52,029 nucleotides of DNA from Sporodiniella umbellata (taxonomy: Eukaryota; Mucoromycota; Mucoromycetes; Mucorales; Rhizopodaceae): positions 1 to 52,029 of the forward strand of contig JAIXMR010000144.1 of assembly GCA_025677835.1 (NCBI GenBank). The letters run 5' to 3'. The number at the start of each line of letters is the position of its first letter. Positions within the stretch are counted from its first letter, which is position 1. Both the position numbers and the translations under genes were made by a program. Below are positions 1 to 52,029 of the stretch, piece by piece. The notes beneath the pieces are model-generated. The model was not told where the DNA came from. It did no database searches and was given only the letters and a program-made list of their open reading frames with translations.

Positions 1-414
1 ACACTCATCTATCTACTAGTTAAAACTGGAGAGGAAGATGAAAACACCATTTACCAGACCAAAGCTAAACTACTCATCTTGGACGGAAACACTGGCAACT
101 GGAAAGAACGAGGCGTTGGATCGTTTCGCATTAATACGAAAGAAGAAGACAAATCCACACCACAAACTCGTCTTGTCATGCGCGCCGATTCTGTCTATAG
201 ACTCATACTAAATCTGCTTCTTTTCCCGGGAATGAAAGTCTTTATTATGCAAGAAAAGTTTGTTAGATTTGCCGGGTTTGAAAAGAGCACAAAGGAAGAC
301 GGTACCGAAGAAACCAAACTAGTCAACTTTGCCCTTAAATTGAGTAATTCTTCTGTTGCCCAAGACGTTTTTGAAACCATCAGTGCCCATCTTCCCCTTT
401 CAAAGGATGATTAA
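1..414 (+). CDS. Ran-binding protein, RanBP3/Yrb2/Hba1 type (3' end only)
   Basis: Only the C-terminal part lies in the window; the 5' end is beyond the left edge. The open frame runs in phase from about position 22, just after a possible 3' splice site (actag, 17-21), to the TAA at 412-414. It reads as a RanBP1-fold Ran-binding domain: a TGEEDE motif, then an ILDGNTGNWKERGVGSFRIN segment and TRLVMRADSVYRLILN, the same order as in RanBP3 and yeast Yrb2. Family members bind Ran-GTP and act as cofactors of exportin-1 nuclear export. The LVMR..SVYRLILN core fits RanBP3/Yrb2 better than RanBP1 itself or Nup50; without the N-terminus (FG or exportin-binding region) this cannot be settled. The stop is 230 bp before the next start codon, and that spacer contains an A30 run at 584-613. 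Confidence 0.8.
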   Translation, partial: TLIYLLVKTGEEDENTIYQTKAKLLILDGNTGNWKERGVGSFRINTKEEDKSTPQTRLVMRADSVYRLILNLLLFPGMKVFIMQEKFVRFAGFEKSTKEDGTEETKLVNFALKLSNSSVAQDVFETISAHLPLSKDD

Positions 415-582
415 AAACAAAAGAAAAAAAAAAGAGAAAAAAAAAAAAAAAAAGTCTTTGTATGTATGTAAATAATAAAGCATTAAACACGAAGCTGCAT
501 ACACTTGATTTTTTTTTTTTTTTTTTGGTGTCCAAAAGAGATCTAGGTCAGATAAGCCACTTTTGTAAGCAGCTTGCATTGT

Positions 583-617
<35 letters not shown>

Positions 618-644
618 TATCAATCAAATTTCCTTTTTTAAAAT

Positions 645-1860
645 ATGGAGAAGCTACAAAAAGGTGCCAAACCTGTCAAGCTTCCCAAGTCCCTTTTTGA
701 CTCTTGGAGGACAATAATTGACGAATATTGCCAAAAAAGTCCTGGAAGGAAATTGATAGCACCAGCTGTGACACTACAGAAACTTGCATCTTTGAAAGAC
801 GCTTCATGGGACAAACAAGCTGCTTGCATCAAAGAATCTAGTATACTATCTTTTTTAATTGAAGCATTTAAGTTTTCTAACCTTCAAACGATATAGCCAA
901 GTTGTTGCAAAAAGCTCTGAGCAAGGAATTGTCAGACACAGACCTTGAGCAGATTCGAGATCTTGTCGAACCCATTGTTTCACTAGGCCACTTTGCCGCC
1001 CAGGAGAATCTTTCTAGACGAACTTTTGTACCTCTTGTTGAGGTCTGCGTCAGTTGTTTAAATGTTGAGAACGAAACCTATTTCAACAAGTATTACAAAA
1101 AATACATATCAGAGAAAAATACAGAACCATGTTTTGAGGGAAAACCCGTATCTCAAAAAGCCTTGACCCTATACGCCATGGCAAAATTCAACCTGGGTCA
1201 GACTGTTATTGTAAACAACTTTTGCACAACATTAGAGTATTTAACAACAGCTTTGCAAGATGCTCGGGAGCAGATAAAGAGCGACACAAAAGAAAATAAA
1301 GCAAAACAGCACACAAGTTTGGATCACCTTATGACCGACATTGAGTTTATATCTAAGGCAATTTTGGCACTGTTCTCCCGCCAGCTAGAAGTGGGGCCAG
1401 CTCTTTTCCAAAAAGTGGAATCAGGACTGAAAGATGAAGCCGAAGTATTGTTGTTTGGCAAGACAATCAAAACTTTATTAGATATATGCATTGACACGGT
1501 TTCTTACAGTAAAGAATGTAATCAAGTGGCTGGCATGGCCATTGGGGCATTTGTTAACTTAGCGAACGATATTTTTGTTGCACGCGACTGGGCTCTGGGT
1601 TGTTTCTTTACAAAACAAACAAATGCTACCGTTCAAGATATAAACTCCACTCTTGGGATTTCACTGTCATGCAAAAGGTTTTTGGGGGAGGAAGGATGGA
1701 GCGGCCGTGATGCCCCAATGATTTTTATATTGAGAGGGCTTGCATCTAGCTTGAGAAAAGAGGTTACTTTGTTAGACTGTCCGCAAAACTTGTGTTTAGT
1801 TGGTCCTAGCGAAAAGTGAGTTACCATAGTCACTGTTACCGTCTAGGATATTCATGCTAA

Positions 1861-1898
<38 letters not shown>

Positions 1899-4800
1899 AA
1901 GACCTGGACTGAAAAACCTCCATGAGATTATATTTTACAACATTGATCTTTTTTGTGGTACCCCCAACTTGGATTCTTCTTGCAAAGTAGTTGCGTTCGA
2001 GTCAATGGCAACTTGGCTTCAACAAACAAAGTCGACAATAGAAAACTGCCAGGACAGTAAAACTATGGACTCAGCGTCTGGACCTGTAAACTCGAAAAAT
2101 ATGGATAGACTTGTACATTTTGTTTGGGATCACTGGGATGATCCAATCGATTCAATTCAGCACAAGGCAAGTACACTTTTGTCTACTCTATTTTTTATAA
2201 CACATTTACTACTTCAGGTTCGCTCAATTTTTGAACTCTCACTTTCACTTATGGAAAGCAAATCAGTTTTTTATGACGATAACCAAGAGTATAAAGTGTT
2301 TATAAATACTTTGCTGAAAAATATGTTGACAATGGATTGGCATAGAAAAGTCAAGTATGCTCTTTTAAATATGTTGGTAGAAAAAGTAGAAACACAGGCG
2401 TTTTTGAATGCAGAACCACGCTTAATAGAAAAGTGCTTGGTTGCAATGGACAGCTTTATACTTTGCCCGCAAATTACATACTTTCTGCTGACTTTTTTGT
2501 ATCGCCGAATTCAAGATACAATCCCAGGCCAGGAAAAGTTTAAAGGCCATAATGGAAAACTGAAATACGATATTGAAAGCGACTCAAGACACACAATCGA
2601 TCAATGGATAGATTTATGGGCTACCCCATTGCTCAAGTGCCTGACCTCCTCTTCTGAACTACTCCGCAAAAATGTCAATAATTTCTTATTGCAACCTCTT
2701 TTCAAAATCACGCCTCAGTCGTTTTGGCGTATGGTCACTTTGTTACAAGACTTGGACGACTCGAAATGGAAGGACGGTAGTTTTAATGCCGAGTTCAGAT
2801 TGAATGCTTTTATAGCTGTGTTAAAGTCTGGGAGAGGTCTGGATATTGTAGACGGAAATTCATATACCTTGGACCCAACCAATGAAGGCACCAAAATTTC
2901 TGTAGATACTTTAAAGCTTGCCATACATCACAACGATCACCAAGTTCGTATTGACGTTCTTGGTCTATTGTGCGAGTCGCGCAAAGCGACGGCTGAGATC
3001 ACCGCTATTGAGCTGGATATGATTCGACTTTTCTTACCACTCAACATGAATTCCACAGCGCCTGAGTTCCGTCAACAAATGTGCGCCCATCTCACAAAGT
3101 TTTTGATGCGTTTGCGCAGTAATATTTACTCACAATACCGCCAGTACAAATCGTGTCAGTCAGATAAAGATACTGTTGTCAGAAAAGATAAGATACCTAT
3201 GGAAAAATTACTGGCTTCTTTTGATCAAGCAAAATCGTTCATGTATTGGTTGTGCGACTTCATCACCGAATCGCTTTATCCTGGAGCTTCTTATCAACGT
3301 GTTGCTACAACCTTACGTATATTGTCAATTGTTATCAAATTGTTTGGTGTGGTTGAGTTGCCTCCAATTGAAGGGTTTACTGACCAGCAGCCAGATTTCC
3401 CTTTCCAAATTCCAGTAGCAAACGCTCGCTTATCTAAATTACTCATCAATGTTTTTATGAACCCTTACGATTTCAATCGTATACAAGCTTTTGACATTTT
3501 GGACCAATTCCCGAGTCCTCTTCCTGGGATTGATTCAAAAACCGAGGTACAGGATTTACTCTGGTGGGGATTAAACAATGTAGTAAGCACACGTGCTGGA
3601 GAAAGCGATAGTGGCGCAATGATATTCAGATTGATATTTAAAAAATATGTCATGGACCTTGGCTTTGACCTAAACCCTGAACAGCAAAAGTCAAATATAT
3701 CCAAAAACTCTTATGGTCCTACTCAAAGCACATACACCGCTATCGCATTCACTGTAAAGCTATTGGACCTACTTGAAACACAAGTGGATATTGCCAAACA
3801 AAATCTACTGCTTGCAGCTCAACATCACCCCATGCATGGCACATTGCTTGCTCTCCAATATGTATTTCGAGAGCTTGATTATAACAGCACAGTTTTCCAA
3901 GAGAATTTCTCAGATTGGAAAAAAGTGCATCTTCGCGCTATCCGTTTGATTGAAGCCTCATGCGATGCTGGCATGGAAGTGCTATCAGACCCCTCCCCCG
4001 AAGGAAACCTACCATCGGACTATAGAGATGATGAGAATATGGAAGAGATGGACCTGAACGAAAATGCTGATATTAATGGTGATGACAGCCTTTCTGGACC
4101 AAAACATCAGGTCATTCTTAGCTGCTGTTGGCGAGCAGTAAAAGAAGCAAGCTCTCTTTTACAGACAGTGATTGCTAATGCACCAGTATCTTCAGAAGAA
4201 TCCGAAAAGGCTATCCTTACTCACCAAAACCTGGTCCAAGCTGGAAATCTATTTCATAATCTATTAACCAATATCAGACATCGAGGTGCATTCTCATCGG
4301 TATATCCTGCTTATGTATCTTTAAATGCCAAGTTATTGGCATCAAATAATCAGTCCATTGCTCAGCTTCCTTCACAGTGGTTACAAAAAGATCTGAACAG
4401 TTTGACTTCTAGCAATATTTCTATCACTAGACGAAGTGCCGGTTTGCCTTTGTGTATTTTGGCGATTGTTAGTAGCGAACAATCCTTAAAGAGAGAACTT
4501 TTAGAGGGTGCTATGAAGCGCCTTTTGGCATTAGCTAGCGAGGAACCTCCAAAAGACGCCGATCAAAGAATTGATCTTCCTCAAGTCCATGCTTACAATA
4601 TAATGAGATCTATCTTCATGGACTCCAAACTAGGAGGGCATGTACTGGAGTACGTATCAAAAGGTTTCTCATTAGCCATTAGCGGATTCTCTTCTTTTAG
4701 GTATTATTGTAATACTATGTATTTGCACAAACAAAACCTAACCATCTTTTTTTCTTGTGCATCTTTAGCTGGGCTATTCGCAATTGCTCTGTCATGCTGT

Positions 4801-7289
4801 TTTCAACGTTGCTCCAAAGAACATTTGGTACGAAAAAAACCAAGGACGAGCATAGCCACATCAACACTCTTACAGGCCGAGAGTTTTTTGTTAGATACCC
4901 CGATCTTCACCCCTATCTTTTGAAAGAATTGAAGATTGCTGTAGATCAGCTGTTGAGCAGCTCTTCCGCTGCCAGTGTTCATCCTGGGCTCTATCCTATT
5001 TTAACTTTGCTTTCTAGGATGAAGCCATCTGTGGAGGGGGGCGACGAAAAAGAAACATTATTGACACCGTTTATTCCTCTTGTTATGCCATGTGCATCTA
5101 GTACTATTTACAAAACTAGAGAAATGGCTGCTCGAGCACTTGTCCCATTAGTGATCGAAGTTGTTCCTACAGCTAAACAGCTCTTGAATGTTTCTGAAAG
5201 CATGAGTCAGAACGAAATACATGGAAGACTTGTTCAAACACAGTTCCTTTTGCGAGCCCATCTTTATTCAAATGCTACTCAAATGAATACTTTAAATGAG
5301 TTTATAAAAGAAATGCCTGCACTGCTACTCGAAAAGCTCAATCTTTTCACAGAAAAACAAATGTGCAATATGAACAACGCACTCTTCTTGCAGATCATTT
5401 CAGAGTTTGTCCTTGACACAACATGGATAGTTGGCAGCGACAGAGACAAATCAGCAACAAAAAGTAACTTAAAAAGCCTAGATCTAACTAGCCAATCATT
5501 TAACCTTTTTTTTTTTTTTTTTACTTTCTTGCAGAATTGCTTGACAACTCCTGTATTCATTTCGCTGAAATAAGGGACGTAGTAGTACCCATCTGCTTAA
5601 AAGAAATAACCTCAAATAACATTCACGGAATCGGCTCTTATTTATATAGACAAGCTATTGCTAACGTTATTTTAATCAATACTCTCAAAGAACCCAATGC
5701 TGATACAGATAGCCTACTAGTACTGCTTGAAGACCGTGACTATGAAGTGCGTTTACTGACACTCGAAAAATTGACAAAATACTTTGAAACATATTCGCAC
5801 TCAGGATGTGACAAAACTTCAAGGTAAATCATACTCTTTTTATGAATCGTTTTAATTCTCTCCATATAGCAGAAATCTGCATCGTATCTTGCTAAACAGA
5901 ACATTTGAAGGAGAAGAGAATCAAAACTGCTATGTGTTGGTTGTTAAGCTTCTAATGAAGCTTTATCCTACATCGCCATATTTGTCTTGTGACAACGATG
6001 GCATGTTCACTATTCAAGAGTACTGGAATAAGCTGACATCGATATTCAATGAAAAAAAACCATTGTCAGTTAAAGAGTCTGCTCTTCCCTTATTGGGATC
6101 ACTACTTGAACAGGTATTCTATCCTAAAATTCTATTTTTCCTCTAACATGCTCTCTAGGTTCATCTTTTGAATGACAGCGAATGGTCTCAAAAGTGTTTC
6201 AACATTTGGAGTGGTTATATTGTTAAATTCAGCCAAAAAGAAATCACACTACCTTTACGTGAAGCAGTTGTCAAATCCATCAACCATGCGTCACTCTTTT
6301 TGTTCTCAAAAACTGAAAAGCAAGACGATGATGCTTACAGGGCAAAGGTTTCAGCATTTTTATCTGTAATACAACTTTTACAAGATGACGATATTGATGT
6401 ACGTACGGATATGGCTGAAATCGTCTCTAAAGCGATGTTTTTGCAAACGTCGGTACACCATGAGCGTGCATTAGAGCTAGTACATAAATACTTGATCAAT
6501 GCTTTTTCAGAAAGCGCTTTTTTGAAAAAGAATTTGGAGTCTGTGCTGAAAAACTCTGAAAGTTTACGTAAAGGAAACTTAGCTTATCTCTTCTTTTTTT
6601 TTTTTTACTGAAGCTATCTTAATTAGAATCCATATGGGAAAAAGAGCTTTCACATTCAAAAGCATTATTTGAAAAAGAAAACCCAAATATTTACAAAGAA
6701 GATCTGATTGACATACAATGGGCCAAAGTTGATTTAAACATATTGCACTTAGAGAAAAACAGTATAGTCGATTATGAGCAAGTGAAGTCTATCTGCCAGC
6801 AGCTTACTGCGTTTGCAAAGTCAATTCGATCCTTGTCTACAACAGTAAAACAACTGCTTGTATATGTAAATTCATTAATTTTTCTTTTCTTTTTTTTTTT
6901 TTTGTATAGTACATGCAACAGGGACCTTACGGATTGACGTCCGTTCCAAATGTTTTTATAGCTGTTTATAAAACAATCTCCATTTTACATACCTATATCA
7001 CAATAATTGGTTCTCGACCCTCCGATACAATTCCAAGTGATGCTGCGAAAATGCTTTTAGGTAAAAGAAAACAAAAACGAGATCCACTTTGATATTTAAC
7101 ATTCTTATAGAGCTTTTACAGCAATTGACAGAATTAGACCAAAACTGGTTGGACCCTTTGCTTTGGAATCTTCTACATGGAAACGATGGGCTATGTCCTG
7201 AAATCGCATTCGTCTTAAAGTATAGCAAGAAAAACCAGCTTTTCAAAAACATGTTTTTATTAGCACCTGATATGAGAGCTGTACATTAA
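645..7289 (+). CDS. TRM732: THADA/Trm732 homologue, tRNA 2'-O-methylation cofactor
   Basis: Very large HEAT/armadillo-type protein, partner of Trm7/FTSJ1 in 2'-O-methylation of tRNA nucleotide 32. I reconstruct 11 exons: 645-840, 897-1815, 1902-2166, 2218-4700, 4769-5463, 5535-5823, 5870-6113, 6159-6567, 6627-6859, 6910-7060, 7111-7289. All junctions keep frame and give 6063 nt, a 2020-residue protein, close to human THADA (about 1950). Family signatures: AFESMATWLQ in exon 3, FRLNAFIAVLKSGRG and RIDVLGLLCESRKAT, FLPLNMNSTAPEFRQQMC, ESDSGAMIFRLIFKKYV, the DUF2428 core RRSAGLPLCILAIVSSE (near residue 1200), then WAIRNCSVMLFSTLLQR and TGREFFVRYP across the exon 4/5 join, and TREMAARALVPLV. Intron 3 (2167-2217) is a GC-AG intron that happens to be in frame and stop-free, so a naive ORF call keeps 17 spurious residues. 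Several introns carry long T-runs. The stop is 184 bp from the convergent RNR1 stop. Confidence 0.92.
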
Positions 7290-7473
7290 ATAAAACTATT
7301 GCTTTTTTTTTTTTAAAAAAAAAAAGCGTTTTGTGAATACATTCTATTTTGTATGATGGTAAATGTAAGAATAGCTTGAGTTTTATTGGAAAACAATAAC
7401 TAAGGAAAAAAAGTATAATAAAGAGTATAAAACATGCTGAATAAAAAAAGGAAAAGCCTATAAATACAAATGT

Positions 7474-10147
7474 TTAACCGCTGCACATGAGACAGGCGTC
7501 ACGGTTGTCTATGGAGCACTGTAATTGTGCCAATCTCCTCTGTTCTGCATCCTCCTCTTCTTTCTCTTGGGATGAATTTTGATCATCCTTTGAGTCTGTT
7601 ATGGACATTTGCTTGAGAGATGTTTGATCAACAGTAAACTTTTTTTTTAAAAAAAAAGGTCAATTTTGAATTAACTACCCGAGTCTGTATCACAACTTAC
7701 TTTGATAGCGTCCACAGCGGGGCGAGTTCTTAAGTAGTACATACCAGTCTTCAGTCCCTTCTTCCAAGCATAAAAGTGCATAGAAGTGAGCTTACCAAAG
7801 TTTGGTTCAGCAGTAAATAGATTCATAGACTGAGACTGATCGATAAAGGCACCTCTATCAGCAGCCATATCGATAATTGTACGTTGTGAAATTTCCCAGA
7901 CAGTCTTATATATCTTTTTAAGTCTATCTGGGATTCCCGGAATCTCTTGTATACTTCCGTTGTGGGCAACCATCATGTTCTTCACATTTTCGCTCCACAA
8001 ACCAAGCTTAACCAACTCATTGAGCAAGTATTGATTTACAACCTGGAACTCTCCGCTTTGAACACGGCGAGTGTAAATGTTGCTTGTACAGGGTTCGAAA
8101 CATTCGTTGTTACCCAAAATCTGACTAGTACTTGCAGTAGGCATTGGAGCAAGCAGCAAAGAATTACGTACACCATATTGTTTTATGTTGGCACGCAAAG
8201 TGTCCCAATCGAGGGATTCGGATCCTTTAACATTCCACATATCGTGCTGAAGAATACCTTGGCTGATAGGAGATCCAGGGTAGGTTTCGTAGTGACCTTG
8301 TTCTTTCGCAAGCTCGCACGAAGCCTCAAGGGCAGCAAAGTAAATTCTTTCAAAAATATCTTTGTTCAACTTGGCTGCTTCGGGTGAATCAAAAGGGAAT
8401 CCCATCAAAATAAAAGCATCGGCAAGACCTTGTACACCAAGACCAATACTATTGTATGTATAAGTTACGTAAGAAAGTATATATCAAAACTTGCACTTAC
8501 GGGCGGTGACGCATGTTGCTGTTGCGAGCTTCTTCTACTGGGTAATAGTTCACATCAATCACTTTGTTCAAATTGCGTGTAACAACTTTGGCAACCTCGT
8601 GAAGCTTTTCAAAGTCAAATGTCATAGTCTCTTTGTTCACAAATTTGGGCAAAGCAAGAGATGCTAGATTACAAACAGCAACCTCATCTGGTGAAGTGTA
8701 TTCGATGATTTCTATTCAAGATCAAATGAAGTTAGAAACAACTGTATCTTTAAAAATGTTCAAAGCCAAGTGATAGCCAGTTCAGTACGTTTGCGACAAC
8801 AAACCTCCCCTGCAGCAACAAATGACCCTAATTTGTTCTTTTTGGAACCAATTGCTTACCTGTACATAAGTTTGACGAGGTGATAGTTCCCAAATTTTTC
8901 TGGTTAGACTTTTCATTACAAGCATCCTTATAAAGCATATAAGGCATTCCGGTTTCAGTTTGGGATTCTAAAATAGCAAACCACAGCTTTTGAGCTTCAA
9001 TGGTTTTTCTAGCCTTGCCTTCCCTTTCGTATTTTATATAAAGATTATCGAATTTTTCGCCATAAGAATCCCATAAACCAGGCGCTTCATCAGGACAAAA
9101 CAGAGACCAAGTTCCATTTTCTTGTACACGTTTCATGAAAAGATCAGGTACCCACAAACCCAAGAAAAGATCGCGTGCGCGAATTTCATCAGCACCGTTG
9201 TTCTTTCTCAAATCCAGAAATTCGAATACATCAATGTGCCAAGGTTCCAAATACATGGCAAAATTACCATTACGTTTACCACCTCCTTGTGTTACAAAAC
9301 GTGCTGTATCGTTGAAAACTCTCATCATGGGTATGACACCGTTGGATGTACCGTTTGTTCCTGCAATATAGGATCCAGATCCACGAATTTTTTGGGCTGC
9401 AACGCCTACACCACCTGCTGCCTTGGAAATACGGGCGCACGTAGTCAGGGTATCATAGATACCCTCGATGCTGTCTTCACGCATTTGAACCAAGAAACAA
9501 CTAGAGAGCTGAGGTCTAGGTGTACCAGCATTAAATAAGGTAGGTGTGGCATGAGTAAAGTATTTGGATGACATTAAATCGTAAGTTTTAAATACGCTTT
9601 CTAAATCGTCGCCATGAATACCAAGGGCAACACGCATAATCATGTATTGAGGGCGCTCAACAATTCTGCCGTTGATCTTCAAAAGGTAGCTACGTTCTAA
9701 AGTCTTGAATCCAAAGAAGCTAAAGTCATAGTCTCTCTTGTGATCGATTTTGGCATCGATCCTATCAGCATGAGCTTTTACTACATCATAAAGCTCCTTA
9801 GAGACAAGAGGCGTTGGCTGTCTTAACTTGGGATGCTCATAGTGGTAGAGTTTCTCGATAACAGCGCTGAATTGAGTATCGGTCTCCTTTTGAAGGTTTG
9901 AGATAACGATACGAGCAGCGAGAATAGAAAAGTCTGGGTGGCTGGTAGTCATGTAGGCAGCAGTCTCAGCGGTAAGATTATCAAGCTCAACGGTAGTAAT
10001 ACCTTGGTAAACTCCAGAGATTACCTTTTGAGAAATTTTGACTGGAATAACGAATTCTTCGTTTAAGCCATAGCATAGCTTGGATATACGTGAAGTGATC
10101 TTATCAAATAAAACCTTTTCTTTGGTTCCGTCTATTTTTCGCAGCAA
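7474..10147 (-). CDS. RNR1: Ribonucleoside-diphosphate reductase large subunit (class Ia alpha)
   Basis: Reduces ribonucleoside diphosphates to deoxyribonucleotides with the small (radical) subunit in the cytosol. Four exons on the minus strand: 10147-8860, 8711-8501, 8448-7701, 7638-7474 (introns 148, 52 and 62 bp), 2412 nt, 803 residues; human RRM1 is 792. An ATP-cone lies at about residues 1-90. Redox cysteines are C217 (QLSSCFL) and C443 (VAVCNLASL); the radical site is N426-L427-C428-T429-E430, whose last codon spans the exon 1/2 join and confirms that splice. The radical-relay pair Y737-Y738 sits in GMYYLRTRP, and the C-terminus ends in the swinging-arm CLMC motif (CLMCSG). Odd point: the conserved loop EPYTSNIY reads EPCTSNIY (Cys620). 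The 148-bp first intron is the longest in the gene. Confidence 0.97.
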
Positions 10148-10929
10148 AATAAAAACATGTACCGTTAAGAATAGCTTGTGGTATAGAAAAAATTATGCCA
10201 AAGGTTTACTTCTTTTAATAACAAACATATTTGAATAGTAAGTTAAAACCTATTCTTCAACTTTAACAAGATTGAAGAAGAAAAAAATAAATCTTTCAAG
10301 TCGCGAATTTTTTTTTTAATTTCTGTTTTTTTTTTTTCGTGTTGATGAATAATCTTTGATGATTGGAGGCCGTGTTTTTTTTTTTTTTTTTTTTCATTTT
10401 CCAAAAAAAAAAAAAAAATATAAGCTACAAATATACAAAATAAGGCAAAAAATAAAAAAGAAGAAAGGATAAAATCATGCTAGAGCTCTACTTATTCCAA
10501 TGTGATTTCTTAAAGGACGATTTCCATTCCCAACAGAGCAAAACCTTAGTCATTAGATTATTATTGTGGCTTCAATATATCAAATACAATAAGTAGTCAT
10601 GTCCAACCCAATTGAACTAAGAACAAGTCACCGCAAAACCAATAGAACGCTTCTCCTGGTCTGAATTTTTAAACCATGTGTTTAGATCAAAGCGGAAAAG
10701 AGAACATTAAAACGCGAATTTAAAATTGAAGTAAAGCTTTTAATCGACTGTTTGTAACAACAAACTGTACTTTTTGTTTAAAGCAAACGCAAGCAAAGCA
10801 AATCTAGTGTGTGTTATCCATAGCCTGTTGGCAAGTAAATCGATAAAGCGAATTCATTGTGCAAATGGTATGTACAGTCTTAAGAAGAAGTTACACGACA
10901 ATAAATAAATAAAAAAAAAAAAGGAAAAA
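10148..10929. promoter_or_regulatory. Spacer upstream of RNR1 with two E2F/MBF-like CGCGAATTT motifs
   Basis: This 782-bp region separates the RNR1 start (transcribed leftward) from the TSR3 stop, so it should hold the RNR1 promoter and the TSR3 3' flank. Seen: the same 9-mer CGCGAATTT occurs twice, at 10302-10310 and 10713-10721; on the RNR1 sense strand it reads AAATTCGCG. Ribonucleotide reductase genes are classic targets of the G1/S factors E2F and MBF, which recognise TTCGCG/ACGCGT-like cores, so S-phase control through these sites is a reasonable inference. Long A/T homopolymers (10309-10317, 10376-10394, 10405-10418) are typical of nucleosome-poor fungal promoters. No ORF here looks coding. 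Confidence 0.45.
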
Positions 10930-12194
10930 CTAGTGATGGCGTATATGTGTGTTGCCAAGTTTATCTTGAATTTCGTCCACATCAGACCCGCTTTGTTCAT
11001 CTTCACTTTCCTCTTCACTTTCTTCTTCACTATCCTCTTCATCTTCAGAAGAATCGTCAAAAGCAGTAAAAGCGGTGTCACGATTGTTGTTTTTGAACAG
11101 TAAATCGTCATCGTCGCTATCAAGACTGTCCCCTCTTTTAGCTATTTCTTCTTGCTTTTTTCTTTCATCTTCTTCCAACTGAGCAAGATATTCGTTTTGG
11201 ACAGCTATAACTTCGACAGAGTCCTTACATTTGGCATATCTTGTCAATAAACCCCTTTGGTTTGATTTATGAATCGTTAGCTGAGTAAACTAGCCTTTAA
11301 AAAAAAAAGCTTACCCGTTGACTTTCTTGAAAGCATGACCCCATTTGAATTTAGACATCAGCTCGTCACCATGCTCTGGAAACCCAGTAATATGAAATAT
11401 AGCTGCCAATGCTTCAGCACAGTTCAACTTCCAAGGCTTGCCATAATTGACTGGATTAGTTGCTACCAAATAGGGCAAGAGACGATCGGTGGGCCCTCTG
11501 ATCTTGGCAAAAGGAACTTCATCCAACCTTGCCCATGAACAGTCAACAACACCTGCACCATACAACTCAACAACCTTTCTGTCAGCAGGAGAAACGGCTT
11601 TTTCGCCTACTGGACTTTAAGTGCATAAAAACACAAATTCGTTAGATACACGAATTGATAACACAAAGATCGCTAACCTAGCAACTATTCCTCGGAAACG
11701 CTGTCCTAGTTTCAATGTTTTGAGCATGTCACATCTTGCTAGTTTGACGCCTGAACAACGTTTTGGATCACAGTGTTTGAAGTCCTAAAACACATATTAA
11801 TATACTGAAAACTAAAAAGCAGCGCCGCTTTACCCACATAGCTACAGGCATTGGAATATTAGATCTACTCTCCTCTTCCACTATTTCAAAAAGTCTTGTA
11901 AATTGCTTTTGTTCAAAAAGAAAAAGAAAAAACACTAAAAAAAAAAAACAGAACTTTCTTCTTACCGTTTCCAGAAAACTCTTCTCCAGGTGTTATGTAG
12001 CTTGCTTTGGCATAACGATCAAATCTAGATCCTTTGCTTAAAATTCCAGCACTTTAGCTTTACAAATTTTTTAAAAAGAGCAAAGCAACCGCTTAGAACG
12101 CTTACCTTGAATTTTTTTTTCCTGTAGATTTTGATCCAGAGGACTTCGAGGCATGAGAGCCATGGCTGTAGTCGTCTGAATTTTTCTTCCCCAT
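10930..12194 (-). CDS. TSR3: 18S rRNA aminocarboxypropyltransferase Tsr3
   Basis: Transfers the 3-amino-3-carboxypropyl group from S-adenosylmethionine to the hypermodified pseudouridine of 18S rRNA, a late cytoplasmic 40S maturation step. Six exons on the minus strand: 12194-12106, 12036-11966, 11880-11834, 11784-11678, 11614-11315, 11254-10930; introns 69, 85, 49, 63 and 60 bp; 939 nt, 312 residues. Diagnostic sequence: MPVAMWDFKHCDPKRCSG, then KLARCDMLKTLKLGQRFRG, GAGVVDCSWARLDEVPF, and RLLPYLVATNPVNYGKPWKL. The acceptor of exon 3 (ATAG at 11881-11882) was chosen because it is the only nearby one that keeps frame into the conserved core. The C-terminal tail is strongly acidic (runs of E, D and S), as in other Tsr3 proteins. 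The N-terminus is short, basic and Ser-rich. Confidence 0.95.
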
Positions 12195-12284
12195 TACTAT
12201 AGTATTGAAAAAGAACCAAGCAAAAAAAAATTTCAAAAAAAAAGGCGGAGAATTAAATAGGATTTCTATCCTAAAAAAAACTTG

Positions 12285-12505
12285 AAAACATGTTTAATTT
12301 GTTTCTTTTTTACACTTCTTATAAAAGTTGCTGTTTTATGTTTAGACCTTATACAATATTTACATTGGCTAACAATACTTATCTTTCAGATGTACTACCT
12401 CTTCTATTTTAAATAAATACTAAAACAGAAAATTATCCAAATTAAGGCTAAACTTTTATAAAAAGACAGGATTTTATTGGTTAGACTCATCTTCCGGAAA
12501 TAGTT
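12285..12505 (-). repeat. Dispersed repeat, copy A (inverted relative to copy at 23.1 kb)
   Basis: The reverse complement of this segment matches 23065-23300 over about 220 bp. The best block, minus strand of 12361-12420 against 23159-23220, shares a 19-base identical core (ACATCTGAAAGATAAGTAT) inside AAAATAGAAGAGGTA on one side and TTAATTTGG further upstream. I estimate roughly 80% identity by eye, with one 7-8 bp insertion in the other copy. It has no coding potential. The two copies point in opposite directions and enclose the gene desert and the PD-(D/E)XK pseudogene. Confidence 0.75.
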
Positions 12506-13140
12506 CTGTTTGTTAGCTGTTTGAAACAAATCAGTACAATATCTCCTGTATTTATCTGGAGCCATAGTGAGCTCATAAAACTAGGCAAGATCTTAGATTG
12601 TTACAACATTCAATCATACTACAGTTTCATAAATCACAAATGCTATATAGAGACATACTACTCAAATAGTAATAAAACCTTCTCTTCAAATCCTATTGAG
12701 TAGACCTATAACTTTCTACTTAATAAACGCAGCACTTGTTGAAATATTTCTAGGTCTTCTTGAAATTCAAAAATGCGCTTTTGTTCGGCTACCAAATCTG
12801 ATATGCGTTCTACTGGCACCTAAATTCTCCTTTAAGCTGCTGTAAAAATGTACGTATCTCAACACCAACTTTAGGCATTTAGTATATTATATCCCCACAG
12901 TGTTAAACGCTACGGTACTGCCAGTTTTACAAAGTATTTGAGTAGCTTAATACTCTTACATGACAGTGAATAATTTTGAGTATAAAGAACTTGGAGTACA
13001 TCTTTAATCTTTTTATAAATACAAAAATTTATCTATAGAAAACGAACACGGAAAAAAATATACAATCTTTATTTAGTCTAAAAGTACTCTTCTTAGTTAT
13101 CAAAAAAAGGGCTATTAAGCTCTTTTGATGATATGCAGAA

Positions 13141-13318
13141 TCAACCACGAGCAGGTGAGAGTACATCTGATTCCAAAAAGTATTCGAGCATTCTAGCTGC
13201 AAACAGTACCTCAAAGTCAGTAAACGGTACCATAAACTTCTAGAGTCTCTCTTCACATATTTCCAGAACTGTCTGACCACAAGGGTCATCAAGATCATCG
13301 ATATGTGGATGAATCAGG
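13141..13318 (-). pseudogene. Decayed coding fragment, unknown family
   Basis: On the minus strand one frame reads HPHIDDLDDPCGQTVLEI, then EERL, an in-frame TAG at 13240-13242, then KFMVPFTDFEVLFAARMLEY and SDVLSPARG before a TGA. The composition (Asp/Glu balance, hydrophobic spacing) looks like former protein-coding sequence rather than chance translation of AT-rich DNA, and the sequence here is less AT-rich than its flanks. I do not recognise the family. A competing frame of 89 codons overlaps it and looks like a shadow. A transposon-derived fragment is the likeliest origin, which is inference. Confidence 0.3.
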
Positions 13319-16300
13319 AAGAGTCCTTCCCTATCACTTTGTTTAGTGTGCGGCTCGATGGTTTACCCCAAGGCACAGTCAAACCACAGAATGGACTAAT
13401 CTCGCTTACCCGCAACTGTCTTCGGGTATGACTGACTAACTGCCAAGAAGGATCGTAGTAACATCCCAACAACCTAGCACAGATTATAGGCTAAATCGTC
13501 GTCTTGCCATAGGGGCTCTGGTTTGTTCAGCCTTCAGTGCTACCCTATACCTCTCAATAAAAGTATAGTTTTCAACGCCATCCGTACTGCACCTTGTCTA
13601 TAGATTGACGATAATAAACGGGACGGGTTTTTCACATTGCGAAGGTAAGTAAGGGCTGTAGTCAATTTATTATCCGTACACAAGCGTGTATATTGAGTTG
13701 CAGGACAATCTAAGGGTGTGAAGAACTACCATAAAGATAGAACACAAACAAAAGAACAGAGAGGGGCCCCCTATAGCCGTCAGAAAAAAAGTCTAAGTAC
13801 TAAAGAAAAAAAGAAAAGAAATTGAAAAAATGCCCTTTTTTTTTTCCTATATCTTTCTTCACATGAGAAACTTTTCTCCTTCTTTTTCAACTTCCGTAAG
13901 TAAACAAAAGAAAACACTAACAAAGCACTTTGCGCGTTCACTGATTTCCCTTTAGCTCCTGCCACATAGTAAAAGTTGTAGAGCAATCTCATAGCTACCC
14001 ATAGAGATGAGTCTTGACTGTTAAATCTCTTTTATAGCGCGCTTAAAAGTAGTTTTAGTATAGTAAACGAGCGTCGTTTGTCATACATGACATCACAAAG
14101 ACGATCAAGATCGTCTTTTCACGTCTATTTTTTCTGCCTTTTTGGTAGTACAATCAAACTCAATCTATAGGCACAAATTGTCTACATGAAAAAAAAAAAC
14201 GGCATACAATACTTGGTTTAATGAAATCAAAAACGTATATGAATCTGTCAACTGATGGAGCTATTTACAGCCAAGGTCTTACTAGAGTATCCATATACAT
14301 CTGATTAAAAAAAAAAAGTAAAGCAAACTGTGTTGTTAGCCCTGTCTTGGTTTTGGGTGATAATTTCGCTCAGACTATAATAACTTATTTGCAGCTTTTG
14401 TTTTTGTAAACGCTTAGACATATAGTACACTTTACTTTTCACTGATTGAAAATAGTAGACGTTTAGTTTTTACTCATACTTAGTGTAGTTTCTGCTGATA
14501 TTCAGGCTGTATATTTTTATTTTCTATACAATGTCTAAATTGCTCAAAAATAATGATCGTATTCATACCTTTTACAGTAAATACAATTTACAAAAGTAGA
14601 TCATTCGCCGATTTGATCATGTTTAATTTGTAAGACGAGATGTAAGCTAAAATTATGGAGTTTTTTATATTACACTTTTATGACTCTATGGACTGAGCAA
14701 ACACCTGAATTTGATTGTTGCGGGATACATGACTTCTTTTGCTAAATAATAATACCCATTCAATTGAGCTGAATGTAGCCCTTTTTTTTTATCTAATTGT
14801 ACTGGTATATACGTTTCCTGTAGTTAAGTAGACATGCTCCTCACGAAATTGCAGATTTTTCCAGACTTTTTACCGCAAGAGAAGAACCGTTAACTTTCCA
14901 ATTATGTTACGGTAATGACTGAGTAAATAGGCCTAAAAGTAAATTACAGTCTGGCTTTAGCTTATAAAAAATACATTATGCAATAAAAATACATTCTAGT
15001 AAAAAAATCCTTATAGCGATTTTATTTCTAGGTTTAGTTAAAAATCGAAGACCCTAAAACAATTATGAAGATTTTTCGACTGAAAGAAACTATACCTTTG
15101 CATTTTGGTCTGAAAGGAAAATTGCAAACTTACCAACTGGATTGCGAGTAGCGAGGCAATAGCGTAGCTTAAAGAAAGTAGAGGTTTATAGTGGCACTCA
15201 CTTATAAACATGGCGCATTATAACTACTCCCTATCTCAAGCTTTATTTTTTAGTCTGAGGAAATGAAGCCTAAGCCACCAAGGCTACTTGATTGTGCATT
15301 TGCAAAAGATTTAAACGCAGAAATAAAAGGGAGCAGACCCTGAAACAACTAGTTAAAATACCTGATTTTGCCTATTGTAAAGGCTAACAGCTGATATTTT
15401 TTAAGTCTAATGAACCTTATTTACATATTTATATGTTATAAAGATTCAAATCGAGGAGTAAATTTTCTTATTTTTGTTCCTCTGCTTTTAGTTTCGGCCA
15501 TCTGTTTTTATACATATATCTGCTTATAATCTTTAGCTTTAAAATGAGATAATGCTCAAATTTGTGTAACCAAGTCTTTTTTTTACCAAGACGTCTGTTT
15601 TTAAAGCTCTGTATGCTTTTTTCTTTTTTGTATTCAAACTAAATAGAATGGTTATAAAGCATATAATCTTGACGTTTTGAAATAACATGTAAGATTTGTA
15701 TATGATTTTTTTACTTCACATGATTTAGGTTTTGATAGCTTTATGTTTTATTCCTATAACAGTAATATATCTACTCCAGTCCAGTCCAGTCCGAAGTCAA
15801 TTACACAATACAGCCAACAGTCTGCTCAAACTTAGGCGTTGAATACTTTTGTGCTTCCAGTATATAAAGTGAAATATCTGATGTCACAAGAAACGTTTGG
15901 CTACATTATCTATATCATTTTCGATAATGCACAAATATAAATGCCTTAGGTGCTGAAAAATATTAAAGCCAAAATCAGAGCACTTTTCCTGTTTCAAACA
16001 AACTTATCTCAAGTGCCTGGCTACACTAATGAATCTAATGAACCTAGCTGTCTACAACCTTCCACTGTTGCTATAATATCATACTCACCGACCTTTGACA
16101 ATTGTAGCCTTCCTAGTGCTATATGTTCTCATTCGCTTCCTCAAGCTATGCCTTTAGAAATTATTCAAAGTTTAAATCATTATACAGAAAAAATATTCTA
16201 GCTTGCCTGAATTTGACTATGTATCAAAGCAAGACTCTTTTCAAAACCGAATCAAAAAACCAAGTATTATGGAACTCTGAGCACAATTCTTTTGCAAAGA

Positions 16301-19300
16301 AAAACAGAGTAACGGGTCAACCAAAATTTTCTGAGTTTTGTTCAGCTCATTAGCAGCCTTCTCAAAAAAAAAAAAAAAAAAAAAAAAAAAACAGCCCTCT
16401 ATCATTTGAAAGTTTTTCAAAAAATCTGTATGGCTTTTTGTTACTAGTTAGCATAATCTGTATTATTTTATTTGTACTAATGCTTGTGTGGTGTTTTAAA
16501 AAATGCGATACACACACAGGCTAGGTCAAGGATAGAAGCCTGTAAAACTGTTTAAAGTCAAGATACTTACACTTCGTTTGCCATTGTGTTATTGTAGGGA
16601 ATTAAGACTGTGTAATACACGAAGCCATTACTGCTAATCTAAGAATGAGCTCTAAAATCGATAAGCTTATGGTCTAGAGTCCCAAAGCGCAAGAATGAAT
16701 AGTCTGATTTGAGAAAGGTTGTTGGCCTTGAGACTGACTTTGTGGGTCAAAACTCAAGGTTATGCAGAAGAAACTTTATGGGGAAGGGCACTCTTCCTTC
16801 TAGTGAAAGTCAGATAATATATGCCTCCCCTTTTTCAGTGAACAGCAGAGTTATCACCCAATGTTGACACATCCCACTATTCCCAGCAGCCCAGATGACT
16901 TTCATATTTCTCGCCAACATAGCGAGCTTTTATCAATACAGAAATATTCAACTCACTTAATCATTAAGTAAGCAATTCTACCAACTCCAACAAGCTAGCT
17001 GTTTTTTTTTGCCCAGAATCTCCCAAGTCACCATTTGTTTCTTAGATGAACAATTTTATTAGTGCTATAGAATTAATTGACCATATTTGTTCTAAAAAAT
17101 AACTAAATTCTCCAATGATATTGCAAAAGGCAAAGCATCTTATATCATTCTAATCATTGAATTCCCTCGGATCACTATAGAAAGAAAACCCTCTCTTAAC
17201 TATCCAGCTAACATTTTAAATGCTGATAAACAGACTTCGTCAAACGGTTCTATCGCACAAAATTGGACAATTTTATTAGTAGTATTAATTCGGTTCATTT
17301 CTGTAACGAATTTGTTTAAAGGAAAGAGTTTGTATCAACAAAAGTCTTCCTGAACTGAAAGAACGCTACTAACTAATTGATGAGATTTACGTATATTGCT
17401 ATAGATATTAAAATGAGCTGCGATATGAGCTCGCTTCAGATAGTATACAATGATAAATCTTGTTTTATAGTATTAGAGTATAAACTTCGAATTTTTTTTA
17501 AAAAAAGGGAATGCTTTATTGGTCCCTTTATTTAACACTTTGAAAAAAATTATCTGATTTCACTTGCTTCCATAAAAGTAGAGGCTGGGCTAATTCAGTT
17601 AAAGATAGTAATAAAAAACATCGCCTTTTGCTCATTTATTTCTAAGATATATACAATAAGATGTCTTTTAAGAATTCCAAAGTTATGTGTTTCAACTCGG
17701 AACAAAAGTGGACTACATTAATGACTTTAATTTAGCACAAGTATGTGGTATATAGTTTATAGAAGTAGCAATATGTTCAACGAAGCCTAGACAAAAAAAA
17801 TATACCATTGATCTGCCGCCTACCTCAGCAAAGCCTCAACGTATAGCCTCAATTGATTTGTAACTAGGACTAGTGTGAGGTTTATGGATAGGTCGAGCTG
17901 CTTTTTTCTCTCAATTAGTTTTGTTTTTACCTTACTGAAAAGTTAGAGGGAGAGTGCCAATCGTCATTGAAACGAATAAATTGAGCTTAGAGACTCATAT
18001 ATTAAAAAAAAAAAAAATGAGTGGAGTATCAGATTTTTGAGCAGATTTGGATAATGTTGAAGAATATCAAAAATCACAAAAAGTCGGTTTCATAATACTT
18101 TAAAGAACTAAGAACAGGCCTTCTGGTTTTTAGTAAGTCTTGTTGTTTTTATTATTAATGACTTTACTATCTTACCCCTTGTGCTCTATATATCTTAAAT
18201 GAACAACATATAAACGGCATTGATAAACTTCATACAAAATAGCGGATAGAGCATCAAAGACTAAAAGATAATAATCTGTACTGTTTACAATGACTTGCGA
18301 CTAAAGGAATTAGGTAACGGGTTTCAAAAGAAGACTCAACTAAACACAGTCAAAATTGGAAAAAACAATTATTGAAAGTGACAGGATATAGGTGAGAGAT
18401 ACAAAACAAAAACTCTTGACATTTTGCATTTTATTGCGTTCTCATATATTTGCCGATTCATAGCAAAGTACCAAAAGATCGTGAAGTTTGTTAAAAGATG
18501 CCAAGTCTAAATAAAATGAGCCTCAGAACTGATAAACTGTTGATTACTTATATATAATTCCTTATTTCATAAGCTCCCAGAGAGATCTGTTTTTGATCCC
18601 AAAGTGAAATGAAATCAACAAAAAAAAAGATACAGAGCGCTTTTGGAGTTGTATATCAGCTCAAGTCAGTGTTATGAGCTTGCTTCTATTGACTTTAACA
18701 TTTGAAGAAGTTATGCTTCCAGTGTTCATAATCGCTTTTGTATATTTTAATGACGCCCTAAGAGTAACGTCTAGAAAAAGAAACATTCTACGGCTTTATT
18801 AAATATCACGCTGTTTTTTGTAGATTTGACACCTCATATATTCTTTTTTTTTTTTCAAATTGTATATAGTTTGTATATTTCATGTAGTTTTTAAAATTAA
18901 TTATTATAAAAAACTTAAAAATAGATATCTTACCACAAAATAGAGGTAATCTTATCTTCTTTTATATTTCTTTTTCTCTTATTATATTTAAGTTATCCCT
19001 TAATTCATTTAGATATATATAATGTGGTGGGACATTTTATAAAGTATTTTCATCGTTACTCTAAAAATATACTTGTTTTCTGATTTCCGGACGAAATGAG
19101 CTAGTCATTAAGATTTTTAAAAACAAATTTCTGACAAACTCTTTCAACATAGGATAGGACGCTATGTACACCTTTTGAAAAAAATTACCCGGAAAAACAG
19201 TTCCCTTGTAATTCTTTCTTTTTTAAACAAGTCTGCTTCTAGTGCACTCATCTAAACACTTCTGTGAGTTGCTGTTTTCAATAGTAATGTATCTAGTTTA

Positions 19301-19371
19301 CAGTCGATTTTTTTTATTTATTACGCGTCTTTTTTCATGACGCACTTCGAGCGTTGATTGATGCAAGTTTC

Positions 19372-19576
19372 TATTTAAAGCCAGAGGGGGCTGGAATGAT
19401 AAACTGCGTTTTCTTTTCTCTGTTCATCAACATTGGAAGTATGGTCTGCGCCCGTTCCGCATCATCAATGGGGTCCTTGCAAAGTATGGTCTGCGCCCGT
19501 TCCGCATCATGCGGGTAAGCTTTCTTGAGTTAGTCGGCCTGATGAACAGAGATTAGAAAACCTTTTTTTTTTTTTT
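19372..19576 (+). ncRNA. Candidate structured ncRNA gene (TATA, closing stem, two direct repeats, T14)
   Basis: Seen directly: a TATTTAAA box at 19372-19379; 22-nt arms at 19408-19429 and 19540-19561 that are reverse complements at 20 of 22 positions (a T-T/T-T mismatch pair in the middle); a T14 run at 19563-19576, one base after the right arm; and between the arms two identical 29-bp direct repeats at 19437-19465 and 19482-19510, 16 bp apart. Each repeat is about 55% GC in AT-rich surroundings and can fold on itself: ATG plus TGCG pairs with CGCA plus CAT around a CCCGTTC loop. The spacing, TATA about 29 bp before the left arm and T-run right after the right arm, matches a type-3 Pol III gene for an RNA of about 155 nt closed by a long stem with two identical hairpins. 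It does not match U6, SRP, RNase P/MRP or 5S RNA as I know them. A terminal-inverted-repeat MITE is the main alternative, but I see no target-site duplication. Strand is set by the TATA and T-run. Confidence 0.45.
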
Positions 19577-19651
19577 GGTTAAGTTCTTTCTATTTTTACA
19601 CGCTTTTAGCAACTTTTGAATAACTAATTAACTAAACATAGTTCTCCTTTT

Positions 19652-19674
19652 GTCATGGCACTAGTTGCCATGAC
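19652..19674. repeat. Perfect 9-bp inverted repeat with 5-bp loop
   Basis: GTCATGGCA (19652-19660), loop CTAGT, then TGCCATGAC (19666-19674), a perfect dyad. It lies 75 bp after the T-run of the 19.4-kb element. It could be a protein-binding site or a hairpin; function unknown. Confidence 0.5.
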
Positions 19675-20524
19675 GACAAATATTACCTGTGGCTCCTTAT
19701 CTGATCAACAAACGAAGCTCCCGTAAATTGCAGCCCTGTATCCGTCTCCTGGCATACTTTAGTTCAAGCACAGTTCTCCTTGTTTTACTTTACAACATTT
19801 TAGGATTCTTACTGTTAAAAGCCTCAAGCCCTTTGTTACCAGTTTTTATCTAATAGACTGTCATTTCTTTTTGAATATTGTATTTTGTTTTGCTTTTGTC
19901 ACCTTTCAGTCAGTTTGTTGATCTACTAGCTTCTTTTTTACAAATATTCATGTATACGTAATACCTGCCCCTATCCTTTAATTATGGCACAATAAAGAGT
20001 ATCGTGTAGAATACAAGAGTTATTTATCTAAATTCATTTATCCCTTTATTTTTTTTTATAATATATATTATGTATACTATACATTCTATTTTTGATTGTT
20101 CTATAATAATTTTATATGCTTAATTTATTTTTGAATCTAAATTTCTTGTTGTATTTTATCAAATTATTGATTACTATAATTGCTTCTGTGAAATTATGTC
20201 TTACCATCTATTCTTTCAGTAGTAGTGGTCTAATTTCATAATTTTTTTTTCTCCCTAAAAAATTAACTAAAAAAAGCACGTTGTAAGTTCTTTTACAACT
20301 TACACCTTTTTTTGAATAATAGACTAATTATAAGGATTACTAAAATAATAGATATGTATAATAATGAAACTATAATAAAATAGTTATTAACGTTACTCAA
20401 ACAGGTCACGATTAACGTCAAACTATTTACAAAATACTGGACACCTATCGACTTTCATCTTACCCCCTTCTTGTTTTTATTCACAAAAAAAGTTTGTTTT
20501 GTATCTGTTCTTTCTTATTTCTCC

Positions 20525-22475
20525 ATGGTTACCAACTACTTTTTAAATACTGACCCAGATCAATGGAACATAAAAGATGTCTATGAAGAAATGGAGAGAG
20601 AAGAGTCAGGTCTTTCTACACGAGAGTTACTGGTCTTACTCAAACGCAAGTTAAAAGACTTGATCAAGGCAAATGCAAACGACTCTGAAAAAGCTAATGC
20701 TGCTTTACGGTTTTTACAGAAATGGAGGGTAACTTGTATTCTGGAAATAAAATTATCACCATCGAAATTAATCCTTAGATAACTACAATAGACTATTAAG
20801 AAGATGTTAACCAGGCGTTCAACGCCACCTACTGCCAACAGTAAGACTTTGAATATTACAAAAAGTTATGGGCCTATGTTCACCCAGTCCAGCGTCAAAA
20901 TCCTTAACAGTAGTGTTTCCGAAAGTTCTTCTGGTCAGTGTTTTGTTTTAAAGATAAAACCAACATTTTATTAATCTCCTTTTAAAATACATAGCCATCC
21001 CATCGAAGAGAGCACCCTCTGATGTTATTAGCTCAACTAACTGGTCATGGGACAGCTCCGACAAGGCAAAAAAAGCGAAATACCGAAAGGTGTATCTTAG
21101 CAGCTACTGTGGCGACACCGATTTTGGTGGTGATGACGATCAAAATGCCCATGTCAGTATATAATATAGAGCATTGAATACCTTTATACTGATGCTCTTC
21201 TTTTTGTAGTGGATAGTAGCTGATATGGATATGACGACGGTGCTTCGAGATTTTAGACAACAGTGCATCAAAGGAGCGAAAAAGCTTGTCTGAGTGCCGC
21301 ACCTTGTACGTTTTGTTTATTTTGAACTTTTATCAATAGAAAGCTTATGGTTGTTTGCATGTTAGGGCATTATCCTTTATCTATCTGATATCCGAACAGT
21401 CAGTCATTTTTTCTAAAATGACTTCTAATGAAAAGACTGTAGTGATGAAAGATTTGGATGTCAACAAAAATTTGAAAGCGATAGAAGAAAGCGTGGTGTT
21501 GACATGCCATCGAATAATTCAAGTACTGCAAACGTCCAGTATTAGTGAAGATGAAGCACTAGACAAGATAGATGAAATCAAAGGCAGCTCTGATAGTCAG
21601 CAAACGAAAACAGCAATAAAAATTGTTTCTTCGTTGCTGCATGTGCTGTTAAATTTCTCTTCCAAGCAGTGCGAATCTAATCTAATAATAGAGACGTTGC
21701 GTCCATTCTTGAAAAATTGCATTCTGTCGCAGTGCAAAGACACAAACCATGAATGGTGAGTTTTAAAACAAACAAGGCGTATTGGATTTTGTTTTCTAAA
21801 TTCGATAATAGGATGACGTACAGAATGAAAGCATATAACAATGATGGCAAGATCATGATTCCCGACCTGGCTTTGTATGCCAATCCTCTTTCGACAATAA
21901 ATTTTGAATTATTTATTGTCGAAGTAAAAAAGCAGGGAAATTACAGTAACGGAAGCCTGGAGAAGGACTTGATAAAGCTGGGCAAGGAAATGAAGTTGGC
22001 CCTTGACAAACTGCTCCATTATAAGGTCTGAAGTTGCTGGATTGCTTGTAGAAGGTAGATTTTTATGCATTCCAAGTTTATTGAGATGCGTTTTACTAAA
22101 GTAAATGAAATAGGTGCCAAGATAACAGCATTCAAGATGGATCTTGCCTTTAATGGGGTATACAGAATGATTGAGCTGAGTGAATGTCATGTTTGTCGAG
22201 AGAACATAAACGACATTATGTTGGTCCCTACAGTTATGCAGAGGTTGTAGGAGATACAAGTAAGCATTTGCCATTTTTCTTCATTTTTATTTTTATTCAC
22301 ATTTTATGTTTATATGTGACAGGTTGTGATTGAAGAAACTAAAAAAAAAGTATTTCAATCACTCGGAGGAGAAATGGAGAACAAAACTGCCTGGATGAGA
22401 AAGACTTGCGACAGCCCGGTAGCTGTAAAAAAAAGTCTAAACAATAAAAATAAAAAAATACTGCTCTCCATTTAG
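20525..22475 (+). pseudogene. PD-(D/E)XK nuclease-like family gene, disrupted
   Basis: Eight exons can be threaded: 20525-20728, 20801-20933, 20995-21152, 21210-21287, 21340-21755, 21812-22054, 22114-22259, 22323-22475. Introns are 52-72 bp with good borders, and frame holds through exon 5. The core in exon 6 reads IMIPDLALYANP then FELFIVEVKKQG, a PD...(E)xK arrangement typical of PD-(D/E)XK nuclease folds, followed by LVEG, ITAFKMDLAFNGVYRMIEL and a DIMLVPTVMQRL block. Two lesions: after LDKLLHYK (22025) one extra base at 22026 shifts the reading to SEVAGLLVEG, and an in-frame TAG at 22248-22250 follows VMQRL before EIQVVIEETKKKV. The N-terminal half is Lys/Ser-rich without a known domain. 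From memory this resembles an expanded, uncharacterised family of Mucorales proteins; catalytic activity is unproven. Either a relic or an assembly with indel errors. Confidence 0.65.
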
Positions 22476-23542
22476 TACTCACAAAACAAAAAGATAATGT
22501 ACAGATATTTTATAAAACATGGTAAAAGTAGTGTATAAGTTGTTACTGTCAATATAAACAAAATTGCCAAATTAAAGCAAACATTTGATAAAAAACACAA
22601 AGGCCCTCAGACTATCTAGCTTTGAGATCATTAGTACCAATATAAAGCTGCAAACAGCATCAAGCAGACCAATTAATCGATTAGAAACAGACAGTGTCTA
22701 TCTCCGACCCTTTTAAAGGTTTCCAAATATTCCAAAGTGACTAGCAAGAAAAAAAAAAGTTGAAGGCTCAAAATAATTTGATCAAACAGAGAACAAACAC
22801 TATAAAGCATTGAATCACGATAATAGCAGAAAAAGAACTTTTATTCTCTGCTATACGAAAGACACCTGAAGGGTGAAGACACGGATATTATCGATAATAT
22901 ATATAGTTTATAACAAATCAAGATTCTTAAAGAACATAGAGATATGCCATAAAATAAAAGAAGATAGCAGCCCTGATGTTGGAAGGAAACGTCAATGATA
23001 AATGGTTTTAAGATCAGGCATGTGGCGAACCATTTAGTTGCATAGTAACTAACTTTCCTCAGAGTTTTATCCCTAAGGAAGTTGTCTCTAACCAACAAAA
23101 TCGTGTATTTCTATAGAAGTTTAGTCTTAATTTGGGGTTTAGGATAGTTTTCTATTTTAGAATTTGTTTAAAATAGAAGAGGTAATACATCTGAAAGATA
23201 AGTATTGCTGGCCAAGGTGAATATTATATAAAATATAAACATGGAACTCTAGTCTTTATAAGAGCTGTAGAAAAAAATGAATTATTGTTTTTTTTTTGAA
23301 GTTTTCTTAGATTAAATAGAATAGAGACGTGTTTCTAAACACTTTTTATTTATGATCTGTAAGAGTAGTGGAAAGAGATGTAAATGAACTGAGTTTTAGT
23401 AATTGTATGACACATTAATATATATAGAATAATTGTCACTCTCACATGATCGTTTCACAAAGAAAGCTGGGATTAAAAACAGAACTTGATGGGAGGCTTT
23501 CTTGAGCCACAGCCTTTATTTTCAAGAGCAAACTACTGCATT
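22476..23542. other. Intergenic region carrying dispersed repeat copy B
   Basis: No convincing gene. It holds the 3' flank of the PD-(D/E)XK relic, the repeat copy at 23065-23300, and the PRMT1 promoter. The 85-codon minus-strand frame at 22841-23098 overlaps the repeat and looks like chance. Confidence 0.6.
23065..23300 (+). repeat. Dispersed repeat, copy B
   Basis: Matches the reverse complement of 12285-12505, beginning near the AAGGAAGTTG at 23074 and fading after about 23290. Relative to copy A it has a 7-8 bp insertion around 23138-23145. Copies A and B are in inverted orientation about 10.6 kb apart. Confidence 0.75.
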
Positions 23543-24711
<1,169 letters not shown>

Positions 24712-24759
24712 TTTTTTTTTTTTGGCTGAGTTTTATCCCTTTTTTTCTGGCTGTATACC

Positions 24760-25995
24760 ATGTCAGTACAATTACATGCATCTGTTCTTCAGTTTTTGGT
24801 AGATCATGGTTATGTTGAAACGCTAGACGCTTTTAAAAAAGAAGCCAAAGCGGTTTTGGATAATGCCGAAGAGGAGTACTCAAGCTCTTCTGATGAACTT
24901 GCTCGTCAGCTATCCCAACTACAAATTCAAAGGTAAAAGATTGCCACTGAAATGTCTTTTACTAATTTGCCTAGGAACAATGAACTTGCAGAAGGAGACG
25001 GGGAATACTTTACTACTCTTATTTGCGAGTACCCGGATATTCACTATGCTAATATACTAGCTGTTGCAGTGGACCCCCAAAGCCGGTTGTTAGCAACAAG
25101 TGCCATTGACAAAACTGTCAAATTGAGCAATTATATGAATCCAACCCTGATACCCAGAACCTATCGGCATCATCAAGCCCCTGTGCTTAGCATCGAATTC
25201 CACCCAAAGCACCCACAGTTTTTGCTGACGACGTCCATGGACGGTAGCAGTGTGATTGCCGATAGTTCGTTTGAGCCTGAATTCGGACAGGATCTCGAAG
25301 TAGCTGGTGTTCACCAAGTCTTTAAAGACCATAAAAAGTATGTTGTACGCGGTCTGTTTTCACCCGATGGAGACTATATGGCTACTGCCTCGTACGATCG
25401 TACCGTTTGTATTTATAAAAACCAGTCGAAAGAAATGCCCAAGTATGAGCTGGTGAAACAAGTAGGTCCCTTCTTGGGCAATGTGGAGTCTATTTGTTAT
25501 GGCAAAGATCAGCTTATTCTAGGTGTCCGTAACGACAATTATTTGCATTACATCCATCTACCTAGTCTTAGTATAGAACGCGTCAACATGAACTCTACGG
25601 GAGACGACTGGGTCTCTTTTTCACCTGTTCATCTTTCAGTTTCCCCTGACGGAAAGCATTTACTGTGTACAACTGATCATGCAAGTGGAAGAACGATTTT
25701 GTTTGCCATTGGAGAGTCAAGGCAATTACAAAATTATTATGTGAATGCAAGTGACAACCAGTTTGTTACCAGACTTCATGCCTGGCATCCCTCCGGCCTT
25801 TACTTTTATGCTACTGGAAATGATGATCATTCTATCTCGATTATCGAAGCCAAGACAGGATCCGTAGTGCATCAGCTGCAAGGACATAAGGCCATGGTTC
25901 GCTCACTTGTCATTAGTCCAGATATCGGGCTGATCAGTACGGGATATGACCAATCTGTCAAGATTTGGTCCTGGGAACACACAGCATCGCGTTAA
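24760..25995 (+). CDS. LisH-domain WD40 repeat protein
   Basis: Two exons, 24760-24932 and 24975-25995, with a 42-bp intron; 397 residues. The N-terminus (residues 4-36, LHASVLQFLVDHGYVETLDA) is a LisH dimerisation motif. The rest is a WD40 propeller: repeats with recognisable ends include LLATSAIDKTVKL, GDYMATASYDRTVCIY and the final GLISTGYDQSVKIWSW, with GH-type starts such as LQGHKAMVRSLVIS. LisH-WD40 proteins are usually scaffolds (Lis1, TBL1, ubiquitin-ligase adaptors), but I cannot place this one in a named family, so no substrate is claimed. It begins 48 bp after the PRMT1 stop on the same strand, so their regulatory regions must overlap. It is convergent with BCP1, with 111 bp between stop codons. 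Confidence 0.88.
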
Positions 25996-26106
25996 CTACA
26001 TAATAAACATACACACACACTTTATTTGAAAAATGCCACAAAGTTGAAAGCACTATAGAAGGTGGGATAAAAGATTCGGGAGGTTGCTTTTTTATTATTA
26101 TTGTTA

Positions 26107-27042
26107 TTATTGTTGTGTTGAGGTACATGTTTTTGTAATTTCTTCGACAAGCGAATCAAATTTTGAGTGGTGAACAAACAAAAGCTTACGAGCTGGCTCG
26201 ATACCGAAATCGGAAAAGGCTCTTCTTGAGTCAGCAGCCTGCTCTTTGTCACTATTTGTGAACTTGAAATCGAATTGATGTTCTGCGTATTTAGCAATTA
26301 TTTCGTCTTCGGATTGAAAATAAAAAGTTTCGTCGTTGGCTAGCTTTTGAGCCGTTTCCTCATTTTCTTCGTCTGCAGTTGAGTTGACTTCTTTGTATGT
26401 CTTTGAGATAAACATGTACCACTCAAACTTATAGGGCTCGCTTTGTTCAACAGCTTTTTTGGTTTCTTCTTGAAGCATGGCATACATGGGTGGCATGATC
26501 TCCACAGGCATATTTACAAATCGTTCAGAGACCACCCAACCCACTTGTTCTCTATTTAAAATAGAATCTACCACCAAAGAAAGCTTTTCGTTTTTTTTTG
26601 GGCATTTTCCGAGTAAGTATTGACAAAGCTGGCTGACTCCTTGTTTGGATTTTTGTGCTTGAAGGTTAATCACACTCAAGATGCCATAAGGATCCGACTG
26701 TTGATCGTCCACTTTGACAGTGGTGCCTACATGGTTTTCCTCAATCAGAATGTCAGCAAGATCGCCTAGATTTATTAGCTCTGCATCAGAGCTAAAGAGT
26801 TGCTTTAGAAGTTTTTTCAAGGCATGAAAGTCAATTTCGTCAGGATTATAAAAGTCAAAATCAACGTCGATAATTTCCTGCAAGAAAGTTAGATTGTTTT
26901 TCGCGTACATTCAATACTTGTTTGTATTTACTTGAAGACCGTCATCAGAGTCTTCATCGTCTGAGTGCACTGTAGCTACTTTTTTTAAAGGTTGATCGTC
27001 TTCTTCTGGTGCTGCTTTTCTCTTCAAGTTATTTGCGCTCAT
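26107..27042 (-). CDS. BCP1: Bcp1/BCCIP family protein
   Basis: Two exons on the minus strand: 27042-26932 and 26877-26107, a 54-bp intron, 293 residues (yeast Bcp1 is 283). Yeast Bcp1 is a nuclear chaperone for ribosomal protein uL14 (Rpl23) and supports nuclear export of Mss4; vertebrate BCCIP also binds BRCA2 and p21. Signatures: an acidic N-terminus after a KRKAAPEEDD basic/acidic stretch, EIIDVDFDFYNPDEIDFHAL right after the splice, LGDLADILIEENHVGTTVK, the SDPYGILSVINL motif, RFVNMPVEIMPPMYAMLQEE, and FSDFGIEPARKLLFVHHSKF near the end. The exon 2 start was fixed by the TTGCAG acceptor at 26878 and the continuation into EIIDVDF. The 3' flank is an ATT-rich trinucleotide stretch (26093-26118). 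Confidence 0.94.
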
Positions 27043-27044
27043 AG

Positions 27045-27075
<31 letters not shown>

Positions 27076-27895
27076 TTGTGACCCTTTTTTGATTGATTTG
27101 ACAGTTCAGACAAGCAAGCCAATCAACAATCGATGTGTTTTGTAGTCTAAAGTATTGCTTATTATGGCCTTGAATACGCTTCATTGCGTAGATGTTTTGA
27201 ACGTACTTTTATAAAGCGCAGGTCATTATACTTTTCAAGCGTGGAAGAAAAGCGCTAGTTAAAATTGCCAACATCCAAACGATTCAAAGTAGGAGGGGTG
27301 ACATAGAGCCTCTCAAGTCAAGGTTGTATGCTCCGTACAGCGGTATTGAATATTGATTTTGGAGTCCACTCTAAAGATGTTGATCCGTCATTGTCAGCGA
27401 ATTATTTGCAACGAGTGTTTCAAAAAAGGGATCTACTTTCGATCACCCCCAAGAGCTATTGCTTTGCAGGCAACACTCATAGCATGCCTCAGAAGAGGTT
27501 CAATAGACCGTACAACTCGCTGTAAAAGCAGTTTTTTTTTTTTTTTTTTATTTTTTTTTTGGCAGATGTAATTTCCTGAACAGGCTATGCTCTGTTGAGA
27601 GTGAAGCTCTCAAAAGACTGTGATTGAAACCGAAATGCATAAAAGAACAAGCACCGGCCCAGGGAACCGTCCAAAGCCAAAAAAAGAAGTCACGCCCATC
27701 TCGTGATGGTGTCAGAGCATCCGAGTGATTGGCGGACATTTACGGATATTCTCGGATTTGCATGTGTTCATGAGTTTCCCTCCCCATACACACAAAAAAG
27801 TGAGCTGTCCTTTCGGTCACACTCAAAGTTTTAATTTTTTTAATTGACTTTGTTTTCAGGATAGATATTTAATTGATCCCCTTTGCTCTTCTTTC

Positions 27896-27939
<44 letters not shown>

Positions 27940-27966
27940 CAACATCTCTTTTTGGAATAAAACAAA
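27043..27966. promoter_or_regulatory. Divergent promoter region of BCP1 and the PFKFB gene
   Basis: This 924-bp spacer lies between two divergent starts. It contains an A-rich tract (27049-27070), T-tracts (27532-27559) and a microsatellite of about 13 ATT/TAT units (27901-27939) ending 28 bp before the PFKFB ATG. The 65- and 72-codon frames at 27328-27571 overlap each other and show no domain, so I do not call a gene. Confidence 0.5.
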
Positions 27967-29512
27967 ATGACAAGTAAGTCCAAGGTGGATCCCAAGGTGA
28001 AAACTAACCCGGGTGTTTAGATTTTCGTTTAGCGTGCGTTGTAAGTTGGAAGGATATTCTTAAGAGCAAAATGATTGAGTTTTGAAAAGATGGTAGGGTT
28101 GCCAGGCAGAGGCAAGACTTACATAGCACAAAAAGGTACTTGAGTATAGAGAAAACACCAATGCCAACAGGTATCTTAGTGTGTCGGTACCTTCAATGGC
28201 TGGACGTGGCTACAAAGGTGTTTAATGTTGGAAATTACCGCCGTCAGCTTTTTGGATCGACTTCAGACCACGGCTTTTTTGATCTCAAGAACGCCACAGG
28301 ACAACAGCAAAGAAAGAAAGCGGCCAATGTAGCTTTGGAGGAAATGATTGGATGGTTTGAAGCAGGAGGCACGGTGGGAATTTATGATGCGACCAATAGC
28401 ACTGCAGCCCGACGTCGATGGATTTCAGACTTACTGACCAAGCACGATATTCAAGTGGTTTTTGTAGAATCCGTATGCGAAGATGAGCTGATTGTGATGG
28501 AAAACGTACAACAGATGAAATTAGGATCACCCGACTATAATGATCGGGACCCAGCGTGGGCTGTGGAAGATTACAAGCAGCGAATGTGCCAATACAAAGA
28601 CTATGAGCCTGTGACCGTCTCTGAAGGCGGCTATGTCAAATTAATCAATGCTGGATCCCAGGTGATGGTAAACATGGTGCGAGGCTATCTAGAGTCTAGA
28701 ATCGTTTACTATCTCATGAATCTTCACACACAGCCCAGGAAAATCTACATGTCAAGACATGGCGAAAGCATGTTTAATTTACACGGAAAAATTGGAGGGG
28801 ACTCGGATCTGTCGCCTAGAGGCCAGATGTATGCTAAGAGGTTACCCGGGTTAGTCAGGGAACATCTGGGGGATAAAAAGCTCGTAGTCTGGACCTCTTC
28901 CCTCAAAAGGACAAAGCAAACAAGTGCCTTTCTGGACTATCCCAAAATGAACAGAAAACCCTTGGATGAAATCAACGCCGGTGTATGTGACGGTATGACT
29001 TACGAAGAGATCGAATTGAAGTTTCCTGAGGATTACGCAAATCGAGACACTGATAAATTCAACTATCGTTATAAAGGAGGAGAGGTATGTTCTAGTGTGC
29101 TTCAAATGACATACTAACACTATCGCTAGTCCTATAGAGATGTTGTGCTAAGATTAGAGCCTATCATCATGGATCTTGAAAGACAAGGGAATATTCTGAT
29201 CATTGGCCATCAGGCCATCTTAAGATGTATCTATGCTTACTTTATGAACTACAATCAGGAAGATTTACCTTACATAAAAATACCGCTTCACACCGTCATT
29301 GAGCTATCGCCAAAGGCTTATGGTTGTGATGAAAGAAGATACAAAGGTAAAAAAAAAAAAAAAAAAAAAAAATTCCTCTAACAACTCATCCTATGCCAGT
29401 TGATATTGAAGCAGTAGACACCCATAGACCAAAACCAACCCACAAAGCCCAAGAAATCAAACCTAGCACGAACAATCCCATTTTACCCATTCGCCCTGAA
29501 TTTATGACTTAA
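27967..29512 (+). CDS. 6-phosphofructo-2-kinase/fructose-2,6-bisphosphatase
   Basis: Bifunctional enzyme that makes and breaks down fructose-2,6-bisphosphate, the glycolysis/gluconeogenesis signal. Five exons: 27967-27996, 28090-28135, 28180-29084, 29130-29346, 29400-29512; 1311 nt, 436 residues. Kinase half: Walker A GLPGRGKT (residues 13-20; most relatives have GLPARGKT), [11 protein letters not shown], and [15 protein letters not shown]. Bisphosphatase half: SRHGES with phospho-acceptor His219, [10 protein letters not shown], acid Glu289 in [14 protein letters not shown], and the second histidine in GHQAILRC. Both active sites look complete. The protein is short at the N-terminus: only about 10 residues precede [10 protein letters not shown]. 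The first intron (27997-28089, donor AAG|GTGAAA) is my choice because it preserves frame; other donors in this stretch are possible, so the first exon is the weak part of the model. An A22 run follows the donor of intron 4. Confidence 0.9.
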
Positions 29513-29794
29513 AGACTGCTTGTGCCAAAAAAATAAAATAAAAAAAATGAATAAGAAAATGAAAACCAAGAGTGTAAGAGAGGTCTCTTGTTATCAATTC
29601 AACGCGTTTTCATAGTTGATTTGAACTGAGTATTTTCAAGATGGATCTGTAAGAAGTTGGACAAGGCAAACCTCATTTGGGCTGTTTTTTTCTTTTCCTT
29701 TTTTTTTTTAACAAGCGATACAAAAAATAAAAACTGTCCTTTTCTTTAATTTTTTTTTTTTCTATTATTACTTCTTTTTTTTTTTTTTGAAGCA

Positions 29795-31507
29795 ATGAAC
29801 CCAATCTCTGCTGAAAACAATAGACAAAAAAAGCTTGCAGACCTCTTGGCTTACGTTCGAGATAGGAAAAAGCAAAACGACGAGGCTGAGAAGGATCAAG
29901 CCAGTAAAGAAGCAGATGTTGAGGGGCCGGCTACAAAAAAACAAAAGACAGCCAACAAGACGCATTCGAAAAAGTCGGCTCTACACGACTACTGTATAGG
30001 ATCAGACAGTGTAGGAGAGTTAAACATGAGCATCAAAAGCGATATTGAAGTGCGACCTTATCAACAAGAGGCTGTAGATGCCATTGTCGATCGTACCCAA
30101 ACACCTGCTATTGCGCGCTCTGGAATTATTGTCTTGCCTTGCGGTGCCGGTAAAACACTGACGTCTATCCTTGTAGCATCTGCTATCAAAAAACCAGTGT
30201 TAGTGGTTTGCTCGACTATTATTGCTGCAGAGCAATTCTCCAAAGAATTCTTACGATTCACTGATCTCATGGCTTCGAAAACCGGCATGTTTGCGGGTGC
30301 TAAAAAATGGCCCTACAATGGGCCTTCGGGTGTACTTTTTACAACCTACACCATGTTGGTTGATAGCAAAAACCGCAGTATAGACTCGAAACGTATGAGT
30401 ACTTTTATCAATAAAACAGAGTGGGGCATTGTAATTCTGGATGAGGTGCACTGTGTGCCTGCGAACAACTTTGCTAAAGCAATTGCAAAAATTAAAACAA
30501 AAGTCAGACTTGGCTTGACAGCTACGATGTTACGTGAAGATGAAAAAATCGGAGACTTGGAAACGTTGGTCGGTCCAACTTGGTATCATGCTAAATGGAA
30601 AGAATTGGCAGATAAGGGATACATTGCTAAAGTGATCTGTACCCAAGTTGAATCCGAGATGACTCCCCTCACTAAAAGCGCTCACGACAGTATTCAAACG
30701 GGTAATGTGCTAGGAAAAGGGCATCATTTGAGAAGTCTTTTAGCCATCCTCCATCCCAAAAAGATACAAATGTGTCAGCGATTGGTTCAGTATCATGAAG
30801 CCCGTGGTGATAAAGTGCTCGTATATTGCGATCATATCGATGCACTCAAAATCTACGCTGAAAAAATTGACCGACCTTTGATCTATGGTGCTACACCTAC
30901 GGAAGATGCACGTCAGCTGCTGACTCGGTTTCAAATAGATGTTCAGGATACAGAGGAAGAGCTTACTTGGAATCAGCAGGCCACCCGCCGCTCCCTCAAA
31001 GCCAAACAGATCAACACACTCTTTCTCTCACGTATTGGCGATACATCTCTCGATTTACCTGCTGCTACCGTCTTGATCCAAGTCTCCTCTCATTTTGGCT
31101 CACGTCGTCAAGAAGCCCAACGGCTAGGACGTGTATTACGTGCTAAGAAAAGAAACGAAAAAGGCTTTTACTCCCGATTCTATACGCTTGTAACCAATGA
31201 TACACATGAAATGCAGTTTTCAGAAAGACGCAGACAGTTTTTAGAAGAGGATTGTGGCTATGGCTATCAGATATGGAAAGTCGGAGAGGAAAAGGAAGGA
31301 GGATGGCAAGTTGAAGCCCATCGAGACAATTCGAGTCCTGACGATGACGAAGTCAAAGCAGACCCATTGACCTGTACAATCCGGGGTGCCCACAGTCGGC
31401 CCTATTCAACTGACGAAGAAGAAAAAGGCTTAATCAACTTTTTGGCAGGACTAAAAAATTATGTAGTAGAACAGGAAGAAGACGAAACAGATCCAGATAA
31501 TAAATAA
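29795..31507 (+). CDS. XPB/Rad25-like SF2 helicase lacking the N-terminal damage-recognition region
   Basis: Single uninterrupted exon, 570 residues. From residue 87 it follows XPB/Ssl2, the TFIIH helicase: VRPYQQEAV (Q-motif region), Walker A LPCGAGKT (114-121), DEVH box (216-219), LTAT (241-244) followed by the RED motif (247-249), the GYIAKV segment, then motifs V and VI in IGDTSLDLPAATVLIQVSSH and SRRQEAQRLGRVLRAKK, and a C-terminal QRRxFL-type block. Canonical eukaryotic XPB is about 780-840 residues; here the roughly 200-250 residues before the helicase core (N-terminal and damage-recognition domains) are replaced by a short Lys/Glu-rich leader. The 282-bp spacer upstream is T-rich and contains no missing exon. 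There is also an insertion (QDTEEELTWNQQATRRSL) between motifs IV and V. Probably a paralogue comparable in layout to kinetoplastid XPB-R or prokaryotic XPB, not the TFIIH subunit itself; this is inference. The stop is 16 bp from the convergent NOP12 stop. Confidence 0.9.
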   Translation: MNPISAENNRQKKLADLLAYVRDRKKQNDEAEKDQASKEADVEGPATKKQKTANKTHSKKSALHDYCIGSDSVGELNMSIKSDIEVRPYQQEAVDAIVDRTQTPAIARSGIIVLPCGAGKTLTSILVASAIKKPVLVVCSTIIAAEQFSKEFLRFTDLMASKTGMFAGAKKWPYNGPSGVLFTTYTMLVDSKNRSIDSKRMSTFINKTEWGIVILDEVHCVPANNFAKAIAKIKTKVRLGLTATMLREDEKIGDLETLVGPTWYHAKWKELADKGYIAKVICTQVESEMTPLTKSAHDSIQTGNVLGKGHHLRSLLAILHPKKIQMCQRLVQYHEARGDKVLVYCDHIDALKIYAEKIDRPLIYGATPTEDARQLLTRFQIDVQDTEEELTWNQQATRRSLKAKQINTLFLSRIGDTSLDLPAATVLIQVSSHFGSRRQEAQRLGRVLRAKKRNEKGFYSRFYTLVTNDTHEMQFSERRRQFLEEDCGYGYQIWKVGEEKEGGWQVEAHRDNSSPDDDEVKADPLTCTIRGAHSRPYSTDEEEKGLINFLAGLKNYVVEQEEDETDPDNK

Positions 31508-31523
31508 TGTTTTTTCTTTCTTT

Positions 31524-32736
31524 TTATTTTTTTCCATTCTTTTTCACAATCACCTTCTTTTTGCTCGTTTTTATCAGTTTAAACTTGGAATCATCCTTAG
31601 TAGCCCGAGTGCCTTCATGTCTCTTTGGAGAAGCCAAAGGCTTGCCTGATTTACCAGAAGTTTTTCGAATAGGTTTGCCCTTTTTAGCTGGTTTCTTTTC
31701 ACGTACACCTCCTTCTGAAACGGGTATTTTGCAACGTTGAATACGGATTTTTGTCTTGTTGCGAAACTTGTTTTCATTATTCAAAGCAGCCTCTACATCA
31801 TCGCGATCTTTGAATTGCACGTAACCAATACCTTTGCCAACGTTTGTTTTGGCATCCCGAATGAGTCTCACAAATTCAATTTCTCCTTCTTTAAAATGTT
31901 CCCAGAGTTCTTCTTCTTCTGTGTCAAACGGCAATCCACCCAAGAAAACCGATCGCTTTCTATCATGTTGTTTACTGTTACTGGCTTCGTTCACTCGCAG
32001 ATGTTTTTCCAAAAAAACCGATCCATTCAATGCAAGAGCTTTAGCAACGGACTCTTTTTGCTCAAATACAACATAAGCGTTTAATACATCACGCGAAGAA
32101 TGCAATCTGCGCGCTAAGAAGGCTGATTTACGGTCCATAGGCTCTGAAAAGGCAACCGACCGAAAACGGATAGACTCGATTTTTCCACATTCTTTAAACT
32201 TTGATTTGAGCTGTTTGTATCCGTCCTGTATATATTTCGCTGTGTGAGAACAACAGTTTTTTTTTTTTTTTTTTTTTAAGTTTCAAAAATACCTTTTCAA
32301 TACAGGCAACAGGCACATTACCAACAAAAACTGTCTTTTGCTCTTTTTCTAACTTCTCTTGCTCAGTTAAAGGTTTCTTCTTCTTCTTCTCGGGTTCGTC
32401 TTTGATTATCTCTTCCGCTTTTCTCTACAATTCAAGTCAGACCAACTACAAAAGTACAGCATTTACCTTCTGAGCTGCAGCTAGTAACTCCTTTGTTTTT
32501 TTAAATCCTAAAAAAGCTTTGTCTCCCTCTTTCTTTTCCTTCTTTTTTCTTTCCTTTTCAGCTTTGGACAAGATTTGACTGGAAAGTATAGGCTTCACAG
32601 CAATCTCGCTTTTACCAGCCTATTCATCTATAGGTTAAACAAGCGCACTCAGTGTAATCATGCAAGTGCTAACCGATCCTTTAAATAAGTTGTCCAAATG
32701 ACTCTCGACTTTGATTGACGAGAACAGTCCACTCAT
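31524..32736 (-). CDS. NOP12: Nucleolar RNA-binding protein Nop12/RBM34
   Basis: Two-RRM nucleolar protein; yeast Nop12 acts in pre-25S/5.8S rRNA processing. Four exons on the minus strand: 32736-32674, 32619-32467, 32424-32293, 32225-31524 (introns 54, 42 and 67 bp), 1050 nt, 349 residues. The N-terminus is basic with a KKKEKKEG run. RRM1 starts at residue 103 (TVFVGNVPV, RNP2) and continues across the exon 3/4 join into IESIRFRSVAF, the hallmark of this family, and NAYVVFEQ (RNP1). RRM2 runs from about residue 208 (SVFLGGLPFDTEEEELWEHF) through GKGIGYVQFKD. The Lys-rich C-tail fits nucleolar localisation. Exon 4 uses the CAG acceptor at 32226-32227; the upstream CACAG breaks the frame. Confidence 0.93.
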
Positions 32737-33366
32737 AGCTACTCACTATTGAAAAAAAAAAAAAAAAAAAAAGAATAGATGTCAGAAAATAATCGAAACA
32801 TATGTGACTGCTGTGGCTTTTAAGTATCAATAGAATCCAGTTACCGTTAGAGCTTTGAAAATGAAGTTAGACAGTTGTGTTTGCATTTACATTTCTCTTT
32901 CTGAAAGATACTGATCCAATACGATTGATATACAAAAACTCTTAACATCATTTTAATACTGAACCCTAAATCTTGAAAACACGCGATATTTTTCTTGAAA
33001 AAAAAAAAAAACTATATTTACAACATTAATTTGAACGCACGTTGTTGATTTTTACGAAATTTCAATTTGCATGGCCAGACAGAATATATTCTGTGTAACA
33101 ATGTGCATTGTTTACAAAGGGCAATGTCAGGACAAGTAGGAAAGCACGGATCAAAAGAGAATATAGAATAAGGATTCTGCAGCTTTTCAAAGATACTCGC
33201 TAGATCTGAAACAGCCATCGCATATCTGTATATACTCTTTAATTTACTGCGATCATCTCTCCATTTTTCGTGTGACACTAAACTCGTGGCTACTTTATCT
33301 GGAGTCTATATTCCTTCTTTTTCTGTTCATTATTTTTGTTTTTATTTTTTCCACACATATATACAA
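32737..33366. promoter_or_regulatory. Divergent spacer between NOP12 and the coiled-coil gene, with a doubtful small ORF
   Basis: The 630-bp spacer has an A21 run (32753-32772) and a T-rich pyrimidine stretch just before the downstream ATG. On the minus strand 33278-33018 is an 86-codon frame without an upstream ATG: its first ATG is at MAVSDLASIFEKL, followed by a Cys cluster CFPTCPDIALCKQC (C-x3-C-x5-C-x2-C) and a basic end. The codon choice looks coding, but no family is recognised and there is no room for upstream exons, so it may be a fragment of a lost gene or transposon. Confidence 0.35.
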
Positions 33367-34748
33367 ATGCATCCACACCAAAACGATATGACTGAATCAA
33401 GGTTCAGTGTAAACTCCAACTTAATGAATTACTCCATTCCCACTGGCCATAAAAACGATAAACGCCGAGAAATAAAGCAAGGTGATTCAAATACACGATC
33501 ACGGCAATTTGAAGCACAAATTGAACAACTCACATTACAGAATGTCAAGCTGCAACGAACAAACCGATTGCTCAAAGTAGATACAGACAACCTTATTGAA
33601 CAACACACAAGCCCTCTTGAAAAAGTCATTGAGGAGCTTACTGTATCCAACGTAAGGCTACAGAGAAATACCCGGCTTTTACAGCAGGAATTAGATGAAA
33701 AGATGCTACAGTTGAATGAATTGAAGGAAAAGCAGATTATGCAAATGAAATCAGTAGGCCCTGAATACGAGTTTTTAGTTCAGAATATCAATTTATTACA
33801 GCGCCAAGTAAGTCTTTCGAACAAGGAGTGTCTCTAATACTCCTAAATACTCTTAGATTGCTGGCCATCCAATATGCGAGTCAACTTGCTGTTTTACAAT
33901 GAAACCTATTGATCAATCAAATATGATCATGACCCTGCCAGCCACGGAAAATGAAGACGAAGGGCTTGAAGCTCAGCATATTTGCAGACCTATAATTCAC
34001 TCAAATATTTCACAAGGCTCTTACGCTACCGAGTTAGAACACAAAGTGATCAGATTGGAAAAAATTATCCAAGAACAAGATCAAGAAAAAGAAGAGTTTT
34101 TAAGACAGCAGAGCTACAAAGATAACGACTTTGAGATGTTGAAAAAAGAGCTGAGAGTAAAAGATGAAATTGTCTCACAGTTAGAGCAGGACTTTATGTG
34201 TTTAGAAGACCAACTAGAACATTTACAAAAGGTAATACCAACCAAAACCCAATCAAACTCTTACAATCATTTAGGAGCTGGAAAAACAAAACTCGCCCAG
34301 ACACAGCCCAACTCAAGATCCAAAAAAACAATCACAGCTGTTAATGGAATCAAAACGAAGATCGTTAGCTGTTAAAGATATGCACTTGCTGGAACAAATG
34401 CTACGAGGAGACTTAGATACAAGATATGCGGATAGCAGCAGTAGCAATAGCAGTAGCAGTAGCAGTAGCAGTAGCAACATGGGCGAATCTCTAGAGAGGA
34501 ACGGCGGGCTATTCCCATGTCAGTTTGAAACTCGCCCTTATACCAACCATCACTATTCAAAAGAGCCTTTTCTTTCATTTACCTGCGTTACCGCATTACT
34601 ATCTTTGGCTGTTTATTTAGGAATAACGGACGACTGGACAGTACCTATTACCTTGGCCACATTAGTTTCTGGATTTCTGCTATCAGAAAACACCAAGAAA
34701 AAAGCGCAAGAGGGTAGTGGCAAACTAAACCCAGTTAATAAAGCCTAA
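33367..34748 (+). CDS. Coiled-coil protein with C-terminal membrane hairpin, unknown family
   Basis: Three exons: 33367-33807, 33857-34231, 34275-34748 (introns 49 and 43 bp), 429 residues. The last acceptor (TTTAG at 34270-34274) was chosen because it switches the frame from the dead-end reading to ELEKQNSPRH and then MESKRRSLAVKDM. Residues about 50-135 and 180-275 are heptad-rich coiled coils (for example LQNVKLQRTNRLLK and LEDQLEHLQK). A poly-Ser tract encoded by AGC/AGT repeats (34434-34478) follows. Near the C-terminus two hydrophobic segments, about residues 371-388 (LSFTCVTALLSLAVYLGI) and 393-409, suggest a membrane hairpin or tail anchor with a lysine-rich end. This layout suits a nuclear-envelope, spindle-pole or organelle tether, but no family is identified. 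The start is the first ATG after a pyrimidine-rich leader. Confidence 0.75.
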
Positions 34749-35065
34749 ATCCATTAACGATATTGTCTTTTTGTTTAGTTTAGTTTTTTAATAACAATGA
34801 GTTTTCCACTACATATTGTCTCAATTAGTAAAACTCAATTATACGTCGTTTGACACAAATATATACTTTAAACAAAAGCTATTATTGTTTGTACTTTTTT
34901 AGGTAGAGCAGATATACAGCAATATTTGAAAAACATAAACACATCTGCTCAATTATGCTCACTGATTTTGTATTCTTGAAATCAACGACATACAAGGTTT
35001 ATTTATAAGAATAAATATACAAGACTGACCATCGCCCTTTTCTCTCGTTTTATACACAGCTTTTT
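34749..35065. terminator. Convergent 3' flanks
   Basis: 317 bp between two convergent stop codons. Contains AATAAA-like signals (34999-35014 and on the other strand around 34787-34793) and no gene. Confidence 0.4.
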
Positions 35066-37778
35066 TTAGAATCCGTCAAGCTCAACAAACTCACTCAAAT
35101 CCCAATCAGTACCGAGGCTTAGCTTTTCTGTATCAATCCAAGCCAATTCCTCTTCCTCTGTTACTTGCTTTTTTATAGGAACCGCAAGCTCATCCAGATT
35201 GCAAGACACACCAAACGACTTATCCTCATAACCTTCTTTAAAACATCCTTTTAAGTTACGATCAGCGCTCTCACCTGAACTGTGTTCATTTGAAGTAGCT
35301 GTAGTACTCATCACCAATCTGTTCGGTATGGATCTACTTTGGCTCAACTCTAGCTCCGTCTTGTCCCCTTGACGTTTTTTTATAGATGTACCAGCTTGCT
35401 TTGTCTTTGTTAAAAGACTTTCGTTTTTTTTAGAAATATTGTCGTCAGAGCATATTTCAGGCTGTGGTTCACAAGTATTCTGACTTGGAATTTTTTTCTC
35501 AGAGTACTCAATACTGGAGACTTCAGATAGCATTTGTGACTTGAGGCTATCAGACTTATTTTTAGTGCAAGACGGTTTAGCTACGTTCGCTTTTCCTTCA
35601 GGCCCCAGCGCTTGATCAACTTCAGAGCTCCCACGTTTCTGTCGTTTAAAATCTGGGAGACGAAGCTCAATGCTATTCCTTTTTATGCTTGTGGGCGATA
35701 GGCTGGATGTTGGGTCTGAAAACAGCTGTTCTGGTTGATCATCAGCATTTGAGGAGCCGGCCAATGACTGTTCTTGGAGAAAGTTCAGAGGATTTGAAGC
35801 TGTATTCAGCTCCTGTTGACTGAACTGCTGTAACGTCTGCCTTTCAGATGCCTGTCTTTGCACCATCATTTGTTGCATCAATTGTTGGCGAGCCATGTGT
35901 TGCTGAATGGTTTGCTGCTGCATCATATACTGCTGTTGCAAAAATTTTTGCTGCATGGCTTGCTGTATAAGCTGTTGTTGCTGTGACGCTTGATATTGGG
36001 TTGCTTGAGGCTGGTTCATCTGCTGCATCAGCTGCTGCTGAAGAAACTGCTTTTGTAAATACTGATCTTGAGCCCTCATTGGTTGCGATAATGATTGTTG
36101 TGGTAATACCTGGTGGGGTAATGCCTGGTGGGGTAATGCCTGGTGGGGTAATGCCTGGTGGGGTAATGTTTGATGAGATAGTGGCTGTTGCGGCAACTGA
36201 TACTGTGACGACTGTTGCTGCATTGGCCGCTGCTGTTGGAGTATTTGCTGAGGTTGCTGAATCTCTTGCTGTTGTTGTAGTGTTATTTGTTGTAATGGTA
36301 TTTGTTGTTGCAACGAAATTTGCTGTTGTAAAGACATTTGCTGTTGTAAGGATATTTGCTGTTGTAACAATGTTTGTTGTTGTATTGATAGTTGCTGTTG
36401 CGATGGCATTTGCTGTTGTAGTGACAGTTGTTGCTGTAGTAGAAGTTGTTGTTGTTTAGCAAGCTGATGCTGAGCGAACTGTTGTTGTTGAGACTGTTGC
36501 GACAGCAGTTTTTGCTGTTGTTGTTGTAAAATTTGTTGTCTCATTTGTTGCTGTTGCGCTATATATTGCTGTTGCTGTTGTTGTAAAGGATTGTCTGATC
36601 CAATGTTTCTTTTTAGCCAATTAAAATATCCTATCAACTGGCTTCTCAGCAAACAAGCCCTATCCAAATCTATGATGTACTTTTCTTGAGTAAGATGGTC
36701 AAATTGATCTTGAATCATATATTTCATTAAGATGATATTTCTTGCTGCACTGATGTTATTTGTCATTGACAAAAATACAGGTAAAAAGTGGTCAAGCTTA
36801 TCGTAAGTCAGTTTCATTTGTCGAATGTATTCTGCAATTGTCATTTTGTCTTGCTCAGATATGTTTTCTATAAAAGAACTATAGACTAAATTACCGTTAG
36901 CTAAATGGGTTTTACTGTGCCTGTAAAGCTCTTTGGTACCTTTTCTCTGGCGAATATCTTCATCCAATTGTTTTACCAAAGCAACTGCATTTTCCTTTGG
37001 TATACCAGACTGCCCTGCTATACCTGTATAAACATTGTTTGCCGCAGGCGCATTTTGGTATACTGTGGGTTCTGGGCTTGGTGTTTGATGGGAATACATT
37101 GAAATAGGGTTATATGACTGTGCTGGATCCATTTTATTAGACATAGTAGGTGTTGCACTAGTGTATGTGCTTGTAGCGCTTAATGGAGTAAGAGATGGAG
37201 TGCTTGCAATGACAGACTCATAAGGCGACGTTTGCTGAACCAGACAAGGATCATGTTGTAGTGGATACATCGTGGATTTTTGCTCAGGATTTTCTGGAGT
37301 ATAAACAAAACTATCGTTGATAAGTTTTGATTGGCCGGAATTCAGGGAGAACGACTTATTCAGACTGATACGGTCTTGCAATTTCTTGAACTGATCTGCA
37401 CGATGCACCATATAGTCGCTCTAAGAAAGCGAGAAAAATACAATCTCAACATCATGCATTGAAATACAAATATGAGTTTACCTTGTTAGCACAGCTACGA
37501 AGCAAATTCGATTCAAGACTAGTTGCCGTAGCATATACCTCATTTTCAGGGATATCGGGATATATACATTGTAAAGCAGAACAACTAAAATAGCTTTTAA
37601 AAACCTACAGATACAAATGCAAAAACACAACTTACTATTGACTTATAAAATTGGTTCGGTCAGTGATTATAACTTCGTCTCTCCAGGTATTATCCGAGTC
37701 CTCATTTTTTAATAGTAAATTGTGGTTTTCGCATTCTTGTTTATTGTTCATTGCCAACTGAGGATTTTGAGTATTCAT
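35066..37778 (-). CDS. MED15: Mediator tail subunit Med15/Gal11 type (KIX plus polyQ)
   Basis: Three exons on the minus strand: 37778-37636, 37593-37482, 37420-35066 (introns 42 and 61 bp), 2610 nt, 869 residues. The N-terminal 95 residues, split over all three exons, read as a KIX_2-type domain: DNTWRDEVIITDRTNFISQ, then PENEVYATATSLESNLLRSC and SDYMVHRADQFKKLQDRI. A middle region (about residues 220-360) is predicted helical (KMTIAEYIRQMKLTYDKLD). Then comes a very long glutamine-rich stretch, residues about 360-620, with five tandem LPHQA-type pentapeptides and many LQQQ units, and an acidic, aromatic C-terminus (LSEFVELDGF). KIX plus polyQ is the architecture of Gal11/Med15, which receives activator signals in the Mediator tail. 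Assignment rests on domain order and KIX pattern. The polyQ reverse frame gives a 158-codon shadow ORF. Confidence 0.78.
36102..36176. repeat. 15-bp minisatellite inside MED15
   Basis: Five tandem copies of a 15-bp unit (GGTAATGCCTGGTGG on the plus strand; first and last copies diverged), coding on the minus strand for repeated LPHQA pentapeptides. The middle copies are identical, which suggests recent slippage. Confidence 0.85.
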
Positions 37779-37865
37779 CTCGAAATGTCCGCAAACACAA
37801 AAAGAGAACGTTTGTTTTTTTGCTTAATTTTTTTAAAAAAATTTGTAGGTTTTTCTGGGGTATTT

Positions 37866-37886
37866 TATATATATATATATATATAT
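37866..37886. repeat. AT dinucleotide microsatellite
   Basis: About ten TA units in the 252-bp spacer just upstream of the MED15 start and downstream of the PH-domain gene stop. Confidence 0.8.
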
Positions 37887-38030
37887 GTATGTTAAATATA
37901 TTTATATAATGTTTATTTTTCGAGAAAGGTAAAATAAAGAAGTTGGAAGAAAAAGCAAGGAAAAATGAATGAGCGGCGGAAAAAAAACAAAAAAACATAC
38001 GCCAGAACAAGTCCTGGAATCACGTGACTA

Positions 38031-38870
38031 TCAGCCTAAGGTGCCATCAAATGGTCGGCGATCTGGCTGGTGCATGTGACGTCGATGTCTAATTCGCAAA
38101 GTAATAAATTGAGGCATATCTCTATAATCCAGATCTGAACTTATATTGATTGAGCTTTCTAGTAATTCAATCCAAGTTAATTTTTCCATTTCTGTATATG
38201 CTTTGATCAAAAATTGAGGTCCATTCGCTATGCTCAATCGCAGTACATGTCGGTGTTTAATATAATCCGTCGCTACTGCAACTTGGGCATACTGCATTGA
38301 CCAAGACCAGACGGGATGTGAGCTTTTTTTGTATTTTGGGTTGCATTTAAAGGCCTGTACAAGCGTCCCAAATATCCTTATGTAAAGAAACCTGTACAAT
38401 ATGAGAAACATAAATATCTACTTTCATTTGTGACACTTTTGTACCTCCAAGGTCTGTTGGTGGAACGTACTCCTGGCTTAGTCTGTTCACATTTGACATA
38501 AGCCGGAGCTATCTTTTCCAATGTACACACATAATTCGGTAGCTTTTCGAATCCTTCTTCTTCTCTCGGTAGGACAATACGGTCGCTCATAGAATTTGGA
38601 AACTGAAATGCCCATGGATGCGATTTATCATCGTAGCTAGGCGGCAAGGTATATTTTATTGATGCAGGCAACGGTAAAGATATTGAGGATGAGTTTGCAT
38701 GACTAAATACTTTGCTTTTTGAAAAACTCCGTAAAGACCAGCTACTTTTTTTTGTTCTTAAAGTTTTAGAAACTAATTTATAAAAGTAAGCTCGTCAGAA
38801 CCAAACAAAGTTGCTAACCGTTTGATAGATTTTTTGAAGCAGAAGTACAGATAGGGGACAAAGCTAACAT
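38031..38870 (-). CDS. Small PH-domain protein
   Basis: Three exons on the minus strand: 38870-38819, 38772-38445, 38391-38031 (introns 46 and 53 bp), 741 nt, 246 residues. The N-terminal 75 residues are basic and Ser-rich (KKSSWSLRSFSKSKVFS). From about residue 88 (SDRIVLPREEEGFEKLPNYV) a pleckstrin-homology fold follows: RFLYIRIFGTLVQAFK across the second splice, SMQYAQVAVATDYIKHRHVL, GPQFLIKAYTEMEKLTWIEL (the conserved C-terminal PH helix with its Trp), then INISSDLDYRDMPQFITL and a basic end. PH domains of this fungal type bind phosphoinositides and place proteins at membranes; the partner is unknown. The ATG at 38870 is the first in frame, in a short first exon supported by a good donor/acceptor pair. 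Confidence 0.82.
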
Positions 38871-41808
38871 AAAAAGAATATTTACAACAACACTTGGAAA
38901 AAGAAAGAGTAAAGAAAACAAAACGGAGCTTTATACCGTTGGCAAGAAGTTTAATTTAGCTAAAAATAAAAATTGAGACGACGGAATCCACGACGTATGG
39001 GGCAAAACAAACTCTTCGTTTTATTTAATTTTCGTTTTTAAGCTGAAGTTCTGATGACAGTTTGGATATTTTTGATCAATTTTTTTTTTTTGATAGGTTC
39101 CTGATACTTTTGTTGTTATACCCAAGTAATTTTTGCACATTTAGTATGTTAGGCTCTTACTTCAGTATCACGTAAAAAAAAGCTTGGAAAGCCATTGCAT
39201 CAACACCTTAGTTACTCAAAATCATGTTATAAACAAAAGATGTAACAAATGAATCAGATTCTTTAAAAGTTCATTTATATGAACACAAAAAGACCTTGAC
39301 GAAATACTTTGATAATAGGTAAAGCATCATGTATAAAACATAGAAAGAACGAGCGCTCTGAAAAAGCATAAATGAAACTACGAATTGCATGGTATATCAA
39401 CGGAGGCAAAAGAAGACACTAGTTCGTGTTACTAGGAGCATATTCGAGATTACTAGTAGAAATGACTAAAAAATGATAATACATTTGATACGAGAAATCC
39501 CAAACTGTGTTATACAGCTTGTTTTTTTAGTGACTCCTATGAACAAGTCAGATATCGTACTACATAATTTAAAAACTATCAAAGATGTGCAGTCAGTTTT
39601 GTAGGACTTTGATAAAGTCTGAAAAACCTTTCCTTTTTTATAAAACAAAATTAGGACTGAAACAGAGGTTATATGTAGTTAAGCGACACAACTCGCTATA
39701 TTCTTTGTCACATATGCAAATTAAAACCTAGATACATACACTATGCATGTAAACTCTACTAGCTAATTTTTCTGTCTCACACACGGCAAATTCCCCTTTT
39801 TTGCGGATTGAATAACTTTTTGTCGTTTACCTAATTAAAATAACATATTAAAAAGCAATACGGGTATAGCATTTAGAACCAGTAATTCAGTTTTAATACA
39901 TGAAAACCCCATTAGAAAGATGCACCAATCAGCCACCAACAAGTTGAAAGGAACTGTTTATTTTTTAGCTCACATCATACAAAAACTTGAAATTACAAAA
40001 AAGTCCACATAAATCACTGTGTTCAGTAAATCACTTTCTGTGTAACACTGTCAATATCAAACAGTTGTTTTTATCTCACTTGGCAACTTTCTTAAAAGTT
40101 TTTTCGTAGTGATGTATGAAAGCACTAAGACCTTGCTTGCTGATTTTTTGGTGCTTAAGGTAATAACCATCCATGAAAAAAATTCAATACATATTGCTTT
40201 GTATGCATTAGGAGCCAAACAGCTGAAGCATGTGCTGGCTCTAGACATATTTTGTGCACATGTATGTTTGTATAGTAATATATACACTGATATCATTCCT
40301 TTACTTTATCCTCTAATGGTCATTTAGCAAAAAAAAAATCATTTTGATCATAAAGATATAGGGCGCGTTAATGGATAGTGGTCTTTTTTAACCAAGGGGC
40401 AAGAAGGAAGATATATAGGAACTTAGCTCCTTTTTTCTTTTTTAAAAAAAGCGTAGACTACAGCTAACTTTTAGTTAGATCAAAGATGTCAGATATCTTC
40501 GATACTAATTATTAGTGTTGCTAAACATTGCTTAAATACATTTAAAATCAAATGGCTTTAAATTCATAGACAATGTGATTGCCTATGTAAACAAAGATAA
40601 TTTTTTACTATTTTGTAAGTCTATTAAACCTTCACTAAAAAAAACCGCAACACTGTCTATAAAGTGATTTGAGGCTTTAATATAGAAAATCACGATAACA
40701 AAGCACATTTTTATAGGGGCATAAAACATTTTTCTATGTCTGTAGAGCTACGAAATACTATTCAGCGAACGTGCAATGTAAAATGAAGCCCAAACAGCCA
40801 AACTTACTCAATGTCGCAACGATGATGCGCATATTTTTAGAATAGAAAAAGGCTTTTTTTTAAAAAAAAAATACATACATACATACTGCTCACAACTTTA
40901 TTTTACTGGTTTCTTCTATCAACCTTGCATATTAGGAGTATTATCAAAAAAAGAGCTCCTCGACGTCTCATGATATTTAGAGACAATGATACGATTTCAA
41001 AAGTAAAAATAAACTCCCTTAATTGATAAATCTAGAAATTCCTTTGTTTAGTACTCGCCGTTTTTTGAGTCCAAAAAAACTTTATACAAGCAAACTATAC
41101 ACTAATTTTTCAAGGATTACATACTGTAGCCATTAAGTAAAATATGGTGTTTATTTTTGCACTATTAAAGTTAATAGATTCAATATTAGAGAAAAGCGGA
41201 AAGTATGTTGCAAATTTTTTAGTCTAAAAACACTAAGTATTCTAATTGTAATTTTTAGCATATACATCCTATCCAAAAGAGTTCAGGTTGTATCCAGATC
41301 TTGAAAAAAAATCTGTCAGAAATTATGGAGAAATCGATCAGTAACTAAGGAAGAAAAACCCAAATTTGAAGAACTTTACAAAATAGATGTATATTTTTTA
41401 TGGTTGGTATTATAAAGTGTGATATTGACTTTGGAACCGCTGTAACTAGTGATTTTCATTTCCGAGTTGGAACCGACACACTAAAAATTTAACGTCGACA
41501 AGAAGGTGTTGAACTCATTTTAAAAAGTAAAAATTATTTTATAGTCAAGCTCAATCAAGAGTATAATAACCTTTGCAAATAGCGCTTTGGACATTATATG
41601 ACTAAACCAACTGTTCAAAGCTATAAAAACTTGTTAATTAATGAATAAAAGAATCTGTATGAAAAATGTATAATAGAATTATATAGTAATTGTGATAGTT
41701 GAGAAATAGGTCGGTCAGCTGTAAAAACAGTTGTTATATTTTAATCGGAGTTTCTAAAGCAGTAGAAAATAGGGATTTCTGATAAACCATTTTTTGAGCT
41801 TCTGAGTA
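38871..41808. other. 2.9-kb gene-poor region upstream of VPS54
   Basis: AT-rich with homopolymers, a CATA tetranucleotide run (40872-40887) and one coding-like fragment (40109-40327, listed separately). The right end must hold the VPS54 promoter. I see no RNA gene or intact mobile element. Confidence 0.55.
40109..40327 (+). pseudogene. Possible coding relic, unknown family
   Basis: The frame reads MYESTKTLLADFLVLKVI, then HEKNSIHIALYALGAKQLKH and VLALDIFCAHV, more protein-like than its surroundings, and it continues upstream with GNFLKSFFV. There is no start context, no splice partners and no recognised domain. It may be a remnant of a repeated accessory gene. Confidence 0.25.
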
Positions 41809-44800
41809 ATGGCTACGTCTCTGAGCAACTTACCACCTTCAGAGTCTTCAAGTAACTCAAAAAGTCTTCCAAACAAACAGGCTTTTGAACCCTCAAACTA
41901 CATAACTTCTCCTGCCAACACTAATGCACCTACAATTCGACCACTTGCAAGAGAAAGACCTTACGCTAGAGAAGAGTACAACAATAGTAGCTCAAGACCC
42001 TCCTCAGTACGTTCTGGAACTTCTTATGGAAGAACACTAGGAAGATTAATTAACGGACATCATGTTCGTCATCACTCTAACTATTCGAGTTTCAGCACCA
42101 TTAGCGAAAGTGTTTTGCCTTGGACAACTCAAGACATTGGATTCAATGCCATCTCAGGTACAAAAATACGGGAGAAGGGACGATTAGAAAATGTTATTGA
42201 CTAAAACAAAAAGAAATAATACTAAAGGTGTTTTAAATGATCCTGCAAAACGTGCCCAAGACGTGCATAAGCCAAGCAAAGCGGACATCCCTTCAGTAAC
42301 TCATGTACCAATCTCCCGAATAAAAGCTGATGACTTCGATACTTATATGAGCCACATCGGCCCTGTATTTGAGCGTTATCACAATAACAAGCTATTGACT
42401 AAAAGTGCACCTATAACTTTGACAGAGGATGAAGATGAATCAGAAGAAGATCGACAACGTCATAGACGTGCTGGTAGAAATCCTTACAGTTTGCCTCAGC
42501 ACATTTTATCGAGCGAAAGTTTATTAGACGACGAACCAAAGACACCACCAAACGATCTGCCTATGTTGGAAAATGTTCCAGCAGTATTTTTCGAGCCCGA
42601 ATTTTTACTTGAAAATCCCCGTATATTTGATACTGTATGCGAAGGAGCAGATATAATGGAAAATGATGGCTCAGTTTTGACCATTTTACAAGAAAAACTT
42701 TCTTATTATTTGGATACTGTAGAAATACACCTTCTGCAAGAAATTGATAATAGATCCTCTTCTTTTTTTGAAGCTCTGTCGAATTTACAAGCCCTTCATC
42801 AGCAGACTATAGACTGTATATCACAAATTCATAAAATTCGACAAAAGATGAAACGTATGCAAGAGACGGAATGTAAAGATGGCTTGGAAGTAATTCGTCT
42901 TCAAGTACGGAAAAGAAACTTGGAGGAGCTTTGTCGCATTACTGAAGCAGTGAAGAAAATTAAGACAGTGCAACCTACAATACAAGCTCTGCTGAATATA
43001 GGCGACTATTTTGCTGCATTAGACCTTATTGAAGGTACCAAAAAAGCATTGAAAGATAACGACCTCAAGACGATTAAAGCATTGGCCAACTATTCTAGTG
43101 AATTAGAAGAGATGCAGAGATCAGTTAGTGTCACGATGCAAGACGATTTTCTTAGTGTTGTTTTGTCAGACTTTACATATAGCATAGAATCCACATCATC
43201 TAAGGAAGATTTAAAGGCACCAAATGAATCAGACAAAGTAGTGCTAGGAGATGAGTTGACACTAACACTTACGAATGACATCAAAGCGTTAGATCGTACA
43301 GACACACTGATCTATACACTTCAAAGCTATGAAGAAAGACTTATTATTGAAGTAAAAGACAAGATTAGAAGAACGTATCCCACGTCCGATACAGAAGCGC
43401 CAGAACAAAGTTTGACAAGGCATCTTAAGGCCATGGCATTTGTCTCTTTTTTTCAAATATTATTGGATGTATTCTTTATTCTAGTACAATCTATACAGAG
43501 AATTTCGGCTTACCACCAACTATTTGTTCAAATCTTGGAAAAAACTCCTAAACTGGAAAACAAACTAAAGTCTATTTTATTGTCTTTTGCTGAACTAGCA
43601 CATGTTCAATGTGGAAAACTCATCGGATCTAGGAGCGAGCAAAACGCATTGTTGAACCCTACAGATTTCTACCGGCTATCAAGTGTTCTTGAACTTTTCA
43701 TCAGAAAATGCGAGTCATACTGCGGCCCATGCATAGAGCTACAAAATATATTAATACATCAACAGAAGCTGTTTCTAAATCATTTTCATATGGAACGTGT
43801 AAAACAAGAAACACAGTTGATAGAAAACGAACAATGGGCAGTAAGCGAGGTACCTTCAGAGTTTCAAGCAATTGTGGATAGATTATGCGAAGGAAATTTT
43901 CACGAATTACTGAACGAAGATTTGAATCATTGCTCAGACAAAGAAAGCAAAAAGCATTTGATAATTAAAGAGCAAAGCTACTATGTTGTTGGCTGTACTT
44001 TAGTGATATTGAAAACATTTCAAGATTATGTAAAGTGCACTTTAAAACTACAGGGTGTATCAGCCATTGTTATACAGAAACTTATAGAGCTATTAAAGGT
44101 TAGACAAGGACCTACAGCACGAGCAAATACTGTATTACTAATTTCGATTAGCTATTTAACTCTAGAGTATGCCAAGTTATATTGGGCGCCGGGGCTATGC
44201 AATCTGCTGGCTTAAAGAACATCACGGCCAAGCACTTAGCGCTAGCTTCACAATCCATTGGTGTTGTGACAGCTCTGGTTCCTAAGCTTAAAGAATATTT
44301 AATTCCCTATATACCTGCAAATCAGCACGGGTTGATTTCTGAATTCGGTCGTATCCTAAAAGACTACAAGAATCATCAAAACGAAATACATATGAAACTT
44401 GTTTCTATTATGAACGAGAGGTTTACAGCTCATGTAAAAGCAATGCAATCCATTCAATGGGACGAGGAGGAGAAAGAAGACGATCTTGATAAGCGCGCAA
44501 ACATTTATATGGAGACACTAGTAACAGAGACTGTTCGCTTACATAAAGTACTTTCGAAATATCTTCCTATAGAAGACTTGAAGGTAAAGTAACATTAAAA
44601 AAGAAACCACAATTACAAAAACGCGCATACTAACTTTGCTACTAAGTTTATTATGTCAAATGTATTTGAGTCTTTTACAACACAGTTCTCTAAAGAAATA
44701 TCCGATATGCATATCAAAACCGAAAAAGGAAGAAATAGGCTAATGAAAGATATGGGGTTCTTTGTTGATAGATTAAACGCTTTACAGCATACAGACCCAC

Positions 44801-44850
44801 CTTCTAATGCCATTATAGAAGCAGTCAACGCTATATCTATAAATGTATAG
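41809..44850 (+). CDS. VPS54: GARP complex subunit Vps54
   Basis: Subunit of the Golgi-associated retrograde protein complex that tethers endosome-derived vesicles at the trans-Golgi. Four exons: 41809-42157, 42228-44098, 44152-44583, 44647-44850 (introns 70, 53 and 63 bp), 2856 nt, 951 residues. Ser/Asn-rich N-terminus with a basic HHVRHHSNY patch; FDTYMSHIGPVFERYH near residue 150; the helical-rod N-domain around residues 245-330 (LQEKLSYYLDTVEIHLLQEI, TIQALLNIGDYFAALDLIEG); and the Vps54 C-domain signature LFNSRVCQVILGAGAMQSAG then LKNITAKHLALASQS at the start of exon 3. Intron 2 (44099-44151) is placed by GATTAG|CTATTTAACTCTAGA, which restores LFNSRVCQ; the plain ORF reads through the donor into nonsense (NTVLLISISYL). 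The gene has a long isolated promoter region on its left. Confidence 0.93.
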
Positions 44851-45562
44851 TTATCAGAAAAAATATGCTATCATCACAACGTATAATAAATATGAGTCGT
44901 TTGTCTGGAATAAATTCTAACAGATTAGAAACAACTTGGAAAGACAAACAAGAAAAAAAAAAACTCTATAAACGTAATTGTTTTTATCTAAACATGTCGG
45001 AAACACAAGTTATACTGGAAAATGAAATTAGATTACTTTCTAAATATTTGAAGAAAAATTGAACAACTTAGTCTTAAAACCGCTTTCGAAAAAAGACACG
45101 TCTTTAAACTTCAAAAAAAAAAAAACAAAAAAAAATGAACCGCTTTAAATAAACTAACACAGTAAGCGCAGCGCCGATGGGCGGCGAGACCTCCTTTCTT
45201 GTACTATAAAAATGTTATTCTTATTTTGATTGGTTCAAGTTTAAAGACGTCTGCATGGATAACCGAGTCGGCACCTGTCCGTACCGGACAGTTAATCCAG
45301 TTGCTGTTGTCTCCGATTATGCTATTATCATACTGATGATAGAACAAACAAGCGATAACTGTAAGGAACGGCCTCTTTTTTCCACATCGTTAGGAATACC
45401 CCAAAGTATGTATAGCGGAGGATGGTTTGAGGGAGAGAAAAAAAAGGCATCAACGGATGGATGAGAAACACATGGAAATTTCTCATGTTTGAAAAAGAAT
45501 GGATGAAAGCAGAAAACAATTGCAGATACAGATCACAAATTAACAAATCTCCATAACTTAGC
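44851..45562. promoter_or_regulatory. RPS12 upstream region with CCG/CGG palindrome
   Basis: 712 bp between the VPS54 stop and the RPS12 ATG. The left part has a 65-codon ATG frame (44865-45062) rich in Lys with no domain, probably 3'UTR. At 45275-45291 a 17-bp dyad CTGTCCGTACCGGACAG (7-bp arms, 3-bp centre) stands in a locally GC-richer patch, 272 bp before the RPS12 start; CCG..CGG dyads are typical of Zn2Cys6 regulators. Ribosomal-protein gene control through it is inference. Confidence 0.45.
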
Positions 45563-46101
45563 ATGTCCGACCACGAAGAAGTTATTGACACCCAAGAAGT
45601 CGAAGTTGCTGTTGAAGCCTCCTCTGGTCAAATGTCAGTTGAGGATGCTCTTCAAGAAGTTCTCCGTCGTGCTTTGGTTCACGACGGTCTTGCTCGCGGT
45701 TTGAAAGAAGCTGTCAAAGCCTTAGACAGGTATATAGTTTGGTTTTTGACTTCAAAAAGAGTAAAGCTAACTAATTCCTTGTAAGACGTCAAGCTCACCT
45801 GGCTGTTCTTGTTGAATCTTGCACTGAGTCTGAATACCTTAAGTTGGTTGAAGCTCTTTGTGCTGAACATAATATCAACTTGATCAAGGTTTCTGATGCC
45901 AAGAAACTCGGTGAATGGGCCGGTCTCTGCAAGATCGATCGTGAAGGCAATGCACGCAAGGTTGTTGGATGCTCCTGTGTTGCAGTTACCGATTTTGGAG
46001 AGGAATCCGAAGCCATGAATGTTCTCTTGGACTGTAAGCTTTTTTTTTTTTAGAGAACCTCATGCTCATTTTTTTTAATATTAGACTTCAAGACTCGTTA
46101 A
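45563..46101 (+). CDS. RPS12: 40S ribosomal protein eS12
   Basis: Three exons: 45563-45729, 45786-46033, 46085-46101 (introns 56 and 51 bp), 432 nt, 143 residues, the usual fungal length. Acidic N-terminus, then [40 protein letters not shown] across the first splice, [39 protein letters not shown] and [19 protein letters not shown], all signature L7Ae-type eS12 sequence. The last exon supplies only five residues, ending YFKTR, and would be missed by a simple ORF call. Codon choice (for example GCT, GGT, CGT, AAG) looks more biased than in neighbours, as expected for a highly expressed gene. Confidence 0.97.
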
Positions 46102-46414
46102 ATCATCAAATGACCTTGTATTAAAATAAACAAACCGTTCAACCTTAACATATATTAGCTTTATCTTACGTCCTCAAAACGGCCCTCCTCGGCTTATTTG
46201 TCTGCGGATTCAGCAAAATCACCATCAGATACCCCACAATTTTTCTGTAACTTTCAACAAGAAAAAAACACATTTTTGCGCTTTAACACACCAGTTGAAT
46301 ACATTTTTTTTTTTTTATTTTTCGGTCATTGGAGATCTTTTGAAGTAGTTCTTCAACTTACATGAAAAGCTTATCGTCATTTTGTGTCAATGGGGACAAT
46401 GTAAACATGTTTTT
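46102..46414. terminator. Convergent 3' flanks of RPS12 and GEMIN5
   Basis: 313 bp between convergent stops, with T-tracts and AATAAA-like sequence at 46123-46129; no gene seen. Confidence 0.4.
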
Positions 46415-49400
46415 TTATTTGTTGAGACGCTCCTTCAGTTTACTAACCCACTGTCCGATGCGCTGCTGAATTGTGTCGTTATCGTCAATAATGTGTGATA
46501 GACATGCTGCAAAGAAAAAGCCTGATTCTTTGTTTGTTTTTGACAGTAAATTAATAGCGTTATTGATTGATCCTTTTGCTTCAGATAATACGAAACTTGA
46601 AAGCTTTTAGTTGTGCTTTTACTTTTTATCTCGTAGTCCCTTACCAAATGGCTGCCAATTCGTAGTCTTCTTTTATTTGCGAGTAGTTAGCCCATTCTAG
46701 AAACAGTCTGCTCAAAAGGTCTTTATCTTCAGGTAACCTTATTTTTGCTAAAGCAATAGCCTCTCGAAACATATTGTGGTTTTGATATACTTCTACTGCT
46801 TCATATATATGAGAGCATGCAATATAGCAACTGGCAGCTAAATGATACTTGCCCAACCTTTCCATCTTTTTTCCCTGCTTTCTCATTAGATTACACCATG
46901 TGGATTTTCCAGCTATGTTATGTTAGTTTTACTTTTTTGTTTCTTTTAAAAGAAAAAGAAAATACCCTGTGGACTCATAGCTAATACTATCCAATCAGTC
47001 ACATTGTCACTACTTTCACTAAAAAGGGTACTTGCTTGTGAGAGCATAATATTCATCGAGAGCTGCTTATCAAATCGGTCCAATGAGCTCTTTTCAACTT
47101 TTGAAACATCTGTTTGTGTTTGTATTGACTTTTCTATAAAAATATATTGGTATTTTTGTGTTTGTTGGTTTTAAAAACCTTCGATTTCAATAAGACTAAC
47201 AACATCTTCTTTATCTCCAAAAATTTGGTCATATATCCCAACGTTTTCATCTTGTTCAAACACACCCAAATACTTTGTGACAATAGGGTCCTCTCTTTCT
47301 TGATCAGAGATTTCCTTCCGTTGCAATTCGTTAACAACAGCTTCTATTCTACCTTCAAAAATTACATTAGCTAAACGTAAGCATTTTTTTCCTTTGCTTT
47401 CTGGAGTAGCTTTTCTTTCAGATAGCTCTGATTCGCTCATCATATCCAGATTTTGTGTCATTTTCTGTTTTTTTGGTTCACTCTGCTTTGCATTGCCTGA
47501 AGCTAGTCGCTTTGTCACTCGTTTTTTTATTTGAGTCTTTTCTCTTTCATATAGAGAGCTTTTGGCTATGATGATAGAATTAACTTTTGAAAAGCTACTT
47601 GATAAAACCTGAACGACTTACCAGGAGTTTGTGTTGAAACCGTGAAATCAGAAATATCCCAATCGTATATGAATCTATCTACACTGCTAGTAAACAATCT
47701 CTTGTAATTGTTCCAATCCCAGCAGAGTGATAAAACAGAAGCACGATGCTGATCAAAGATCGAAACTAGTTTCTCCATTTCCCAGACGAAAACAAAACTA
47801 TCTTCTGATCCAGATGCAAAAATATACACGTTGGGATCATGTGACCATTTTAAGGTAGTGATGGCCAAAGTATGCTTATAAATCGCTTTGTATGGTTTGG
47901 CTTCTGGGATAACCTTGGCTATTTTTTTTTTAGGCTCCATATAAGTTGGCTTTTTTTCTTGAACTGAAAAAATACCTGGGACATCTTCTGTTTTCTTCGT
48001 TAAATCATGAACAATAATTGCACCTTGTTGACAGCCTGTAACAAGATAGTTATCTTTTAGATCTAATGCTGTGATTTCCTTGTTGTGGCAAGTGGATATA
48101 TATAACAGTTTCAGCGTCGTAAGTGAATAAACTTCTACAACACCATCCATATGTCCAAAAGCTATAAAGTTTTTATTTGCAGCCATAGCAGTTCGACGGA
48201 ATCCTGTTTTAAATCTTAAGCTGTCAGTCCAGTATGAGTTTCTCTGATCTATTAAATCGTTTAAAATAATGGGGTTCGCCACAGAATCTTGGGAGTCATG
48301 AACATAGATCATTCCATTACTATTGCAGGTTATCAGGGTATCTAACATGCTTCCATCGTTAAGAGCCAAAGACATATCAAGCCCCCAAACAATCAGAGGG
48401 CACTCTTTTGAATTTTGATGTGTTTTAAAAATACAATTCTGTTGCTTTGATGTATCATAAATGCCTACGCGCCCAATTTCATCTGCAAAAGCAAGTAAAT
48501 CAGGTTTAGAAGGGTGACACGCAACCTAAAAGAGAAATTAGCTTCTTTTTTCTGGAGTAAAAGAAAACCATACACGTAATATCTTTGCATATAAATTTTT
48601 CCATATCACATCAGCTGTATAATAATTGTAACGAGACTTGCTTGGCATAATAGACTCCTTTTTTTGGAAATTCCACAGCTTCAGAGAATTGTCGCCTAGT
48701 CCCATAGCCAACTGGTTTGGGTTGGCGAAAGATATATCCAAAGCATAAGGAAAAGCTGCCTGAGTCTTCATAATCTGTACAGCACTTCTTTTTTTCACAT
48801 CCCATTTTACAATTTGCTTATCAAGAGATGTGGTAATACAGTTTCTCCCTTCGTTATACCAATTAATAGAAAAAACTATTCGATTATGTTTATCCAATCT
48901 TCCAGAGGTAATTAGTTTCGGTCCGCCTTTAGTGATTTCGTATGTAAGAATAGAACCAAGATAGCTCGTTAAATAAAGCTTATTTTCGTAGGACGGAGAC
49001 CATGAAACTTCGATCCAGATGGCAGATTTTTGTTGCTCAGTGGCCACAGAAGGGGGATATGGGATTTTAATACTGGTGACTTTTTTTTGTAAAGAGACAT
49101 CATAAACAAAAACGTTTCTTAATCTTCTAGTACTAAAAGATAATAACGGCCACTGATCTGTAACAGGTTTCTTTTGCCAGTTAATAGATTGAATTGCATC
49201 ATTATCACCAGCGGTCTGAAAGACAGTTTTCATGCTTAGATCCTCAGCTATTTCTTCGATAAACACTAGTCCATTTGCATACCCAATAGCAGCATAATCA
49301 ATATCGTTGTATGTAGTAATGGAAATGCATGTAACTTCCGAGTTTACTTTAGTTACGACTGTAGTATTTTCTCCAAAAGGCTCAGAGACGACAACTTTTC

Positions 49401-49825
49401 CCTTTACATCACCTGAAATTAAGACGCTTCCCTGTCTGAATACTTTCAGTGCTGTCACTTCTGCCTAAAGAGGGATTGCCTTCCTTTAGCAACAATTTGT
49501 ATCGTTTTCGTGCTTTAAGGATAGATACCTTGTGTTCGCCATGAGAAGCAGCCAAGGTATTTGACATCATGTTCCACACACATACTAGCTTATCTGCACC
49601 AGCTGTAAAGCAAAGTACACTATGAACATCAATCGCATTTATCTTTTCCAAAGAAGCAGCAAAGGAATTAAAGTATTTTAATTCTTGCAGATCGAGTATA
49701 ACAACAATATTACGAGTTGCATATAGGAAAAACTTTGAATCTGATATTGCAGTGGCATTGGGAGAATACCAATTGGGTACTGGAGGATAAGCTCGGCATT
49801 TTGGATACAAGCCTTGTAGACTCAT
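46415..49825 (-). CDS. GEMIN5: Gemin5-like snRNA-binding WD40/TPR protein (SMN complex)
   Basis: Seven exons on the minus strand: 49825-49529, 49464-48574, 48525-47622, 47565-47179, 47133-46966, 46912-46645, 46595-46415 (introns 45-64 bp), 3096 nt, 1031 residues; human Gemin5 is about 1508. The first two thirds are WD40 repeats: it opens with VPNWYSPNATAISDSKFFLY, matching the start of the Gemin5 propeller, and includes FTAGADKLVCVWN, KVACHPSKPDLLAFADEIGR-type blocks, YIFASGSEDSFVFVWEME and RLFTSSVDRFIYDWDI. After a charged linker comes a TPR-like module with MERLGKYHLAASCYIACSHI, YEAVEVYQNHNMFREAIALA and ARL-type KIRLPEDKDLL, close to the Gemin5 dimerisation/TPR region. In animals Gemin5 recognises the snRNA Sm-site and m7G cap for snRNP assembly. 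The C-terminal RNA-binding region of the human protein is absent. The last exon frame (CFVLSEAKGS) was chosen over a longer alternative because it continues the TPR pattern. Confidence 0.86.
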
Positions 49826-49950
49826 TTACTGGATTAAGTGCAAGATTCTCTTGATCACAATTTTAGAGGTTGAATAAATAACAGTCCGCTTCTTGGACTT
49901 AAGTAACAAAATTTTCAACTTTTTTTTTTTAGCAATTATTCTGTATTATA
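49826..49950. promoter_or_regulatory. 125-bp divergent promoter of GEMIN5 and RRP40
   Basis: Only 125 bp separate the two start codons. It contains a T10 run at 49921-49930 and no clear TATA box. Both products act in RNA metabolism, so co-regulation from a shared nucleosome-free region is plausible inference. Confidence 0.5.
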
Positions 49951-50720
49951 ATGGACACTGATTTTAACACTGTTCTTCCTGGAGATATAGTCTCCGTGAA
50001 CACAGAAACAACAGTTGTACTAGGACCTGGACTGAGACAGGAAGGCGATGAGGTGGTAGCCACAAAAGCAGGCATTTTACGTCATTTTGAGTCAGGCAAC
50101 CGCTGGTGGATCGAAAGTAATCAGAAAAGAGTAATAGAAACACAAAAAAAAAGAGGGAGAATGGGGAAAGAGTTTACCACCAAACAGATAAAAACTAAAA
50201 CTTTCAATAACAGTACATTGCCTCAACCGGAGAATCTGTCATTGGAACCGTAACAGCTAAGCTAGGTGAATACTTTCGTGTTGACATTGGTACAGCTCAC
50301 TCTGCTGTTTTGCCCATGTTAGCTTTTGAAGGTGCTACTAAACGCAACAGACCCAATCTTTCAGTACGATCGCTTGTCTATACCAGAGTATCTATGGCTA
50401 ATCGAGATATGGAAGCTGAGCTTGAGTGTGTCAATCCTTCAACAGGCAAAGCAGACGGTTTTGGAGAGCTTTCAGGTGGCTTTGTATTCTGTGCGTCTTT
50501 AGGGCTTTGCCGAAGATTATTGAATCCCAAAACACCTATTTTAACTTTACTTGGGGACCGCTTCCCATTTGAGACAGCAGTAGGTATGAATGGACGTGTC
50601 TGGGTAAATTCAGAGGAGCATAACATCACTATTTTGATCGCAAATGCTATACAATACTCAGAATACCTCAGTGAAGAAGAGTGCCACCAATTGGTAAAAG
50701 ATCTTATAAGCAAGCTTTAA
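49951..50720 (+). CDS. RRP40: RNA exosome cap subunit Rrp40 (EXOSC3)
   Basis: S1/KH subunit of the cap of the RNA exosome. Two exons, 49951-50130 and 50214-50720, an 83-bp intron, 228 residues (yeast 240). N-terminal VLPGDIVSV and VVLGPGLRQEGDEVVATKAG lead to WWIESNQKR|YIASTGESVIGTVTAK, the join that fixes the intron: without it the frame runs on to a stop 120 bp later. S1-domain residues EYFRVDIGTAHSAVLPMLAF precede the hallmark EGATKRNRPN. The KH part carries the subunit-specific GMNGRVWV, with a NITILIANAI helix. It shares a 125-bp promoter with GEMIN5. Confidence 0.95.
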
Positions 50721-52029
50721 GCTACTGTAAATAAAAAAAAGAAACATAAAACACACAATTATTAAAACAAACTATGTTTGGTAACATCAAAGATTGCTCA
50801 AGACAACCTGGAAATTTAATATGACAGATAACTATTTAAAACAAAACAATGCAAGGTATTGTTTTATATCAAATGCTATTGAGCGATTTGCGAACAGGAT
50901 TGCCGTTGTGCTTAACAATATATACCTTCATCTTCCACCATACCTCAGCTTAGTCTTGTGCCTATATTTATATATTTTTTGTTTTAGTTGATCGTTTTCA
51001 GGTAATGTCTAGCCGCCAGTCAGTATTTTTTGGTGTGAAAACCAATCTTCTATCACATTTGGTTAGCAAAAGAATAAAACTAAACGTTCCACGTGAATTC
51101 CACTGATGTGAGCTTACTTGAGCTTCATTATTAACTATAGTTTGCTGTACTTTTATCTATAGATTCAATTCAATCTCAAAGTACAATAGGTAACTTTAAG
51201 TATACCCTGATATTAACTTCTATACTTATATTCAATACATTTGGTTTGTTTTTTTTCAAAGAAAAAAAAAAGCAATTTTAATTTAATCTAGAGGCCCTTA
51301 TATTCCAAACATCGTCTATAATATAAGGCTTTGTGATACGTAAAAATACATGGGAAGTACAATACTTTAGTATCCATGTTTATCAGTGAGATAGGCCTCC
51401 AGCTAAATAAAGACGTAAGGTCGTCTTTTTTAGGAAGCAGTGTCATGCAAGCCTTCTCCATAACTTTGGAAATGCTCCTTTTTTTCAAAGCGTCATTGTA
51501 AATCTGGTTAAGCAACTATAAACTGTTTAGGTGCTTAAAAAACAAATTTAGAACTTCGTACGGTGATCCATCTGTTGTATTTCGAGAAGTAAAACAATAA
51601 AGTAAAAACAAAATAGAAAAAAACTTTGTGAATATTTTGAGACTGTATATATCGGATTGTTCTTTATTAAGTATAAAATAAACTGCTCTTTATATACTTT
51701 TACAATTTGCTATAGCTGTTATGTATTAGACTTCTTTTACTATTAGATCTTTTCTATATATGAATATTAGAGAGAATCTTTCTGCTATACACTAATTGTG
51801 TCATCTATGACATCTTTTCTAAATTAGATCATGACAGCTCTTAGTCCGATCTTATTGTCTTTAGACTATTCTTTCTGTCCTTGTTTTTTTTTTCAAGAAT
51901 GGCTTCGGGATCTTTAATGTAATGTTTTATGCATCTCTGGACAACATGAATGTGTATACCCAATTGCCTCTTAGTAGCAAAAGCACTAAGGCATTTGTCT
52001 AAAAAAAAAAAGAAACCCTGTTGTCTTGT
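50721..52029. other. AT-rich non-coding right end
   Basis: 1.3 kb after RRP40. Apart from the LINE remnant at 51288-51515 I see no gene. The 65-codon frame at 50794-50991 is hydrophobic without features and looks like chance. Confidence 0.55.
51288..51515 (-). mobile_element. Remnant of a LINE (non-LTR) reverse transcriptase
   Basis: The minus-strand frame reads KACMTLLPKKDDLTSLFSWR followed by PISLINMDTKV, the conserved block at the start of the reverse-transcriptase domain of LINE elements (usual form: LLPKKGD..... NWRPISLLN.D.K). Sequence on both sides is not open, so only about 75 codons survive. The element would have been transcribed leftward. Assignment to a particular clade is not possible from this piece. 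Confidence 0.75.

Follow-up and report, generated by a model that had tools for sequence, protein, structure and literature searches.

A single-copy candidate for an orphan Pol III-type RNA gene in an intergenic tract of Sporodiniella umbellata

The intergenic tract and the layout of the element

The window analyzed here is a stretch of 52,029 nucleotides from the fungus Sporodiniella umbellata. It contains an intergenic tract of about 8 kb, roughly from 12.4 to 20.4 kb, that extends from a TSR3-like gene to the frames found from 20.4 kb on. The frames of the TSR3-like ribosome biogenesis protein are on the minus strand (10930 to 12293), and a 101-aa piece of them matches Ribo_biogen_C (2.8e-42). 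Farther along, at 24937 to 25992, a WD40 protein is encoded that matches proteins from Rhizopus stolonifer (76% identity) and Rhizopus arrhizus (69%), followed by other Mucorales (among the best 120 of 1253 matches), which places the genome in Rhizopus or near it. At the very start of the tract, 96 bases (12400 to 12496) have 83% matches at five further places, and a longer match, of 81%, at a sixth. A sequence-only reading of this DNA had described the tract as a gene desert. It is intergenic over about 8 kb, but it is not empty, since a mobile repeat and also a pseudogene in decay lie within it. The mobile repeat (13081 to 14153, ca. 1.07 kb) has 97% copies on contigs C144 and C48, while elsewhere there are many partial ones at ca. 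66 to 82%. The pseudogene (17767 to 18664) is a decayed, intron-bearing copy, with 64% identity, of a multi-exon gene (L041) on contig C119, and its presence within the 5 kb upstream of the element indicates that the tract tolerates junk. The element itself starts ca. 740 nt beyond the pseudogene. The 4-kb piece around the C119 gene is similar to 17767 to 18664 and elsewhere gives only short, weak matches; no counterpart of the element was found in these 4 kb among the matches listed, which beside the element amount to stretches of 24 to 32 nt with E values of at least 0.05.

The arms, direct repeats, T-run and TATA-like word described from the sequence alone at 19372 to 19576 were all confirmed. 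On the plus strand, the element opens with the TATA-like word TATTTAAA (19372 to 19379), a candidate core promoter, and the left arm of an inverted repeat starts 29 nt beyond its last base. The two 22-nt arms (19408 to 19429 and 19540 to 19561) are complementary at 20 positions, and their two mismatches would form a UU/UU internal loop, dividing the closing stem into 7 + 13 pairs. Between the arms are two exact 29-nt direct repeats, at 19437 to 19465 and 19482 to 19510, with a start-to-start spacing of 45 nt. A single C separates the right arm from a run of 14 T residues (19563 to 19576), a candidate Pol III terminator. From this layout, an RNA of ca. 160 nt would extend approximately from 19402 to 19566 on the plus strand, if its 5' end is assumed to be ca. 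30 nt past the start of the TATA-like word and its 3' end is placed in the T-run. Within the right arm, at 19542 to 19556, the word ACAGAGA is followed by TTAG; both words are also found near each other in the U6 RNA of the same genome, possibly by chance. A hammerhead was considered from the words CTGATGA and GAAA in the right arm and rejected, as no stem could be seen by eye between them. About 75 nt beyond the T-run, at 19652 to 19674, GTCATGGCA is a perfect inverted repeat of 9 nt around a loop of 5 nt.

Within its 8-kb intergenic tract, the element forms the GC peak. The GC content of 19402 to 19562 is 48.4%, the 500-nt flanks being at 29.6% and 32.0%, and it is equaled or exceeded by 24 of the 7517 other 161-nt segments between 12.4 and 20.4 kb. 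The next separate peak of the tract (49.1%) is inside the mobile repeat, at ca. 13.3 kb. The inner part, from 19430 to 19539, has 54.5%, a value attained by none of the 7671 other 110-nt segments of the tract. When the whole window is considered, exons included, 1.5% of the 161-nt segments are as GC-rich as the element.

We then have to consider how easily such an arrangement could arise from base composition. Inverted repeats were counted when they had 22-nt arms with at least 20 pairing positions and a loop of 20 to 200 nt. Fourteen arm placements in the window qualified, and the only one that was not of low complexity was the element, at 19408 to 19561. In 20 runs of a first-order Markov model, with sequences built in 1000-base blocks so that local composition was kept, no such arm cluster appeared with at least 20 pairs (0/20), and the mean number per run was 0.1 with at least 19 pairs and 0.7 with at least 18. 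A 200-kb sample of contig C79 contained two arm pairs of equal quality, both of them simple purine/pyrimidine tracts, one entering a T-run. Runs of at least ten T residues are common (26 on the plus strand of the window), and one begins within 5 nt of 0.3% of the plus-strand positions; a TATA-like word occupies a given 15-nt slot at 3.0% of positions. As for the direct repeats, the 29-mers are the only exact complex repeats of at least 25 nt found within 300 nt of each other in the window. The same search in the 200-kb sample gave nine entries from three places, and in all of them the repeats were in tandem or almost so (spacings of 21, 27 and multiples of 37). Composition alone hardly yields this conjunction of arms, T-run and TATA-like word, by chance figures that were calculated post hoc, once the element had been chosen.

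The assembly (25.9 Mb in 198 contigs) contains a single copy of the element: the sole match was the element itself, in a search that skips common words, so that old copies could escape it. Allowing up to three mismatches, the 29-mer was found in the assembly only at its own two places. The window had no Rfam match at the gathering score. Even at E ≤ 10, the region from 19200 to 19750 gave four matches, all well below the gathering score; two of them are on, or partly on, the element or the T-run, including an A/T-rich one on the minus strand. The earlier statement that the element could not be matched to a known RNA family stands in this sense. The tRNA scan of the window was also negative. 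An exact 23-base core of the element was absent from the IMG/VR and GTDB contigs, which are viral and prokaryotic and have little bearing on fungi, and topic searches of the literature, made by subject and not by the sequence of the element, retrieved no paper on it.

Predicted folding and the two modules

In the predicted fold of the whole RNA, the 20 pairs of the closing stem have probabilities of 0.84 to 1.00. The plus-strand fold has a z score of -3.46, with none of 200 shuffles equally stable, and the minus strand is much like it (z = -3.58). The interior taken alone showed no extra stability, since 396 of 500 Markov shuffles folded as well or better. It follows that the low fold energy of the whole RNA stems from the closing stem.

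The two repeats had been proposed to form the same small hairpin. In isolation they do, each 29-mer giving an identical hairpin of 4 + 4 pairs (-3.2 kcal/mol), but the predicted fold differs in the context of the whole RNA, in which the upper four pairs of the hairpin have probabilities of 0.24 to 0.36 in copy 1 and of only 0.01 to 0.02 in copy 2. A larger plan, of 40 nt, can be drawn for both copies in a common register. Each of these putative modules (19431 to 19470 and 19476 to 19515) would consist of a 5-pair lower stem, a RAAGU bulge, four pairs, a UC bulge, four pairs and a 7-nt loop, and would hold one copy of the 29-nt repeat. The lower stems, CAUUG/CAAUG in module 1 and CUUGC/GCGGG in module 2, differ at four of the five pairs and yet can pair in both modules, with two U-G pairs in module 2. 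On the minus strand this pairing is lost (two pairs at best). Random flanks with free offsets reproduced the agreement of the lower stems in 0.26 to 0.31% of trials under three nulls, and a column-shuffle control, weak because it has two sequences only, reached it in 53 of 500. A fold that includes the two modules lies 7.2 kcal/mol above the minimum (-47.2 versus -54.4), and the module sequences alone fold at least equally well on the minus strand (-6.0 and -10.5 kcal/mol, versus -5.6 and -8.4 on the plus strand). As the energy model favors another fold and the minus-strand modules fold at least equally well, the putative two-module structure should be considered a lead rather than a result.

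Comparison with U6, RNase P RNA and U6atac

Three known Pol III genes of this genome served for comparison, U6 (contig C11), RNase P RNA (C64) and U6atac (C157, L037, 1392 to 1501), all of them above the Rfam cutoffs. In U6, TATATAA begins 29 nt ahead of the model start, and the gene finishes with T8. In RNase P RNA, TATTTAA begins 26 nt ahead of the model start, and the only T-runs downstream are T5 and T6. U6atac finishes with T9 and lacks a TATA near -30, its one TATA-like word being ca. 109 nt upstream. A TATA near the expected position was found in two of the three; the element has TATTTAAA at 19372, ca. 30 nt ahead of its assumed 5' end. There is a resemblance in base composition, since the known genes are also GC-rich blocks (42.0, 44.2 and 42.3% for U6, RNase P RNA and U6atac, respectively) in AT-rich flanks of 27 to 35%. 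The T-run of the element comes one base past the stem and recalls the long runs directly after U6 and U6atac, although T14 exceeds the T8, T9 and T5/T6 of the known genes. Internal T4 runs are present in RNase P RNA (three, plus one T5) and in U6atac (two), so that the two T4 runs in the left arm of the element need not stop Pol III. The element differs from all three in having no sequence or covariance match to them and in its 22-nt closing stem placed right against the T-run.

No internal promoter was apparent in the element, as would be expected of a type-3 gene. There is no B box within two mismatches inside it, the only match between 19300 and 19800 being downstream, at 19761, and A-box-like words at two mismatches showed no excess (14 seen versus 15.2 expected). 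A PSE-like upstream motif common to the element, U6, RNase P RNA and U6atac was also sought, and gave five weak matches versus 3.0 ± 2.9 in shuffles, no more than chance. For Lichtheimia, the pertinent passages of PMC4133162 report that no Pol III promoter motif of the expected types turned up, and they leave several ncRNA candidates uncharacterized. Altogether, the type-3 Pol III layout claimed from the sequence appears plausible by the TATA of U6 and RNase P RNA and the T-runs after U6 and U6atac, but it is not a uniform property of the genome, given the U6atac gene without TATA near -30, the short T5 and T6 runs after RNase P RNA and the lack of a common upstream motif. The interpretation as a type-3 Pol III gene is, on this comparison, partly supported.

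Interpretation and comparison with known systems

The layout, the polarity, the terminator, the GC contrast and the rarity favor a small-RNA gene on the plus strand read by Pol III. The polarity is concordant for that strand in three respects, the TATA-like word upstream, the T14 run downstream and the U-G pairs in the lower stem of module 2. Our best explanation, which we hold at about even odds, is a single-copy, lineage-specific gene for an orphan structured non-coding RNA of the Pol III type, of ca. 160 nt, with helix-locked ends and one motif present twice. Transcription of the plus strand would be directed by the TATA-like word of a type-3-like Pol III promoter and would stop within T14. 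Pairing between the 5' and 3' ends would then give a 20-pair helix that closes and protects the RNA. The 29-nt motif would be displayed twice inside; in the simplest case one protein would bind to it at both sites, or it would serve as a double pairing site, and through this doubled motif the RNA might act as a scaffold or decoy. Transcription, the polymerase, the RNA ends and the binding role are all parts that we infer within this explanation. Several results count against it, namely the interior fold, the energetic cost of the modules (7.2 kcal/mol), the similar minus-strand fold, the weak column-shuffle control, the lack of a common promoter motif, the U6atac gene without TATA, the tolerance of the tract to junk and the 1.5% of segments in the whole window that are equally GC-rich.

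The chief rival is a functionless mutational relic, in which a local inverted duplication (by template switching) and a short direct duplication of the filler type would have arisen in intergenic DNA undergoing decay, beside a homopolymeric T-run of a type that is common in this genome. The pseudogene and the mobile repeat of the tract would fit such a history, as would the abundance of T-runs, an interior that folds no better than shuffles and the lack of any homologue in the assembly searched. It accounts less well for three polar signals in register, for the GC peak and for the agreement of the lower stems of the modules, and the other close exact repeats of the 200-kb sample were tandem. 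We regard the relic as a serious possibility, albeit a doubtful one.

The element could also be a known housekeeping RNA (RNase MRP, SRP RNA, telomerase RNA or a snoRNA) diverged beyond its Rfam model. About 160 nt is short for an MRP or SRP RNA. In favor of such an identity, neither of the two was found in the assembly (RF00030 had a best E value of 3.48, far below the cutoff, and RF00017 and RF01502 had no match at E ≤ 10), although the relevant part of PMC4133162 gives a single MRP RNA for each basal fungal genome, and an SRP RNA in Rhizopus oryzae. Against this, the Rfam matches at the element are all well below their gathering scores. For telomerase RNA, the plus strand of the element was searched for CTAACCC, allowing one mismatch, with a negative result; the only telomere-like repeat seen in the genome was one internal (TTAGGG)4. 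For a box C/D snoRNA, the C-like box CTGATGA is at 19539, in the 3' part instead of at the 5' end, where no such box was found within one mismatch. A diverged housekeeping RNA seems improbable.

We give a slender chance to a small-RNA precursor, in which Dicer would cut the 22-nt stem at the ends of a Pol III transcript, as in the Pol III-made milRNAs of Neurospora. The stem is of Dicer size and is placed at the RNA ends, and the absence of a good A or B box is shared with milR-1, a Pol III product that, according to the pertinent part of PMC3547838, has TATA-like elements and neither an A nor a B box. The idea that the long stem feeds the RNAi machinery, already raised in the sequence-only reading, did not receive direct support: near-perfect second sites for the stem sequence in the assembly were not above the control (12 other places, all with three mismatches, versus 9 for the reversed control), and the 29-nt repeats and the GC-rich interior would be left unexplained. 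A DNA-level element, either a degraded MITE or paired repeats to which protein binds, would be in keeping with direct and inverted repeats in intergenic DNA. The sequence-only reading had named homologues elsewhere with target-site duplications and empty sites as the mark of a MITE; the absence of a second copy in the assembly and of any duplication of at least 2 nt at the arm ends (the left flank ends in CTGC and the right flank starts with CTTT) weakens this possibility, and makes a DNA-level element very unlikely in our opinion. Finally, the element could hold the first exon of a gene for a small secreted peptide, with its ATG at 19396, a length of 40 codons and the 45-nt repeat kept in frame. 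This would suit the plus-strand open frame from 19297 to 19518 and a repeat spacing divisible by three, but it is scarcely credible, with no homologue (no candidate shared three words), no Pfam match and equally long open stretches in the same non-coding tract.

We return to the orphan Pol III-type RNA gene as the preferred reading. The element is a candidate, and an unproven one, for a known kind of RNA. In early-diverging fungi, both the Pol III promoters and the ncRNA repertoire are poorly known. If the gene is real, with its TATA and T14, the way in which Mucorales read Pol III genes could be examined on it as a simple test case, and it would provide a usable pair of strong terminator and promoter. 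If it is a relic, it warns against taking layout for function in AT-rich genomes.

Among fungal systems, the structured ncRNA motif candidates presented in the part of PMC5640933 that concerns us are similarly orphan structured RNAs found by sequence; they rest on the comparison of many genomes, and the element on one. A word search of the main text of PMC9757828, on fungal hairpin small RNAs, gave no mention of Rhizopus or Mucor. The milR-1 locus of Neurospora resembles the element in its TATA-like elements, in the lack of A or B boxes and in its hairpin precursor, as described in the pertinent part of PMC3547838. The element differs from milR-1 in its 110-nt loop with a repeated motif. In animals, the Y and vault RNAs are small Pol III RNAs with paired ends, a U tail and protein-binding elements on display, and the proposed RNA would be like them in each of these traits. 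It would differ in having no match to their Rfam models at the gathering threshold, in being fungal and in its duplicated 29-nt motif. By analogy, it might represent a lineage-specific class of Pol III RNAs of early-diverging fungi, helix-locked and carrying two 29-nt binding motifs on separately evolving lower stems, that would titrate an RNA-binding protein as a scaffold or decoy. We put this wider proposal forward only tentatively and consider it unlikely as it stands; Y RNA and the bacterial CsrB provide the model for such titration of an RNA-binding protein.
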